DNA of 64,000 nt from Terriglobia bacterium (GTDB taxonomy: Bacteria; Acidobacteriota; Terriglobia; Bryobacterales; UBA6623). The first letter of the stretch is position 1. The number at the start of each line of letters is the position of its first letter. A model generated the notes under the pieces. It was not told the origin of the DNA. It saw only the letters and a list, made by a program, of their open reading frames with translations, and did not search any database. Of this stretch, positions 1 to 64,000 are shown one piece after another. The position numbers and the translations under genes were made by a program. The DNA is taken from the NCBI GenBank assembly GCA_009841225.1, contig VXMF01000036.1, positions 133,825 through 197,824 of the forward strand, read 5' to 3'.

Positions 1-657
1 TCAAGCATCGGGATCCGACCGAGTGTCGTAGCCGGGTTTGACGCCGGCAGGTTCGCGGCAGCCCGGACAGCCCGAGTCTTCAGCCTGGAAGACGGCCTCC
101 GCTTTGCGGCGGCCGCGGGCGAGGCGGCGACGGCTAAGGGACCTGCGGAGGCTACGGTGCAGTTCTCCGAAAGGGTAGTCCTAGAACGCCCGTCCCTCGC
201 CGTGATCCGCGGCGCCAACGGCCGTCCGTTGGGGCCTAACGAGGCGCTTGCCACCTCCTTCTGGCTCAAGCGCGATGGGGAACCTGCCGCACCGGGAGCT
301 TGCGCGCGGACTCTGGCGGACCGAGGAGTCGAGGTTGCGCTGGAGATCGGCCCGAAGCAGTCATTGGCTCGAACGATCGCCGACGCTTGGCCAGCCTCCC
401 ACGCCGAAATCGCTGCGAACGAAGGAACTCACAGCGCCCCGCTCGTACTGGCCAGCTTGCGGTCGCCGCCCGGCGACGCCACAGGGAGCCGCCCAAGCAG
501 CGGTTTCGTCGAGGCCACAGCCGCCGCCTACGAGGCTGGGCTGCCAGTCTCCTTCGCGGGCCTCTTCGCGGGCGAGGAAAGGCGCCGGATCTCGCTGCCC
601 GGCTATCCCTTCGAGCGCACGCGCCACTGGGTTGACCCTCCCAGCAGCCCGTTCTGA
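1..657 (+). CDS. Type I polyketide synthase, C-terminal end (5' partial) with degenerate acyltransferase
   Basis: The reading frame is open from base 1, so the gene begins left of the window; the listed ORF start at 157 is internal. The translation is the end of an AT domain and its post-AT linker (ISLPGYPFERTRHW), closely matching the AT-linker ends of the PKS at 9097-19389. Where the active AT1 of that protein has GHSVGE, this one has GFDAGR, so the catalytic serine is gone. The next ~80 residues of a normal AT, including the AFHS histidine motif, are deleted: the text goes straight from the VFSLEDGLRFA helix to PSLAVIRGANGRPL. No ACP or thioesterase follows before the stop. Its 3' end overlaps the convergent hydrolase gene by 55 bp. 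By analogy the missing upstream part should contain at least a KS. It cannot load extender units by itself. Confidence 0.88.
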   Translation, partial: SSIGIRPSVVAGFDAGRFAAARTARVFSLEDGLRFAAAAGEAATAKGPAEATVQFSERVVLERPSLAVIRGANGRPLGPNEALATSFWLKRDGEPAAPGACARTLADRGVEVALEIGPKQSLARTIADAWPASHAEIAANEGTHSAPLVLASLRSPPGDATGSRPSSGFVEATAAAYEAGLPVSFAGLFAGEERRRISLPGYPFERTRHWVDPPSSPF

Positions 658-1532
658 CGAAGGAATGCGCGGAGCATCGCGACGCATTCGGCTGGCTTCT
701 CCAGTTGCAGAAGGTGGGTCGAGTCCGCGATGAAGTCGTAGTCCACGTCCTGGATGTGGTTTAGGTCAAAGCTAGGCAAGTACGCATACGGGAGAGTCGG
801 ATCGGCCCCAATCACCTTCGTTGGACAGTAAAGCAGGCTCAGGTCCAGCAGCGGGGCAAAGCTCCTCACGTATTCCGAGACCTGCGCTTCGAACTCCCGC
901 GGACAGCGGAGCTCGCGGCCCTCTCGATCCGCGGCCGTCGTGAGGGTCGTCTTGGCCACGAGTTCCCGCACCCCCGGCAACACCCGGGCGTACACCGGGG
1001 AGTACTCGAGCAGGTCCGAGAACTCCTCCTCGGACTGGAAGTAGGCCGACCGGCGCCGAGTCAGCGCCGTCGCGCGGTCTGCAGCCTCGTCGAACTCCGC
1101 GTCACTCGCTGCGGGTTTGCAGAAGGGAGGATCGAACAGAACCAATCCCGAGTAGGGATCGGAGAACGAGAGGATGGCCGCAATCGTCGAAAGCGAATGA
1201 AAGACGCCTACGGTCGGTTTATCTCCATAGCGCTCGGCGATGGCCTTGGCGAGGACGTCATGGTCGTGGACCATCGTCGGTATGTTGTGATTCTTCTGCG
1301 CACCGATGGCATTCCAGCCGTGGTTTCTGATGTCGTAAACGATCAGATCGAACTCGTCCGCCAGGAGGGACCAGAACGGGTAGTAGGTGTCAATGGCGAG
1401 GCCGTTGCCGTGGCTCAGAACCAATCGGACCGGTGCGTCCGTCCGGCCATGCCGCCGCACCGGTGTGACCGTCTCCTCGTCGAGCCGCACCTCATCCACG
1501 GCCAGGGGCTCGGGTACTTCCCAGACTGCCAC
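603..1532 (-). CDS. Alpha/beta hydrolase of the PKS locus (copy 1)
   Basis: Alpha/beta-hydrolase of about 310 residues, probably a thioesterase or acyl hydrolase for the neighbouring PKS products. An HGNG oxyanion motif near residue 40, a nucleophile elbow GVFHSLS near residue 118 and a C-terminal DSTHLLQLEKP segment give the Ser and His of the triad. It is a clear paralogue of the gene at 5315, with long shared blocks such as GLAID-YPFWSLLAD, PTLPYAYLP and LQLEKPAECA. I chose the GTG at 1532 rather than the ORF start at 1574: an AAAGGA Shine-Dalgarno lies about 6 nt upstream and the N-terminus (VPEP) then aligns with the start of the paralogue. It is convergent with the PKS fragment and overlaps its end by 55 bp. 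The substrate is not visible from sequence. Confidence 0.85.
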   Translation of the reverse strand: MAVWEVPEPLAVDEVRLDEETVTPVRRHGRTDAPVRLVLSHGNGLAIDTYYPFWSLLADEFDLIVYDIRNHGWNAIGAQKNHNIPTMVHDHDVLAKAIAERYGDKPTVGVFHSLSTIAAILSFSDPYSGLVLFDPPFCKPAASDAEFDEAADRATALTRRRSAYFQSEEEFSDLLEYSPVYARVLPGVRELVAKTTLTTAADREGRELRCPREFEAQVSEYVRSFAPLLDLSLLYCPTKVIGADPTLPYAYLPSFDLNHIQDVDYDFIADSTHLLQLEKPAECVAMLRAFLRQNGLLGGSTQWRVRSKG

Positions 1533-2599
1533 CTGCGTCCTTTGGAGCCGCCTATGCGAACGGCGGCCTGCCACTGTCTCCGGCGTTCGACGCCGCCAGC
1601 TCCTCTACCGCGAGCGTGGCGGAGAAGCGTCGGTCAACTAGCCTCGCCAGCCGCCCTTGAACCGAGAGAGTTACGGGAAGGCACATCAGACAACTGGTCG
1701 CGCCCTGACATATCGCCGAGGGAATCCCGAAGGTTGCGGCCTCGAGCCTCAGGCTGACGCCGACCGCCTTGCGTCGCGCTGTCCGCTCCTCCACATCCAC
1801 CCCACCATCGCGATCACGCCATGCCGCCGGCGGTGGCTGACGTTGAAGGAGGCGAGCGCGCGAGACCCTCCGGCCAGCGAGAAACGGCTGGCCATGATTG
1901 AACGCTACGAAGGAGAGCGCTTCGCTGCCGCAGTCGAGTTCCCGGCAGAGCAGTGCTCGAGGCAACGCGTGGCGTAGGTTGAAGTTTCGTCGCGGCCCCC
2001 ACGGCACGAATCGAGTCCGGCGTGCCGGCTCCGATTCGTCAGGCCACCGCAGGGCTCCTCCCCCCCGGGGCGAACAAGTCCCGAGGTCGGCGGAGACGAC
2101 GGTGGCCCGACCGGACCGGTGAATCGGACGACTGAACACCGAAAAAGGCGCCGGACGGCACACGCGGAGCGGACCCGAGGATCGAACCGGGCCCAGCCAG
2201 CCGCGGCGCTCGAGCGGCAATGGTATGGAGAAAGGCGGCGAAATCCCGCAGGTTCCGCCAGATAGTATGACGACTTCAGGAACGGCGTGTCAAGAACAGG
2301 ACCGAATCCGGTGTCGTAGTCGTTTAGAAGTGAGCCCTTCTTCCGTCGTTTAGAAACGAGCCCTCTAGGGTGTGTTGGGGAGGGCGTGGCACCCTTCCCC
2401 CCTCAGAGAGCAGGAAGTGGGAGGCAGCGGAGGCCGGGGGGCGGCCGATTTCTTTCGGCCCTATAGATGTGGCGGGAGGGTGTGATCGAGACCGTGATCG
2501 TGCACGAGTAGGATTCAAGCGTGCCGGACGACTAGGATCTGGTCAATGCAACTAGGGGGTTGGGAGGACGATATCGTTGGAGTGCGTTACCGTTGAGGT
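1533..2599. other. Gene-free interval
   Basis: About 1.07 kb. The ORFs listed here (1552-2220 -, 1657-1977 +, 2324-2518 -) have low-complexity Arg/Pro-rich translations typical of shadow frames in GC-rich DNA and contain no domain I recognise. The only structure noted is the 20-bp direct repeat pair at 2319-2364. Confidence 0.6.
2319..2364. repeat. Tandem 20-bp direct repeat, possible IS-end remnant
   Basis: Two copies of GTCGTTTAGAAGTGAGCCCT-like sequence at 2319-2338 and 2345-2364, differing at 2 of 20 positions (GT versus AC) and spaced 26 bp start to start. Repeated GTTTAGAA-nGAGCCC-type blocks near one end are reminiscent of the multiple terminal repeats of IS21-family elements, but no transposase or opposite end is visible, so this is only a suggestion. 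Confidence 0.4.
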
Positions 2600-3064
2600 C
2601 TATCTGCGACGGACGCAGAGGACGCGCCCTCCTATCAGCACCCCCAGCGCTACGACGCTGGGCGCTGCGAACGAGTACCACGCGGGACTTGTGGCTACCT
2701 CGCCGGCTTCGAAAAACGTCAGGTCACCAACGGACATTCCTTCGGGCAGAGGCTTCGGCTCGGCACTCAGTTGCAAGACTGCGCTCCCAAGGCCGATGAC
2801 CAGAAGGAGACCAGCCAGTACGAATACGGGCAACCTGGGCGCTTGCCGGGCGACGACCGATGTCGCACAACCAGCGATCACGCCCACAACCAGTCCGGTG
2901 CCGCATCCGAAGGCAGACCACGCGGAGCTGGCAACGGTGGTCTCGCCCTGAAATGCTCCGTCGGCTCCGAAAATCGTCCACGCGAGCGCGATGCTCGCGA
3001 ATCCAAGCAGCATATTCAGGACTAGACCCAGAATGACTGCCAGAAGTGCACGGCCGTTGCTCAT
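2600..3064 (-). CDS. Small integral membrane protein, unknown function
   Basis: Predicted protein of 154 residues with four hydrophobic stretches: residues ~6-30 (LLAVILGLVLNMLLGFASIA), ~48-72, ~78-98 (VFVLAGLLLVIGLGSAV) and ~128-150. It ends in a positively charged tail (CVRRR), as inner-membrane proteins often do. The hydrophobic periodicity makes this a believable gene, unlike overlapping frames. I do not recognise a family. It lies between hydrolase copy 1 and the first free ACP on the opposite strand to the ACPs; nothing ties it functionally to the PKS except position. Confidence 0.6.
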   Translation of the reverse strand: MSNGRALLAVILGLVLNMLLGFASIALAWTIFGADGAFQGETTVASSAWSAFGCGTGLVVGVIAGCATSVVARQAPRLPVFVLAGLLLVIGLGSAVLQLSAEPKPLPEGMSVGDLTFFEAGEVATSPAWYSFAAPSVVALGVLIGGRVLCVRRR

Positions 3065-3538
3065 GATCGGATACTTCGCGCGTCAGCGGTTGCGAAGCGG
3101 GTCGTCAAGAGCTAGTGTAACCAGCCTGCTGCGACACTACACCACGCAGGACGGCAGGCCGGGTTGTGAAATACGGCTGGCTCAACGATCTGATCGCGAC
3201 AGGTGCTGATCGGTTAGTGCGGGCAGACAGCGGGTTCGGCACGGCAGTCTCGATAATTCGCTCGCCCAAGATCCCGCGAACGGCTGGACGAACCCACCAC
3301 GATGGCCCTCAAGTGTATCGTTCGGACAGTTTGCTGAGCGCGGGAATACTCTTGGAGTTGGCAGCTACCCGAGGTTCGTACTGAGTATCGGCGAGTGCGT
3401 AAGACGAGCGTTCGTTTCCGATTGGAACGGCATAGGGGGAGTGAGTTTGGTAGAGTACATGCCTAGCGTAGCGGCAGCGCACGTCGATAGCGTCGCGCGA
3501 CACCTTCCGTACCCGTCACGTTCAAGGAGACTTTCCCC
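3065..3538. other. Gene-free leader region of the first ACP
   Basis: About 470 bp with no convincing ORF. It should hold divergent promoters for the membrane protein (-) and the ACP (+). A CGCGAC box lies 43 nt before the ACP start and an AAGGAGA ribosome-binding site directly precedes it. Confidence 0.5.
3496..3501 (+). promoter_or_regulatory. CGCGAC box at -43 of ACP 1
   Basis: The hexamer CGCGAC begins exactly 43 nt before the ATG. The same hexamer sits at the same distance before ACP 2 and before hydrolase 2. The two ACP leaders align without gaps over all 43 nt (28 identities), including AAGGAGA. Function unknown; could be a conserved 5'-UTR or promoter element. Confidence 0.35.
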
Positions 3539-3769
3539 ATGCCAACAACGGCCGAGCGGCTGTCGAAATTGGTCGCCGATAGCTTCGACCTCGATCATGA
3601 GCCGCGCTTCGACACGGCATTCAGAGACCTCGACATCAACTCAATGGATGCGGTCAGGTTCTTTAAGCTCGTAAACGACGAATTCGACCTGGGCTTGGTA
3701 CCTCAAGACTGCCTGCAATTCAAGAATCTGAGCGATTTGGAGAGTTTCATCGACGCACGCGCTGGCTGA
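3539..3769 (+). CDS. Free-standing acyl carrier protein 1
   Basis: Acidic 76-residue protein with the size and four-helix pattern of an acyl carrier protein. The motif DLDINSMDAVRFF near residue 34 places the 4'-phosphopantetheine serine in an NSMD context in place of the usual DSL. It has a strong AAGGAGA Shine-Dalgarno 8 nt before the ATG. A close paralogue follows at 4327. Both PKSs in this locus end in KS-AT0 without an ACP, so an in-trans role as carrier for the terminal KS is the natural inference. It could instead serve fatty-acid synthesis, but primary FAS ACPs normally carry DSL and sit beside fabF or fabD, which are absent here. Confidence 0.82.
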   Translation: MPTTAERLSKLVADSFDLDHEPRFDTAFRDLDINSMDAVRFFKLVNDEFDLGLVPQDCLQFKNLSDLESFIDARAG

Positions 3770-4326
3770 GCAGGCCTCGCAGGTACCGGAAACCCGAAGC
3801 GTTCCGCGACCAACTGCGGAGCGCGCATGCGCCTCTCCGAATTCCCGAGGCGACCCGGTCGCTCCTCCCGGGCGCGGCATCGATCTTGGCTCGGCGACTT
3901 ACTGGTCCGGCAAGCATGCTCAGCGGCCGGGATGGAACGGGTTCGGAGGGGCCAAGTGTCGGGCTCAAGCTGAACAGAAGCCGCAGCTCAGCGTTGTCGG
4001 GCTCAAAGGATAATCACCGGGCGCAATGTGTATCGATTTGCGGTCCGCGGGCCTTCGCCTGCAGCCGCCGAAGCCAGCAAGGAGACGGGATGATGATGGC
4101 TTGGTACTGAGGTTAAATCACTGCGGTCGGTCATTCAGAGCAGTTGCGGAGTACACGTTAAATTCACAGACCAGTTGTCTAAAGACATCGGACCGCCTCA
4201 AAGTAGTGATCCGGTACTCGGGGAGCGTCTGTTGTACACTCTGGCTTGGCGCAGCGCGCATCTTTGCGCTAGAAGAGATGTTTCGCGACGCCTTCTGTAG
4301 TACTGACACCCAAGGAGACCACACAC
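3770..4326. other. Gene-free interval between the two ACP genes
   Basis: About 556 bp without a credible gene. Close to ACP 2 there is a small inverted repeat (AGCGC...GCGCT, around 4252-4270), a CGCGAC box and an AAGGAGA ribosome-binding site. The large gap between two tiny paralogous genes suggests separate transcription or loss of DNA in between. Confidence 0.5.
4284..4289 (+). promoter_or_regulatory. CGCGAC box at -43 of ACP 2
   Basis: Same hexamer at the same 43-nt distance from the start codon as in the leader of ACP 1 and of hydrolase 2. See the finding on the shared leader. Confidence 0.35.
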
Positions 4327-4557
4327 ATGCCATCAAACGCAGACAAGCTAACGAAGCTGATCGTTGATAACTTCGACCTCGACGAAGCGCCGAACTTCGA
4401 TGCTTCGTTCAGCGACCTCGATATCTCATCGGTCGATGCGGTCGCGTTCTTCAAACTGGTCAATAGCGAGTTTGGCCTTGGTTTGCAGGCTGACGACTGC
4501 AAGCAGTTCGAGACTCTGAGCGACCTTCTAAGTCACATCGACTCGCGCGCAGGCTGA
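4327..4557 (+). CDS. Free-standing acyl carrier protein 2
   Basis: Acyl carrier protein of 76 residues, paralogous to the one at 3539 along its whole length (shared LTKLIVDNFDLD-like start, FSDLDISSVDAV core, LSHIDSRAG end). The phosphopantetheine serine is in SSVD. The AAGGAGA ribosome-binding site and the 43-nt leader are also shared with ACP 1. Two near-equivalent ACPs could serve the two PKSs separately, or work in parallel as tandem free ACPs to raise throughput. Which KS each partners cannot be told from sequence. Confidence 0.82.
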   Translation: MPSNADKLTKLIVDNFDLDEAPNFDASFSDLDISSVDAVAFFKLVNSEFGLGLQADDCKQFETLSDLLSHIDSRAG

Positions 4558-5314
4558 GCAGTCCTCGCTCGCATCGGGCGTGCGACGTCTGTTCCTCGAC
4601 CCACGGCTGCGTACGAACGCACGTTTCTGAGTTCAGGAGGAGGCCAGAATTGCTGCTCGCAGTGTCGACAGCGATTGCAGCTTGACGCGTCACTTAGCCA
4701 GCGAGCGTTCTCAGCGGTCGGGACAGAGCCGGTGCGCGCCGGGTTCCAGCTCGACCTGATCGGACGAAGCGGGCCAAGGGTGCCGAATACGTCGGCGAGA
4801 CTTCCAGCGGGCTGTCGCCACTCGATCTCCGGATTCGCACCGAGCCGAACCGTTCCCGCGCGCTGGCGGGCGCAACTCGCCAGGTAGTCTCGCGGCTAGG
4901 TGAACGAACTCAGCCGTGTCCCAGCGGTGCGCCGCCCGCCGATAGTCAGGAATCCAGTCAGCTGCGCGTCAACATCGCTGCCCAAACGGTGGCCGGCCTT
5001 CCTGCGCGTGGTCACCGATCCGCGTCGCCATCCAAGTCTCGTGCTGCTCCGCCAGCGGTTCGCCGGAGCATCCCAGCCACTGCGGAATATCAATGCGCCG
5101 TAGGCCGAAAGTCGAGCTGGCCGCGGTGCCGTGTGGCGCTGCGCTTGTGCCCAAGGGAGCAGCAGAGTTCGTTGCTGCGGGAATTGCCGGATCCCTCCTT
5201 CAAGCTTCCTGCCGACACGATTCGAACCACACCGGCCGCTCCCGTTTCGAGTGCGTTTAATCGGTGTCTTCCGCGACACACTCTTCGATTACGAATTGAA
5301 CTCCTGCTATAACG
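4558..5314. other. Gene-free interval before hydrolase 2
   Basis: About 757 bp. A minus-strand stretch around 4990-5110 reads somewhat protein-like but is cut by stops and matches nothing I know. A CGCGAC box lies at 5272. Confidence 0.45.
5272..5277 (+). promoter_or_regulatory. CGCGAC box at -43 of hydrolase 2
   Basis: Third occurrence of CGCGAC exactly 43 nt before a start codon in this locus. Here the downstream leader differs from those of the ACPs and lacks AAGGAGA. Confidence 0.3.
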
Positions 5315-6211
5315 ATGGATTCCGTGTTAGAAATTCCCGAGCCTGTTTCGGTGTGCGACGTTCCCCTTGACGATCAGACCGTAACCAAATTGCGGCGGCA
5401 CGGCAATCCATCAGGCCCGCGGCTCGTGCTGACTCACGGCAACGGGCTCGCGATCGATGTCTATTTCCCGTTCTGGTCGCTGCTTGCAGACGATTTCGAC
5501 CTGATGATCTATGACCTCCGCAACCATGGCTGGAATTCGGTCGGACCCCAGCAGGAGCACAATGTCCCGACACTAATTGCTGACCACGATCGCATACTCT
5601 CGCACATCAAACGCGTGTACGGAAGTAAGCCGACCGTGGGGGTCTTTCACTCATTCTCCGCGCTCGTCTCAATGATGTCTCTCACGGACGCCTATTCGGC
5701 GCTGGTCCTGTTCGATCCGCCTCTGTGCAAGCCCATGGGCGGCGAGGAGGAATTCGACGCTGCGGCGGAGCGTACCGCCGCGATGGCCCGACGACGGACC
5801 GAGCGATTTCGCGCGATAGACGAACTCGCCATGCTTCTCGGCTTTCAGCCCGGGCTTTCGGACGTTTCGTCCGAAGTGCGCGAGCTCATGGCAAGGGCAA
5901 CCCTGCGCAAGCGCGCTGACGGGCAGGATTTCGAGCTGCGTTGCCCTCGCGACTATGAAGCCCAGATCGCCGAATACGTTCGGAGCTTCGCACCGTTGCT
6001 AGATCTGGAAATGCTCGCCTGCCCTACGAAAGTGGTCGGAGCCGATCCCACGCTCCCCTACGCATACTTGCCTACCTTCAACTTGAGTCAGGCGGCGGCC
6101 ATCGACTATGATTTCGTGCCCGATGCGACGCACTTCCTGCAGCTGGAGAAGCCGGCCGAGTGTGCTGCAATTCTGCGGGCCTTCCTAGAGGAGCAAGGCA
6201 TTGGGAATTGA
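5315..6211 (+). CDS. Alpha/beta hydrolase of the PKS locus (copy 2)
   Basis: Alpha/beta-hydrolase of 298 residues, paralogue of the gene at 603-1532. HGNG oxyanion motif near residue 42, nucleophile elbow GVFHSFS near residue 110, and catalytic His in DATHFLQLEKP near the C-terminus. The family includes lactone, ester and thioester hydrolases; beside PKS genes lacking a thioesterase domain it may release the chain from the ACP or hydrolyse a stalled acyl chain. It lies downstream of the two ACPs on the same strand and upstream of the ADOP permease. No strong Shine-Dalgarno is visible, but the start agrees with the paralogue's N-terminus. Confidence 0.85.
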   Translation: MDSVLEIPEPVSVCDVPLDDQTVTKLRRHGNPSGPRLVLTHGNGLAIDVYFPFWSLLADDFDLMIYDLRNHGWNSVGPQQEHNVPTLIADHDRILSHIKRVYGSKPTVGVFHSFSALVSMMSLTDAYSALVLFDPPLCKPMGGEEEFDAAAERTAAMARRRTERFRAIDELAMLLGFQPGLSDVSSEVRELMARATLRKRADGQDFELRCPRDYEAQIAEYVRSFAPLLDLEMLACPTKVVGADPTLPYAYLPTFNLSQAAAIDYDFVPDATHFLQLEKPAECAAILRAFLEEQGIGN

Positions 6212-6513
6212 GTCAATTGCTTGACGTTGCAATGGGCTCATGGAAGCACCGCCGTCCTGTAGAGCTATCAATGGAGCAAGTATCCTCGGAACTGTGCGCG
6301 ACCCCAGACATGGGTAACGCTTCGTACCGGAGACAGAAACCACCGAATGGAGGTGCTCCACCCTTCGAGGAATAGCCCTGATCAGATGTGGCCCGCCCTC
6401 ATGCGCTTGGGAACCTCGCTTCGAGTGAGCGATCAGGCTCTCGGACGAATGAAGCGGTCGCGATTCGTGACGACTTGGCGCGTCGTGCAGACTGCTTCTG
6501 GGCGAGTCATTCC

Positions 6514-8976
6514 ATGACACAAGACTTGCTGTATGCCTTGCGCTACGCGAGGAAACACTGGGGACTGTTCCTTGCCAGCGGAAGCCTGTTGGCGGCTGGT
6601 GTCGGAGCATGCACGATTGTGGTCGGGATTGCGTACGGGCTCCTATGGGGGGATCTGCCGTATCCCAACGGCGAACGCTTGGTTTACGTCTACGAGGCAT
6701 TCCCTAGCCAAGCTCCCGATCAAGGCACGCTCGTATCCATCCCGACGCTCGAAGACTGGCGTGCGGCGAACGTCACGCTCGATGGAGTGGCTGGAGCCTC
6801 CACGGGATATACCCCGAGCGTGCTGAGAATAGCCGATCCCGAGCGAGTCCAGAGTTACGGGATTTCGTCAGGGATCTTGGGGGTTCTTGGTGTCTCTCCG
6901 ATTGTTGGCCGACTGTTCGCACCGGAAGAGGAGGTTCCGGGCACAGGCAACAGGGTCGTCCTGCTGAGCCATGAATTCTGGAACCGGCGACTGGGGGCTG
7001 ATCCGGACATTTTGGGAAAGAGCATTCCCCTGGACAACGGCGCTTACAACGTGATCGGAGTCATGCCACGAGGCTTTACCTATCCGCCCTTGCTTGCTGG
7101 ACGCGAAAGGGCTGATTTCTGGGTCCCGGCAGTTCCGGAACCTGACGATTTCACGGCAAGAGATAGGCGAGTGCTGCTTGTAATTGCACGCCTCAAGTCC
7201 GATGTCACTGTTGAGCAGGCACGAGCGGACCTGGAGGTGATCGCGGCACGCATCGGAAAGGAGAATCCCGCAACTAACGAGGGTTGGGGGGTACGCGTAT
7301 CGCCCATCCATCGTAGGTTCATCGAGAGGAGCGAGAGCCGAGGGATCCTACTGCTTTTGGGAGTAGCCGTGAGCGGCGTGCTTCTCTTGGCGTGTGTGAA
7401 TGTGGCTGGACTACTCCTCGCCCGCGCCGTCCGGCGTCGGACCGAAATGGCCATCATGATGGCCTTGGGAGCCGCCAGAACCGTGCTGCTCCGGCACCTG
7501 CTGGCGGAGGGCGTCCTACTGGGCATGACGTCGGCTGCGGGCGCCTTGCTGCTTGCCTGGGCCGGGCTGCACTATGTCGATCTCTTGATTCCTGCGAACG
7601 TACCTCGGGTCGATGAGATTTCCGTTCAAGCAACGGTTGGCGGCTTGGGTGCAGGACTTGGAGTTCTCACGGCAATTCTCTGCAGCGCGGCGCCGCTCCT
7701 GACACTTACCAGCAACCGTGCTTCCGAGGCTCTTCGTGAAGCCAGCCAATTCCCGGGTCGAGATGAGAATCGGCTGGGAACTCTCGTAATCGCGGTCCAG
7801 GTGGCCGTCGCCACACTGCTGCTTACCCTGAGTGTCGCCGCGATCATGAGGTTCGATCGAATGCTGGCGGATGCCGGTGGGTCCATTGCGGTCAATTCCA
7901 TCGTGACCGCTCAGCTTCCGGAGTCGACTAGTCTCGCATCGAACAAGGCTCTGCGCCGGTTTCACCGTGAGGCGCTTGCGCAAGTCCGGACCGTGCCTGG
8001 CGTCGTCTCCGCCTCTCTGGTGTCGGAACTTCCACTGAGCGCTCGCCAGTTCTCTGGCCCAGTGAAGGTAAGAGGCCGTGAGTCGACAGAGAGCGTTCTC
8101 GACCAAGAAGCACTCGCGGAGGCGCGCAGGCTAATTGTGTCACCGGAGTACTTCCGCACCATTGGAGTTCCGCTCTTGCAGGGCCGGGACTTCAACGCCC
8201 TCGACACCGCTGAGTCCAAGCGCGTCGTTATAGTCAGCCGATCTTTAGCGTCAAAGCTTCAATCTGCGGAGATCATCGGGGAACGGATTCGCATCTGGGG
8301 CCCTGACTTGTTCGAGGTGGTTGGGGTCGCCGCCGACGCTCCGCTGGAATTCGGGCGCCACGATCTCATCCTGTATTCCCCGGCCACGCAGGTCGGAAGT
8401 GATGATCCAGGGGAGTTCCCGGAGTACGTAATCTTTGCGGGGGACGCCGCGGTAGTCGTACGAACGTCCCTGCCGACGGAGGCAATCGCCCCAGCCCTTC
8501 GCACTGCGGTGTGGTCTGCGAACGATACTCAGCCGGTCACAATCCAGTCCATGGTCGCAGTGCTCGAGGAATCCAGCGCTCCCGAGCGCCTGACAGCGCT
8601 GGTCTTCGTGTGCTTCGCCCTCCTAGCAGCGGTCTTGGCTGCGACCGGGATCTATGGTGTCTTGACGTTCTACGCATCCCGTCGCACGCGAGAAATCGGC
8701 CTGCGAAAGAGTTTCGGCGCCGAATCGAATCTCGTCACTTGGTTCATGATTGCGCGGGTGATGCGGGTCAGCCTTGCGGGTGTGCTGCTCGGCGGACTGC
8801 TCACTGTCCTCGTGCAGAGACTCCTGTCTTCTGCAGCGGTCATTGCAGAGTTCGTATCGGCGGTCGAATGGGCCGCGAGCGGAGCGCTGATTCTTGTAGT
8901 CGCGATCCTTGCCAGCGCCATTCCCGCGTTCCGAGCAGCAAGATCGAATCCTGCCGAGGCCCTTCGCCATGAGTAG
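6514..8976 (+). CDS. ADOP-family duplicated orphan ABC permease (MacB/FtsX type)
   Basis: Predicted inner-membrane protein of about 820 residues with two tandem MacB periplasmic-core plus FtsX-permease units: a membrane helix near residue 20-40, a periplasmic part (VRLFAPEEE and FWNRRLGADPDILGK motifs), an FtsX block near 285-400 with RRRTEMAIMMALGA, then a second half ending in an FtsX block with RTREIGLRKSFGAE. No ATPase is encoded beside it, which is what defines the acidobacterial duplicated orphan permeases. I start at the ATG at 6514 (MTQDLLYALRYARKH), the usual N-terminus, not the ORF start at 6388, whose 42 extra residues look non-coding. It might export the PKS product, but such permeases are numerous in these genomes and the link is only positional. 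Confidence 0.88.
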   Translation: MTQDLLYALRYARKHWGLFLASGSLLAAGVGACTIVVGIAYGLLWGDLPYPNGERLVYVYEAFPSQAPDQGTLVSIPTLEDWRAANVTLDGVAGASTGYTPSVLRIADPERVQSYGISSGILGVLGVSPIVGRLFAPEEEVPGTGNRVVLLSHEFWNRRLGADPDILGKSIPLDNGAYNVIGVMPRGFTYPPLLAGRERADFWVPAVPEPDDFTARDRRVLLVIARLKSDVTVEQARADLEVIAARIGKENPATNEGWGVRVSPIHRRFIERSESRGILLLLGVAVSGVLLLACVNVAGLLLARAVRRRTEMAIMMALGAARTVLLRHLLAEGVLLGMTSAAGALLLAWAGLHYVDLLIPANVPRVDEISVQATVGGLGAGLGVLTAILCSAAPLLTLTSNRASEALREASQFPGRDENRLGTLVIAVQVAVATLLLTLSVAAIMRFDRMLADAGGSIAVNSIVTAQLPESTSLASNKALRRFHREALAQVRTVPGVVSASLVSELPLSARQFSGPVKVRGRESTESVLDQEALAEARRLIVSPEYFRTIGVPLLQGRDFNALDTAESKRVVIVSRSLASKLQSAEIIGERIRIWGPDLFEVVGVAADAPLEFGRHDLILYSPATQVGSDDPGEFPEYVIFAGDAAVVVRTSLPTEAIAPALRTAVWSANDTQPVTIQSMVAVLEESSAPERLTALVFVCFALLAAVLAATGIYGVLTFYASRRTREIGLRKSFGAESNLVTWFMIARVMRVSLAGVLLGGLLTVLVQRLLSSAAVIAEFVSAVEWAASGALILVVAILASAIPAFRAARSNPAEALRHE

Positions 8977-9096
8977 GCTTTGTGTGCTTGGGTCTGTGCA
9001 ATTGCGGCGTTAGGCGAGAGAGCAATCCGCCTCGGGAAGACGGGTAAGCCGCGTCCATCAGAATGTGCGCTCTCGTGCCTCGCGTTGTGTCGTGCG

Positions 9097-12000
9097 CTAG
9101 CTGGCGTTGAACCAGAAACGTCGGCGCTGGAATGGATAGCTTGGTAGCGAGACCCGCGACCGTCTCTCTCCGGCGAACAGGCCGGCGAAATTGATCGAGA
9201 GACCTGACTCGTACGTCTGCGCGACTGCCTGTAAGAATCCGGTGGATTGGTCCGGCAGGCTTGACAGCACGCGGGGCGGACCGCCGCCTTCAGCTGAATC
9301 GGATGGCCAGCAGAGGGCTAGAGCCGGCCCTAGTTCGGGTTGTGCGCCAATCTCGATCACTAAGTCGGCCCCCAGTTCCTCAAGCGTCCTGGCTGTCCGT
9401 TCCAAGGGCAACTTCCGCTCCGGGCGCAGGCTCCAGTAGCCGGCGTCTTGGACCTCGCTTGATTCGATCATTCGCCCTGTAGCGCTACTGACTAGGGTGA
9501 TTTGGGCCGGGGCGAACGCGATATCCGCCAGCACTGCGTCTAAGCTGGCTGGCGGAGACTCGTCTGTGCTCGAGGCCACTGCCATCGCTGCTTGCCGTGC
9601 CGCTGCTAGGCGCAACCCCTCTTCGAGAGTCAAGATGCCTGCCGCATGTGCCGCAGCCATGTCTCCGGTGCCCACACCAAAGACTGCGCTCGGCTGAATC
9701 CCTACGCTGGCCCAAAGTGCTGTCAGAGCGCATTCCAATGCAAACGTGACCGGCTGCGTACGCGCGGGATCGTCCACAGCTCCAGACTTGCCGAACATTG
9801 CTTCCAGCAGGGACGCGCCATGGTCTGCCCGAAGTAGCTCGTCGCAGCGGTCCAGAACCGCCCGTGCGACTGGCTCGCGCTCGTATAGTTCCGCGCCCAT
9901 GTCAACCCAGTGGGTGCCCCCGCCTGGGTAGGCGAACACGACCCTCGTGGCTGTGGGAGGCCCGGGATCACCGTTCGACTCTGCGACGGCCTGCAGGCCG
10001 TCTCGCAGCGATGCAGAGCTGTCGAATAGCACCCCCGCGCGGTACGGGAAATGGCTCCGGCCCGCAGACGCGGTCCACGCCATGTCGGAGAGCAGTGGCT
10101 CTGCGGCGCTGATCGTTGTGGGAAGATCCGCCGTGTGCTCGTTCAGCCACGAAGCGTAAGACTTCGCCAACTCTCGAAGTGCAGTATCCGACTTGCCCGA
10201 CAGTGGTAGTAGCCGTGTCTGGCGCGGGCGCAGTTCCTGCGCTGCTGGCGATTCCGCAATCGAGTCCGGCAGCTCGACCCGGACCGGCTGCGGGAGACCT
10301 TCAGGGACTGGCCGCGCCTCGTCCGAGGCGCGGCCGCTGCCAGGCTCGCTGTACCCTTGCACGATCACGTGCGCATTGGTCCCCGAGATCGCGAACGCGC
10401 TGACTCCCGCGCGCGGCGGTCGATCGGCACTGATCGGCCAGTCCATCGCCTCGGACGCCACCCTGACGGGAAGTTCGGACCAGTCTACGTGCGGATTCGG
10501 ATTCTCGAAATGGAGGTGCCGCGGAATGATTCCCCGCTTCATCGCCAGCATCACCTTGATCAGGCCGGCGATTCCTGCAGCTGCCTCCAAATGCCCGATG
10601 TTCGTCTTTGCCGTGCCGAGCAGGAGCGGACGGTCCGTAGCTCGACCCGTGCCGTACACTGCCGCGACCGCTCGCACCTCAATTGGGTCGCCCAATTGGG
10701 ACCCCGTCCCGTGCGCCTCCACGTAATCCATGTCCGCCGGGGCAAGCCCGGCGCGGGAAAGCGCTTCCTGAAGCAACTGCTCCTGCGCGATACCGTTCGG
10801 CACGGTTAGCGCAGCGCTCGCCCCGTTCTGGTTGACTGCCGACCCGCGGATCACGCCCCAAATGCGGTCGCCATCTTCCTGCGCGTCCCTCAGCCGCTTC
10901 AGGACCACCATCCCGCAGCCCTCGCCGCGCACGAAGCCATCGGCGGACGCGTCGAACGTCCTGCAACGACCGGTCTTCGACAACATTCCGTATTCCGCCA
11001 TGAACTTAGCGACGGAGGGTGACAGGGCCGTCTGTACGCCTCCTGCCAAGGCTACGTGAACTTCACCCCGTTGCAAGGCGGCTACCGCTTGGTGAACCGC
11101 GACCAGCGAAGACGCACAAGTCGCGTCCACCGGCACGGCCGGGCCCATCAGGCCAAGCGTGTACGCGATCCGTCCCAGCGCGACGCTTGCGGCCGTGCCG
11201 AGATAGCTGTCATCTTGGCCGCTGGACGCGACCAAGTCGCGATACTCGCTGCCTCCGGTCAGGCCGGCATACACGCCGGCGCGGGATCCCCCGAGCGGAC
11301 CGGGGTCGATTCCCGCGTCCTCGAGCGCTCGCCAGCTCGTCTCTAGCAACATCCTTTGGCGCGGGTCCATCGTCCTTGCCTCGATCGGCTGGATGCCAAA
11401 GAACTTCGCGTCGAACCGGTCGAGCCCTTCAACGAACCCGCCCCGCCGCAGAGCGGCTGGCTCGGCTGCGGGGTCTCCCGCGACACCGCTCCAGGGTCCG
11501 GAATCCTGCCGGCCGTCTGTGACTGCGTCGGTGCCTGCCTCGAGCAAGTGCCAGTAAGCGTCGAGATCCGGCGCACCGGGGAACTGGCACGCCATGCCCA
11601 CGATCGCGATTTGACCGCCCTCGCCAGGCACTGCCGGCTGCCGCGCCGCTTCCGGCTCGACCGGCGCCTGCGGGACGGGCGCGGCCCCCACACCGGCTAG
11701 CTCCTCCGCCAGATGGCCGGCGAGCGCGGCGACGCTGGGGTAGTCGAACACGACCGTATTCGAGGCCACGTACGCGTCAGCCAAGGCGCGGTTCAGCCGA
11801 TTCCTAAGCTCCACGGCCATGAGCGAGTCCATTCCCAGGTCGAAAAACCCTACCGTGGGCGACGGCGCATTCGGCAATCGCAGTACCGCCTGCAACTCCT
11901 GCTGAACGAACGACGACAGCAAGCCCTCGCGTTCGCCTGCAGGCGTGGCCTGCAGCCGGGAGATCAGGTCGTCTGCCAATGCCGGCGAATCCTCCTGGGC

Positions 12001-15000
12001 TTCGTCGGTCGCGGCGAGCAGTTCCCCTAGCAGGGGAGGACGGTCCTCGACAGCCTCTTGGAAGACCTCCCAGTCCATCGACATCACGACGGAATTCGTA
12101 ACGTCTTGGCGCACCAGCCCTTCCATCGCCCGAATGCCCTGTTGTGGCGTGAACCAGCGACCGCCGAGCGCCGCCCGCTGCCTCTCGATCCGCTCCTTTT
12201 GTTCCGCCGCTTCCCCGATGTCCGACCACGCCCCCCAGGCAATCGCTTGGCCCGGAAGCCCCAGCGCGCGACGATGGGCAGCCAGCTGATCTAGGAATGC
12301 ATTGGCCGTGGCATGGTTCGCCTGGCCCGGATTGCCCATGACTCCGACTCGGCTCGAGAAGAGGATAAAGAGATCGAGATCGCGGCTGGCCGTCGCGCGG
12401 TGCAGGTGCCACGCGCCCAGCACTTTGGGCCACAGCACCTGCTCGAACCGCTCCCAGCTTTGGTTTCCGAGCGCACCGTCCGCGAGCACTCCCACGCTGT
12501 GAATCAGGCCGCCGAGCGGCGGCAGTTCCCGATCCATCCTCGCGAGCATTTCATCTACCGCCACGGTGTCCGATACATCCGCAAGCTCAACCCGCACGTT
12601 GACCCCGCGCGCCCGCAGCGCTGTAATCTCTGCCTCGGCCTCGGGGTCTGGCGGCCGCCGTCCGTTCAGCACAATCGTCCCCGCTCCCCGGTCGGCCAGC
12701 CACCCGGCCACGGCGCATCCAATCCCGCCGAGGCCGCCAGTCACCAGATACGTCCTCTCCGGCCGCAATCGCCCGCCCGCGAGAGGGGGCGTCGTTACGA
12801 CGATCTTGCCGAGATGACGGGCTGAGCGCATGAACCTCAGGGCCGCTCCTGCTTCGGCCAGTGGCCACCTGCTATGGATCAGCGGCTCTAGCTGTCCCGC
12901 CGAAAGGCGCTGCACAATGTCCCGCAGGACTCGTCCCACCCAAGCCGGTTCCGTTTTCTTCAGAACATCCAGTTCCAAGATGGCGTAGCCCACGTCGGGC
13001 CGCACCGAGGCCATCTCGTCCTCGCTGAGGATGTCCCGTCTCGCGAGTTCGACGAATCGCCCGCCATGTCTCAGGCAGGACAGGCTGGCATCGATAAATC
13101 CTTCTCCGGTCAGGCTGTTGAGGACTATGTCGACCCCCGCACCGCCCGTGGCCTCGAGGATCGCTTGGCCGAACTCAGTCGTGCGGCTGTCGAACACGTG
13201 CGACACTCCCAGCGATCGGAGATACCCCTGCTTTGGCGCGCTCGCGGTCGTGAACACTTCCGCACCCGCGGCTTGGGCCAGCTGAATGGCCGCCAGTCCC
13301 ACTCCGCCCGCACCGGCGTGAATCAGCACCCGCTCGCCCGCCTCCAGCCCAGAGTATTCGTACGAAAGCGCGGCTGAGACAAAGGCGCTCGGCACTGTGG
13401 CGAGGTCCGTCACGGAGACCCCGGGCGGCGCGGGCGCCACCAGTTCCTTGTGCGTGACCATTTGCGCCGCGAATGCGCCAAACCCTAGGCCGACGACGTG
13501 GTCTCCGACCGAGACGCTTGACACTTCGGACCCCACATCGACGATGTGGCCACACATCTCCCTGCCAAGGTTTCCTTCTTCAATGAAGCCAAGAGAGCGG
13601 AAAACATCCCAGAAGTTGAGACCGGAAGCCTCTACGGCGACGCGGACTTCGTGCGGTTCCAAGGAACGCTCCGCCAGCGGGCTGACGCACGGCCTTTCGA
13701 ACACGCCGGCCGGGTCCGGAGCCAATACCCACGCAGAATCGTCTGGCAAGGTCAGCCTCTGCGCGCCATCCTCCATTCGAACCAGACGGGCCACTTGGCG
13801 GCTTCCGAAACGGTGCGCGATGTGATTCTCGCTGTCGGGCCACAACAGCTCATTGGCAAGCTCGGGCGGCAGTGCCGACCCTGAGGGATCCAGGTCGACC
13901 ATTCTCGGCTGCAAGTGCGGCAGTTCGCGGGCTAGTGCCTTTCCGAAGCCCCACAGAGTCGCGCCCAGAAGCTGCCCACCCCGCTCCCGCTCCAGCACCT
14001 GTGCTCCGCGCGTGAGGAACCAAGTGCCTTTCTCGGGCGTCGCGTCGGCGTCCAGCAGTCCCTGCGACAGCGCCAGTGCGCTCGCCACCACCCGTCTTGT
14101 GTCCTCTGCAATCTCGGCCGTCGATGCATCCTCCCCGTGGCCGTCCAGCGCCCCGACGTGCACGACGCCGGCCAGCGGTATTTCCCCAGGCAGGCTCTCG
14201 AACAGCGACTGCCACGACTCGCGCCGCTCGGTTTCGACGGTCTTGTGAACCGCGGCGGAACCTTCCTGGCCCGAATCCCGGGTCTGTTCCCCAGCCGGCT
14301 GCGCCAACACGACGGTCTGGTTGTGCGCAGCCAAGATCCCCGCGAGTTCCTCGGATGCGCCGCCGCTGCTTGCCGCCAGAACCCAGAGGCCGGGACGCTC
14401 GGTCACCTCAGCGGGGCCTTGCGCGACGATCACCCCTTTGTCCGGGAATGCGGCCGGGTCGGACTCATCCAATCCCAGGACTTCAGCTTCCCTGAAACCG
14501 GCATCAGAGAGAGCGCGCCGCCATACCGCGGGGCTGGCCAAGGCGTGGTGCGGACGGTAGTCATCCGCAAAACGCCACCAGCCGTCCAATTGCCCAAAGG
14601 TCAGGTCCATCCAGCCCTGGCCGCTCAGGTTCTCAAGCGCAACCAGATGCCCGGATGGCGCAAGGAGCTCGCGACAGTGAGCCAGCGTCTCCTGCAAGTA
14701 CCGCGTGGCGTGCAGCACATTCGAAGCAATCAGTAAGTCGTAACCGTGGGGCCGAAAGCCCTGCTCGACGGGGTTCCTCTCGATGTCCAGCGCAAGGTAT
14801 TCTATCGACGCTTCGGCGCCTCCGAAGCGTGCCTCCGCTTCCGCGAAGAAGCCCGCCGAGATGTCCGTGTACACGTAATCGAACTGCTCGGGCGGGAGTT
14901 CTGGAAGGATCGCGGCGGTTGCCGATCCCGTGCCGGCCCCGACTTCGAGCACCTTCAGGCGTCGTCCTTCGGGCAGCCCGGCCACTAGGGCTTGAACGGT

Positions 15001-18000
15001 CTCTCGAAGAATCCGGTTCGCCGCGCGCGCAACGGGCGCCTTCAGGTAGAGATCGCCCGGTGTGGGATCCCCGCTGCTGAAGAGCAATGTCAGCGCGTCC
15101 GCGCGACCGCGAAGCACTTCGGCCAGTTCGCCGCCACAGCGCCGAAACAGCCCGACTTCGGTTGCGCCGTGGGGATACAGCTCGAGCATCCGATCGGCGA
15201 ATTCCTCTAGGTCGCCCGGCATTTCATCCGGCAACGGATCATCCGAACCTACCCTTACGCAGAAGCCGCTGTCCGCTTCCTCCAGCACGCCGGACTTGGC
15301 CAGCATTTCGAGCATGCGGCGGAAGACCCGCTTGTGATCCGCGATGACATTCAGCCGCTCTCGCAGCTCATCGGCGTCCACGACATCGCCTGTCTTGCGT
15401 TCCCAGCCGAGCTTGTCCAGCGTTACCAGCGCGCGGGAGCGCGACCATCGCTCTAGGTCAGCCAGCAGGGCGCTCCTTTCTGTCGGTGCCACTCCTTCTT
15501 GGGATAGATAGTCGGAGAGCAAGCCCGAGCGGGACGCGACAGCTGCGGGCGAGGGCAGGAAGTCCGCGGGGCTGATTCCAGGTTCAAGTGCGCTCTCACG
15601 CCAAGCCACCTCGTAGAGCAGGTCGTTCACCCCTTCCACTGCCGACAGCAGCGCGGCCCGCGTCGCTCGCTTGACCGTATACCCGCTCAACCCGCCGAGC
15701 GGAACCCCTTCGGGGTCGTAGATACGCACTTCGCCGGTCAAGACCTCCGGCAGCTCGCCGGATGCCGCTTCGGCAGCCCGGGGAGTCTCGCTCATGCGCA
15801 CATGGCAGACCACCCGGTCCGGAAGTGGCCCCGTCAGCCACAGGCGCTCCCAGCCGAACGGAAGGTATGTAATTCCAGCTTCGACGGCGCCCGGATTGCG
15901 GGCCGCAGCGACGACCTGAAAGCACCCGTCCAGCACGAGCGGGTGAACGTCAAGTCCGTTGCGGCCGAGCGTCTCGGGGAACGACACTTCGCCCAACGCC
16001 TCGCCCGGCCCGGACCAAAGCCGGCTTAGCGTCCGGAAGCTCGGGCCAAGATCGATCCCGGTGCCAGCCCGTGCGCGATAGTAAGACGACACGTCAACGG
16101 GCGAGAGACTCTCCTTCAGGCTCTCCAATCCGATGCTCGCAGCGAGGTCTGGCACCGGAGCTTGCGGCGACACGCGACCCTCCACGTGGACGGTCCAGCC
16201 CCCGTCACTTCCCCTGCTGAAGATCTGCACGTTCCGGGAGTCTGCTCGCTCGGAAGAATCGAGCACGACCTGCACCGTCCGGCCCGCATCTTCGCCGCCG
16301 TCCTGGGAGTCGCTCTTCGGGAAGACCAGCGCGTTGTGGAGCTGCAGGTCTTCCACCATGGCGGTATCGGCCCCCTCGGCAAGCGAAGCCGCCGCCGCCA
16401 TGGCACCGTAGAGCGCGCCCGGAGCGATTACCCGGCCAAACACTTGGTGGTCGCTCAACCACTCCGGATCAGACGGGAACACTTCGGTCTCGAACGTCAA
16501 CGTCCCGCTAGCGGCTTCGTGGCGGACGCCAAGCAGGGGATGACCTGCGGCGGCGCGCCTCCGCTTCGCCGGTTCGAGCCAATAGCGCTCGCGCTGGAAC
16601 GGATAGCTCGGCAGGGAGATCCGGCGCCGCGCTTCCCCGGCGAACAGCCCCGCGAAACGGACCGGCAGCCGCGCCTGGTACGCTTCTGCGACCGCCTGTG
16701 AAAGATCGACGCCCCCGTCCGCTGCCGACGGGCTGCCCGTGGGCGGACGAAGGCTTGCCAGTGCCGTTGGTGCCGGTATCTCCGCAGAGTCTGGCCAAGC
16801 CGAGGCCAGCAGTCCTGCCAGCACGGGGCGCGGGCCGATCTCCACTACCAAGTCGACGCCGAGTTCCGCCAGCGTCTTGACGCCGCGGGCAAATGCCACC
16901 GGCTCGCGGGCATGCCGCCGCCAGTAGCTTCCGTCCATCGCGTCGTCAGGTGCTACTGCGCGGCCCGTGAGGTTGCTGACCACGGCAAGGGAGGGTGGCG
17001 TGACTTCGATGCCAGCAAAGCAAGCCTCCAAGTCGCCCAGTGCCGGCTCTACAAGGGCGCTGTGGAACGCCCGCGTCGTATTCAGGCGCCTCACGCGAAC
17101 TCCGCTCGATTCGAAATGCTTCAGAGCGCCGTCGATTCTTGCCACCGGACCGCTCAGCACTTGGTGGGTGCCGTTGTCCGCCGAAATACTCAGTCCAAGG
17201 CCGGCCGACGATGCGTTCAGTGCTTCGACTGCCTTCGCCACCGTTGTCGGCGGTGCGAAGACCGCCGCCATGGCGCCCGGTTCGGTCTCCGCTAGCAGGG
17301 TGCCACGCGAAATGGCAAACCGCATGCCGTCCTCGAGGCTGAACACGCCGGCAGCCTGCGCCGCAGCCAACTCCCCGACACTGTGGCCCAGCACAACGTT
17401 GGGGCGAACGCCAACACTCGACCAGAGCGCCGTAAGCGCGCACTCTAACGCGTAGAGAGCGGGCTGTTCCCATTCGGTATGTCCCAGATTGCAATCGCTA
17501 GGCCCGAACATCACCTCCAGCAACGAGGTGCCCGTTGCTGCTCGGAACACTTCCTCGCATCGGTCCAGCACGGCCCGTGCGATCGGTTCGCAGCGATATA
17601 GCGCGCTTCCCATGCCGACCCACTGGCTTCCCTGTCCGGTATAGGCGAATGCGACCGTTGTCGGCGTACGTGGGCTTCCGCCAGCACCTTCAGCGGCCAG
17701 CGCCGCGAGCCCTTCCCGCAACGCCCCGACATCGCGGAAGACGATGCCGGCGCGTAGGTCGAAATGGCTTCTCCCTACGCCCGCCGTCCACGCCATGTCC
17801 GACAGCAACGGGTCTGCGGCGGCGCTCGCCGAGGCTAGCTCGGCCGCATGCCCTTCGAGCCAGGACAGATAGCGCTGCGCGAGTTCCCGGAGCGCGACCT
17901 CGGATTTTCCGGAGAGCGGAAGCAGGCGGGTCTCGCGCCGCTCGAGGCCTTGTTCCGGTAGCGCCAGATCCGCCACGCCCGCCGGAAGCGGCACCGACAC

Positions 18001-19389
18001 CTCACAAGCTGCGCCAGCGACCTCACTCCGGCCGTATGACCCCTCGTCCGGGGCACAATATTCTTCCACCACCAGGTGGACGTTCGTCCCAGAAATTCCG
18101 AAGGAGTTCACGCCTGCCCTTCGTGGTCGGCCTCGCTCCGGCAGGTCCATCATGGCGGAGGTGACGTGCAAGGGCATCCGATCCCAGTCGACGGCCGGGG
18201 TGGGGGTTTGGAAATGCAAATGCTTCGGAATCACCCCGCGCTGCATGACGAGCGCCGCCTTGATCAGGCCGGCGATCCCGGCGGCCGACTCCAAATGGCC
18301 GACATTGGTCTTGATGGAACCGACCAGTAGCGGTCGGTCGGCGCGGCGTTCCCTGCCGTAGACGGCGGACACCGCGTCGAGTTCGATCGGATCGCCCACG
18401 GCCGTTCCAGTGCCGTGAGCCTCTAGGTAGTCCACTTCCGACGGAGCGATTCCTGCCTGTGAGAGCGCTGCTTCGATTACCTTTTCCAGTGCTGGCGTGT
18501 GCGGAACCGTCAATCCGACGCTGGCCCCGCCGTGATTCACCGCCGAGCCTGTGATGACCCCCCAAATCCGATCGCCGTCCGCCTCGGCCTCGCTCAGCCG
18601 CTTGAGAACAACCACCCCGCAACCCTCGCCTCGCACGTAGCCGTTGGCGGACGCGTCGAACGCCTTGCACTGCCCGTCCGGAGACAGCATCATCGAATCC
18701 GCGCGGAGTTCGAATATGCGGCCGTTCAGGATGGCCTGCACTCCGCCCGCAATCGCCAAGTCTGCCCGGCGCTGCTGCAGGTCTGCCACGGCGTCATGTA
18801 CCGACACCAACGACGACGCGCAAGCGGCGTCCACAGCCTTGGCAGGCCCCATCAGGCCCAGTACGAAGGAGACGCGTCCGGCGGTGCCGTTCAGGTTGGT
18901 GCCGCTCAAGGCGTAGAGGCATGAAGCGGCCTCGGCAGGCTTGCTGGACTCCACGACCAGCATCCGGTATTCGTCATTGCTGATCCCGGTGTAGACGCCG
19001 GTGCGGCTGCCCTTCAGCTGGTCGGGATCGATTCCGGCGTCCTCGAGGGCCTCCCATGTGGTTTCAAGCATCATCCGCTGCTGCGGATCCAGCATCTCGG
19101 CCTCGACCGGCGAAATTCTAAAGAACCGTGCGTCGAACTGCTCGATCCCATCGACGTAGGCGCAGAAACGGCACGCGCCGCCTAGATCCGAGGAGTTCGA
19201 GAAGAGCTCGTCAACTCTGCTGACGCCCGAGCCCGGCGTGGCCTCGATCACAGCGTTCCCGCCGGCCTCTAGCAGATGCCAGAGGGCGGGAATGTCGGAT
19301 GCTCCGGGAAACCGGCACGCCATGCCGACGATCGCGATCGGTTCGCCGGACGGGGCCTCCTGTTTCGACGGATCCGGACTGGCGGGCAC
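9097..19389 (-). CDS. Bimodular type I PKS: KS-AT-DH-MT-ER-KR-ACP-KS-AT0
   Basis: Protein of about 3430 residues. Domains with rough positions: KS1 ~17-445 (DAACASSL, EAHGTGT, NVGHLE); AT1 ~580-890 (GHSVGE, RAFHS, suggesting malonyl-CoA); DH ~940-1230 (DHQVFGRVIAP, LDGCFQ); C-methyltransferase ~1400-1640 (LEVGAGTG); ER ~1885-2195 (HAGAGGVG); KR ~2205-2390 (TGGLGGIG, but the Tyr of the active-site motif is His, GQANHATANAF, residue 2359); ACP ~2470-2550 (DLGMDSLMAVE); KS2 ~2570-3000 (DATCASSL, EAHGTGS, NIGHLE); and a final AT of reduced size with GVGTGD in place of GHSxG and no AFHS segment. It should make a reduced, alpha-methyl-branched chain. No terminal ACP or TE. GTG at 19389 has GGAGG 7 nt upstream; the ORF start at 19419 is TTG without such a site. 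Confidence 0.93.
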   Translation of the reverse strand: MPASPDPSKQEAPSGEPIAIVGMACRFPGASDIPALWHLLEAGGNAVIEATPGSGVSRVDELFSNSSDLGGACRFCAYVDGIEQFDARFFRISPVEAEMLDPQQRMMLETTWEALEDAGIDPDQLKGSRTGVYTGISNDEYRMLVVESSKPAEAASCLYALSGTNLNGTAGRVSFVLGLMGPAKAVDAACASSLVSVHDAVADLQQRRADLAIAGGVQAILNGRIFELRADSMMLSPDGQCKAFDASANGYVRGEGCGVVVLKRLSEAEADGDRIWGVITGSAVNHGGASVGLTVPHTPALEKVIEAALSQAGIAPSEVDYLEAHGTGTAVGDPIELDAVSAVYGRERRADRPLLVGSIKTNVGHLESAAGIAGLIKAALVMQRGVIPKHLHFQTPTPAVDWDRMPLHVTSAMMDLPERGRPRRAGVNSFGISGTNVHLVVEEYCAPDEGSYGRSEVAGAACEVSVPLPAGVADLALPEQGLERRETRLLPLSGKSEVALRELAQRYLSWLEGHAAELASASAAADPLLSDMAWTAGVGRSHFDLRAGIVFRDVGALREGLAALAAEGAGGSPRTPTTVAFAYTGQGSQWVGMGSALYRCEPIARAVLDRCEEVFRAATGTSLLEVMFGPSDCNLGHTEWEQPALYALECALTALWSSVGVRPNVVLGHSVGELAAAQAAGVFSLEDGMRFAISRGTLLAETEPGAMAAVFAPPTTVAKAVEALNASSAGLGLSISADNGTHQVLSGPVARIDGALKHFESSGVRVRRLNTTRAFHSALVEPALGDLEACFAGIEVTPPSLAVVSNLTGRAVAPDDAMDGSYWRRHAREPVAFARGVKTLAELGVDLVVEIGPRPVLAGLLASAWPDSAEIPAPTALASLRPPTGSPSAADGGVDLSQAVAEAYQARLPVRFAGLFAGEARRRISLPSYPFQRERYWLEPAKRRRAAAGHPLLGVRHEAASGTLTFETEVFPSDPEWLSDHQVFGRVIAPGALYGAMAAAASLAEGADTAMVEDLQLHNALVFPKSDSQDGGEDAGRTVQVVLDSSERADSRNVQIFSRGSDGGWTVHVEGRVSPQAPVPDLAASIGLESLKESLSPVDVSSYYRARAGTGIDLGPSFRTLSRLWSGPGEALGEVSFPETLGRNGLDVHPLVLDGCFQVVAAARNPGAVEAGITYLPFGWERLWLTGPLPDRVVCHVRMSETPRAAEAASGELPEVLTGEVRIYDPEGVPLGGLSGYTVKRATRAALLSAVEGVNDLLYEVAWRESALEPGISPADFLPSPAAVASRSGLLSDYLSQEGVAPTERSALLADLERWSRSRALVTLDKLGWERKTGDVVDADELRERLNVIADHKRVFRRMLEMLAKSGVLEEADSGFCVRVGSDDPLPDEMPGDLEEFADRMLELYPHGATEVGLFRRCGGELAEVLRGRADALTLLFSSGDPTPGDLYLKAPVARAANRILRETVQALVAGLPEGRRLKVLEVGAGTGSATAAILPELPPEQFDYVYTDISAGFFAEAEARFGGAEASIEYLALDIERNPVEQGFRPHGYDLLIASNVLHATRYLQETLAHCRELLAPSGHLVALENLSGQGWMDLTFGQLDGWWRFADDYRPHHALASPAVWRRALSDAGFREAEVLGLDESDPAAFPDKGVIVAQGPAEVTERPGLWVLAASSGGASEELAGILAAHNQTVVLAQPAGEQTRDSGQEGSAAVHKTVETERRESWQSLFESLPGEIPLAGVVHVGALDGHGEDASTAEIAEDTRRVVASALALSQGLLDADATPEKGTWFLTRGAQVLERERGGQLLGATLWGFGKALARELPHLQPRMVDLDPSGSALPPELANELLWPDSENHIAHRFGSRQVARLVRMEDGAQRLTLPDDSAWVLAPDPAGVFERPCVSPLAERSLEPHEVRVAVEASGLNFWDVFRSLGFIEEGNLGREMCGHIVDVGSEVSSVSVGDHVVGLGFGAFAAQMVTHKELVAPAPPGVSVTDLATVPSAFVSAALSYEYSGLEAGERVLIHAGAGGVGLAAIQLAQAAGAEVFTTASAPKQGYLRSLGVSHVFDSRTTEFGQAILEATGGAGVDIVLNSLTGEGFIDASLSCLRHGGRFVELARRDILSEDEMASVRPDVGYAILELDVLKKTEPAWVGRVLRDIVQRLSAGQLEPLIHSRWPLAEAGAALRFMRSARHLGKIVVTTPPLAGGRLRPERTYLVTGGLGGIGCAVAGWLADRGAGTIVLNGRRPPDPEAEAEITALRARGVNVRVELADVSDTVAVDEMLARMDRELPPLGGLIHSVGVLADGALGNQSWERFEQVLWPKVLGAWHLHRATASRDLDLFILFSSRVGVMGNPGQANHATANAFLDQLAAHRRALGLPGQAIAWGAWSDIGEAAEQKERIERQRAALGGRWFTPQQGIRAMEGLVRQDVTNSVVMSMDWEVFQEAVEDRPPLLGELLAATDEAQEDSPALADDLISRLQATPAGEREGLLSSFVQQELQAVLRLPNAPSPTVGFFDLGMDSLMAVELRNRLNRALADAYVASNTVVFDYPSVAALAGHLAEELAGVGAAPVPQAPVEPEAARQPAVPGEGGQIAIVGMACQFPGAPDLDAYWHLLEAGTDAVTDGRQDSGPWSGVAGDPAAEPAALRRGGFVEGLDRFDAKFFGIQPIEARTMDPRQRMLLETSWRALEDAGIDPGPLGGSRAGVYAGLTGGSEYRDLVASSGQDDSYLGTAASVALGRIAYTLGLMGPAVPVDATCASSLVAVHQAVAALQRGEVHVALAGGVQTALSPSVAKFMAEYGMLSKTGRCRTFDASADGFVRGEGCGMVVLKRLRDAQEDGDRIWGVIRGSAVNQNGASAALTVPNGIAQEQLLQEALSRAGLAPADMDYVEAHGTGSQLGDPIEVRAVAAVYGTGRATDRPLLLGTAKTNIGHLEAAAGIAGLIKVMLAMKRGIIPRHLHFENPNPHVDWSELPVRVASEAMDWPISADRPPRAGVSAFAISGTNAHVIVQGYSEPGSGRASDEARPVPEGLPQPVRVELPDSIAESPAAQELRPRQTRLLPLSGKSDTALRELAKSYASWLNEHTADLPTTISAAEPLLSDMAWTASAGRSHFPYRAGVLFDSSASLRDGLQAVAESNGDPGPPTATRVVFAYPGGGTHWVDMGAELYEREPVARAVLDRCDELLRADHGASLLEAMFGKSGAVDDPARTQPVTFALECALTALWASVGIQPSAVFGVGTGDMAAAHAAGILTLEEGLRLAAARQAAMAVASSTDESPPASLDAVLADIAFAPAQITLVSSATGRMIESSEVQDAGYWSLRPERKLPLERTARTLEELGADLVIEIGAQPELGPALALCWPSDSAEGGGPPRVLSSLPDQSTGFLQAVAQTYESGLSINFAGLFAGERRSRVSLPSYPFQRRRFWFNAS

Positions 19390-19974
19390 AGCGTTCCCTC
19401 CTTCAGACAGATCTGGCAAATGCGTTACCTTTCAGCCGAATCGCGCTCAACAAACAGGTGCTCATACCGAGCCCGATTCTTGGCGAGGCTGCGCTCGTGC
19501 CGATAGGACGGGCGGTTGATCTCGCCAAGGATCTTGATCAATCGTAAAGCTTAGCGGAATTGGAGGCGTCCAACCCTCCCAATCGTAAGACAGGTTGACG
19601 CTCTGGTTGATGGCCCGCTCCGGGCTGGGTCGGCTCCTAGCGCTTCGGCAACTGCTCGTCTGAAGCTGGCTCCGACCAAGTCCGATCGTCTGCCGCCGAT
19701 CGAGAAGACGCCGACGTTGCCACCAGCCTTGCGGCCGCGTCCACGAGCAATCCGCAGACAACAGTCGTGGCGGCGGTCAGAAGGACGATCAAGAAGTCTT
19801 CGGGAAGCGGTTTCCTCCTGCTCTTGAAATACCGATAATCATGCGCCGAGAAGCGTGACCTCTAATCCACGGCCGGTATCAGGCAGGCGAGACTCGGGCA
19901 TAAAGGAATCGCATCGTTTGTTGGTTCTGCCCGTTGCCCAAATCGTGCATCCGTGGTAGCGTCGAACCGTCATC
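19390..19974. other. Gene-free region between PKS and ThuA-like gene
   Basis: About 585 bp between two divergently transcribed genes, so it should hold both promoters. ORFs such as 19462-19761 (-) have no recognisable content. No repeat or RNA structure stood out. Confidence 0.5.
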
Positions 19975-20874
19975 ATGCGAACCACCGCTCTCATCGCCGG
20001 AATTCTCGCAGCCTGCCTCCTAAGCTGCTCTGCACCAGATGTCCAGCCGTCGCAGAGCAAATACGCTGCCCTGATCGTTGACGGCCAGAGCAACCATCGC
20101 ATTTGGCCTACTACTAGCCAGTACCTCAAGACCTACCTCGAGGAAACGGGCATGTTCACCGTTGACATTGCCACGACTCCGCCCGCTGGCGAGCCGTTGG
20201 AAACGTACCGGCCGGCTTTTGGCGATTACGACTTGGTCGTGTCGAATTACAACGGGGAGCCGTGGGGCGAGGGTGCAATGGCAGATTTCGAAGCATTCGT
20301 CGGCGAGGGCGGAGCATTTGTATCCGTGCATGCGGCCAACAACGCCTTTCCTGAGTGGACCGCCTACAACGAGATGATCGGCATCGGCGGCTGGGGCGAT
20401 CGCACCGAGCGCCACGGACCGTACGTGCGCTTGCGCGAAGGCGAGTTCGTGCGGGATCACACGCCCGGCATCGGCGGCAGCCACGGCATCCGCCACGAGT
20501 TCCAGATCGATATCCGCGATTCCGAGCACCCCATCACGAGGGGGCTTCCGCTGAACTGGATGCATGCCAACGACGAACTCTACGACCGTTTGCGCGGACC
20601 TGCGAAGAATCTTCACGTCTTGGCGACAGCGTTCTCAACCGTCGAATCGGAGGGCACCGGAGAGCACGAGCCTATCTTGATGACGATCCGCTACGGCGAA
20701 GGCCGGATTTTCCATACAACCTTGGGGCACGCACTGGTCTCCCAGCGCTGCAACGGCTTCATCACCACGTTCAAGCGGGGCGCCGAGTGGGCGGTGACCG
20801 GAGAGGTCACGCAGACAGTTCCGAGCGAATTTCCGACCGCAGATGCGGTGAGCGTCCGACCCGAGCCGCAGTAG
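19975..20874 (+). CDS. ThuA-like domain lipoprotein
   Basis: 299 residues. A lipoprotein signal with lipobox LLSC (Cys near residue 19) is followed by a ThuA / glutamine-amidotransferase-like fold: YAALIVDGQSNHRIWPTTS at the start, then YDLVVSNYNGEPW, GGAFVSVHAANNAF and the FHTTLGH motif near the end. ThuA-like proteins occur widely in Planctomycetes and Acidobacteriota next to sugar-degrading enzymes and sulfatases; no reaction is established for most of them. The protein should be anchored to a membrane facing the periplasm. A sulfatase follows two genes downstream on the same strand, consistent with a role in carbohydrate handling. Confidence 0.85.
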   Translation: MRTTALIAGILAACLLSCSAPDVQPSQSKYAALIVDGQSNHRIWPTTSQYLKTYLEETGMFTVDIATTPPAGEPLETYRPAFGDYDLVVSNYNGEPWGEGAMADFEAFVGEGGAFVSVHAANNAFPEWTAYNEMIGIGGWGDRTERHGPYVRLREGEFVRDHTPGIGGSHGIRHEFQIDIRDSEHPITRGLPLNWMHANDELYDRLRGPAKNLHVLATAFSTVESEGTGEHEPILMTIRYGEGRIFHTTLGHALVSQRCNGFITTFKRGAEWAVTGEVTQTVPSEFPTADAVSVRPEPQ

Positions 20875-20944
20875 CCGGTGCTTGATCCGGCGGTTGCGGC
20901 GAATTGCGCTTTCCAGCCGCCTCTAGCTCAGGTAGAGTGAGGGG

Positions 20945-21427
20945 GTGCGGTCCATCCTCGCTTTATTCATCTTCCTGACGTTGCTCTCCTGCGCCGGAGC
21001 GCCAGACACTCCTGCCGATCAGCTCGCGCGCGAGCAGGCCTTCGAGGAGTCGATGCGGGGCACTGTCTTGGACGGCCACTTCACGCTGGTCCGGTTGGAT
21101 GGCGCCTCGTCCGGGACGGAAGACGGCGGTGACGCGGCGCGGCTGCGCTCGGAACGCTATGAAATCGAGAAGGTGGTCAAGCGCTCTGCCAACATCTGGA
21201 CGTTCCATGCTCGGATTCAATTCGGCGACACGGACGTGACTCTGCCGGTTCCCGTCAAGCTCACTTGGGCGGATGACACCCCGGTCGTAAGCGTGACCGA
21301 TCTTGGTCTGCCGGGTCTGGGCTCCTACACCGCACGCGTCCTCTTCTACGGCGACTCGTACGCCGGAACATGGTCGGGCGGCACCCACGGCGGCAGCATG
21401 TTTGGTCGCTTGGAACGAGCTGAGTGA
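20945..21427 (+). CDS. Small lipoprotein, unknown function
   Basis: 160 residues starting at GTG (GGGGG just upstream could serve as ribosome-binding site). Signal peptide with lipobox LLSC (Cys near residue 16), then a beta-rich globular domain including YEIEKVVKRSANIWTFHARIQ and a C-terminal LFYGDSYAGTWSGGTHGG segment ending in LERAE. Proteins of this shape are found beside sulfatases in related bacteria as hypothetical proteins; I cannot give a function. It sits 70 bp after the ThuA-like gene and 75 bp before a sulfatase on the same strand, so the three may form one operon. Confidence 0.75.
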   Translation: MRSILALFIFLTLLSCAGAPDTPADQLAREQAFEESMRGTVLDGHFTLVRLDGASSGTEDGGDAARLRSERYEIEKVVKRSANIWTFHARIQFGDTDVTLPVPVKLTWADDTPVVSVTDLGLPGLGSYTARVLFYGDSYAGTWSGGTHGGSMFGRLERAE

Positions 21428-21502
21428 AGGCCGCGTGGCGCGGTCTTGACTCAAGCAATCAGCGGAAGCAGCCGCGGACGGGTCGGCTATCCTACATGAG
21501 GC

Positions 21503-22981
21503 ATGACCCGCAGGCAGATGATGTCCACCGCTCTGGGAGCGGCCGCCACGCTACCGGCCTTGGGAGCAGAGAGGCGACCCAATATCCTTTTCGCCATCGC
21601 CGACGATTGGGGCTGGCCCCACGCGGGAGCCTACGGGTGTAGTTGGGTCGACACGCCTGCTTTCGACCGCATTGCGAGCGAAGGCGTGTTGTTCGCGAAC
21701 TGCTTCACCTCCAATCCTAAGTGCTCTCCGTGCCGCGCCAGCATCCTGACCGGGCGCAACACTTGGCAGCTCGAAGAGGCCGTCAATCACTTCGGAGTGT
21801 TTCCGGCCAAGTGGGCTGTTTTCCCCGACCTGCTGGAACAGGCCGGCTACCACGTCGGCTACACCGGCAAGGGCTGGGGCCCGGGAGACCACAAGGCCGG
21901 TGGCTTCAAGCGCAATCCGGCCGGGCCGGAGTACGTCAAGCACACGCTTGAGCCCGAGTTCCGCGCCATGTCGAACAAGGACTACGCGAGGAATTTCGAG
22001 TACTTCCTCGAGTCCCGCGGCGCCGAGCAGCCGTTCTGCTTCTGGTTCGGCACGCACGAGCCCCACCGTGCGTTCCAAGACGGAGCGGGCGAACTCAGCG
22101 GCAAGCGCTTTCAAGACGTCGACGTGCCTGCCTTCTACCCTGATGACCCGACCATCCGACGCGACCTGGCCGACTACGCCGTCGAGTCCGAGTGGTTCGA
22201 CACGCACTTGGGCCGGATTTTGGCCAAGCTGGAGGAGATCGGGGAGTTGGACAACACCCTGATCATCGCCACCTCGGATCACGGCATGCCGTTCCCGAGA
22301 GTGAAGGGCCAGATTTATGAGTACGGCTTCCACCTTCCGCTGGCCGTCCGCGGAGGCGGCGGCCGCAAGGGGCGCACCGTGGAGGACTTCATCAATGTCA
22401 GGGACTTCGCGCCCACGATTCTGGAACTCGCCGGCGTAGAGGTTCCGGACTCGGTAACTGGCAGCAGCTTTGTGGAGATTTTGAATTCAGACGCCGAAGG
22501 CTGGGTCGATTCCAACCGCAACCGCATGCTGGTGGGCAAGGAACGGCACGACTTGGGCCGGCCCAACGACTGGGGATATCCGGTGCGGGCCTTGCGGACG
22601 CCGGAGTACCTCTACGTCCGCAACTACGAGCCTGACCGCTGGCCCGCAGGCAATCCGGAGACCGGCTACCGCAACTGCGATGCAAGCCCGACAAAATCCC
22701 GGCTCGTCGGGAGATTCGACGAGTACTATCGCATGTCGTTCGGAATGCGTCCGGCCGAGGAGCTGTATCGCGTTGACAGCGATCCGGACTGCGTTCTCAA
22801 CCTAGCAGCGGACCCGTCTCATGCCGAGGCGAAGAAGTCCCTGCGGGCCGAACTGCAGCAACGCTTGGAACGCGACGGCGACCCGCGCGCCTTGGGAGAG
22901 GCGTGGGTCTTCGACACGTATAGGTACACCGGTCAGCGCCGCCACTCTTATTCAACATGGCTGGAACACAACGGCTCGTAA
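21503..22981 (+). CDS. Arylsulfatase-type (S1 family) sulfatase
   Basis: 492-residue sulfatase of the alkaline-phosphatase superfamily. N-terminal TRRQMM and Ala-rich segment look like a Tat-type signal. RRPNILFAIADDWG carries the first metal aspartates; CSPCRASILTGR is the sulfatase signature whose first Cys becomes formylglycine; TGKGWGPGDH and ATSDHGMPF contain further catalytic and metal residues. The closest general type is heparan-N-sulfatase-like S1 sulfatases, but substrate cannot be assigned. The Cys-type site needs formylglycine-generating enzyme or an anaerobic maturase, neither of which is in this window. It is third in the ThuA-lipoprotein-sulfatase run. Confidence 0.92.
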   Translation: MTRRQMMSTALGAAATLPALGAERRPNILFAIADDWGWPHAGAYGCSWVDTPAFDRIASEGVLFANCFTSNPKCSPCRASILTGRNTWQLEEAVNHFGVFPAKWAVFPDLLEQAGYHVGYTGKGWGPGDHKAGGFKRNPAGPEYVKHTLEPEFRAMSNKDYARNFEYFLESRGAEQPFCFWFGTHEPHRAFQDGAGELSGKRFQDVDVPAFYPDDPTIRRDLADYAVESEWFDTHLGRILAKLEEIGELDNTLIIATSDHGMPFPRVKGQIYEYGFHLPLAVRGGGGRKGRTVEDFINVRDFAPTILELAGVEVPDSVTGSSFVEILNSDAEGWVDSNRNRMLVGKERHDLGRPNDWGYPVRALRTPEYLYVRNYEPDRWPAGNPETGYRNCDASPTKSRLVGRFDEYYRMSFGMRPAEELYRVDSDPDCVLNLAADPSHAEAKKSLRAELQQRLERDGDPRALGEAWVFDTYRYTGQRRHSYSTWLEHNGS

Positions 22982-23122
22982 GGCCGGAGCCCCTTGACCG
23001 CATATACTAGACGCGATAGCCGCGCTTGCGCTTCCATGCGGCGCAGGGTTGGAATCTGGGGCCGGCCGGGGCTTGGATCACGCTCCCGGCCAATCTAATC
23101 TGAAATTCGTGGGACAGGTGCA

Positions 23123-25204
23123 ATGAAGGAATACGAGGGCAAGGACGTTCGCAACATCTGCATTGTTGGCCATGGCGACTGCGGCAAGACCACAGTGGCC
23201 GCCGCCGTGCTCTACACATCGGGCGCCACCAACCGCCTGACCAGTGTTGACGAGGGCAACTCGATTACCGACTTCGACGACGAGGAGGTCGCTCGCAAGG
23301 TATCGATTTCCACGGGCTTGGCGCACGCCCAGTGGAAGGGGGCGAAGGTCAACCTGCTCGACACCCCCGGCTACAACATCTTCATCAACGAGGCCAAGAC
23401 CGCGATGTCCGCGGCCGACACCGCCTTGGTAGTGGTCGATGCGGTCAACGGCATCGAGATCCAAACGGAAAAGGGCTGGGGCTTTGCCTCGGAGTTCGGC
23501 CTGCCCAAGGTGATCTTTGCCAACAAGATGCACAAGGAGCGGGCCTCTGTCGAGGCGGTCGCGCAACAGGCCAAGGAGATTTTCGGAGTCACCGCCGTAT
23601 CGGTGCAGCTTCCCATCGGGCGCGAGAGCGGTTTCCGGGGCGTCGTCGACTTGCTCACCGGCAGTGCTTACGAGTACGAGATGGGCGGCCCGGGGCAAGG
23701 TGCCGAGACCGCCGTCCCAGACGATCTGGCCGACCAAGTCGAGGAGATGCGCACCAGCTTGATCGAGGCCGTCGCCGAGACCGACGAGGAGTTGATGGAG
23801 GAATACTTCGAGGAAGGGACGCTCGAGACCGACAAGCTGGTCGCCGGTCTGCGCAAGGCGGTGGCTGCCGGAGAGGTCGTGCCCCTGCTGTGCGGCTCCG
23901 CCCTGCACAACATGGGTATTGATCGCCTGCTCGATTTCTTGGTCGATTCGACGCCGTCGCCGGCCGATCGCGGCGAGCTCCCGACCGAGGACGGCGCGGT
24001 CCGGGTCGACGATGGCGAGCCGCTCTCGTTGCGCGTCTGGAAGACCGCCTCGGATGCATTCGCGGGGCGGGTGAGCTACTTCCGCGTCGCTTCCGGCGTG
24101 CTGCAGAACGATGCGTCTGTGTACAACCACAGCAAGCAGTCCAGCGAGAAGTTCGCGCGCATCAGCGTGGCGCAGGGCAAAACGCTGGAACCGGTCCCGG
24201 CGATCCATGCCGGCGACATCGGGGTGGTTGCCAAGCTCAAGGACACCGGCACCGGCGATAGCCTCGGGGCAAAGGAGCGGCCCGTCGCGTTCGCGCAGGT
24301 CAAGCTGCCGCCGCCATCGATCTCGTACGCCATCCAGCCCAAGACGCGGCAGGACGAGGACCGTCTCGGCAGCACCATAGCCAGGGTGCTGGAAGAGGAT
24401 GCTTCGCTGAACTTTTACCGCGATCCGCAGACGCAGGAGTTCCTGCTGGCGGGCAACGGCCAGCAGCATATCGACATCGTCTGCAGCAAGCTGCGCAAGC
24501 GCTACAACGTCGATGTCGAGTTGCGCTCGCCCAAGATCCCCTACCGGGAGACGATCCGCGGCCAGGCGGACGTCCACGGGCGCCACAAGAAGCAGACGGG
24601 GGGTCACGGCCAGTTCGGCGATTGCAAGATCCGGGTGGCGCCGCTGGAGCGCGGCGGCGAATTCGAGTTCGCGGACGAGATTTTCGGCGGCGCGATTCCC
24701 AAGACCTACATCCCGGCCGTGGAGAAGGGAATTCGCGAGGCAGCTCAGAGGGGATACCTGGCGGGCTATCCCGTCGTCGACTTCAAGGTCACGCTATACG
24801 ACGGCTCCTATCACGACGTGGACTCTTCGGAGCTGGCGTTCAAGCTGGCGGGCAGCAAGGCGTTCAAGCTGGCCATGGCGGAGGCGCGGCCAGCCTTGCT
24901 TGAGCCGATCATGAAGGTCGAGGTCGTGGCCCCGATCGAATTCTCCGGCGACCTCATGGGCGACCTGAACAGCCGCCGCGGCCGCATCCAGGGCATGGAG
25001 GCCAAGGGCGCTACCCAGCTGATCCATGCCCACGTGCCGATGGCCGAGATGCTCACCTACGCCAACGACCTAACCTCGATGACACAGGGGCGCGGCTCGT
25101 TCTCGATGGAGCAGCATGCCTACGACTTCGTGCCGGGACAGCTCGCCGACAAGATCGTGCAGGCCGCCAAGCGGACCGCGGGCGACGGAGAAGACGACGA
25201 ATAA
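23123..25204 (+). CDS. EF-G-like translational GTPase with altered G4 motif
   Basis: 693 residues with the full EF-G arrangement: G domain ~1-275, domain II ~290-380, domains III-V to the end (SLNFYRDPQTQEFLLAGNGQ, QTGGHGQFGDC, AYANDLTSMTQGRG-type end). G1 is GHGDCGKTT and G3 is DTPG. G4, normally NKxD, reads NKMH here (codon CAC at 23531-23533), so the Asp that reads the guanine base is missing. The gene is not in a str operon (no rpsL, rpsG or tufA nearby), which fits an EF-G paralogue (EF-G2 / FusA2 type) and not the main elongation factor. ATG start; no strong Shine-Dalgarno. Confidence 0.9.
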   Translation: MKEYEGKDVRNICIVGHGDCGKTTVAAAVLYTSGATNRLTSVDEGNSITDFDDEEVARKVSISTGLAHAQWKGAKVNLLDTPGYNIFINEAKTAMSAADTALVVVDAVNGIEIQTEKGWGFASEFGLPKVIFANKMHKERASVEAVAQQAKEIFGVTAVSVQLPIGRESGFRGVVDLLTGSAYEYEMGGPGQGAETAVPDDLADQVEEMRTSLIEAVAETDEELMEEYFEEGTLETDKLVAGLRKAVAAGEVVPLLCGSALHNMGIDRLLDFLVDSTPSPADRGELPTEDGAVRVDDGEPLSLRVWKTASDAFAGRVSYFRVASGVLQNDASVYNHSKQSSEKFARISVAQGKTLEPVPAIHAGDIGVVAKLKDTGTGDSLGAKERPVAFAQVKLPPPSISYAIQPKTRQDEDRLGSTIARVLEEDASLNFYRDPQTQEFLLAGNGQQHIDIVCSKLRKRYNVDVELRSPKIPYRETIRGQADVHGRHKKQTGGHGQFGDCKIRVAPLERGGEFEFADEIFGGAIPKTYIPAVEKGIREAAQRGYLAGYPVVDFKVTLYDGSYHDVDSSELAFKLAGSKAFKLAMAEARPALLEPIMKVEVVAPIEFSGDLMGDLNSRRGRIQGMEAKGATQLIHAHVPMAEMLTYANDLTSMTQGRGSFSMEQHAYDFVPGQLADKIVQAAKRTAGDGEDDE

Positions 25205-25210
25205 GATCCC

Positions 25211-26077
25211 TCACGCTTGCGTCAGGAGCCTTGCCAGGCTCTTGGCGCAGATCGTCGTTCCGAGGTACTTGTCTCCGCCGGGACCCGTCCAGTGGGTCTC
25301 CAAGCTCACCGCGCCCGCGTAGCCGTCGGCTTGGAGAGCCGTGAGCTGCTCCTGCCATCCGACCCCGCCGGCTCCGATGTCGCACCATCGCGGCTGGCCG
25401 CGGCTCGGATCGCGTGTGCAGTCCTTGACGTGGACATGGCAGATTCGCCCCGCGGGAACCTTGCGGTAGCCGTGCGGCACCGCCGCCTCGCCCGCGGCGA
25501 AGGCGTTGCCGGGATCCCACACCACACCGTAGGGATTGGGATCGAGTTCGTCGATAGCGCCGGCGACCTCTCCTCCTGTCGCAAAGTGGCAGGCGGGTTC
25601 GTTCTCGAGGCCTAGGCGAAGGCCGGCTTGGCGGGCGACTTCGCCGCCCTCGGCGAGGATCTCCGTGATGCGGCGAAAGTTGCGCTCCGGCCCCACAGTG
25701 CGCCAGAAGCTGAAGACCCTCACGACCGGCGCCTCAAGCCGGTGTGCAATCTCCAGCGCCCTGGCCAAGATGCGCGGCTGGTCGGCGAAGTCGTAGGCGG
25801 CTTGGAAGGCGTCCTGCTGGAACCGCTGGTCGATCTCCCCGCCATCGGGCAGGACGCACTTGTAGACGGGCGAGGCGACAGCGACGAACCGTCGGCCGTG
25901 CCGGTCGGCGATCTGCTTGAGCTGGTCGATCTCGCCGTTCGACATGGCCAGCACGTTCTTGTCCCATGCAGTGCGGATCTCGAGCCCCGCGATGTCCAGT
26001 TCCACGGCGGTTGCACACACGCGCTCGAAGTTCTGCGAGAACTCGTCGGTGATGACCGCGATTGGGAAGGTTGCCAT
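25211..26077 (-). CDS. Sugar phosphate isomerase/epimerase-like TIM barrel protein
   Basis: 288 residues of the xylose-isomerase-like TIM-barrel (AP endonuclease 2) family: starts with FPIAVITDEFSQNFE, has LENEPACHFA with a metal-binding Glu, VVWDPGNAFA (metal Asp), CHVHVKDC (His) and a final VSLETHW (Glu). These four are the usual metal ligands of sugar isomerases, epimerases and inosose dehydratases. No signal peptide, so cytoplasmic. It is convergent with the EF-G gene (6-bp gap) and 48 bp downstream of the GNAT gene on the same strand. The sugar substrate is unknown. Confidence 0.85.
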   Translation of the reverse strand: MATFPIAVITDEFSQNFERVCATAVELDIAGLEIRTAWDKNVLAMSNGEIDQLKQIADRHGRRFVAVASPVYKCVLPDGGEIDQRFQQDAFQAAYDFADQPRILARALEIAHRLEAPVVRVFSFWRTVGPERNFRRITEILAEGGEVARQAGLRLGLENEPACHFATGGEVAGAIDELDPNPYGVVWDPGNAFAAGEAAVPHGYRKVPAGRICHVHVKDCTRDPSRGQPRWCDIGAGGVGWQEQLTALQADGYAGAVSLETHWTGPGGDKYLGTTICAKSLARLLTQA

Positions 26078-26125
26078 CGCTCTCCATCGTAGGCCGGCTC
26101 GAGGGCAAGGCCCTGCCGGCGCCCG

Positions 26126-26866
26126 TCACGCCCCCAAGTGGTACACACCGCCCGCTGCCGTTCGTTCAAAGCGCGACACTCGCAGGCCGCTTGCGAAGGC
26201 CGCTTGCAAGGAGTCCCGCACCCGCGCTTGGATTCGTGCTGCTTGCGCGCGCGGGACGTCCGAGATCCTGGCCGGAATCTCAACGCGCTCGGCGCTCTCG
26301 GGACTGGGACGCGGGCGGCCTTCGAGGCATGCGACCGCGCGCGGGCCGCACAGGTTCCATGCGGCGACCAAGCGGTCGGTGGGCAGCGCGCCGTGCAATT
26401 CGCTTGAAGTAATCCCGTAGAAGTCGGGCAGGTACGCTTGTACGTCGACGCCGAGCTTTTCAACGTTGAAATAGGCGTTGCGGGACTGGAGCGGATCGAA
26501 TGTCCATTCGATGAGGTCCAATCCGACAGCGAGGGCCTCTTCGCGCTGGCGCAGCTTGATCAGGTACCCAACACCTTGCCCGTGCAGTTGTGGGATGACC
26601 CCCACCATGTGGCTGTGCCAGTAGCGACGGCCGTCGAGTTTGAACGCGGCAAAGGCCAGCGAGAAGCCGACCATCTCACCGCCGAGGTATGCCCCCAGGC
26701 ACGAGCCCCCGATGCGGTCGAACACGCCAAACAACCGTGGCGCGACCAGATCGGCTTGGTCGAATCCCCAGATCTCCGACTGGAGCTTCAAGGTCGACTG
26801 GAACTCTTCCAGCGTTCGCAGCGGCCGGATCTCGACCGGCCCTAGCCCTGCTTGGCGCGTTGCCAT
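26126..26866 (-). CDS. GNAT-superfamily acetyltransferase (COG3375-like)
   Basis: I start at the ATG at 26866 (MATRQAGLGPVEIRPL), giving 246 residues; the 74 extra residues of the listed ORF are the MazG gene read in another frame. The start overlaps the end of mazG by 25 bp, with a GGAG-like site upstream, suggesting translational coupling. A GNAT core is seen in SHMVGVIPQLHGQGVGYLIK (acetyl-CoA binding, Q/R-x-x-G-x-G/A) and IEWTFDPLQSRNAYFNVEKLGV. The long C-terminal tail is typical of COG3375 predicted acetyltransferases, whose substrate is not known. The neighbours (mazG upstream, isomerase downstream) do not specify a pathway. Confidence 0.82.
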   Translation of the reverse strand: MATRQAGLGPVEIRPLRTLEEFQSTLKLQSEIWGFDQADLVAPRLFGVFDRIGGSCLGAYLGGEMVGFSLAFAAFKLDGRRYWHSHMVGVIPQLHGQGVGYLIKLRQREEALAVGLDLIEWTFDPLQSRNAYFNVEKLGVDVQAYLPDFYGITSSELHGALPTDRLVAAWNLCGPRAVACLEGRPRPSPESAERVEIPARISDVPRAQAARIQARVRDSLQAAFASGLRVSRFERTAAGGVYHLGA

Positions 26867-27624
26867 AGCTGTTCCAGCTCCGCGGGGGTGCAGGCTGCCA
26901 TCTCCCGGCCTTCCGCCGCCAGCGCTCGCTCCATCGAGCGAAAGCGCTGCCGAAACTTGGAATTGGCGCGCTTCAGCGCCAGTTCCGGGTCCACTCCGGA
27001 GAATCGGGCGACATTGACTGCCATGAAGAGCAAGTCGCCGACCTCGTCTTCGACGCGCCCCGGATCGCTCGCCCGCAGCGCCTCGCACACCTCGTGGAAT
27101 TCCTCGGCCAGCTTCTCGCCCATGTCCTCGAATCTCTGCCAGTCGAAGCCGGCCTTGGCCGCGACCTTGCCCGCCTGGTGCGCCTCCAGCATTGCTGGTT
27201 GGTGCTTGGGGATACCGTCTAGCAATCCCTCGCCCTGCGGCTGCGGCTTCTCCTGACGCTTGATTTGCTCCCAGCGTTGGGTCACATCGTCGGCCGTCTT
27301 TAGCGACTCCGATTCGAACACGTGCGGGTGGCGTCGGACCAGTTTGGAGTTGATCGTCTCCAAGACGGCTTGGATGTCAAACCATCCTTCGCTCCTAGCG
27401 ATCTCTGCCTGGAACACGACCTGCAGTTGCAAGTCCCCTAGTTCCTCCGCCAGCCCGGTCCAGTCGCGCCGGTCGATCGCGTCGATCACCTCGTAGGTCT
27501 CTTCGATGAGGTAGCGACGCAGAGACTCCAGCGTTTGCTCGCGGTCCCACGGGCAGCCCTCCGGCGATCGCAGGCGGCGCATGATCGCCAGCAAGTTCCC
27601 GAACTGTTCTGTCGCCCGCGACAT
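26842..27624 (-). CDS. mazG: Nucleoside triphosphate pyrophosphohydrolase MazG
   Basis: 260 residues, close to the usual ~263. Two MazG domains: the first carries CPWDREQTLESLRRYLIEET and an EE-x-x-E helix (residues ~20-75), the second EEFHEVCEAL with EVGDLLFMAVNVARF (residues ~175-220). MazG hydrolyses NTPs and dNTPs to monophosphates plus pyrophosphate, cleaning damaged nucleotides or affecting ppGpp levels. It is cytoplasmic. It lies first in a minus-strand run mazG - GNAT - isomerase with overlap to the next gene. Confidence 0.95.
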   Translation of the reverse strand: MSRATEQFGNLLAIMRRLRSPEGCPWDREQTLESLRRYLIEETYEVIDAIDRRDWTGLAEELGDLQLQVVFQAEIARSEGWFDIQAVLETINSKLVRRHPHVFESESLKTADDVTQRWEQIKRQEKPQPQGEGLLDGIPKHQPAMLEAHQAGKVAAKAGFDWQRFEDMGEKLAEEFHEVCEALRASDPGRVEDEVGDLLFMAVNVARFSGVDPELALKRANSKFRQRFRSMERALAAEGREMAACTPAELEQLWQRAKQG

Positions 27625-27805
27625 CTGCGATTTCTAATCGTAGGTTAGCCTCTGCCCGTTACGGTCTGGCTCCGGTGGACTAGGCCGGCGGCCGGCACTG
27701 CGTTGTCCCGTTCCAACCCTGTCGGCGATGTAGGTGCGTCGCGTGCCTCCAAAGCTCCGGACAGCCGGGTCTTTTCCGACGCGACTTCAGAAGGAATCAC
27801 GGCTC

Positions 27806-28681
27806 TCACTGAGGCATTCGAAATCCGCCCCCGACATAGAGCAGCTGTCCGGTCACCCATCGCGCCTCGTCGGAGGCCAGAAACGAGACGACGTCCGCCA
27901 CATCCTGTGGTGTTCCCAGCCGGCCGAGGGGAGTGCGTTCGACAATCGCCCCTTCCAGCTCGGGGGTGATGTAGCCAGTCTGTATCGGTCCCGGCGCAAC
28001 GACGTTACAGGTGATCCCGTACTTGCCAAGCTCTGAGGCTGCAGACCGACTGTAGGATTCGATCGCATGCTTGCTTGCTGCGTAGCTGACATTCAGGCTG
28101 TGCGCATCCGCTGCATCGGTGCTGATGTTAATGATCCGGCCCCACTTGGCATCCCTCGCTACATGCCCTCTCGTGAACTCGGCCATCAGGAGCACGGAGG
28201 CTCTGACATTGACGGCGAAGTGCCGGTCAATGCCTTCGGCGGTTGTGAATTCCACGCTCGCGTCGTACTTGCTTCCTCCGACACCGGCAGGATCGAAGGT
28301 TTCCAGCGAACAGTAGGCGTGATTGTTCACCAGAATCTCTACGTGCCCGAACTCAGCTTCGCATGCGTCGAGCACTGTTGAAGCCGACTCACTAGAGGAG
28401 AGATCAAGTTCCAACATGGAGGCGTGCCCGCCCGCTGACTTGACAGACGACACGACGTGCTCGGGTGTTTGCTGCTGGTGGGCGCGATAGAGCGCATCTC
28501 CGCCTATGCCCGCAGAGAGAGCTTCGCGGAGCTCGTTCTTCGAGTAGGAGGTCTCCGGTCGGAAATAGGTAATGAACACATTGGCGCCTTGGGCGCCGAG
28601 AGTCCTCGCGACAGCAGCCCCAATGCCGTGGTTGCCGCCGGTGACGAGAGCCGTCTTCCCTTCTAGTCCTGCGGGATTCAC
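27806..28681 (-). CDS. SDR-family NAD(P)-dependent oxidoreductase
   Basis: 291-residue short-chain dehydrogenase/reductase. TGGNHGIGAAVA (residues ~14-25) is the nucleotide-binding glycine motif, LVNNHAY replaces the usual NNAG, INISTD contains the catalytic Ser and YAASKHA gives Tyr and Lys of the active site; the end VTGQLLYVGGGFRMPQ is typical of the classical SDRs. An insertion around residues 40-80 (ELREALSAGIGGDALYRAHQ) makes it longer than the common 250. Substrate unknown. Separated by 181 bp from mazG on the same strand. Confidence 0.9.
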   Translation of the reverse strand: MNPAGLEGKTALVTGGNHGIGAAVARTLGAQGANVFITYFRPETSYSKNELREALSAGIGGDALYRAHQQQTPEHVVSSVKSAGGHASMLELDLSSSESASTVLDACEAEFGHVEILVNNHAYCSLETFDPAGVGGSKYDASVEFTTAEGIDRHFAVNVRASVLLMAEFTRGHVARDAKWGRIINISTDAADAHSLNVSYAASKHAIESYSRSAASELGKYGITCNVVAPGPIQTGYITPELEGAIVERTPLGRLGTPQDVADVVSFLASDEARWVTGQLLYVGGGFRMPQ

Positions 28682-29066
28682 GCGCGAGCCTCCGGTCTCT
28701 GTCCCCCTCGTGGATTCCGGGCATCGGCAATTGCCCCGCTACAGGAGGGAATTCCCATATCACTCGCTGACTTGAAATCTTACAGGAGCGCGACGGCATG
28801 CCGACTCAAGCGGGCTCTGCCCTGCCATGTTTTCTCGTACTGATGGGAACTTGGATTGGCGAACGTCAGGGACTGAGTGGGTTCAATGAACCAGCCACGA
28901 GGCTGTTCGAGCCTGCTCCCAGCCCGCCAGGAAACCGCCTAGCAGCAATGTCTTGGCCATGTAGGCGACACTGCGGTCGTAACAAGTGTGGTCGGTCCGT
29001 CTTCCGGTCCGAGATTGAAGCGGAGAGCCGATTTCGTCTAGAAGTCTGCAATGAGGGTAAGCAAGA
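28682..29066. other. Gene-free interval
   Basis: About 385 bp between the divergent SDR and nuclease genes. Overlapping short ORFs show no recognisable content. A GAGGG lies about 10 nt upstream of the TTG chosen as the nuclease start. Confidence 0.5.
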
Positions 29067-29732
29067 TTGGACGAACTCGGCTTTAGGGCATTCCTCCAGC
29101 AAAGGAGCTTGAAGGAGTCGAGCATCGACACGTACATCACCGACGCCAGGCGAGTCGAAGCCCACTACGGCGACTTCGACGAGCTCTACAAGAAGAGCGG
29201 CCTTGCCGAAGCTGTTCATGCGAAGGTTCCCGGCATATCCGAAAGGAATCGCTCGTCCTACGGGACGGCTGTTCGGCACTACCGCGACTTCCGAGACTCG
29301 CGGGCGGCGGCTCGCGACAGCGTGGCGGATGTCGATGATGGCGGGCGCGCACAACTCATCGGACTAGAGCGCGAGCTGCAAGCCGCGCTTCGCGATCATA
29401 TTCACCAGCTTGAGTCGGGCCTGGTCGTCATCGACGGCGGTTTCGAACGCCATGTTGCGTCGGACTTCATTGACATAACCGCAAAATCTCCAGACGGCAC
29501 GGTCGTCGTAATCGAACTCAAGGCCGGAACCGCGGGGCGTGACGCCATTGGCCAGATTCTCAGCTACATGTGAGACGTCGGCGACGAGGAAACCGGTGGG
29601 GTCCGAGGGATTCTCGTAGCTGGCGACTTCGACAACAAGGCTCTCGCAGCGGCCCGCATCGTACGTACTCTCTCACTGCGTCGTTACAGGGTTGCGTTCG
29701 AATTCTCGCAACCGGGTGACACTGAACTATGA
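29067..29732 (+). pseudogene. DUF91/NucS-like nuclease gene interrupted by an in-frame TGA
   Basis: The listed ORF (TTG start, 166 codons) ends at TGA 29571-29573 in the middle of a conserved block, and the same frame continues without shift to a TGA at 29730-29732. Combined product: a helical N-terminal part (residues 1-85, similar in feel to SAM-like core-binding domains), then FIDITAKSPDG and VVIELKAG (D...E-x-K nuclease residues), IGQILSYM, [TGA], and VRGILVAGDFDNKALAAARIV, RRYRVAFEF. In NucS/DUF91 proteins the YM is followed by Gly, so a GGA-to-TGA change explains the stop. A selenocysteine is unlikely since family members do not have Cys there. Probably a recent nonsense mutation or a base-call error. 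Confidence 0.78.
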
Positions 29733-29826
29733 GGTGTGGGCTATTGGCTCCAGCTTGACCGAAATCAACTGCTTGGAGCGGCCAGCCTTCTAGCTACGAA
29801 TTCATCGGTCTGCACAGGAAACTACC

Positions 29827-30210
29827 ATGTCCCATAGTGTCGAGTACACGGACGAATTCGAGGCATGGTGGAACGGCCTGACGCTCCGCGAGCAGACTGA
29901 TTCCGCGAAGGTGGTGGATCTACTGGTGGCGCGTGGCGCAACGCTGGGGAGCCCTTATTCGTCACAGGTCAAGAGTTCAAGGCACTCGCACATGCGCGAG
30001 CTCCGGATCCAGAGTGGTGGACGTCCAATCCGGATCTTTTATGCCTTTGATCCTCGTAGGACCGCGATCCTGCTGATTGGCGGACGCAAGATTGAGCAGG
30101 ATCGGTTCTATCGGGAATACGTGCGGCGGGCCGATGCGATCTATGATGAGTACGTTCGCCAGCTCCGGCGCGAGGGGTTGCTGGAGTTAGAGAGAGGATG
30201 GGAAAGATGA
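29827..30210 (+). CDS. HigB/RelE-superfamily toxin (phage Gp49-like)
   Basis: 127 residues with the pattern of phage-derived Gp49-like HigB toxins: YTDEFEAWWNGLT at the start, LGSPYSSQVKSSRHSHMREL in the middle, then RPIRIFYAFDPRRTAILLIGG and DRFYREYVRRADAIYDEY. Such proteins cleave mRNA at the ribosome and are held in check by an HTH antitoxin encoded directly downstream. Here the downstream gene starts in an ATGA overlap with the toxin stop but appears truncated (next entry). The toxin residues look intact. Confidence 0.85.
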   Translation: MSHSVEYTDEFEAWWNGLTLREQTDSAKVVDLLVARGATLGSPYSSQVKSSRHSHMRELRIQSGGRPIRIFYAFDPRRTAILLIGGRKIEQDRFYREYVRRADAIYDEYVRQLRREGLLELERGWER

Positions 30211-30386
30211 AGCATCGGCCTTGGCAAGAGCTGTTCGAGCGGCTGCCGCAGAAGACCCAGGTCGCCGTCAAGGAGAACACGGCTCAAGTGCTGACTGAGC
30301 TGGGCCGGACCGAGCGGAAGCAGCACGACGAAGGCCGGCGCGAGAACGCGCCCGTGCCCGCGCGTCAGGCGGGGCTGCCGCGCTGA
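30207..30386 (+). pseudogene. Truncated HigA-type antitoxin remnant
   Basis: 59 residues starting at the ATG that overlaps the toxin stop codon (ATGA). The N-terminal half, PWQELFERLPQKTQVAVKENTAQVLTEL, fits the helical N-terminus of antitoxins paired with Gp49-like HigB, but where the Xre-type helix-turn-helix should begin the sequence turns into RTERKQHDEGRREN and ends. No other frame downstream restores an HTH. It may be a decayed antitoxin or an unusual short one that neutralises by its N-terminal helix alone. Confidence 0.55.
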
Positions 30387-30672
30387 CCGGTCGCCACCCT
30401 CCGCCGACGGGAAGGCATTGGTCCGCTTCGACGACTTCGCGAGGTGTCTGGTCTCCTCGGCCGCCCAGTCCGCGAACGACGAGTGGAAACCGTTCTGCGG
30501 CCGCGGTGCGATTTTGTGCAGCGTCAACGCGGGAATGGGACTACTGCTCCACATGGGCAACACGAGCTACTGCCCGCAGTCCAGATGTCGCCGCCGGTCC
30601 AGTCGGTGATGACAAGTAATGATTAGGCCGCGCGAGGCTCCGGCCTGTGATAGGGTATCGACCGGAATTCCC
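30387..30672. other. Gene-free interval before the lipoprotein sulfatase
   Basis: About 285 bp. The short ORFs starting at 30418 and 30444 match nothing I recognise. The sulfatase ORF is open from 30619, but its signal peptide starts at 30673. Confidence 0.45.
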
Positions 30673-32169
30673 ATGACCCATAGCATCCGCGTAGCCTGCA
30701 CTGGCGTTGCGATCGCCGCCCTGTTGGCGGCCTGCTCGGCCGAGCAGGCGCCCCCACCCAAGCCCAACATCCTGTTCATCGCGATCGACGACCTCAACGA
30801 TTGGGTGGGACCGCTAGGAGGCCATCCGCAAGTGAAGACGCCGTACATGGACCGGCTGGCTGCGCGCGGCACGACCTTTCTCAACGCCCAGACCCAGGCG
30901 CCTCTGTGTAATCCGTCTCGCACCAGCCTCCTGACCGGCCTCCGGCCGACCAGCACCGGGATTTACGGACTCGCGCCGTGGTTCCGGGAAGTTGATTCGC
31001 TGAATGACATCGAGTCGCTGCCGCAGTACTTCGAGCGCAACGGCTACGCCACCTATGCGACCGGCAAGATCTACCACGGGCGATTCGGGAGGGCAGATAC
31101 AGACACCGAGTTCCAGTTCCTGGGGCCGCCTGCTGGAGTGGGGGCGCGCCCCGAGGAAAAGCTGGTGCAGACGCCGCAGGACCACCCGCTGATGGATTGG
31201 GGTACCTTCCCGCACAAGGACGAGGACAAGGGCGACTGGCAGGTCGCCAGCTGGGCGGTCGAACAGCTGCAAGGACCGCTGAACGGGCCGCAAGAGCAGC
31301 CCTTCTTCTTGGCCGCCGGGTTCTTCCTGCCCCACGTGCCCTGCTACGTGACACAGGAGTGGTACGACATGTACCCGCTCGATTCGGTCGTCCTGCCGGA
31401 GATTCGCCGCGACGACCGTGACGACACGCCTCGCTTCAGCTGGTACCTGCACTGGAAGCTGCCCGAGCCGCGGCTGAAGTTTCTCGAGGAAGCCGGCCAG
31501 TGGCGCAATCTCGTGGCGTCCTATCTCGCGTCGGTCAGCTTCGTCGACAGCCAGGTCGGGCGCGTGCTGGACGCGCTGGAGGCGAGCGGCCATGCCGATG
31601 ACACGGTCGTCGTGCTCTGGTCCGACCACGGCTGGCACCTCGGCGAGAAGCTGATCACTGGCAAGAACACGCTCTGGGACCGCTCGGCCAGGGTGCCCCT
31701 GATCTTCGCGGGCCCGGGCGTCTCCCAAGGCGCTCGCGTGACCAGCCCGGCGGAACTGCTTGACATCTACCCCACGCTGGTCGAGCTTGCCGGCCTGCCC
31801 GCCCAGCAGGGGCTGGACGGCCACAGCTTGGCGCCGCAACTGCAGGACGCGTCGGCGCCGCGCGAATGGCCCGCCATCACCACGCACAATCCTGGCAATC
31901 ACGGTGTCCGCTCGGAGAACTGGCGCTACATCCGCCACGCCGACGGCTCTGAGGAGCTGTACGACATGCGCAACGACCCGCAGGAGTTCGAAAACCTCGC
32001 CGGGGACAGCCAGTACGCCGAGGTAATGGCCGAACACCGTCGCTTCCTGCCCGAGAGCGAACGGCCGCACGCGCCCGGCAGCCGCGCTCGGGTGCTCATC
32101 TACGACGAAGGCAACGTGAACTGGGAGGGCGAAGACGTAGCTCCGACCGATCCCATTCCAGAGATCTGA
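30673..32169 (+). CDS. Lipoprotein sulfatase, iduronate-2-sulfatase-like
   Basis: About 498 residues from the ATG at 30673. The N-terminus (THSIRVACTGVAIAALLAAC) is a lipoprotein signal with lipobox AAC, so the enzyme is membrane-anchored and extracytoplasmic. KPNILFIAIDDLNDWVG gives the metal aspartates, CNPSRTSLLTG is a canonical C-x-P-S-R formylglycine motif, and WSDHGWHLGEK holds the distal metal and catalytic residues. DDLNDW and the SDHGWHLGE pattern are those of iduronate-2-sulfatase/choline-sulfatase-like S1 enzymes. The natural sulfated substrate is unknown. The ORF start at 30619 adds 18 residues in front of the signal and is less likely. Confidence 0.92.
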   Translation: MTHSIRVACTGVAIAALLAACSAEQAPPPKPNILFIAIDDLNDWVGPLGGHPQVKTPYMDRLAARGTTFLNAQTQAPLCNPSRTSLLTGLRPTSTGIYGLAPWFREVDSLNDIESLPQYFERNGYATYATGKIYHGRFGRADTDTEFQFLGPPAGVGARPEEKLVQTPQDHPLMDWGTFPHKDEDKGDWQVASWAVEQLQGPLNGPQEQPFFLAAGFFLPHVPCYVTQEWYDMYPLDSVVLPEIRRDDRDDTPRFSWYLHWKLPEPRLKFLEEAGQWRNLVASYLASVSFVDSQVGRVLDALEASGHADDTVVVLWSDHGWHLGEKLITGKNTLWDRSARVPLIFAGPGVSQGARVTSPAELLDIYPTLVELAGLPAQQGLDGHSLAPQLQDASAPREWPAITTHNPGNHGVRSENWRYIRHADGSEELYDMRNDPQEFENLAGDSQYAEVMAEHRRFLPESERPHAPGSRARVLIYDEGNVNWEGEDVAPTDPIPEI

Positions 32170-32238
32170 CAGGGGACTGTCATGCGCCGGGGCAAGCCTT
32201 GGCGCGCTACAGCTCCCATCTGACAACAATGGAGTGTC

Positions 32239-32988
32239 GTGCCTGAGACCGTTCTCGGCGTCATCCCCGCCCGCTTCGCATCGCGACGCTTCGAGGGCAA
32301 GCCTCTGGCGGACTTGGGCGGGAAGCCCCTGATCCAGCACGTATACGAGCGCTCTGCCGCGTGCCCAGTCCTTGAGCGGGTAGTCGTCGCCACGGACGAT
32401 GAGCGGATCCGCGCCGCGGTGGAAGGCTTCGGCGGCACGGTGACGATGACCTCTCCCGATCACGTTTCCGGAACCGACCGCGTAGCCGAAGTGGCCGCCG
32501 CCGAGAGCGCTGCGATCGTCGTCAACATCCAAGGCGACGAGCCGTTTGTCAACGCTCGCGTGCTGGAGCAGGTGGTGCGTCCGCTGCTGGATCCGACTGC
32601 GCCGCCGATGGCGACGCTGTGCAAGCGGATCACGGAGCGAGCCGTGTTGGAAGACCCTAACGTGGTCAAGGTCGTCACCGCCTCAGACGGCACCGCGCTG
32701 TATTTCTCGCGCAGCCCGATCCCTTATCCGGATCGCGGCGTGGGCGCGGCCGCGTGGGAGCACATCGGAATCTACGCCTATCGCAGGGACTTCCTGCTGG
32801 CTTTCAGCCGCATGCGGCCGACGCAACTGGAACTCGCCGAAGGGCTGGAGCAGCTCCGCGCCCTGGAGCACGGCCACCGCATAGCAGTCGTCCCAACCGA
32901 CGACCACGTCGGGGTCAGCGTGGACACTCCTGACGATCTGCGCCGGGCGCGGCAGATGCTGGAGCAGATCGCTGCGGCCCCGGCTTAG
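32239..32988 (+). CDS. kdsB: 3-deoxy-manno-octulosonate cytidylyltransferase (CMP-KDO synthetase)
   Basis: 249 residues, the family's normal length. It activates KDO with CTP for lipopolysaccharide inner-core synthesis, so the organism should have an LPS outer membrane. Visible motifs: VIPARFASRRFEGKPLADL (nucleotide binding), HVSGTDRVAEV, VNIQGDEPFV (metal Asp) and HIGIYAYRRDFL. GTG start with GGAG 5-8 nt upstream. It lies 70 bp after the sulfatase and about 100 bp before the Rieske gene on the same strand. No other KDO genes are in the window. Confidence 0.96.
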   Translation: MPETVLGVIPARFASRRFEGKPLADLGGKPLIQHVYERSAACPVLERVVVATDDERIRAAVEGFGGTVTMTSPDHVSGTDRVAEVAAAESAAIVVNIQGDEPFVNARVLEQVVRPLLDPTAPPMATLCKRITERAVLEDPNVVKVVTASDGTALYFSRSPIPYPDRGVGAAAWEHIGIYAYRRDFLLAFSRMRPTQLELAEGLEQLRALEHGHRIAVVPTDDHVGVSVDTPDDLRRARQMLEQIAAAPA

Positions 32989-33092
32989 GGCGCCCTCGTG
33001 GGCGATTGAAGCAGGGGGCGCGGCTTTTCTACAATAGAGGCAGGGAAGGCAGTTCCGATTCTCTGGAACGGGCCTTTTGGAGGGACGACGGG

Positions 33093-33662
33093 ATGTCGGA
33101 AGAACAGGCCGGGGGTGCGTCTGGCGCCTCGCTGATTGGCCGAATCAAGGCGAGCATCCAGGCCGAGAGCAGGGACGAAGAGGCCAAGATCCGCTCGCGG
33201 CGCAGGTTGATCGGGCTGCTCACGGGCGGCTTCCTGATGACGAACCTGCTGATGTTCCTGCGGTTCTTCTTCCCGCGCACGATCTTCGAGCCGCGGACGC
33301 AGTTTCGCATCGGCCTGCCAACCGATTACGGCATCGGCGTCGACACGCGCTTCCAGAAGAGCAAGCGCATCTGGGTCGTGCGCACGACCGACCGGCTATT
33401 CGTGATCTACGCCAGTTGCACGCATCTGGGCTGCACCCCGGACTGGAAGCTCAGCGAGGCGAAGTTCAAGTGCCCGTGCCACGGCAGCGGCTACGACCCG
33501 GAGGGCCGCAACTACGAGGGCCCGGCACCGCGGCCGATGGACCGGGCGTACGTATCACTGGACCCTCAGGGGCGCATCGTTGTGGACACGAGCGTGCTCT
33601 ACCGCGAGGAAAAGGGCCAGCCCACGCAGTTCGACTCCGAGGGCAGCTACCTCCAGGTGTGA
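33093..33662 (+). CDS. Rieske iron-sulfur subunit of a cytochrome bc-type complex
   Basis: About 189 residues from ATG 33093 (MSEEQAGGASGASL), with GGAGG about 10 nt upstream; the ORF start at 33006 is unlikely. One membrane anchor (LLTGGFLMTNLLMFLRFFF, residues ~47-66) is followed by a periplasmic Rieske domain with CTHLGC and CPCHGSGYD, which ligate the 2Fe-2S cluster by two Cys and two His. This high-potential Rieske protein takes electrons from quinol and passes them to cytochrome c. It is the first gene of a tight operon with cytochrome b, its C-terminal partner and an octahaem cytochrome (22-, 30- and 46-bp gaps). Confidence 0.95.
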   Translation: MSEEQAGGASGASLIGRIKASIQAESRDEEAKIRSRRRLIGLLTGGFLMTNLLMFLRFFFPRTIFEPRTQFRIGLPTDYGIGVDTRFQKSKRIWVVRTTDRLFVIYASCTHLGCTPDWKLSEAKFKCPCHGSGYDPEGRNYEGPAPRPMDRAYVSLDPQGRIVVDTSVLYREEKGQPTQFDSEGSYLQV

Positions 33663-33683
33663 TGGCGGCAGGAGACCAAGAGC

Positions 33684-34613
33684 ATGGCTGAGAACAACCC
33701 AACCGAAGTCAAGGACGAGCCCTCCGAATCGGCTGGCGGCAACGGCAACGGTGCCCGCTCGCTGCTGGGTGTGACGATCGATCCGGACGAGATCAAGAAG
33801 AAGGCGCAGATCGACCTCGAGGGGCTCAAGCAGCCGACCAAGACCGAGGTCTACAAGTCGATCTTTCGCGTCAAGCATGACCAGACCGCCCGCAGCCGCA
33901 CGCTGGGCGTGCTGAGCAACGTATTCCTGCACCTGCACCCGGCCAAGGTCAACCGCGACGCGGTGCGCTACAACTTCACGTGGGGCATGGGCGGCATCAG
34001 CTTCTACCTGTTCTGGGTGCTGACCTGGACCGGCGTGCTGCTGATGTTCTATTACCACCCGACCAAGGTCCAGGCCTTCCGCGACATTCTCTACCTCGAG
34101 CACGACGTGCCCTTCGGCAAGCTGCTGCGTAACATGCACCGCTGGGCCGCGCACGCGATGGTGCTGACCGTGCAGCTGCACATGTTCCGGGTGTTCCTGA
34201 CGGGCTCGTACAAGAAGCCGCGCCAGTTCAACTGGTCGGTCGGGGTGATCCTGCTAGTTCTGACGCTGTTGCTGTCGTTCACGGGCTACCTGCTGCCCGA
34301 CGACCAGCTCGGCTTCTGGGCGGTCACCGTCGGCACCAACATGGCGCGCGCGACCCCCATACTGGGGCACGAAGGGCCCTTTGGGCCGGAACTTGGCATG
34401 ACGCCCTTCAACGACGTGCGCTTCGCCCTGCTGGGCGGCTCGATCGTGGATGCCAACGCGCTGCTGCGCGCCTATATCTGGCACTGCATCGCGATCCCGG
34501 GCTTTGCGGCGATCTTCATGATCGTGCACTTCTGGCGAGTCCGGAAGGACGGCGGCATTTCCGGGCCTGCCCCGATCATGCTCGAGAAGGAAATCAAGCC
34601 GGTCCGCAGGTAA
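33684..34613 (+). CDS. Cytochrome b (b6-like N-terminal) subunit
   Basis: 309 residues. A hydrophilic N-terminal extension of ~75 residues precedes four membrane helices. Haem b ligands are visible as paired histidines: NMHRWAAHAMVL plus LHMFRVFLTG in helix B, and YIWHCIA plus VHFWRVRKDGG in helix D. The size and split from the C-terminal part match b6f-type and many acidobacterial/planctomycete bc complexes. At the place of the b6 cysteine that binds haem c(n) (FYCLGG), this protein reads FTWGMGG, so that extra haem is not expected. It oxidises quinol and reduces the Rieske centre while moving protons. Confidence 0.94.
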   Translation: MAENNPTEVKDEPSESAGGNGNGARSLLGVTIDPDEIKKKAQIDLEGLKQPTKTEVYKSIFRVKHDQTARSRTLGVLSNVFLHLHPAKVNRDAVRYNFTWGMGGISFYLFWVLTWTGVLLMFYYHPTKVQAFRDILYLEHDVPFGKLLRNMHRWAAHAMVLTVQLHMFRVFLTGSYKKPRQFNWSVGVILLVLTLLLSFTGYLLPDDQLGFWAVTVGTNMARATPILGHEGPFGPELGMTPFNDVRFALLGGSIVDANALLRAYIWHCIAIPGFAAIFMIVHFWRVRKDGGISGPAPIMLEKEIKPVRR

Positions 34614-34643
34614 GCGTTAGCGAAGAGAGCAGGAATCAGCACA

Positions 34644-35579
34644 ATGGATTGGCACCAACTCTGGACCATCGTCTCGCTCCCGGACAACATCCCGATCGTG
34701 GGGATGCTCTTCATCATCCCATTCTTCACTTGGTACGCCCTGCGCCAGGCGCGCGCGAACGACCGCCTGGTCGAGCGGCTGGAGAACGACCCGGACATGG
34801 CCAAGACGCACCACCGCAAGGTGCAGCCCTTCAAGAAGGGCTGGGTGCGGGAGGTGGCCGTGTGGCCCTACCTGCTGCGCATGGAGTTCTTGGCGGCGAT
34901 CATCGTCACCATCATCCTGATGGTGTGGTCGATCACGCTCGACGCGCCGCTTGAGGAGCCAGCCAATCCGTCCCTGACGATGAACCCTTCCAAGGCGCCG
35001 TGGTATTTCCTCGGCCTGCAGGAGATGCTGGTTTACTTCGACCCGTGGATCGCCGGTGTCGTGATGCCGACGCTGATCATCATCGGCCTGATCGTGATCC
35101 CCTACATCGACGCGAACCCGCTGGGCAACGGCTACTACACCTACAAGCAGCGGCGCTTCGCGATCTGGGCCTTCATTTTCGGCTTCATCATCCTGTGGTG
35201 CTCGATGATCGTGATCGGCACCCTGATCCGCGGCCCGGGCTGGATGTGGTTCTGGCCGGGCATGACTTGGGACCACAACCGCCTGATCTTCGAGATCAAC
35301 CGCGACTTGCACGAGATCGTGGGCATCACCTCCCAGCCGTGGATCGGAATTTTCGGCGGCTTGGTGGTGGGCGGCTTCATGGTGGTGGCGGGCTACGCTT
35401 GCCACCGCATCATCACGGCCACCGAGTTCAGCCGCAAGATACTGGGCCGCATGTCGCTGCTGCAGTACGCGATCATGCAGGGGCTGCTCATCATCATGCT
35501 GGCGCTGCCGGTCAAGATGGCGGCGCGCTTGTTGTTCCGCATCAAATACGTGTGGGTCACGCCGTGGTTCAACGTCTAG
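34644..35579 (+). CDS. Cytochrome b C-terminal (subunit IV-like) protein
   Basis: 311 residues, mostly membrane helices. KAPWYFLGLQEMLVYFDPW corresponds to the PEWYFLP-type quinol-oxidation loop of subunit IV / cytochrome b C-terminal half; here the Glu of PEWY is shifted, reading PSKAPWYF-LGLQE. It has more helices than the plant subunit IV (about six), with extra ones at the C-terminus (LLIIMLALPVKMAARLLF). It completes the quinol-oxidising site with the preceding cytochrome b. The 30-bp gap and the same order in related operons support one complex. Confidence 0.9.
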   Translation: MDWHQLWTIVSLPDNIPIVGMLFIIPFFTWYALRQARANDRLVERLENDPDMAKTHHRKVQPFKKGWVREVAVWPYLLRMEFLAAIIVTIILMVWSITLDAPLEEPANPSLTMNPSKAPWYFLGLQEMLVYFDPWIAGVVMPTLIIIGLIVIPYIDANPLGNGYYTYKQRRFAIWAFIFGFIILWCSMIVIGTLIRGPGWMWFWPGMTWDHNRLIFEINRDLHEIVGITSQPWIGIFGGLVVGGFMVVAGYACHRIITATEFSRKILGRMSLLQYAIMQGLLIIMLALPVKMAARLLFRIKYVWVTPWFNV

Positions 35580-35625
35580 CGTTGCAGGCAAACGAGGCCA
35601 CGCAAGGGAAGGCATAGCGATTTAC

Positions 35626-38622
35626 ATGGCAGAAGAAACCCAGGTTCAGCCGGATCCGATAACCACCAAGTCGTACAGCGTCCACCTGCTGGTGTCGATG
35701 CTGCTACTGCTGGCGTCGCTGGTGTGGGCGATCTACGACGAAGTCGAGATCATGCGGCCTTACAAGGACTACCAGGCCCGCTTCAGGGCGTACTACTCGC
35801 GCTTCTTGACCGAACTGCAGCCGCAGCAGGCGGCCAAGGAGGACGCGATCCGCCAGTCTCCGGAATACCAGCAGGTCAGCGGCGAGCTCGGCACCGCCGA
35901 AGAGGCGGTTCGCGCGCGCATAGCCGAGATCGACCGCGAGGTCGGCCAAGGCGTGGTGCCGCGCATGACCTCGGCCCGCAACGCCTTCCAGATCCTGCGC
36001 AGCGAGATCGACGCGCAGCGCTACCTGATCGAGGTCTCCCACGACGAGGGAGACAAGGAGTCCATGCGGGAGGACATCGAGGAAATCCGCGCCCGCGTCG
36101 TCGAAGTCGAGCTGCCGCTCGCCGACGGCTCCGGCGGGACGGAGGAGCTGGAGCTGCAGTACGAGCAGCTCGAGGCGGAATTCCTCGGCATGCAGGAGCG
36201 CCGCACCAAGCTTCAGGCCGAGCGCTTGGAGGCGCTGGCCGAGGCGAACCGGCTGCGCGCCGAGCGCGACGCGCTGATGTCCGACCGCCTGGTCGGCCTG
36301 GGCGCGACGCAGATCGACGGGCTGATCGCGAACATGCGCAACTTCGACATCGGCATCAAGCAGATCCACCTGCTGGACATCGACTTGGTGGATCGTTGCG
36401 AGTCCTGCCACCTCGGCATTCGCGAGCCCGTCGAGATCGGGCCCACGGACCTGATCTACCCGGTGTTCCAGAGCCACCCCCGGCCGGAACTGCTCACGAT
36501 CCACGACCCCGAGGCCTTCGGCTGCTCGTCCTGTCACAACGGCAACGGCCGAGCCACGCGCAGCGTGACCAAGGGCCACGGGCGGCACAAGTTCTGGCTC
36601 TGGCCGATGTATTTCCCAGAGAACGTCGAGGCCGGCTGCCATCAGTGCCACGCGAACGAGATCGTCACGCCCGGCGGCGAGACGCTCAACATGGGGCGCG
36701 AGCTGTACATGAACAAGGGCTGCTGGGGCTGCCACCGCTTCGAGGGCTACGACGCCGAGGCCGAGGAGCTGACGGCCGTGAGCCAGGAGTTGCGCAACCT
36801 CAGCGCGACCCACGGGGCGAACGCCAAGGAGATGCGCGTCAACCTCGATCTGGGAGACACGGCCGCAGACGGCGCCGCCGCCCAGCGGTACTACGCCCGG
36901 GCGGAGGAGCTGCGGCTGACCAACACGCGCCTCGATGCCGAGATTCACAATCTGACCATGGAACAGGCCAACCTCGCCCAGGAAGTCAAGAAGTTCGGCC
37001 CCAGCCTCAAGGAGATCAAGCTCAAGGACGTCAAGGAGTGGATTCCGGAATGGGTCAAGAATCCCCACGAGTTCCGCCCGGGTTCGAAGATGCCGGTGTT
37101 CCGGCTGCTGGACGAGGAGGTCCAGCAGATCTCGGCCTATCTGTGGCAGAACGCGCTGGACGGCGAGCTGGTCCGCCAGCCGCGCGGGAACTCCGAGCGA
37201 GGCCAGGAACTGTTCGAGACCCGGGGCTGCCTGGGCTGCCACTCGATCGGAGAGGGCGACAGCCAGATGGGCGGGGACTTTGCCGCCAACCTCAGCCGGG
37301 TCGGCGAAAAGATGAACTACGACTACATGGTGCGCTGGATTCACGATCCGTCGGAAGTGACCCCGGATCCGAACGTGCCCGATGCGATGCGGCCGCGCCC
37401 GGTAATGCCGAGCCTGCGCCTGACCGATCGCGAGTCGCGGGACATCGCCACCTACCTCAGCGAGCAGCGAACGGACCAGGAGTACCCGCCAGCGCCGTAC
37501 ATGGACGATCCGGAGATGGCAGCGGCGGGCTTGGACGCCATCCGGCACTACGGTTGCGCCGGCTGTCACGAGATCTCGGGCCTCGAGGAAGAGGGCCGCA
37601 TCGGCACGGACCTGACGCTGGAGGGCAGCAAGCCGCTGGAGCGACTCGATTTTGCCCTCAAGACGCACGAGGCCGAGCTGGAGGGTTGGTACTCGCACAA
37701 GGGCTTCTTCGAGCGCAAGCTCGAGAACCCGGCGGTCTTCGACGAGGGCAAGGAGCGCGAGCACCTCGAGCGTCTGCGGATGCCCAACTTCAACCTCAAC
37801 GCCGAGGAGATCAACGCCCTGACGACGTTCCTGCTGGGCGCGGTCGAGACGACTTTCCCCGAGCAGTACCGCTTCGAGCCGGAGGATGAGCGCGCTGACG
37901 TGCAAGAGGGCTGGTGGATCATCACGCGGCACAACTGCACGGGCTGCCACCAGATCCGCCCGGGCAACGTTTCGTCGTTCATGACAATTCCGCGCTACAC
38001 CGACGACCCCGACTGGGCCGAGCAGCTGCCGCCGCAGTTGTACACGGAGGGCGCCCGCGTGCAGCCCGACTGGCTGGCGGGCTTTCTTGCCAACCCGGCT
38101 CTCAGCGAACGCGACGTGAACCGCAACGGGGTGCGCGAGTACCTGCACGCGCGCATGCCGACGTTCTACTTCTCGGACCGCCAGCTGGCGAAGCTCACCA
38201 AGTTCTTCATGGCCCGCGACTCGCAGCCGGTGCCGCACATGCCCGAAGCCATGGAGGCGCTGACGAACGCGGAGCGGGCGATCGGGCGTCAGCTGTTCGT
38301 CAGCGATGCCGCGCCGTGCCTGAACTGCCATATGACCGGCATCCCGTCGCAGGATGTCGACGCCACGGCGCCCAATTTCCTGATCGCGTCCGAGCGTCTG
38401 AAGCCGAACTGGACCTACCGCTGGATGCTCGAGCCGGCCTCGATCGCGCCGGGCACGGCGATGCCGTCCGAACTGTTCGAACGCGATGGCGACCGCTGGG
38501 TGTTCGCAGGCCAGATCCCGGCCCAAGCGCGCAATTACGATGGCGACCATGCCGATCTGCTGACGCGCTACATGTTCCAAATGGACGCTGCGGAATTGCG
38601 TCGTCTGCAAGCCCTACAATGA
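35626..38622 (+). CDS. Membrane-anchored octahaem cytochrome c of the bc complex
   Basis: 998 residues. An N-terminal signal anchor (VHLLVSMLLLLASLVWAIY, residues ~19-38) is followed by a long coiled-coil-like, Glu/Arg-rich stretch (~45-235), then eight CXXCH haem sites: CESCH ~258, CSSCH ~300, CHQCH ~339, CWGCH ~366, CLGCH ~534, CAGCH ~644, CTGCH ~770 and CLNCH ~898. The first four are grouped; the last four are in widely spaced class-I-like cytochrome c domains with Met-containing segments. It should take electrons from the Rieske protein and pass them along the periplasmic side to a soluble carrier. It replaces the monohaem cytochrome c1 or f of ordinary complexes. ATG start, 46 bp after the preceding gene. 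Confidence 0.95.
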   Translation: MAEETQVQPDPITTKSYSVHLLVSMLLLLASLVWAIYDEVEIMRPYKDYQARFRAYYSRFLTELQPQQAAKEDAIRQSPEYQQVSGELGTAEEAVRARIAEIDREVGQGVVPRMTSARNAFQILRSEIDAQRYLIEVSHDEGDKESMREDIEEIRARVVEVELPLADGSGGTEELELQYEQLEAEFLGMQERRTKLQAERLEALAEANRLRAERDALMSDRLVGLGATQIDGLIANMRNFDIGIKQIHLLDIDLVDRCESCHLGIREPVEIGPTDLIYPVFQSHPRPELLTIHDPEAFGCSSCHNGNGRATRSVTKGHGRHKFWLWPMYFPENVEAGCHQCHANEIVTPGGETLNMGRELYMNKGCWGCHRFEGYDAEAEELTAVSQELRNLSATHGANAKEMRVNLDLGDTAADGAAAQRYYARAEELRLTNTRLDAEIHNLTMEQANLAQEVKKFGPSLKEIKLKDVKEWIPEWVKNPHEFRPGSKMPVFRLLDEEVQQISAYLWQNALDGELVRQPRGNSERGQELFETRGCLGCHSIGEGDSQMGGDFAANLSRVGEKMNYDYMVRWIHDPSEVTPDPNVPDAMRPRPVMPSLRLTDRESRDIATYLSEQRTDQEYPPAPYMDDPEMAAAGLDAIRHYGCAGCHEISGLEEEGRIGTDLTLEGSKPLERLDFALKTHEAELEGWYSHKGFFERKLENPAVFDEGKEREHLERLRMPNFNLNAEEINALTTFLLGAVETTFPEQYRFEPEDERADVQEGWWIITRHNCTGCHQIRPGNVSSFMTIPRYTDDPDWAEQLPPQLYTEGARVQPDWLAGFLANPALSERDVNRNGVREYLHARMPTFYFSDRQLAKLTKFFMARDSQPVPHMPEAMEALTNAERAIGRQLFVSDAAPCLNCHMTGIPSQDVDATAPNFLIASERLKPNWTYRWMLEPASIAPGTAMPSELFERDGDRWVFAGQIPAQARNYDGDHADLLTRYMFQMDAAELRRLQALQ

Positions 38623-38653
38623 GGATTCAAACGCTTTTCGGAGGTATGCAAGC

Positions 38654-39469
38654 GTGAGCAAAGGTAAAGTTCTGGCGGCGGCTTTGGTGCCCGCGGCCCT
38701 GCTGGCCCTGGCCGTGGCCTGTGGCGGCGACGACTACTTCGACGATTACGACGCGAGGACGAGGGGCCAGCAGGGCGGCCAGTCCGGCGGCGATGCCGCG
38801 CCCGTCGGCGAGATGGTGACGGTGGACCCGGCCACGGCCGCGACGGTGACGGGCATGATCACGTTCTCGGGCGACGCTCCGCGCTTCCCTCCGGTCAACA
38901 TGAGCGCCGAGCCTGACTGCATCCAGCTGCACGGCGGGCGCGTGCCCTCCGACCGCGTGGTCATCAACGACGGCAAGCTGCAGCACGTCTTGGTGTGGGT
39001 CTCGCAGGGGCTCGAAGGCAAGCGCTTCCCGGTGCGCACCGACTCGGTCAATCTGGATCAAGACGGCTGCATCTACAAGCCGCACGTCGTCGCCGTGCAG
39101 ATGGGCCAGCCGCTGAACATCACCAACTCCGACCCCACGACCCACAACGTGCACCCGCTGCCTCGCGAAAACCGCGAGTGGAACAAGTCCCAGACCTCCG
39201 GCGCCCCGGCGATTGACTACGCCTTCCCGCGCGCCGAGATGAAGATCGCGGTCAAGTGCAACATCCATCCTTGGATGCAGGCCTATATCCACGTGATGGA
39301 GCACCCGTATTTCGCGGTCAGCGCGTCCGACGGGACGTTCGAGATCGGCAACCTTCCTCCGGGCAGCTACACGCTGCAAGCGGTGCATGAGCAGCTGGGA
39401 GAGCAGGAAGTGCAGGTCACTGTCGGGCCCAGCGAGAGCACGGAAGTCACTTTCGCCTATTCCAACTGA
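38654..39469 (+). CDS. Cupredoxin-domain lipoprotein with carboxypeptidase-regulatory-like tail
   Basis: 271 residues starting at GTG with GGAGG about 9 nt upstream. A lipoprotein signal (LLALAVACGG) and a Gly/Asp-rich linker lead to a cupredoxin-like domain in which TTHNVHP and KCNIHPWMQAYIHVM offer the His, Cys, His, Met set of a type-1 copper site. The C-terminus (SDGTFEIGNLPPGSYTLQAVHE) is a small beta-sandwich of the carboxypeptidase-regulatory type. Placed 32 bp after the octahaem cytochrome and 30 bp before the haem O synthase, it is a plausible electron carrier to a terminal oxidase. Annotations of homologues vary between blue-copper and methylamine-utilisation protein. Confidence 0.85.
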   Translation: MSKGKVLAAALVPAALLALAVACGGDDYFDDYDARTRGQQGGQSGGDAAPVGEMVTVDPATAATVTGMITFSGDAPRFPPVNMSAEPDCIQLHGGRVPSDRVVINDGKLQHVLVWVSQGLEGKRFPVRTDSVNLDQDGCIYKPHVVAVQMGQPLNITNSDPTTHNVHPLPRENREWNKSQTSGAPAIDYAFPRAEMKIAVKCNIHPWMQAYIHVMEHPYFAVSASDGTFEIGNLPPGSYTLQAVHEQLGEQEVQVTVGPSESTEVTFAYSN

Positions 39470-39498
39470 TGTCCGAGCGCCGCCGGCGCGCCTAGGCA

Positions 39499-40404
39499 AT
39501 GAACACCAACCTCCCGACCACCGTGCGGGCTGCTGGCGGCACCAATGCGGCCGCAGTGCTGGCTGATTACTACGAACTGGTCAAGCCGTCGATCGTCTGG
39601 CTCATCCTGATGTCCACGGCGATGGGGTCCTACTTGGCAGCCGATGGTGCCCTGCCGGCCGCGCAGACGCTACACGCCCTGTTCGCGACGGCGTTGCTAG
39701 CCGCCGGAACCGGTGCCTTGAACCAGTGGTGGGAGCGGGACGTGGATGCCCGCATGCGCCGCACAGCGACCCGTCCGCTGCCCGCGGGCAGGGTTCCGTC
39801 GCGTTCGGCATTGGTCTATGCGTCCGGCCTGACGGTCGCGGGCTTGGCCTACTTGTTCGTTGGCGTCAATGTGCTCAGCTTTTGGCTCGGCGTGTGCACG
39901 GTAGTCAGCTATAACCTCGTCTACACGCCGCTGAAGACGCGCACGTGGTGGTCGACAACGCTGGGCGCGTTCCCTGGAGCCGTGCCGCCCCTGATGGGCT
40001 GGGCCGCCCTGCGCGGCAGCTTGGGTATCGAGGCTTGGGTCCTGTTCGGGGTCCTGTTCCTGTGGCAGTTCCCGCACTTCTACGCGATCGCGTGGATGTA
40101 CCGCGAGGACTACGCTCGGGCCGGAATCCGGATGCTCCCCGTGGTCGAGCCGTCGGGCAGGTCGACGTACCGCCAGATCATCGCCAGCTCGACCCTGCTC
40201 GTGCCGCTCTCGATGGCCCCGGCGTGGCTGGGCATGGCAGCTTCGTGGTACGTGGTGCCCGCATTCCTGCTCGGCTGCGCTTACCTCGCGGCGGGGGTTC
40301 GACTGGCCAAGAGCGGTACGGCCGGCGACGCGAGAGACTTGCTGCGCGCGTCGGTGCTATACCTGCCGTTGCTATACCTGTTCCTGCTGGTCGCCAAGCC
40401 CTGA
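39499..40404 (+). CDS. ctaB: Protoheme IX farnesyltransferase (haem O synthase)
   Basis: 301-residue UbiA-family prenyltransferase. It adds a farnesyl group to haem B to make haem O for haem-copper oxidases. NQWWERDVDARMRRTATRPLP is the Asp/Arg-rich prenyl-diphosphate site typical of CtaB/CyoE, and KTRTWWSTTLGAFPGAVPPLMG and WQFPHFYAIAWMYREDY are further CtaB signatures. About eight or nine membrane helices. It is the last gene of the respiratory operon; the oxidase subunits themselves are not here, but its presence implies an aa3- or o-type oxidase elsewhere. Confidence 0.95.
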   Translation: MNTNLPTTVRAAGGTNAAAVLADYYELVKPSIVWLILMSTAMGSYLAADGALPAAQTLHALFATALLAAGTGALNQWWERDVDARMRRTATRPLPAGRVPSRSALVYASGLTVAGLAYLFVGVNVLSFWLGVCTVVSYNLVYTPLKTRTWWSTTLGAFPGAVPPLMGWAALRGSLGIEAWVLFGVLFLWQFPHFYAIAWMYREDYARAGIRMLPVVEPSGRSTYRQIIASSTLLVPLSMAPAWLGMAASWYVVPAFLLGCAYLAAGVRLAKSGTAGDARDLLRASVLYLPLLYLFLLVAKP

Positions 40405-40455
40405 CTGCTCGTCCGAGCTTCCGCCTGCGCCGCCAGCGCGGCGCGGCGGCGCGCC

Positions 40456-41301
40456 TCAGTTGCTCTCGTCGCCGGTGGCGACGTCCTCCATTTTCTCCGC
40501 CGGGCGCTCCAAGGCCGCTCTCGCGCCGTCCCTGATCAAGCTGCCTTCCGAAGGCCCTTGGAAGAACATGAATCCGTCCCGGTCGCGCCAGGCCAACGGC
40601 CCGGCCAGGATCTTGCCGGCCTTGAGTGTTTCGACCTTGATCTTCTCAATCAGAGCCATATAGCGCGGATCGTCACGCTCCCAGCCGGTAAAGCTGCCGA
40701 TGTCGCCGCTCGCCGCGAAGACCACGTCCACGCCGTCGATCGCCGCCACCTTGTCGACAATGTCGATGCCCGCGGGCGATTCGATCATCACGACGACCAT
40801 GATGTTGTCATTGGCCACGGCCCGGTAGTCGGATCCCCAGAGACGGCCGTACTGGCCGCCGCCCCGGCTGCGCTTGCCCCGGGGGGGGAACTTGGCGTAG
40901 GTCACGCCGTCTTCGGCCTCTTGGACGCTGTCCACCATGGGGACGACAATTCCAAGTGCGCCGATGTCGGTAGCTTTCTGGATGTCGCCTTCCGTGGGTG
41001 TCGGGACCCGGATAAAGGGGATCGCAGGTGCGTCCTTGCAAGCCCAGATCATCTTCGCGACTTGGTCGTAGTTCAGCGGGCTGTGCTGCATCTCGATCCA
41101 GAGGAAGTCGAACCCGGAGTTCGCCATGGCGCAGTACACGTTCGGGTCGGAGGTATTGATCGTGCCGCCGACGACCTGCTTGCCCTCCGCGAGCTTCTGC
41201 TTGACGGTGTTGAAAATCCGCGTCTCTTCGGCTAGGGCCGGCGCGGCACAGGCCAGTGCCAGCGGCACCAAGATAAGGCGGGACAGATTCTTGCGTTGCA
41301 C
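40456..41301 (-). CDS. Exported HpcH/HpaI aldolase-family protein
   Basis: 281 residues from GTG 41301, which has GAGGGAG 6-7 nt upstream; the long Arg/Ser-rich N-terminus of the listed ORF is not credible. The chosen start gives a clean signal peptide (QRKNLSRLILVPLALACAAPALA). The mature part is the HpcH/HpaI (class II pyruvate aldolase) barrel: FLWIEMQHSPLNYD with the base His, PFIRVPTPTE with the Arg, MVVVMIESPAGI (metal Glu) and VVFAASGDIGSFTG (metal Asp). These enzymes cleave 2-keto-3-deoxy or 4-hydroxy-2-oxo acids and normally are cytoplasmic, so export is unusual. It is convergent with ctaB and lies 154 bp before the 3' end of purF on the same strand. Confidence 0.85.
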   Translation of the reverse strand: MQRKNLSRLILVPLALACAAPALAEETRIFNTVKQKLAEGKQVVGGTINTSDPNVYCAMANSGFDFLWIEMQHSPLNYDQVAKMIWACKDAPAIPFIRVPTPTEGDIQKATDIGALGIVVPMVDSVQEAEDGVTYAKFPPRGKRSRGGGQYGRLWGSDYRAVANDNIMVVVMIESPAGIDIVDKVAAIDGVDVVFAASGDIGSFTGWERDDPRYMALIEKIKVETLKAGKILAGPLAWRDRDGFMFFQGPSEGSLIRDGARAALERPAEKMEDVATGDESN

Positions 41302-41455
41302 TTGGACTCCCTCGAAATCGCTGCGACTGCCAGTCGCGGAACGGCAACAGTATACATCGTCTGCGAGGACCGTTGAGCTTGGGCAGAGAACATCTGTGCG
41401 CACGCAACAGCGCTTTTTTGCTGCCCGGTCGAGGAAGCCTGCGGTTGGGCGCCGA

Positions 41456-42961
41456 CTACGCGCTCGGCCTAGATCGCCACGCGATCGTGTTCTCGGCCGT
41501 GTCCTTCTGGCGATGGTCTTGGACGAATTGCTCGACGTCAACGAGGTCCGTCGGATACGAGCCTGTGTAGCACGAATAGCAGTACCTGCCGCCGTTGTTG
41601 TCTCCGACCGCCTGCTTGAGTCCTTGCAGCGACAGGTAGGCGAGCGAGTCTGCACCGGTGTGTTCCCGGATCTCTTCGACGGTCATCCGGTTGGCGATCA
41701 GCTCGTCCTTGTCGGGCGTGTCCACTCCGTAGTAGCACGACGCAATGGTGGGAGGGCAGGAGATGCGCAAGTGGACCTCTGTTGCGCCCGCGTCCCGCAT
41801 GATCCCCACGATCTTGCGGCTCGTGGTGCCGCGCACCAGCGAATCGTCCACCAGCACCACGCGCTTGCCGGCGACTAGGTGATTCACCGGATTGAGCTTG
41901 AGCTTGACCCCGAAATTGCGGATCGATTGCTTGGGTTCGATGAATGTGCGGCCCACGTAGTGATTGCGGATGAGTCCGATGCTGAAGGGAATTCCCGACT
42001 CCTGCGCGAAGCCCAGCGCCGCCGCGTTGCCGGAATCGGGCACGGGCACGACGCAATCGGCCTCGACTGGGCTCTCTTGCGCGAGGATGCGGCCCAAGGC
42101 CTCGCGCGACTTGTGCACCGAGCGCCCGAACACGATCGAATCCGGACGCGAGAAATAGACGTGCTCGAAGGCGCACTGGGAAGGTTTGAGCGCAGGCGCG
42201 AAGCGCTGCCTCGTCACGCCCCTGTCGGTGACGATGACCATCTCGCCCGGCTCCACCTCTCCTTGGTACTTCGCTCCGATGAGGTCGAAGGCACAGGTTT
42301 CGGAGGCGAACACGTGGACAGTGCGCCCCTTGTGCTGCATGGTGCCGTAGGCGAGCGGTCGGAAGCCGCGCTGGTCGCGAGCGACGATGATCTGGTTGGT
42401 GCTCAGCAAGACCAGCGAATACGCACCTTCCAGTTCCAAGAGCGACTCGCGCAGAGCGGTGTCCAGCGTCTGCTCAGTGGAACGGGCCATCAGGTGAGGA
42501 ATGACTTCGGTGTCGCTAGTGGCATGAAAGATGGATCCGCTCTTCTCGATTGCTCCCCGCAGGGCGTGGCCGTTGGTCAGGTTGCCGTTGTGGGCGACCG
42601 CCAATGCGCCCTTGTTGCACTCGACGTAGAACGGCTGAGCATTGCGCGAGCCGACGTCGCCCGCAGTCGAGTAGCGCGTGTGGCCGATCGCCATGTGGCC
42701 GGTCAACTGTTGGAGTTCGTGCTCGCCAAAGATCTCGCTGACGAGGCCCATGCCTTTGCGCGTGTGGATGGTCTCGCCGTCGCTGGAGCAGATGCCCGCG
42801 CTCTCCTGACCCCTGTGCTGCAGGGCATAGAGCCCTAGGTACGCGAGGTTAGCGGCCTCCGGATGGCCGAAGATCGCGCAGATGCCGCACTCCTCGCGGA
42901 AGCGGTCCCCGGCGTCCACCTCGACAGCCCGGCTCGGGACGGGCGCGGCCTGTTCGCTCAT
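41456..42961 (-). CDS. purF: Amidophosphoribosyltransferase
   Basis: 501 residues. First committed step of purine synthesis: PRPP plus glutamine to phosphoribosylamine. I start at ATG 42961 (MSEQAAP), which overlaps the purL stop codon (ATGA) and has GGAGG just upstream; the ORF start at 43390 runs back into purL. The N-terminal Ntn-hydrolase Cys is in [10 protein letters not shown] at residue ~25 after a short propeptide. [11 protein letters not shown] and HNGNLTNG shape the glutaminase site; [14 protein letters not shown] is the PRPP-binding loop. Cysteines in [12 protein letters not shown] and CYSCYTG match the 4Fe-4S type of PurF. Confidence 0.96.
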
Positions 42962-45213
42962 TGAGCCTCCAGGGAGGCTTCGAACGAAGACTCCCAGATT
43001 CTGCGCAGCTGCGCGACCGGCGCTTCTACGCGTGTGGTCGAATTCAGCCTGAACGCCAGCGTTGAACCACCGGTGTGGCCGAGTTCGACCAGCGGGACGT
43101 GTAGCGACGCTGCGATCGCGACCACTTCCCCTATGTTCGCACGAGGAAGCGAAAGCAGCACGCGGGAAGGGCATTCGTGGAACATCGCGCAGAGCAGGGG
43201 CTGGTCGGTGTCGAACTCGATGGTCGCCCCGATCGGTTCCGGGCCGAAGCAGCACTCTGCAAGTGCCACAGCGAGGCCCCCGCTGCCGACGTCGTGCGCC
43301 GAGTGCGCGAGGTTCTGCCGGACAATGCTGCGCGTGGCCTCGTGCACGCTCGCCTCGTGCTCCAAGTCCAAGGACGGCGGCAGGCCCCATGTTTGCCCCA
43401 GCAGCGTCTTGGCGTATTGCGAAGAACCGAACCTCCGGGGCAGCTCCTCGCCTCGGCAGTCAGGCAGCAATCCGCCGAGCAGGACGACCAGATCGCCTGC
43501 CTGCGTGAAGCAAGGCCCGATCGGGGCGGCCATGTGCTCCAGCATCCCTACGATGCCCAGCACGGGGGCCGGGTCAATGCCCTCGCCCAGGGTCTCGTTG
43601 TACAGGCTGACGTTGCCGCCGGTGATCGGCGTGCCGAAATGGCGGCACGCTTCAGCCATGCCTTCGATCGATTCCACGAGCTGGGCCATGATCTCCGGCT
43701 TTTCGGGATTGCCGAAGTTGAGATTGTTGGTCGCGGCGATCGGGGTCGCGCCGACCGTGGCGAGGTTGCGGCAGCATTCCGCCACGATCAGCTGTGTGCC
43801 GAGGCGCGGGTCGAGCGCGCAGTAGCGCGAATTGCCGTCCAGTGACATGGCAAGGGAGACGTTGGCCTCCTTGATGCGAATCACCGCGGCGTCGGCACCC
43901 GGGCCCGCCGTCGTATTCGTCCGGACCTGGTGGTCGTACTGCTCCCAGATCCAGCGCTTGGAATTGAGTTCGGGCGAAGCCAGCAGGGCTTCGATTCCAG
44001 CCAGCAGCTCTGCGGCTGATGGTTCGCTCAGAACTGGCCCGTCCAGCGGCGCGGTGCGGCGAGGCTCGCTGTGCGGACGGTCGTAGAGCGGCGCGTCGTC
44101 GCTGAGAAAGCCCGTGTCCAGTTCGGCCACCACGCTCCCGCCGTGCTTGACCCGCAAGAGCCGATCCGCCGTGACCGTTCCGATCTCTACGGCGTCGAGC
44201 CCCCATTTTCGGAAGACCGCCAGCACCTCGCCCTCTCGACCGCGTTCTGCCACCAGCAGCATGCGCTCCTGCGATTCCGAGAGCATGATTTCGTAAGGCG
44301 TCATCCCGCTCTCGCGCTGCGGTACCCGGTCGAGTTCGATCTCGATTCCGACCCCGCCGCGTCCGCCCATCTCCGCCGTCGAGCAGGTCAGCCCAGCCGC
44401 TCCCATGTCTTGAATGCCGAGAATCGCGCCCGTGCGCATTGCCTCGAGGCATGCCTCGAGCAGGAGTTTTTCCAGGAACGGGTCGCCAACCTGGACGTTG
44501 GGGCGCTTGGCCTCGGAATCCTCGTCGAACTCGGCAGAGGCCATCGATGCCCCTTGGATGCCATCCCTGCCAGTCTTGGCGCCCACGTAGATGACAGGGT
44601 TGCCAAGCCCCTTGGCGGACCCGAGGAAGATCGAGTCCTGGCGGAACACCCCAAGGGCGAAGACGTTGACCAAGGGGTTCGCGCTGAAGCAGGGGTCGAA
44701 GGAGCATTCCCCTCCGATCGTGGGCACGCCGATGCAATTGCCGTAGTGGGCGATGCCCTCGACCACTCCGCGGATGATCCGCCGGTTGACTGGACCGTTC
44801 TCTGGGTCGTCGGGAGGGCCGAACCGAAGGGCGTCGAGTACCGCTACGGGGCGGGCGCCCATGGTGAAGATATCGCGCAAGATGCCGCCAACGCCGGTCG
44901 CCGCCCCTTGGAACGGCTCGATATAGCTGGGATGGTTGTGCGACTCAATCTTGAAGGCGGCTGCCCAGCCGCCGCCGATATCGACGATGCCCGCGTTCTC
45001 GCCCGGCCCGACCAGGATCCGTTCGCCTCGAGTGGGAAGTTTCTTCAGGTGCAGCCGCGAGCTCTTGTACGAACAGTGCTCGCTCCACATGACGCTGAGG
45101 ATTCCGAGCTCTGTCAGTGTCGGAACGCGCCCGATGCGGTCGGTGATCCGCTGGTACTCCTCAGCCGTGAGACCGTGTTCGGCGGCTGTCCGCTCGTCGA
45201 CTTCAGTCTGCAT
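42958..45213 (-). CDS. purL: Phosphoribosylformylglycinamidine synthase subunit PurL (small type)
   Basis: 751 residues, the small PurL that works as a complex with PurQ (glutaminase) and PurS. ATG at 45213 ([15 protein letters not shown]) overlaps the end of purQ by 11 bp; the listed ORF is 9 codons longer. Motifs: [40 protein letters not shown] (ATP and FGAR site), [18 protein letters not shown] and the second half [10 protein letters not shown] and [15 protein letters not shown]. Adjacent to purQ and purF in one minus-strand operon. Confidence 0.96.
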
Positions 45214-45889
45214 GGCGAAGGCCGTTCTCGGCCGCGGCAATCATCGATCGAAAGACCGCGATTCCATCGGTGGAGCCCACTGCGCCGTCGCAGGCGCGTT
45301 CGGGATGCGGCATCATGCCGAGCACATTGCGTCCTTCGCTCAGCACGCCGGCAATGTTCCGGCTCGACCCGTTGGGATTGTTTCCGGAGTAGCGGAAAGC
45401 GACGCGATCCTCCGCTTCGATACGGTCCAAGGTGGCCTCGTCGGCGAAGAAGCAGCCCTCGCCGTGGGCGACCGGGATCCTGAGCGGCCTGTCAGGCTGG
45501 CAAGCCGAGGTGAATGCCGAGTCCAGCGTGCCCGGGACTAGGTCGACAGTCCGGCACACGAAACGCAGGTCTTGATTGCGGATCAGGGCGCCGTCCAGCA
45601 GGCCCGCCTCGCATAGGATCTGGAAGCCATTGCACACACCGATCACCAGCCCGCCGGAATCCGCAAAGCGCCGCAACGAGCGGATGACCGGCGAAAACCG
45701 GGCAATCGCGCCGCAACGCAGGTAATCGCCGTAGGAGAACCCTCCGGGCACGAAGATGGCATCTGCGTCACCCAGTTCTTCGGACTCGTGCCAGATCTCC
45801 GTGGCTTGCTGGCCGAGGTTGTGCGTAAGCGCGTAGAGCGCGTCGTGATCACAGTTCGAGCCCGGGAAAATGATGACGCCGAACTTCAT
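45203..45889 (-). CDS. purQ: Phosphoribosylformylglycinamidine synthase subunit PurQ
   Basis: 228 residues, class I glutamine amidotransferase that supplies ammonia to Pur[18 protein letters not shown] is the typical start, [15 protein letters not shown] precedes the nucleophile elbow [15 protein letters not shown] (catalytic Cys), and [10 protein letters not shown] contains the His and Glu of the triad. First gene of the purQ-purL-purF set. No purS is seen in the 200 bp upstream, so that subunit must be elsewhere. Confidence 0.96.
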
Positions 45890-46098
45890 TGCGGGCGGGA
45901 GAGCAACGCCTCGCTTACATAGCTAGTGTAGCAATCGAGAGGGCCGCGTACCCGCCGCAGGATACTTCGGCCCGCTGACCTCCCAACCCCGTCCTGGAAC
46001 TTGTCCAGATGTGCATTAGGAGGCCGAGCGAAAACGCGCGGACGCACTTCTTGTAGGATGGGGCTCGCAGGCGCACGCGATCCGTCGCGCCCAGAATC

Positions 46099-47673
46099 AT
46101 GCCCATGCTCTCCAACGGCGTTGTTGCGCCCCCAGTCCCGGGCCAGCCACTCTCCGGCCCCGCCCTGCTCGCGTTTTTCAAGACGGACTGCCCGGCGTGC
46201 CACTTGGCGCTGCGTTACCTGGACAGCCTTTCCCGCAGTCTTGGGTCTGGCGACCACGTGGTGGGCGTCTCTCAGGACGAACCTGCGTCAACCGACAAGT
46301 TGATGCGCTCGCTGGGAGCGGATCTGCCGCTGCGCTTCGATCGCGACCTGGAGGCTAGTGCCGGATTCGGCTTGGAGGCGGTTCCGGCGCTGTTCCTGCT
46401 GGACCGGTCGGGCAGGGTTCTTGCCAGTTCGCAGGGCTTTGACAAAGCCGACCTGAATCGTCTTGGCGGGGAACTCGCCAGGCTGCTGGAAGTGCCGGAT
46501 CCCGAGCTGGCCCGGACCGGCGACGGCAACCCGGATTTCCAGCCAGGATGCGTCTCACGCCATCTTGAACCAGAGTCGGAGGCGACCGCTGCCGAGATTC
46601 CCGATCTGTATTCCCGCCGGGCAGGCCGGGCTTCGAGGATCGACCTACCCACCGAGGCCGATGCCGAGGAATGGTGCTACGAGAGCGGCTATGCCGACCC
46701 CCTGCCGGTGGTGCCGCCGACGGTGGAGCGAGTCGAGCGCATGCTGGCGGAGAGCGGCTTGAACCCGGACGAGGTGGTCGCCCACGTCCCTCCGAACTTT
46801 GGTGCGGCCAGCGCAGAGAAGATCGCGGCAAATGCTGTCATGGCGGGCTGCCGGCCCGAGTACATGCGGGTGATTGTGCCTGCGATCCGCGCTCTGTGCG
46901 ACGAGCGCCTCGACATCCATGGAGTGCAAGGCACCACTCACTTCGCCGCTCCCCTGGCCATCGTGAACGGTCCCGTCCGTCTAGAGCTGGGATTCGCTTG
47001 CGGCAGCAATGTGTTCTCGAATGCGGCGCGCGCCAACTCGACAATCGGTCGGGCATTTCAGCTGATCCTGCGCAACCTCGGGGGCGCGGCTCCCGGCCGG
47101 ATCGACATGTCGACGATGGGGAACCCGGGGCGGTTCAGCTTCGTGATCGGCGAGAACGAGGAGGTGAGCCCGTGGGGCCCGCTGTCCGAAGACTTCGGAA
47201 TCGAGGCGGGTCGCAATGCAGTCACGTTCTTCTGCGCCGAGCCGCCTCGCCCGGTGAGCGAGCACAAGGCGCGCGAGCCCAAGGTGCTGCTACGCGCCAT
47301 CTGCCCGGTGCTCGCGAACCTGTGGTCTTATCGCGTCTGCAAGCGGTCGGAGGCGGTCGTGGTGATCGGCCCCGAGCATGCGGCCACCTTGGACCGCGGC
47401 GGTTTCACGAAGCGCGATGTGGTGGGCTTCCTGTTCGAGAACACCGGTGTGCCGGTGAGTGAGTACGACGGAGACGGCGGAGAGGGCACGCACGAAGCCG
47501 GCTTCTATGACGAGTGCGTGATCCGGGGCGTGCGGTGCTACCGGAAGTTCCGGCGGCCCGAGTCGATTCGCGTGATGGTGGCCGGCGGGCCCGCCGGGAA
47601 GTTCTCGGCCGTGCTGGGGTCGTGGGCCACCGGACCTCGGGGCAGCCAGATGGTTAGCTACCAGTTCGCTTGA
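46099..47673 (+). CDS. Thioredoxin-fold domain fused to a conserved domain of unknown function, upstream of UGSC selenoprotein
   Basis: 524 residues. Residues ~1-130 form a TlpA/peroxiredoxin-like thioredoxin fold without a signal peptide: AFFKTDCPACHLALRYL has a CPAC redox pair and AVPALFLLDRSG the cis-Pro loop. Residues ~190-524 are a conserved domain I cannot name, with EEWCYESGYADPLPVVPPT, ELGFACGSNVFSNAARANSTIGRA and RIDMSTMGNPGRFSFVIGENEE. The linker is rich in acidic residues. The next gene, 87 bp downstream, is the UGSC selenoprotein, so a shared redox reaction is likely. The Trx domain could reduce or receive electrons from the selenoprotein; this is inference from order and fold. 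Confidence 0.8.
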   Translation: MPMLSNGVVAPPVPGQPLSGPALLAFFKTDCPACHLALRYLDSLSRSLGSGDHVVGVSQDEPASTDKLMRSLGADLPLRFDRDLEASAGFGLEAVPALFLLDRSGRVLASSQGFDKADLNRLGGELARLLEVPDPELARTGDGNPDFQPGCVSRHLEPESEATAAEIPDLYSRRAGRASRIDLPTEADAEEWCYESGYADPLPVVPPTVERVERMLAESGLNPDEVVAHVPPNFGAASAEKIAANAVMAGCRPEYMRVIVPAIRALCDERLDIHGVQGTTHFAAPLAIVNGPVRLELGFACGSNVFSNAARANSTIGRAFQLILRNLGGAAPGRIDMSTMGNPGRFSFVIGENEEVSPWGPLSEDFGIEAGRNAVTFFCAEPPRPVSEHKAREPKVLLRAICPVLANLWSYRVCKRSEAVVVIGPEHAATLDRGGFTKRDVVGFLFENTGVPVSEYDGDGGEGTHEAGFYDECVIRGVRCYRKFRRPESIRVMVAGGPAGKFSAVLGSWATGPRGSQMVSYQFA

Positions 47674-47760
47674 GCCCGCTGCGGCCAGATTCGGGTCCTT
47701 GGCGGCTGGCTCGGGGGCTGCTACTCTGTTTGAGGCGCTCCGCGCCGGAGGCACAACAGC

Positions 47761-48306
47761 ATGTCGCTCACAGTCGTGAATCCCCTTGACGAACGGCCCT
47801 TGCCGGAAGGCTCGGCGCCTCCGAGACTCACATCGGTCGGAGGTGCCAGGATCGCGCTTCTAGATATCAGCAAGGGCGGGGGAGAGGTCTTCCTCGATCG
47901 CGTCGATGCCTTGCTCAGGGAGCGCTACGGGGTGTCGGAAGTGCTGCGCTTTCGCAAGCCGACGTTCGCGAAACCAGCGCCCGAGGCCGTGCTTACGGAT
48001 ATCCGCAAGGCGCAGCCGCACGCGGTGATCGAGGCCCTGGCCGATTGAGGGTCTTGCACGACGTGCAGTTTGCACGACTCGGTTCGACTCGAAAACTCCG
48101 GTATCCCCACAGTGCCGATCGCCACCGACGTGTTCCGATCGGCGGCGCGGGCGCAAGCCTCCGCCTTGGGCAGGGCGGACTTGGACGCGGTCTACGTGCC
48201 GCACCCAATCCAAGACCAGCTGCCCGAGGAGATCGAGCAGCGCGCGTCTGCCGTGCTGGCCACAGTCGTTGACCGGTTGACGGGCGCAGTCGCGGCGGAC
48301 TCGTAG
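47761..48306 (+). CDS. UGSC-family selenoprotein (TGA 48046-48048 read as selenocysteine)
   Basis: The ORF track stops this gene at the TGA 48046-48048, but the frame runs on cleanly to TAG 48304-48306, giving 181 residues with selenocysteine at residue 96. Directly after EALAD comes U-GSC (TGA GGG TCT TGC) and then TTCSLHDSVRLENSGIPTV. U-G-S-C is the defining motif of the UGSC selenoprotein family known from marine metagenomes. N-terminal half: ARIALLDISKGGGEVFLDRVDALL; C-terminal half: PTVPIATDVFRSAARAQ and YVPHPIQDQLPEEIEQRA. A SECIS-like hairpin starts 13 nt after the TGA. No signal peptide. GGAGG lies 10 nt before the ATG. A redox role is inferred from the U-x-x-C pair. The organism needs selA, selB, selC and selD, none in this window. 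Confidence 0.9.
48062..48076 (+). promoter_or_regulatory. Bacterial SECIS-like hairpin
   Basis: Perfect 6-bp stem CGTGCA / TGCACG closing a GTT loop (48068-48070). The loop G lies 20 nt after the TGA, nearly the spacing in E. coli fdhF, whose upper stem-loop has a very similar TGCA-GGTC-TGCA shape with G and U in the loop. Placed inside the coding region as bacterial SECIS elements are. It would recruit SelB for selenocysteine insertion. Confidence 0.75.
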
Positions 48307-48340
48307 GCGGCTAGACACGCTTCGGGACTCCGATCCGGCC

Positions 48341-49399
48341 ATGTCCGCTCTCCCGGATGCGGTGATCTCTCGACTGCGCGCCGGAGCGGTGATTCCCGCG
48401 CATCCGCTGGCACTGGACTCCCGGCGCCGCTTGGACGAGCGCCGCCAGCGTGCGTTGACGCGCTACTACCTCGCGGCTGGGGCGGGAGGTGTGGCTGTCG
48501 GTGTCCACACCACCCAGTTTGCGATTCACGAGCCGAAGGCGGGGTTGTATCGACCGGTGCTCGAGCTGGCCGCCGAGGCAACGCGAGAGCGCGCGGAGGA
48601 CGAGTCCGGCACCGCGATCCGCATCGCCGGAATCCTCGGCCCGACCTCGCAAGGGGTGCGCGAAGCGGGTCTTGCTGTAGACCTCGGCTACCACGTCGGC
48701 TTGCTGGGCTTCACGGGCCTTTGCGCGGCCAGCCGCGCCGAACTCCTGTCCCACGCCCGTGCCGTAGCCGACGTGATCCCGATCATGGGCTTCTATCTCC
48801 AGCCAGCCGTCGGAGGCATTCCGCTCCCGTACGAGTTCTGGCGCGACATGTCCGAGATCGAGGGCTTGGTGGCCATCAAGGTGGCCCCGTTCGACCGGTA
48901 TTGCACGCTGGAGGTGCTGCGCGCGGTTTGCGATTCGGGGCGTGCCGACGAAATCGCGCTGTATACGGGCAATGACGACAACATCATCGGCGATCTGCTG
49001 ACCCGCTATGCGAGCGGCGGCGCGTCCGCCGCGTTCGTGGGAGGCCTGCTTGGCCACTGGGCTGTGTGGACCAAGACGGCTTGCGATTACTGGCGGCAGT
49101 GCCGCGAATCGATGGCAGCAGACCCTAGGAGCGTCCCTGAAGCATTGCTCCGCCTCAACGCAGAAGTCACCGACGCGAATTCCGCGCTGTTCGACACTCG
49201 CAATCGGTTCTCCGGCTGCATAGCCGGCATTCATGAGGTGCTGCGGAGACAGGGCCTGCTGGCCGGAAACTGGTGCCTGAACGAGGCGGAGCGGCTCTCG
49301 CCCGGCCAGAGTGCGGAAATCGACCGGGTCTGTGCCGCGTATCCGCATCTCGTCGACGACGACTTCGTGGCCGAGCACCTCGATTCCTGGCTTGGCTGA
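48341..49399 (+). CDS. Dihydrodipicolinate synthase/N-acetylneuraminate lyase family protein
   Basis: 352 residues, a DapA-superfamily TIM barrel: RYYLAAGAGGVAVGVHTTQFAI in the place of the G-T-T/GTTGE substrate loop, VIPIMGFYLQPAVGG near the catalytic Tyr strand, and GLVAIKVAPFDRY with the Schiff-base Lys. Longer than DapA by about 60 C-terminal residues. No signal peptide. Starts 35 bp after the selenoprotein and is probably co-transcribed. The reaction (aldol cleavage, dehydration) cannot be fixed from sequence; real lysine-pathway DapA is unlikely given the altered loops. Confidence 0.82.
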   Translation: MSALPDAVISRLRAGAVIPAHPLALDSRRRLDERRQRALTRYYLAAGAGGVAVGVHTTQFAIHEPKAGLYRPVLELAAEATRERAEDESGTAIRIAGILGPTSQGVREAGLAVDLGYHVGLLGFTGLCAASRAELLSHARAVADVIPIMGFYLQPAVGGIPLPYEFWRDMSEIEGLVAIKVAPFDRYCTLEVLRAVCDSGRADEIALYTGNDDNIIGDLLTRYASGGASAAFVGGLLGHWAVWTKTACDYWRQCRESMAADPRSVPEALLRLNAEVTDANSALFDTRNRFSGCIAGIHEVLRRQGLLAGNWCLNEAERLSPGQSAEIDRVCAAYPHLVDDDFVAEHLDSWLG

Positions 49400-49489
49400 T
49401 ATCGGCGGGCTGACCTGCGAGCTTTGGTATTCTTCGTGAGCCCGCCGCAAGGTAGCGATCGCAATCGCGGACTGTCGGGCGAATCGACC

Positions 49490-52400
49490 ATGAGCAAGAG
49501 TCGTTGCCGCCAGCTCGCGCTCTTCGCGGCGCTATTCGCGCTCGCCTTGACAGGCTGCGGTTCGGGTGGCGGGAGCCGCCGCAGCGCCGCTGAGGCGGTC
49601 GCCAGCCTCGATCTCTATCCCGGTCTTGAGGCGACGCTGTTCGCTTCCGAGCCGATCCTGTCGAACCCGACCAATATTGATGTCGATCATCGGGGCCGGG
49701 TCTGGGCTTGTGATGTGGTCAATTACCGCGAGCATGGCAGGAACGACATGCGCCCCGAGGGGGATCGCATCCTGATCCTTGAAGACACCGACGGCGACGG
49801 GGTCGCCGATACCTCCAAGGTCTACTACCAAGGCCGGGATGTGGATGCCGCGCTGGGAATCGCCGTGCTCGGCAATCAGGTGATCGTGACCGCCGCTCCC
49901 AACGTGGTGGTCTTCACCGATGAGGATGGCGATGACGTTCCCGACAAGAAGGAGTACCTCTTCACCAACTCCGGCGCTCCCCAGAACGACCACTCGACGC
50001 ACTCGCTGTCGTTCGGGCCGGACGGGAAATTTTACTGGAACATGGGCAACGGAGGCCGCCACATCCACGACAAGGATGGGCGACTGGTCATTGACAGTGC
50101 CGGCAATCCGATCTTGGACCGCAACTACGAGCGCAGCCTTCGCGACAGGCCTGCGAGCTCGCGGCCTGACTTCGCGGATGCGCTGATCGGGGTTGCGAGC
50201 CCGTACCAAGGCGGGATGGTGTTTCGCTCCGATCTCGACGGCGGGGCCACCGAGGTGCTGGGGCACAACTTCCGCAACAACTATGAGGTGGCGGTGGACT
50301 CGCTGGGCGGGCTGTGGCAGTCCGACAACGACAACGACGGCAACTACGCCTGCCGGATCAACTACATCCTCGAGTACGGCAACTATGGCTACCGGGACGA
50401 GCTGACGGGCGCCGGGAACCAAGCCGAGCGGACTGGCCGCCACGAAGACATCGCGAAGCGGCACTGGCACCAGAACGATCCCGGCGTGGTGCCGGACCTG
50501 CTGATCACTGGTGCCGGTTCCCCCACAGGAGTTGCCGCCTACGAAGGGCGTCTGCTACCGAGCGAATTCTGGGACCAAGTGCTGGCGACCGATGCAGGCC
50601 CCGGGGTGTTGCGCGGCATCCTAGCGGCCAAGAGCGGGGCTGGCTATACGGCGCGGATGGTTGACCTGCTCAAGGGTGCGCGTGACAAGTGGGTCCGGCC
50701 GGTCGATGTTGCTGTAGCCCCCGACGGATCGTTGTTCGTCAGCGACTGGTATGACCCGGTCATCGGCTGGAACCGCCAGCACGACTCGACGCGCGGACGC
50801 ATCTTCCGCATCGCGCCGCGAGCGCATGCGTACCGGCCGCAAACCCACGATGTCGCCTCTGTGGACGGGGCTATCGAAGCTCTTCAGAGCCCTAACTCCG
50901 ACGCGAGATTTCTGGCTTGGCACGCTCTCGATGGGGGCGGGCCCGAAGCTCAGGATGCCTTGGAGCGGCTGTGGCGCGATGGAGAGGACATTCGCCAGCG
51001 CGCTAGAGTGCTGTGGCTCCTGTCCCGTATCGGCGAGCGCGGCCGGGACTACCTCGACCAAGCGCTCGCCGACCCCAATGAAGACATTCGCCTTGTCGGT
51101 CTGCGTGCCGCCCGCCAAGCCGGGGTCGACCTGATCCCCATCTTGGACCGGCTCGCGGCCGACCCGTCCGCCCACGTAAGGCGGGAGTGCGCGATCACAC
51201 TGCACGGCAACCCGTCCCGAGCGGCGCCGGCGCTCTGGGCACGCCTAGCGAGCCAGCACGTGGCAGGCGACCGGTGGTACTTGGAGGCGCTAGGGATTGG
51301 CGCCGCCGGGAATTGGAATTCGCACTTGGGCGCTTGGCTAGCGCAGGTCGGCGGGAACTGGAACACCGCGGCCGGCCGGGACATCGTGTGGAGGTCGCGG
51401 GCATCCATCACTCCTAGCTACCTAGCGACGATTCTCGGATCGCCCGATATCGGAAGTGACGAGGCGTCGCGGTTCTTGCGAGCGTTCGATTTCCAGCCAG
51501 ATAGCGACGCTAAGGGGAAAGCCTTGCGCCAGTTGGCCTTCGGGCTCGCTAGCAATGGCAAGCCGCGACCGTTTTTCGTTGCGGCTGAAGCGCTGCTGCG
51601 GCTGCCCGAGCTCGACCTGCGCGGAGATCCCAGTATCCACCGGGCAATCGACGGACTGCTTGGCCGCGGTCGAGGGACTGCGCAGTTCGCGCGGCTTGTG
51701 CAGCGCTACGAACTGTCCGGGCACTATCCATCGCTGGTTGAAGTTGCTGCCCGCAACGTGGACAATCCCGTCGGCATTGCTTCGGCGCAGACGCTGCTGG
51801 TGGCCGGAGCGCAGGACGTGATTCGGGAGTTCGTCGTCAGCCAGCCCGAATTGGCCGCGGCCGCAGTCGAGGCGGTGGGCAACACGAGGTCTTCTGCGAG
51901 CGTCCCCTTGTTGGCAAGCATCCTGTTGGACGAGCGCTTGGCGCCAGTGGCACGCGACCGGGCGGTGAGATCCTTGGCCGGCACAAGCGAGGGCGCCCAG
52001 GCCTTGGTGGACTTGGCGCGAGACGGCGACTTCCCGGCCGAGCTGGCCGAGGTCGCCGGGGCTGCGTTTACGCGTTCGATGCACGTGCGGCTGCGCGAGC
52101 AGGCCGCCGAGCTGTTCCCGGTTCCGCCGCTCCGGGACAGCGAGCCCCTGCCGCAGATGACCGACTTGCTCGTGTTGACGGGAGATCCCGGCAAGGGTGC
52201 GAGCGTGTTTGAAGCTGCGACTTGCAGCGACTGCCACATCGTTAACGGTACTGGCACAGACTTCGGGCCAGAACTGTCGAAGATCGGTGACAAGCTGCCG
52301 AAGGCGGGACTCTACGAGGCGATCCTAGATCCGAGCGCCAGCGTCTCGCCCAGCTATGACTTGGTGCATCTTTCGCTGGCGCGGAATGACGAGGTCTCGG

Positions 52401-52591
52401 GATTCGTGGTCAGCGAGACCGACCAGACTGTCACCCTGCGCATGGAGGGAGGGATCGTGGCGGAGTTTGCGCAAGCCGAGATCGTGGAGCGCCGGGCTTC
52501 GACGGTCTCTGCCATGCCAGACGACCTCCAAGAGCAAGTGAGCGTGGACGAACTAGTCGACTTGGTGGAATTCCTAAGCCAGTTGCGCTAA
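49490..52591 (+). CDS. PVC-type haem-binding lipoprotein: beta-propeller, HEAT repeats and cytochrome c domain
   Basis: About 1033 residues from ATG 49490; the ORF start at 49424 precedes the signal. Lipoprotein signal LFALALTGCGS. Residues ~30-440: membrane-bound-dehydrogenase-type beta-propeller (NPTNIDVDHRGRVWACDVVNY, VAPDGSLFVSDWYDP) as in planctomycete TIGR02604 proteins. Residues ~450-900: helical, HEAT-like repeats. Residues ~910-1030: a small haem domain of the TIGR02603 type with a single CSDCH site and a late GPELSKIGDKLPKAGLYEAILDPSASVSPSYD segment. These secreted proteins accompany sulfatases and sugar oxidoreductases; the substrate is unknown. Its 3' end overlaps the next gene (-) by 4 bp. 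Confidence 0.9.
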   Translation: MSKSRCRQLALFAALFALALTGCGSGGGSRRSAAEAVASLDLYPGLEATLFASEPILSNPTNIDVDHRGRVWACDVVNYREHGRNDMRPEGDRILILEDTDGDGVADTSKVYYQGRDVDAALGIAVLGNQVIVTAAPNVVVFTDEDGDDVPDKKEYLFTNSGAPQNDHSTHSLSFGPDGKFYWNMGNGGRHIHDKDGRLVIDSAGNPILDRNYERSLRDRPASSRPDFADALIGVASPYQGGMVFRSDLDGGATEVLGHNFRNNYEVAVDSLGGLWQSDNDNDGNYACRINYILEYGNYGYRDELTGAGNQAERTGRHEDIAKRHWHQNDPGVVPDLLITGAGSPTGVAAYEGRLLPSEFWDQVLATDAGPGVLRGILAAKSGAGYTARMVDLLKGARDKWVRPVDVAVAPDGSLFVSDWYDPVIGWNRQHDSTRGRIFRIAPRAHAYRPQTHDVASVDGAIEALQSPNSDARFLAWHALDGGGPEAQDALERLWRDGEDIRQRARVLWLLSRIGERGRDYLDQALADPNEDIRLVGLRAARQAGVDLIPILDRLAADPSAHVRRECAITLHGNPSRAAPALWARLASQHVAGDRWYLEALGIGAAGNWNSHLGAWLAQVGGNWNTAAGRDIVWRSRASITPSYLATILGSPDIGSDEASRFLRAFDFQPDSDAKGKALRQLAFGLASNGKPRPFFVAAEALLRLPELDLRGDPSIHRAIDGLLGRGRGTAQFARLVQRYELSGHYPSLVEVAARNVDNPVGIASAQTLLVAGAQDVIREFVVSQPELAAAAVEAVGNTRSSASVPLLASILLDERLAPVARDRAVRSLAGTSEGAQALVDLARDGDFPAELAEVAGAAFTRSMHVRLREQAAELFPVPPLRDSEPLPQMTDLLVLTGDPGKGASVFEAATCSDCHIVNGTGTDFGPELSKIGDKLPKAGLYEAILDPSASVSPSYDLVHLSLARNDEVSGFVVSETDQTVTLRMEGGIVAEFAQAEIVERRASTVSAMPDDLQEQVSVDELVDLVEFLSQLR

Positions 52592-53658
52592 CGCCCGTCC
52601 TGCGACGCTGTCGGCAGGCGGATCTTGAGGACCCGCCCCATGTCGAATGAGGGCGGCCTGCGGTTTTTGATCAACTCCGTCTGCTCGGCCAAGGCCGACA
52701 CCAGCAGCGGCATGGCGATCGTCGAGTCGCAATGGCAGTCGACCATCGTCGCGCCCTTGGCGATCTTGCCCCAGCTCTGCGATTCAGCCAGCGTGCAGCC
52801 GGACAACCCGCCCCAGTGAGGCGCATCGGTGACGATCTGAATGCCGTAACGGTGGCCCTCCTTGCCGCGGTCCATCAGGATGGCGACAACTTCAGACTGC
52901 TGGGTGTAGTTCTTGGGCGTTCCGCCACCGAAGTAGATCACTCCGGTCGCCGTGGAGTCGGCGACAGCGTTGGTAATCTCCAACACGTCCGCCATCATGT
53001 CGAACATCAGACGGTTCTCCCCGCGGTGCCTGCTTTCGGCGACACCGATGCCGATCGAACTATCGCCGATCGCGGGGCAGAACAGGGGCACGTTGTGCTT
53101 GGCCGCTGCGGTCACGATGCCGTCCTCTGGGCAGTCGCGCCCGACTTCCTTTCCCAGCAGGTAGAGAAACTCGCGTGTCGTGTAGGGACGCGATTGGTCG
53201 AGCCGCGCAGCGAAGCTGCCGATCCACAGATCGTGCTCACGAAAGCGGACCTCGTCCGCCAGTACGTCGTACATGCGATCCACCATGACCTCACCAAGCG
53301 CCTCGTCGTCCATGTCGGCCGAGCCTTGGTAGTGGTGGAAGCCCTTGGTTTCGTGGATGTCGTGAAAGAAGTTCGCTCCCGTCGAGGTCAGGATGTCGAT
53401 CAAGCGGTTCTCGATCATGAACCTCACGAGCCGACGCATGCCCGCCGGCACCATGGCACCTGACAAGCCCATCAGGATGGTGCATTCGGGATCGGCCAGC
53501 ATTGCCTTCCACGCCGCGAAGGCCTGTCCAAGCTGGCGCCCTTGAAATGCGGTGTCGGCCATCTTCTCAAGCAGAGAGGACGCCGAGTCGGCGCCGTCAA
53601 CGGAGAACGGCTTGGTCGGCGAGGAAAGCAGGTCTTCCTTGCTGGGTCGGGAATGCAT
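52588..53658 (-). CDS. Deoxyhypusine synthase-like protein
   Basis: About 356 residues from ATG 53658 (MHSRPSKEDLL). NAD-dependent deoxyhypusine synthase family: LMGLSGAMVPAGMRRLVRFMIENRLIDILTSTGANFFHD, then VPLFCPAIGDSSIG, VIYFGGGTPKNY and ESQSWGKIAKGA, whose SWGKI carries the Lys that forms the enzyme-butylamine intermediate in eukaryotic enzymes. Bacteria lack eIF5A, so this protein likely transfers the aminobutyl group of spermidine to another acceptor, for example making homospermidine. Convergent with the preceding gene. Confidence 0.9.
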   Translation of the reverse strand: MHSRPSKEDLLSSPTKPFSVDGADSASSLLEKMADTAFQGRQLGQAFAAWKAMLADPECTILMGLSGAMVPAGMRRLVRFMIENRLIDILTSTGANFFHDIHETKGFHHYQGSADMDDEALGEVMVDRMYDVLADEVRFREHDLWIGSFAARLDQSRPYTTREFLYLLGKEVGRDCPEDGIVTAAAKHNVPLFCPAIGDSSIGIGVAESRHRGENRLMFDMMADVLEITNAVADSTATGVIYFGGGTPKNYTQQSEVVAILMDRGKEGHRYGIQIVTDAPHWGGLSGCTLAESQSWGKIAKGATMVDCHCDSTIAMPLLVSALAEQTELIKNRRPPSFDMGRVLKIRLPTASQDGR

Positions 53659-53713
53659 CGAACGGCCTATGCTAACAGGGCAGACCGGTACCACATCGCG
53701 AAAACGCGAGCGG

Positions 53714-54907
53714 CTACTGGACAGCGATCATCTCTAGGCTGACCACGGCTGGCTCGGCAAGTTGGGCCTGCACAGCGGATAGTGCTGGGGCTTGGTCTGG
53801 GAATGCCTCAGCGATCAACGCGCCCAGCTCCTCCAAGTTCGCCAAGTCGCTCAGGTAGGCATTGACTCGAACTACGTTGGCTAGTCCCAGCGAGGCTAGT
53901 TGTAGGGCAGTGGTGCTGGTATCCAAGGCGTGGAGGAGCTGCTCCCTGAAATCGGCACCGGCTCCCGGCATGGCCGATGTGTATGCGGTGTTACCGCTTC
54001 GCGAGATTGGGCTTGACAGTGCCGTGGGAGCCTGATCGTGCATGAACAGGCGCGTGACATAGTTGTCATCCACCGCGATGAATGTGATTTCCACTGCGAT
54101 TCCGCCCGGCAGCGCCGATAGCACGACATTGGCTCGGCTCGGTGCGCCGCCGACGCTGAAGATCGACTCGAAAGCGCTGTCTGCGACGGCTAGGTCCGAT
54201 GCCTGGGGCAGGTAGGAACTCGCGAGAACGGTGTTGTCATAGGAGAGGCCGGCTGCCTCAAGAATGGTTCCGATGTTTTGCAAAGTTTGACGGGCTTGCT
54301 CGTCGGCCGTCTCGCCCAGCTCGCCTGTGGCTGGGTTCCTTCCGCCTTGGCCAGACACATAAACGGTGCGTCCGGCTCGCACTGCCGGTGAGTACGGCCC
54401 CATCGCCGCCGGGATCTTGTCCTCGGAAGGGCGTATCACATCGATCTCGGAGGCTTCTGCGTACGCGATGCAGGTCAGCAACACACCCGTTCCGCCCGGT
54501 AGGCCAGGATATTCCAAGGTCGTCCTCGCGGGGTAGCCTCCCTCCGGAAAGTAACTGCCGTAAACCTCGTTCATCGCGGCATAGTTCTCTATGTTTGAGA
54601 GTTGAACATGGCAGCTGACGACTTGGGGGTAGTCAAGGCCCGCCATCCCGAGGACCTCGCCTAGCCGTTGCATTGCCGAGTGTGTCTGGTCGGCTATAGG
54701 GGCGTTCGGATCGGCCGGCGATATCGCGCTGAGGTAGAGAGTGCTGTCAGCCAGCACGGCCGCCGTCGAGCCGTTATCGTCTTGGAACGATTGGCGTGGC
54801 GAGACCGCAGGTGCTGATCCCTCAGGCCCTGCCTCTCCAGAGGGGCTGCAAGCCGAAATCAGTAGCAGGGCTAGTGCTGTTGCGGAAATTGACAGAGCGC
54901 GGGCCAC
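53714..54907 (-). CDS. Lipoprotein with three tandem RidA (YjgF/UK114) domains
   Basis: 397 residues, GTG start. Lipoprotein signal ALALLLISAC. Three RidA-like domains in a row: ~45-165, ~168-280 and ~285-397. RidA deaminates reactive enamine/imine intermediates using an Arg and a Glu. Domain 2 keeps them (GAPSRANVVLSALPGGIAVEI). Domain 1 has ARTTLE but reads VLLTCIAY in place of the VEI strand, and domain 3 lacks the Arg (APALSAVQAQL). So only the middle domain looks catalytically complete. A periplasmic, lipid-anchored triple RidA is uncommon. The 5' 465 bp are repeated at 55837-56301. Confidence 0.85.
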   Translation of the reverse strand: MARALSISATALALLLISACSPSGEAGPEGSAPAVSPRQSFQDDNGSTAAVLADSTLYLSAISPADPNAPIADQTHSAMQRLGEVLGMAGLDYPQVVSCHVQLSNIENYAAMNEVYGSYFPEGGYPARTTLEYPGLPGGTGVLLTCIAYAEASEIDVIRPSEDKIPAAMGPYSPAVRAGRTVYVSGQGGRNPATGELGETADEQARQTLQNIGTILEAAGLSYDNTVLASSYLPQASDLAVADSAFESIFSVGGAPSRANVVLSALPGGIAVEITFIAVDDNYVTRLFMHDQAPTALSSPISRSGNTAYTSAMPGAGADFREQLLHALDTSTTALQLASLGLANVVRVNAYLSDLANLEELGALIAEAFPDQAPALSAVQAQLAEPAVVSLEMIAVQ

Positions 54908-54942
54908 CGCTCCAAGTTAGCAAAGAAGCTCGCGGATTCCCC
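54478..54942 (-). repeat. Direct repeat copy 1 (5' part and leader of the RidA lipoprotein gene)
   Basis: 465-bp segment matching 55837-56301 in the same orientation with an offset of 1359 bp and no gaps I could see; identity looks close to 90%. It includes about the first 143 codons and about 35 bp of leader. The DNA between the copies holds the ATG-proximal leader of the HigBA module and the two TA genes. Confidence 0.85.
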
Positions 54943-55067
54943 TGTAGGAGATGCCCGCTGCTGCAATCGCGCGGGATCCCACCGCTGAGTCCTGTTTGAC
55001 GCGAGGCGTGTTGGGATGCACGGGAATCCGATGTGAGCCGCGAGCTCGACCGGATCCGCGCCACGTG

Positions 55068-55088
55068 GTCCCAATTTGGGACTATACT
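55068..55088 (+). promoter_or_regulatory. Palindromic operator with -10 box of the HigBA module
   Basis: Perfect 15-bp palindrome GTCCCAATTTGGGAC (55068-55082, 7-1-7) directly followed by a TATACT -10 hexamer (55083-55088), 11 bp before the toxin ATG. Palindromes over the promoter are where HigA-type antitoxins bind to repress their own operon. Confidence 0.7.
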
Positions 55089-55099
55089 GGTGTTATGGC

Positions 55100-55402
55100 A
55101 TGCGGGTCATTGCCCTTTCCACGCTAAAGGCCTTCCTTGACGCCACACCGGCTCACACCGTTGCACGTGAGCCGGTCATGGCTTGGTATAGACAGGTCAA
55201 AGCCGCGGACTGGGCGAGTCCGGCAGATGTCAAGCTGGATGTGCGAAGTGTCAGCATCCTGAGAGGAGGAAGGGCGGTGTTCAACATCGCGGGGAACAAG
55301 TATCGCATCGTGGTATGGATCAACTACCCCTACCGGGTCGTCTACATTCGATTCATCGGGACGCACCGCATGTATGACGCCATTGATGCACAGTCGATTT
55401 GA
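55100..55402 (+). CDS. higB: HigB-type mRNA interferase toxin
   Basis: 100 residues from ATG 55100 (MRVIALSTLKAFLDA); the ORF start at 55076 lies inside the promoter. The pattern of chromosomal HigB toxins is clear: PVMAWYRQVKAADWASPADVK, VFNIAGNKYRIVVWINY and VYIRFIGTHRMYDAIDA. HigB cuts mRNA on the ribosome. The toxin gene precedes the antitoxin gene by 10 bp, as is usual in higBA operons. The module sits between the two RidA repeats. Confidence 0.92.
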   Translation: MRVIALSTLKAFLDATPAHTVAREPVMAWYRQVKAADWASPADVKLDVRSVSILRGGRAVFNIAGNKYRIVVWINYPYRVVYIRFIGTHRMYDAIDAQSI

Positions 55403-55412
55403 GGGCCGAGCC

Positions 55413-55802
55413 ATGGAAATCGTACCGATCAAGTCCAAAGAAGACTACCGTCGCACGCTCAAGGAAATCGAGGGCCTGATGACGGCAAAGCAAGGCACTC
55501 CCGCAGGCGACCGCTTGGACGTCTTGGTAACACTCGTTGAGGCTTGGGAAGCGCGGAACTACCGTATCGGCCTGCCCGACCCGGTGGACGCCATCCGCTA
55601 CCACATGGAGCAGAACGGGCTTGCGCCGAAAGATCTGGTCGAGTATATCGGTGGTCGGAACCGAGTATATGAGGTATTGAATCGCCGGCGGCCACTGAGC
55701 CTCAAGATGATCAGGCGATTGCATCAAGGACTCGGCATTCCAGCGGAGTCGCTGATCAAGGTTGCCGATGACGCGAGGCAGCTTACGGGCTCGGCGAGTT
55801 GA
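55413..55802 (+). CDS. higA: HigA-type antitoxin with C-terminal HTH
   Basis: 129 residues from ATG 55413 (MEIVPIKSKEDYRRTLKEIEGL). N-terminal helical toxin-binding part with RLDVLVTLVEAWEARNY, then an Xre-like helix-turn-helix (GLAPKDLVEYIGGRNRVYEVLNRRRPLSLKMIRRLHQGLGIP, residues ~75-115, quoted in parts by motif GRNRVYEVLN). This is the COG5499 antitoxin that pairs with the HigB type seen upstream. It probably binds the palindrome at 55068-55082. Confidence 0.92.
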   Translation: MEIVPIKSKEDYRRTLKEIEGLMTAKQGTPAGDRLDVLVTLVEAWEARNYRIGLPDPVDAIRYHMEQNGLAPKDLVEYIGGRNRVYEVLNRRRPLSLKMIRRLHQGLGIPAESLIKVADDARQLTGSAS

Positions 55803-55836
55803 GACCTGCCGCTTCCGTCTTGGCCGCCGGATCGTT

Positions 55837-56266
55837 GCAACACACCCGTTTTCTCCGGCAGGCCGGGGAATTCCAAAGTTGTCCTCGCGGGGTAGCCGCC
55901 CTCCGGAAAGTAGCTGCCGTGCACCTCGTTCATCGCGGCATAGTTCTCCATGTCTGAGAGTTGGACATGGCAGCTGACGACTTGTGGGTAGTCAATGCCC
56001 GCCATCCCGAGGATTTCGCCGAGCCGTCGCATTGCCGAGTGTGTCTGGTCGGCTAGAGGGGAATTCGGATCGGTCGGCGAGATCGCACTGGGGTAGAGCG
56101 TGCTGTCAGACAGCACAGCCACTGTGTGGCCGTTATCGTCTTGGAACGATTGGCGCGGCGACGCCGCAGGTGCTGATCCCTCAGGCCCTGTGTCTCCAGA
56201 GGGGCTGCAAGCCGAAATCAGTAGCAGGGCTAGTGCTGTTGCGGAAATTGACAGAGCGCGGGCTAC
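55837..56266 (-). pseudogene. Decayed second copy of the triple-RidA lipoprotein gene
   Basis: Aligns without gaps to the first 143 codons of the gene at 53714-54907, including the lipoprotein signal. Two lesions: the start codon position reads GTA (56264-56266) where the intact copy has GTG, with a stop just upstream and no alternative start before the signal; and the homology ends at 55837, 35 bp after the higA stop, so RidA domains 2 and 3 are missing. The ORF track entry 55724-56122 is the internal GTG of this remnant. The direct repeat runs on to 56301. Confidence 0.85.
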
Positions 56267-56437
56267 CGCTCCAAGTCAGCAAAGACGCCCGCGGATTCCC
56301 CAGCCACGATTCGTCGCCGTCACTGCCTATGATTGCCGCGACACCAATGCTAACTGAGTAAGTGAACTCCCTACCCTTTTGACCTCACGCCCCCTGCCAT
56401 CGAGTGCTAGACTACGACGCGAACCAGGCGAACTGCC

Positions 56438-57334
56438 ATGCGATACATAGCGAGACGAACGCTTGTCCTGCCGCTGGTGGCAATGGCCGCCAGCATGGCC
56501 GCGCTCGGCGGGCAGCCTCCCGCGCCTCCGGCGGGCTGGACGGACAGCTTCGTGATGGCCAACGGTATCCGAATCCACTACTGGCGAACCGGGGGCGAGA
56601 AGCCAGTGCTCGTCATGTTGCACGGATCGTCGGACGACGGATTATGCTGGACGAGCCTCGCCAAGGAGCTGACCTCTGATTACGACGTGGTTCTGCCGGA
56701 CGCGCGCGGGCACGGCTGGTCCGATCCCGCAAAGGCATCGGACCCAGCCGATGCGCAAGCCGAAGATGTCGCGGCGCTGATTCGCGAACTCAAGCTCGAC
56801 AGGCCGATCGTGATGGGCCATTCGATGGGCGCCTCTTCAGCCGCTTGGTTCGCGGCGAAATACCCCGACATGGCACGGGCGATCGTGCTCGAGGACCCCG
56901 GGCTGCTGCCTCGCCAGCCTCGCACTGGCCGCGGCACGATGAACCTGGAGGAAGCGCACGCACGCATATTGGCCCGCAACCAAACAAGCTACGACGATCT
57001 CGTCAAAGGATGCGTCGAGTCGTCACCCAAGTGGGGACTTGAGGAGTGCCGCATCTGGGCGCCCTCGAAGCGGCTGCACCATCCAAGCAACGCCTATCGG
57101 TACCGCACGTTTGCGGAGAGGCCGCCGATGACCGAGCTGTTCGCGAAGATCGGGGTTCCGACGTTGATCCTCAAGGCGGACGCCGACGACGAAACCCGAA
57201 AGAAGAACGCTGCGGTCGCCGCGGTGTTGAAGAGCGGCAGGATCGTGCATATCGACGGTGCCGGACACAACGTCCGAAGGGAGGAGAAGGCAGCGCTCCT
57301 CGCAGCTCTGAGGGACTTCCTCTCCAATCTCTGA
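56438..57334 (+). CDS. Exported alpha/beta hydrolase
   Basis: 298 residues with an N-terminal signal (LVLPLVAMAASMAALGG). Oxyanion motif HGSS near residue 68, nucleophile elbow VMGHSMGASS near residue 127, an acid in LILKADADDE and the catalytic His in DGAGHNVRREEK near residue 277: a complete Ser-Asp-His triad of the general alpha/beta hydrolase (COG0596) group. Extracytoplasmic location is expected. The substrate is not deducible. Convergent with the next gene, 16 bp apart. Confidence 0.88.
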   Translation: MRYIARRTLVLPLVAMAASMAALGGQPPAPPAGWTDSFVMANGIRIHYWRTGGEKPVLVMLHGSSDDGLCWTSLAKELTSDYDVVLPDARGHGWSDPAKASDPADAQAEDVAALIRELKLDRPIVMGHSMGASSAAWFAAKYPDMARAIVLEDPGLLPRQPRTGRGTMNLEEAHARILARNQTSYDDLVKGCVESSPKWGLEECRIWAPSKRLHHPSNAYRYRTFAERPPMTELFAKIGVPTLILKADADDETRKKNAAVAAVLKSGRIVHIDGAGHNVRREEKAALLAALRDFLSNL

Positions 57335-57350
57335 AGCGGCTGGCGGGAGG

Positions 57351-58142
57351 TTACGAGGATTCAGCCAGGGCCCACGCCAAAGCCCCTTGCGTGACAAGCT
57401 GCGTCCGTCCGCGCGCGTCCGCGAAGTAGTGGACGGGCAGCACCGCCGGGCCGCGTTGCGAGCAGCACCGGAGTTGGTGCGAACCGTCCAAGAACGGCAC
57501 TTCGACAGTCGCTTCCGCGACCAGGCGTTGGTCCGGCTTGTACAAGAGGAGATCCTCGAGCAATCCGCAGCGCGTCTGCGGTGGAGGACCGGCACCGGTC
57601 GCGAGCGCCAGCGTCCATTGAGAAACCAGCGGCCCAGCGACATCGAAGACCCGCTCGGACATGCCATCCTCGATGCGGACCGTGTCTCCGTCGCGCCGAC
57701 CCGATATCGTGTACCGACCGTCGTCGCGTTCCTCGACCGTGCTGTCGAGCTTCCAGCTCCTAAGCGACAGAAGCGGATCGGGACTGCAGACGATTTCCGC
57801 CTCCAGGCGATTCCGGGGCTTGGAGTAGCGAGTGGTTTGCATCACATTCACAACCACTTGGTCCGCTTGGCGCTCAACATGCAGTTCCAGCCTGCCAATC
57901 TCCCGATTGGTGGTCTCGCCGGTGCCCGGGTCTGTCGCTCGCCACTGCAGGACCGCGTACTCTTGGGACGAGCCCCGGGACGCTTGGCCGGACGGCGCAT
58001 GTCGTCGCAGAAAGCCCTGGACGGGCGATAGCCCGACCGCCAGGCCGGCGGGGGCGCCTAGCAAAGGTAGGCGACCAGCGGCCGCGAGCGCGGCGACTGC
58101 CCCGGCCAGGCCCAGCGCGTCTCGCCTTGTCGACCCGCTCAT
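57351..58142 (-). CDS. Tat-exported protein of unknown function, coupled to sulfatase
   Basis: 263 residues from ATG 58142; the ATG overlaps the stop codon of the upstream sulfatase (ATGA), so translation is probably coupled. N-terminus STRRDALGLAGAVAALAAAG is a twin-arginine signal. The rest is beta-rich (LELHVERQADQVVVNVMQTTRYS, DGRYTISGRRDGDTVRIEDG) with no domain I recognise. It may fold with cofactor or act on the same substrate as the sulfatase. Confidence 0.75.
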   Translation of the reverse strand: MSGSTRRDALGLAGAVAALAAAGRLPLLGAPAGLAVGLSPVQGFLRRHAPSGQASRGSSQEYAVLQWRATDPGTGETTNREIGRLELHVERQADQVVVNVMQTTRYSKPRNRLEAEIVCSPDPLLSLRSWKLDSTVEERDDGRYTISGRRDGDTVRIEDGMSERVFDVAGPLVSQWTLALATGAGPPPQTRCGLLEDLLLYKPDQRLVAEATVEVPFLDGSHQLRCCSQRGPAVLPVHYFADARGRTQLVTQGALAWALAESS

Positions 58143-59479
58143 ACCGTCAACCCGGACCCCTTGGCAATGCTCTCGTACCAAATCCGAGCCTTGCGCAACC
58201 GCTCCTTGCGGGTCTGTCCGCTGCGGTCGACACCCGGCGCGTCCTCGCCGAGCCCGGAGTAGACCGCTCGGCCGCGGACGTAGCCCCGCAGGGTCTCCGC
58301 CATCCGGCCGAGCTCCGCTTTGTGAGCGGGTGACGCCGCGAGGTTGCGAGTCTCGAGGGGGTCATCCGCCAGATCGAACATCCGAGTTGGCGATCGCGGA
58401 TAGAAGATCGCCTTCCAGCGGCCGTCTTGCACCGCCGCCGAATGCTCGGTTTCGCCAAACACGTAGGTCCGCCAGCCGGACGGATCGCCCCCGGCTAGCG
58501 ACCGCAAGCTGCGACCCACGTCGGCGTCGGGGAGCGGCGGGATCCCGGCGTAGTCGCAAATCGTAGCCGGGATATCGAGGCTGGAAACGAGCCGGTTCTC
58601 TTCCGAGCGCTCGCGGACCGGACCCGGGGGGACCATGATGGTGGGAACGCGCCAGGACTCCTCCTCCAAGAAGTTCTTGAGGATGCGGCCGTGATGCCCC
58701 ATCCCCTCGCCATGGTCGGCCGCGAACAGCACGAGTGTGTTCTCGGCAAAGCGCGAACGGCGAAGCGCGTCGTAGACCAAGCCGACGTGCGCGTCGGCCA
58801 TTTCGGTCTGCCGGTAGCAGGAGTAGATGTAATAGCGCCAGTCCAGTTCACTCCAATGGCCGACGCGGCCGCGCTGCTCGTCCGACAGCCAGGGCAGATC
58901 CGGATCGAAGTTTTCGGGAAGCGGGGGCAACTCGCCCTCGATCGATGAAGCGTAGCTGAACTTTCCTACGCCGCCGCCCGCGCCGCAGGTGTAGCAACAG
59001 TCGTGCGGGTTGAGGAAGCCGATCGAAAGGAAAAACGGCCGCTCCGATGTCCGGTTGCGCAGGAAGGCCGCACCGGCACGTCCGACATCGCCGTCGCCGA
59101 TCTCTCCCATGCCCGTTCCGGGGTGCAGGTAGTCGAAGCTGTCCGCTACGTTACGTCCTGGAATGTGCCATTTCCCGGCGTAGACGGTTTCGTAGTCGCC
59201 GTGCTCGCGCAACCATTGGCCCAGGTCGGGCAATTCGGGATTGATCGGAACGGCGTTGGTCAGCACCCCATGTTCGAGCGGGGTCCGTCCAGTGAACCAG
59301 CTTGCCCGCGCGGGGCAGCAGACAGGCTGGGCCGCGTACGCACGGCGAAACGAGACGCCATCCGCAACCAAGCGGTCGATTGCCGGCGTGGCGCAGTATC
59401 GCGAGCCGAATGCAGAAACAGCGTCCGCGTGCATCTGATCGACGTGCAGGAAGAGAATGTTCGGAACTCGGTCTGGCAC
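58139..59479 (-). CDS. S1-family sulfatase, cytoplasmic or leaderless
   Basis: 446 residues with the GTG start at 59479 (PDRVPNILFLHVDQMHADA), where S1 sulfatases without a signal usually begin; an ATG at 59533 would add 18 residues. NILFLHVDQMH has the metal-binding positions, CCPARASWFTGR is the formylglycine signature (C-P-A-R), YAGKWHIPGR and FAADHGEGMGHHG complete the active site. No clear signal peptide, unlike the other two sulfatases here. The protein downstream, translationally coupled, is Tat-exported. Divergent from the sialidase-like gene. Confidence 0.9.
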   Translation of the reverse strand: MPDRVPNILFLHVDQMHADAVSAFGSRYCATPAIDRLVADGVSFRRAYAAQPVCCPARASWFTGRTPLEHGVLTNAVPINPELPDLGQWLREHGDYETVYAGKWHIPGRNVADSFDYLHPGTGMGEIGDGDVGRAGAAFLRNRTSERPFFLSIGFLNPHDCCYTCGAGGGVGKFSYASSIEGELPPLPENFDPDLPWLSDEQRGRVGHWSELDWRYYIYSCYRQTEMADAHVGLVYDALRRSRFAENTLVLFAADHGEGMGHHGRILKNFLEEESWRVPTIMVPPGPVRERSEENRLVSSLDIPATICDYAGIPPLPDADVGRSLRSLAGGDPSGWRTYVFGETEHSAAVQDGRWKAIFYPRSPTRMFDLADDPLETRNLAASPAHKAELGRMAETLRGYVRGRAVYSGLGEDAPGVDRSGQTRKERLRKARIWYESIAKGSGLTV

Positions 59480-59651
59480 GGTCCAGGCACCGGGGCCGAG
59501 CCAATCGTAGCACCCCGGAATGCGGGCCGGCATTCCGCGTTGCCGGCAGCCGGAGCGGCACGCCCCGCACCGCCGGTTCTTCCGTGCCTACGGCTACGGC
59601 AGCGAGCGCGGGTCGGGCAATCGGAGTTCCGAATCCGATAAGCTCTTTGTC

Positions 59652-60827
59652 GTGTTCAAGCCTCCGAGCACGCGACGGGAGCTAATCCGAACCCTCGCCA
59701 CGGGTGCCGGCTGCATCGCGAGCAGTGCCGCGTCTGCCGCCAGTCCCGCAGCAAGGGTGATCCGAGTCCGGACAATCAGCAAGCGCCCGGATCTCTACCA
59801 CGGCTGGCCCACCGTAGCGAGACGTTCGAACGGCGAGCTCATTGTCGTTTGCTCGGGGGGCAGGCAGGGGCACGTGTGCCCGTTCGGCTGGGTGGAAATG
59901 ATGCGGTCCAGGGACGGAGGCGAATCCTGGAGCTGGCCGAGAGTCCTGACGGACTCGGCCATTGACGACCGGGACGCCGGCGTGTGCGAGACGGCGGAGG
60001 GGTCATTGCTCGTCACGACGTTCACGTCGCTGGCCTATGTCAAGTACCTCAACCAAGCCGAGGCAGGCACGAGTGACCGCTTCACGGATTGGACCGCGGA
60101 GAGGATCTCCGCTTGGCAATCCGCGCACGTGCGCATGCCGGCCGCCGAGCGCGAGCAGATGCTGGGCACATGGATGCTGCGCTCGACCGATGCGGGCGTG
60201 ACGTGGTCCGCTCCCTACCGCGTGCCCGTGAACAGCCCGCACGGTCCGATCGCGCTGTCCGACGGACGGATCATTTATGCCGGGAAGCGCCTCTGGCACG
60301 AGGAGCGGCGGATCGGCGTTGCGGAATCCCGCGACGACGGCATGACCTGGCGGTGGCTTGCCGAGATCCCGACGCGGGGCGGGGACGACTTCGCCGAATA
60401 CCACGAGCTTCACATTGCCGAGGCGACCGACGGGCGGTTGGTCGTCCAAATCCGCAACCACAACAAGTCCAACGAGCGCGAGATGCTCCAGACGGAGTCC
60501 GATGATGGCGGGCTCACATGGTCCACCCCGCATGCGACCGGTGTTTGGGGCCTGCCTTCGCACCTGTTGCGGTTGCGCGACGGGCGACTGCTGATGAGCT
60601 ATGGACACAGACGCCAGCCGTTTGGCAATCAGGCCCGGTTGAGCGAAGACAGCGGAGTTTCTTGGTCCAGGCCAATGACGATCTCCGACGATGGCGAAGG
60701 CGGAGACCTAGGCTACCCCTCCACGGTCGAACTGGACGATGGTTCGCTCGTCACGATTTGGTACGAAAGAATGGCGGGCTCGCCCTACGCTGTCCTGCGT
60801 CAGGCCACGTGGAGGGTTTCCGGGTAG
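59652..60827 (+). CDS. Sialidase-like BNR/Asp-box protein with Tat signal
   Basis: 391 residues starting at GTG 59652, so that the twin-arginine signal (STRRELIRTLATGAGCIAS) is at the N-terminus; the ORF start at 59520 is inside the divergent gene's start. Five Asp boxes (S-x-D-x-G-x-x-W) mark a six-bladed sialidase propeller: SRDGGESW, STDAGVTW, SRDDGMTW, SDDGGLTW and SEDSGVSW. HGWPTVARRSNGELIVV is the usual first strand, and the late YPSTVELDDGSLVTIWYE is typical of the family. Exo-alpha-sialidase activity is possible; many relatives act on other glycans or are uncharacterised. Confidence 0.88.
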   Translation: MFKPPSTRRELIRTLATGAGCIASSAASAASPAARVIRVRTISKRPDLYHGWPTVARRSNGELIVVCSGGRQGHVCPFGWVEMMRSRDGGESWSWPRVLTDSAIDDRDAGVCETAEGSLLVTTFTSLAYVKYLNQAEAGTSDRFTDWTAERISAWQSAHVRMPAAEREQMLGTWMLRSTDAGVTWSAPYRVPVNSPHGPIALSDGRIIYAGKRLWHEERRIGVAESRDDGMTWRWLAEIPTRGGDDFAEYHELHIAEATDGRLVVQIRNHNKSNEREMLQTESDDGGLTWSTPHATGVWGLPSHLLRLRDGRLLMSYGHRRQPFGNQARLSEDSGVSWSRPMTISDDGEGGDLGYPSTVELDDGSLVTIWYERMAGSPYAVLRQATWRVSG

Positions 60828-60983
60828 ACGCGGTAGACCCTCTAAGACGCGACGCCCGGTCGGCGACAACTCGATCCAGCGGGCGCCGCGGTGACCGGCA
60901 CCGAGGGTTGCCCATAGTGGCATTCGGGTGTCAACACGAAACCGAGGGGATCGTACGGGGTTACAATCACCTCGGAGCCCACC

Positions 60984-61985
60984 ATGGCCTGCCCTGTCCG
61001 GTTCACTCGTCGCGACAGCTTCGGGCTCCTCGCCTCCGCTGCGCTGGCATCGCCGGGACGGACCGAGGCCGCATTGGCAGAGAAGCCCCTGCGCGGGGCG
61101 TTCATGATTCTGGCAACGCCGTACACGGCGAGCAAGGCGATCGACTACAGCGACCTCGAGGCCGAAGTCGAGTTCCTGGATCGTTGTGGCGTCCAAGGCA
61201 TGGTCTGGCCCCAAAACGCCAGCGACCTGGGCTATCTCTCGAAACACGAGCGGATGCGCGGCATGGAAGTCATTGCCAAGGCCGCCAAGGGGCGCAAGCC
61301 GGCCCTCGTCCTCGGCGTGCAAGCGGAAGACACTCCGTCTATGCTTGAGTTTGCCCGGCGCGCTGAGGATCTGGAGCCGGACGCTGTCATCGCCATCCCG
61401 CCAACACGGGCGCAATCACTCGACGACTACCGCGAGTACTACAGCGAACTCTGCACGGTTGCTCGGCGCCCAGTGTTCATACAGACAGCCGGCGGATCGC
61501 CGAAGGTCGAGCCGACCGTCGAGTTCATTGTGGAAATGGGCGGCAAATTCGAGAACTTCGGCTATCTGAAGGAGGAATACCGGAGCGTAGCGACGGCTAT
61601 CGAGCGCATGAAGGCGATGGCGAAGCATCGCCCCGGGGCGATCAAGATCATCCTCGGCGCTTTCCGCGCCCGCGGATGGAGCTACGAGATGCGCTTGGGA
61701 ATGGACGGCACGCTGACTGGCGGTCCGATGTACGGCGACGTTTACGCGCAGCTCTGGGACCTGCACCTGGCGGGTAAGCGCGACGAGGTTCGCGAGGTGT
61801 ACAGCAAGCTGTTGCTAATGACGAACCTCGAGCAGGCCATTCCCGGGCTGCGGTCGTACATGATGAAGCGCCGCGGCGTCTTCAAGACCACAGTGTCCCG
61901 ACGCGGCGACTACGTCTACTCGCGGGACGCGGTGGCGGAAATCGAGCACAACTTCGCGGCTCTCAAGCCGTACTTGAGGGTCTGA
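60984..61985 (+). CDS. Tat-exported DapA/N-acetylneuraminate lyase-family protein
   Basis: 333 residues. Twin-arginine signal FTRRDSFGLLASAALASPG, then a dihydrodipicolinate-synthase-type barrel: GAFMILATPYTASKAIDY, GVQGMVWPQNASDLGYLS in place of the GTTGE loop, and NFGYLKEEYRSV with the Schiff-base Lys. Members of this superfamily cleave or form aldol bonds of 2-keto acids; outside the cytoplasm the role is unclear. It follows the sialidase-like gene by 157 bp, which makes a link to sialic acid or other keto-sugar acids attractive but unproven. Confidence 0.85.
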   Translation: MACPVRFTRRDSFGLLASAALASPGRTEAALAEKPLRGAFMILATPYTASKAIDYSDLEAEVEFLDRCGVQGMVWPQNASDLGYLSKHERMRGMEVIAKAAKGRKPALVLGVQAEDTPSMLEFARRAEDLEPDAVIAIPPTRAQSLDDYREYYSELCTVARRPVFIQTAGGSPKVEPTVEFIVEMGGKFENFGYLKEEYRSVATAIERMKAMAKHRPGAIKIILGAFRARGWSYEMRLGMDGTLTGGPMYGDVYAQLWDLHLAGKRDEVREVYSKLLLMTNLEQAIPGLRSYMMKRRGVFKTTVSRRGDYVYSRDAVAEIEHNFAALKPYLRV

Positions 61986-62346
61986 CTGGACTTACGACGC
62001 GCTCGGTTTGCTTATGCCTTCTCGCTGTCGCGGCCGCTTCCTCTACGAGTTCCCAGCAGGGACTCAGAGAAGTCGAATGGCCGCTTCCCGCCACGACGGC
62101 GGCCGGAACGCCCTCACCGTGGCACTAGAGCGAGGTCGCAGCGGTCGCCACTACGGCGGAGGAAAATATCTGGCTGTTCCACCGCGGGGCGCGCCCGGTC
62201 ATGGAGTTCGACCTCCTCCAACCACTTCTCTAACAAGCGGGGCTACGTCCCCCTGGTATCCCCTCCTTCCCTCACCTCAAGTAGCTCATTTCTAAGTCCG
62301 TCCGACAGTCACCCGATTCCGACCCGCGGTGCTAATGTAGTCGCGC
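61986..62346. other. Gene-free interval
   Basis: About 360 bp. The ORF 62008-62295 has a low-complexity translation. I see no promoter or hairpin worth naming. Confidence 0.45.
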
Positions 62347-63588
62347 GTGCTTGGACCAACCCGACGCGAATTCCTCGTCGCCGCTTCGGCAGGCCTAGCC
62401 GCCTCTTGCGGGGCGAGAGAGGACGCCGGTTTGCCGCCGGTTCGAACATTGACAAGTGGGCCGAAGCATCATTGGTTCGGCTACTACGACAAGCTTGAGT
62501 TCGATCCCGCGAGTCGTTTGGTGCTGGGCATGGAAGTCGATTTCGAGCACCGCTCTCCCCAGGCCGACGACGAGATCCGTGTCGGCATGGTCGATCTCGA
62601 GGATGGCGACCGTTGGACCGATTTGGGCAGCAGCACGGCTTGGGGCTGGCAGCAGGGCTGCATGCTGCAGTGGATTCCCGGCTCATCCAGCGAAATCATC
62701 TGGAACGACCGGGAAGGCGGTGCCTACGTCAGCCGCATCCTAGACGTGGAGAGCGGAGCGACGCGCACGATCCCGTCCGCCATCTACGCGCTCTCTCCAG
62801 ACGGCGCTTGGGCTGTCTCGACCGATTTCCGCAGGCTCAACGACACGCGGCCCGGCTACGGCTACGTGGGCATCCCGGATCCGAACTCCGACGTGCTAGC
62901 TCCGGATGATGTCGGCATATGGAAGGTGGACCTCGCCACTGGTGAGAGAGAGCTGCTGATGTCGGTGGCTGACGCCGCAGCGATCCCGAATCCACATTCC
63001 GAGACCGCCGGCATGAAGCACTACTTCAATCACCTATTGGTCTCTCCCGATGGATCGCGCCTGATCTTCTTGCATCGCTGGCGCGCGGCGGACGGGCGGG
63101 GCCGGTTCGGCACGCGCATGTTCACGGTGGGCAGCGATGGCTCGGAGCCATACGTGCTGGATCCCTACGGCAAGACTTCGCACTTCATCTGGCGCGACCC
63201 CGAGACAGTGTTGGCTTGGGCATGGCACCCAACGCACGAGGACAAGTTCTACCTATATCGGGACCGCACGGAGGAGACGGAAGTCATCGGCCCCGACGTG
63301 ATGCCGCTAAACGGCCATTGCACCTACCTGCCGGGAAACGCGTGGATCCTAAACGACACCTACCCGGACGAGGATCGCCTGCAGCATCCTTACCTTTACG
63401 AGGTCAGCAGCGGCCGCCGCGTGCCGCTGGGCCACTTCTGCTCCCCCGTCGAGTATCAGGGCGAGTGGCGTTGTGACACCCACCCGAGGTTCAGCCCGGA
63501 CGGCACCAAGGTGGTCATCGATTCGCCGCACAACGGCGAGGGACGGCAATTGCACCTAATCGAAATTTCCGGGATCGTGCGCGCTTGA
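62347..63588 (+). CDS. Tat-exported beta-propeller protein, oligogalacturonate-lyase-like
   Basis: 413 residues, GTG start. Signal GPTRREFLVAASAGLAASCG combines a twin-arginine motif with a Cys in a lipobox-like position. The mature part has WD40/PD40-type repeated blades: LSPDGAWAVSTDFRRL, VSPDGSRLIFLHRW, FSPDGTKVVIDSPHNGEG. The latter, together with several His (HHWFGYYDK, HPTHEDKF, NGHCTYLP), recalls oligogalacturonate lyases and related polysaccharide-binding propellers. A lyase function would need the conserved His set to be checked. Confidence 0.8.
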   Translation: MLGPTRREFLVAASAGLAASCGAREDAGLPPVRTLTSGPKHHWFGYYDKLEFDPASRLVLGMEVDFEHRSPQADDEIRVGMVDLEDGDRWTDLGSSTAWGWQQGCMLQWIPGSSSEIIWNDREGGAYVSRILDVESGATRTIPSAIYALSPDGAWAVSTDFRRLNDTRPGYGYVGIPDPNSDVLAPDDVGIWKVDLATGERELLMSVADAAAIPNPHSETAGMKHYFNHLLVSPDGSRLIFLHRWRAADGRGRFGTRMFTVGSDGSEPYVLDPYGKTSHFIWRDPETVLAWAWHPTHEDKFYLYRDRTEETEVIGPDVMPLNGHCTYLPGNAWILNDTYPDEDRLQHPYLYEVSSGRRVPLGHFCSPVEYQGEWRCDTHPRFSPDGTKVVIDSPHNGEGRQLHLIEISGIVRA

Positions 63589-63637
63589 GCGGCACACGGG
63601 ATTCGCTTCCCGAGGTGCCGAAATCGCCGGTGCGACA

Positions 63638-64000
63638 ATGGATTTCATGACGCCGACTGAACTGCGCTCGCGGCTGGAGGGCGTGATCGCTTTCCCGGTC
63701 ACCAACTTCAAGTCCGACTACTCGCTGGACATCGACGCGTACCGCACCAACGTCGCCGAGATGGTGAAATTCCCGCTCTGCGCGGTGGTCGCCGCTGGCG
63801 GCACGGGAGAGCTGTACTCGGTGACGCCAGAGGAGCACCTGCAGCTGGTGGAAGCCACAGTGGCAGAAGTCGGGGACAAGACCGCGGTGCTGGCCGGGGT
63901 AGGGTTCGGCGGCGGGCTGTCGGTCGAGCTCGCGCGCAAGGCCCAAGAGGCGGGCGCCCACGGCATCTTGATGTTTCCACCCTACTACCCGAATGCCGAT
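63638..64000 (+). CDS. kdgD: 5-dehydro-4-deoxyglucarate dehydratase (3' partial)
   Basis: Open to the end of the window, 121 codons seen. Start ATG 63638 (MDFMTPTELRSRL) or 63647. GVIAFPVTNFKSDYSLDIDAYRTNV and VVAAGGTGELYSVTPEEHLQLV are the signature of KdgD, a DapA-superfamily enzyme that turns 5-keto-4-deoxyglucarate into 2-oxoglutarate semialdehyde with loss of water and CO2, in glucarate/galactarate breakdown. The Schiff-base Lys lies beyond the edge. No signal peptide, so cytoplasmic, unlike the DapA-like protein at 60984. Confidence 0.88.
   Translation, partial: MDFMTPTELRSRLEGVIAFPVTNFKSDYSLDIDAYRTNVAEMVKFPLCAVVAAGGTGELYSVTPEEHLQLVEATVAEVGDKTAVLAGVGFGGGLSVELARKAQEAGAHGILMFPPYYPNAD

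Follow-up and report, generated by a model that had tools for sequence, protein, structure and literature searches.

A KS-AT0 tail, a type II-like acyl carrier protein and an alpha/beta-hydrolase as a putative finishing cassette of methylating polyketide synthases from a likely sponge symbiont

Genes at the locus

The window, a stretch of 64,000 nucleotides (G000:C18:133825-197824), belongs to a genome of 5.74 Mb in 58 contigs whose closest public relatives are labelled Bryobacterales or Terriglobia bacterium. The labels of related genomes (RHO, COS, SB, jk and p16 bins) suggest an origin in sponge metagenomes, and the host bacterium is probably a sponge symbiont. The species R. odorabile and C. 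matthewsi belong to one survey of sponge metagenomes (PMC8163846). Most of the sequences compared in this study are MAGs.

The genes of interest follow one another as the end of a first polyketide synthase (PKS1, plus strand), the hydrolase HydA (minus), the free acyl carrier proteins ACP1 and ACP2 (both plus), a second hydrolase, HydB (plus), a permease (plus) and a second synthase, PKS2 (minus) (Table 1). HydA and PKS1 meet tail-to-tail with an overlap of 55 bp. An AAGGAG ribosome-binding site stands immediately 5' of ACP1, and ACP1, ACP2 and HydB, spaced about 0.56 and 0.76 kb apart, do not form a single tight operon. No Rfam family and no tRNA was found on scanning the window. Sulfatase-like genes, recognised by eye at positions 21503-22981 and 30619-32169 of the window, fit a polysaccharide-using marine lifestyle. 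Another large PKS frame of 2373 aa (G000:C10:63778) is found in the same genome, outside both of the units described below.

Table 1. Positions of the features (window coordinates unless a contig is given)
Feature	Position	Strand	Remarks
PKS1, C-terminal 218 aa	1-657	+	End of AT0 and post-AT linker
PKS1, whole, 3475 aa	G000:C18:124054-134481	+	Mostly left of the window
HydA, alpha/beta-hydrolase of unit 1	603-1535	-	PF12697; start picked by homology
ACP1, free acyl carrier protein, 76 aa	3539-3769	+	Ser in NSMD; PF00550 E 1.2e-7
ACP2, free acyl carrier protein, 76 aa	4327-4557	+	Ser in SSVD; PF00550 E 1.6e-7
HydB, alpha/beta-hydrolase of unit 2	5315-6211	+	PF12697 E 2.5e-14
ABC-transporter-like (MacB/FtsX-type) permease	6388-8976	+	Type judged from sequence; between HydB and PKS2
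PKS2, 3440 aa	9097-19419	-	KS-AT-DH-MT-ER-KR-ACP-KS-AT0
PKS2 terminal KS	10345-11604	-	Cys-His-His intact: DAT[C]ASS, EA[H]GTGS, NIG[H]LE
PKS2 AT0	9100-10032	-	GVGTG replaces GHSxG; catalytic-His segment deleted; ends at post-AT linker SLPSYPFQRRRFWFN
ACP3, third free ACP	G000:C18:123600-123830		10.2 kb left of the window, 5' of PKS1; start picked by homology

Synthase tails, carriers and hydrolases

PKS1 shares the domain order of PKS2, and the post-AT linker is precisely where both proteins stop; no ACP domain follows it. The preliminary description of the locus had proposed two PKSs with KS-AT0 ends lacking a following ACP, which is confirmed. The C-terminal AT is devoid of the Ser, its motif reading GVGTG in PKS2, GFDAG in PKS1 and mostly GxGxG elsewhere. 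The spacing from the nucleophile motif to SNxTG is about 135 residues in internal ATs as against 42-63 in C-terminal ATs, from which the His has been removed. Both the Ser and the His-bearing stretch of about 70-95 residues are missing from PKS2 and from 20 of 20 distinct aligned C-terminal ATs of the core family, in which core hydrolases are those about 57-100% identical to HydB or HydA; the G126 and G128 copies, whose shortness or divergence kept them from passing the alignment filter, were unscored. The internal ATs of the core PKSs retain GHSxGE and His. Judged by these residues, the C-terminal AT of PKS2 and of the aligned core copies is dead. The terminal KS retains Cys-His-His in every core copy, and terminal KS motifs are unusual ([C]AAS, HAxGS, HGAGS). 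In the distant loci L068 and L069, the terminal KS has kept its Cys and lost both His (EA[S]AGGS, PNVS[N]), a truncated AT0 follows, and the C-terminal ATs are likewise dead. Other exceptions among distant clusters are L057, where the AT is intact and the fetched stretch ends, and L064/L065, where the AT is of full length and has lost the Ser.

The position of the KR catalytic Tyr (GQANYAAAN; window 12085-12777, minus strand) is occupied by His in all 41 motifs found by pattern, a few copies being counted twice, and by Tyr in some distant PKSs. Since the His runs throughout the KS-AT0 family, ketoreduction by this domain is not assured. The best solved-structure match of the PKS2 KR is mycocerosic acid synthase (MAS), an iterative reducing module that makes methyl-branched chains. 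The branches of MAS products come from methylmalonyl, and the enzyme has no C-MT and no KS-AT0 tail, whereas a C-MT is present in PKS1 and PKS2.

Both free ACPs counted in the preliminary description are real PF00550 proteins, but the count omitted ACP3. ACP1 shares 63% identity with ACP2, while either of them is only 28-30% identical to ACP3; the two are therefore tandem duplicates within one unit rather than one carrier per PKS. Hence the proposed 2:2:2 pairing, with one ACP and one hydrolase for each PKS, does not hold: there are three ACPs, two of them tandem duplicates, and the genes group differently. The free ACPs share 18-23% identity with the PKS-internal ACP (21-23% for ACP1 and ACP2 against that of PKS2), the nearest solved structures of ACP2 are type II FAS ACPs, and the free ACPs are type II-like. 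A PPTase gene adjoins the ACP and hydrolase genes in two alphaproteobacterial MAGs; in the alphaproteobacterial loci L087 and L081 the three genes stand together with no PKS within the stretch, and the vicinity of L087 also has genes that by eye are P450-, acyl-CoA dehydrogenase- and AMP-ligase-like.

HydA and HydB are 58% identical, in agreement with the earlier reading of two paralogous hydrolases, although HydA lies outside the interval 3539-6211 to which that reading was attached. The residues S113, H273, D134 and D244 (HydB numbering) are invariant across 37 hydrolase members, as are R36, R69, R161, C210 and E215 besides the triad. The AlphaFold model of the hydrolase has a pLDDT of 89.7, and the best Foldseek folds, 3kxp among them, include acetamidomethylene-succinate hydrolase and CurM thioesterase, a likeness at the level of the fold only. 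Sequence and model agree that HydB is an alpha/beta-hydrolase with Ser-His-Asp. PF12697 was matched in all 37 members, and beyond it only PF00561 and PF12146. A type II thioesterase identity is thus discarded (PF00975 matches in 0 of 37 members), and so is a release enzyme of the LovG type, LovG being an FSH1-type serine hydrolase.

All core hydrolases fall into a single clade (support 0.965), whose sister is a PKS-linked branch (0.936). At 43-49% identity, some hydrolases lie beside other PKSs and some have no PKS nearby; several of the PKS-linked ones have their own ACP-like ORF and a KS-AT0 at the N- or C-terminus. In L051, L052, L053 and L066 the PKS beside a distant hydrolase relative starts with a KS in which Ser replaces the active Cys, and the AT behind it reads GHG or GCG, which gives a loading-like KS(S)-AT0-ACP module. 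Relatives of 34-38% identity have unrelated, partly molybdenum-hydroxylase genes as neighbours, and so does a plasmid gene of 32%. There are two plasmid relatives (32-33%), and the annotated one stands in a non-PKS molybdenum-hydroxylase setting. Within the genome of the window, a non-PKS hydrolase paralogue (L006, G000:C23:249500-269400) lies near genes that by eye are type I-E CRISPR-Cas-like.

Co-occurrence and lateral transfer of the set

Among 120 relatives, the hydrolase (E<=1e-20) was found in 13 genomes from 2 of 48 genera, and end-to-end KS-AT0 matches were found in nine, all of them inside the 13. Likewise, of 396 genomes from the phylum, 19 carry the hydrolase (E<=1e-40) and 17 carry KS-AT0 (E<=1e-170); each occurs in four of 211 genera, and these are the same four. 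All 17 KS-AT0 genomes have the hydrolase, and two of the 19 hydrolase genomes have no KS-AT0. The association has a Fisher p of 6e-28, which ignores kinship and is inflated for that reason. A further 12 genomes of the public set, labelled Nitrospinota, Alphaproteobacteria, Opitutales, Holophagales and others, all carry both the hydrolase and KS-AT0. The preliminary description had expected the ACP and the hydrolase to travel with KS-AT0 PKSs, and this is borne out, as the opposite pattern, with homologues mostly in genomes devoid of such PKSs, is absent. In the single-contig genome G009, the hydrolase is broken by a TGA and no KS-AT0 match was found at E<=1e-120. The idea that the hydrolase is a general PKS companion is weakened by genomes that are rich in other KS candidates and have no hydrolase.

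The linkage is physical as well. The C-terminus of a KS-AT0 lies within 5 kb of 22 of the 30 core hydrolase genes (24 genomes; two of the 30 are broken or partial). Most of the other eight are near a contig end or broken, the clean exceptions being G128:C10, with no PKS within 10 kb, and G122, with none on its 15-kb contig; both of these genomes have a KS-AT0 PKS elsewhere. A free ACP is found in the locus of 29 of the 30 core hydrolases, and the ACP-hydrolase pair persists beside other PKSs. In Mantel comparisons on a non-redundant set, the correlation was strongest between hydrolase and ACP (r 0.65, 0/5000), in keeping with a hydrolase that acts on the ACP; it was 0.41 (3/5000) between terminal KS and ACP and a modest 0.36 (11/5000) between terminal KS and hydrolase.

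The grouping into units is shown by the Holophagales MAG L118, a single locus of which holds counterparts of ACP3 (78% identity), HydA (87%) and PKS1 (82% over 3468 aa). Since these counterparts stand together, unit 1 is ACP3-PKS1-HydA, and unit 2 is ACP1/ACP2 with HydB and PKS2. The EF-G of the window is only 50% identical to its best match in the L118 genome, as against 97-98% to those of G005 and G010. Given unit parts shared with Holophagales MAGs at 78-87% and EF-G at 50%, the whole of unit 1 has probably moved laterally, with the caution that EF-G has paralogues. In G010 and G004, HydB and the PKS are only 0.2 kb apart; the permease is absent between them and is excluded from the set. 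Taken together, the sequence comparisons support the KS-AT0 end, the free ACP and the hydrolase as a conserved, co-inherited and laterally moving set.

Known systems and a proposed mechanism

A KS with a truncated AT lacking the Ser-His dyad is known from the mupirocin pathway of Pseudomonas fluorescens, where MmpF condenses 3HP-MacpD with malonyl-MacpA/B and a C183A mutant is inactive (PMC10098928). Like MmpF with MacpA/B/D, the tails described here fuse a Cys-His-His KS to a truncated AT-like region without the dyad, and discrete ACPs are encoded nearby, which would be used in trans. However, MmpF is a stand-alone protein of a trans-AT pathway with trans KR and ER, whereas here the KS-AT0 forms the C-terminal end of a methylating type I protein of ~3400 aa that has an alpha/beta-hydrolase among its partners.

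For the Sup group (SupA), small type I PKSs from sponge bacteria, the proposed products are branched fatty acids (PMC4245539, PMC9864124). PKS1 and PKS2 could fall in the same KS clade as SupA, but unlike Sup, compared by its description in these papers only, they have a C-terminal KS-AT0 with a free ACP and a hydrolase. The Swf systems, widespread in sponge symbionts, combine a mono-modular KS-AT-DH-ER-KR-ACP without MT with SwfB (R+ST) and SwfC (radical SAM) (PMC3908369). Membership in that group is rejected, as PKS1 and PKS2 contain an MT and no SwfB- or SwfC-type genes lie between them. As in LovB/LovG, a separate enzyme is predicted to release the product of an iterative methylating PKS, but LovG acts on LovB itself, and that system has neither a free ACP nor a KS-AT0 tail (PMC7870829). 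The exact layout of KS-AT0 tail, free ACP and hydrolase was not found in the open-access literature.

On balance, and with moderate confidence, sequence and the analogy to known systems favour a reading in which each unit would pair a methylating, fully equipped type I module with a split terminal module served in trans by a type II-like ACP, which would also be the target of the hydrolase. From the domains, the internal module would build an alpha-methyl-branched chain on its internal ACP, and the Cys of the terminal KS, whose Cys-His-His is seen in the sequence, would accept the chain. A PPTase would pantetheinylate the free ACP and, with AT0 unable to load it, either the internal AT or FabD would supply the malonyl group in trans. 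The free ACP would then receive the chain, most likely via one decarboxylative condensation and possibly by plain transfer. Finally, as linkage and co-evolution suggest, the cognate hydrolase would cut the acyl group from the free ACP or hand it to an acceptor. Points against this reading are the loose spacing of the genes, the two clean exceptions to the linkage (G128:C10 and G122) and the modest correlation between terminal KS and hydrolase. PKS1 and PKS2 would be lipid-like synthases with a predicted methyl-branched product. The hybrid type I/type II-like scheme of the preliminary description is plausible as a conserved, co-inherited set, though not in its neat pairing.

Alternatively, the terminal KS may be a transacylase that passes the finished chain unextended from the internal to the free ACP, after which the hydrolase frees a methyl-branched fatty acid. 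The unusual motifs of the terminal KSs fit such a role, as do L068 and L069 of the distant PKS-linked branch, whose KSs resemble non-elongating KSs in having lost both His and still lie near a related hydrolase. Yet MmpF, with its dead AT, does condense (PMC10098928), and both His, which transfer alone should not need, are kept in all core members, so that transfer without extension is rather unlikely. A role of the free ACP and hydrolase at the start of synthesis or in editing, in which the ACP brings a starter or misloaded ACPs are cleared by the hydrolase in the manner of a type II thioesterase, KS-AT0 being incidental, appears improbable. Editing hydrolases are common in PKS clusters, and distant clusters have an ACP-hydrolase pair upstream of PKSs starting with KS(Cys to Ser)-AT0-ACP; but the hydrolase tracks KS-AT0 and not PKSs generally, none of the 37 members matches the PF00975 thioesterase, and editing needs no dedicated free ACP. 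Similarly doubtful is the idea that the hydrolase works as an acyltransferase, taking the chain off the free ACP and placing it on an alcohol or an amine so that a lipid ester or amide results. The fold does include acyltransferases and the residues invariant besides the triad would suit one, but the nearest folds are hydrolases and CurM thioesterase, and the core loci showed no conserved neighbouring gene for making an acceptor. Least of all is the KS-AT0 tail likely to be a decaying, functionless second module: the AT is indeed dead and shortened, but genomes labelled as several different phyla have open frames in which the KS Cys-His-His is intact and which always end at the same post-AT linker, and random decay is disfavoured because it would strike the KS too.

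It is quite possible, and is advanced here tentatively, that the KS-AT0 tail, the type II-like ACP and the alpha/beta-hydrolase form a general finishing cassette passed among unrelated sponge symbionts, which would make undescribed methyl-branched lipids or ketones via a final trans-ACP condensation and hydrolytic release. The set of three is met again in several phyla of bacteria that apparently come from sponges, and so it looks like a novel means of finishing and releasing a polyketide chain. This reading offers a testable answer to how a PKS ending in KS-AT0, with neither carrier nor thioesterase, may finish its chain, and it ties a single biochemical oddity, MmpF, to a family recurring across phyla. 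A further implication is a product shared laterally within sponge microbiomes, which would bear on the source of their abundant branched lipids.
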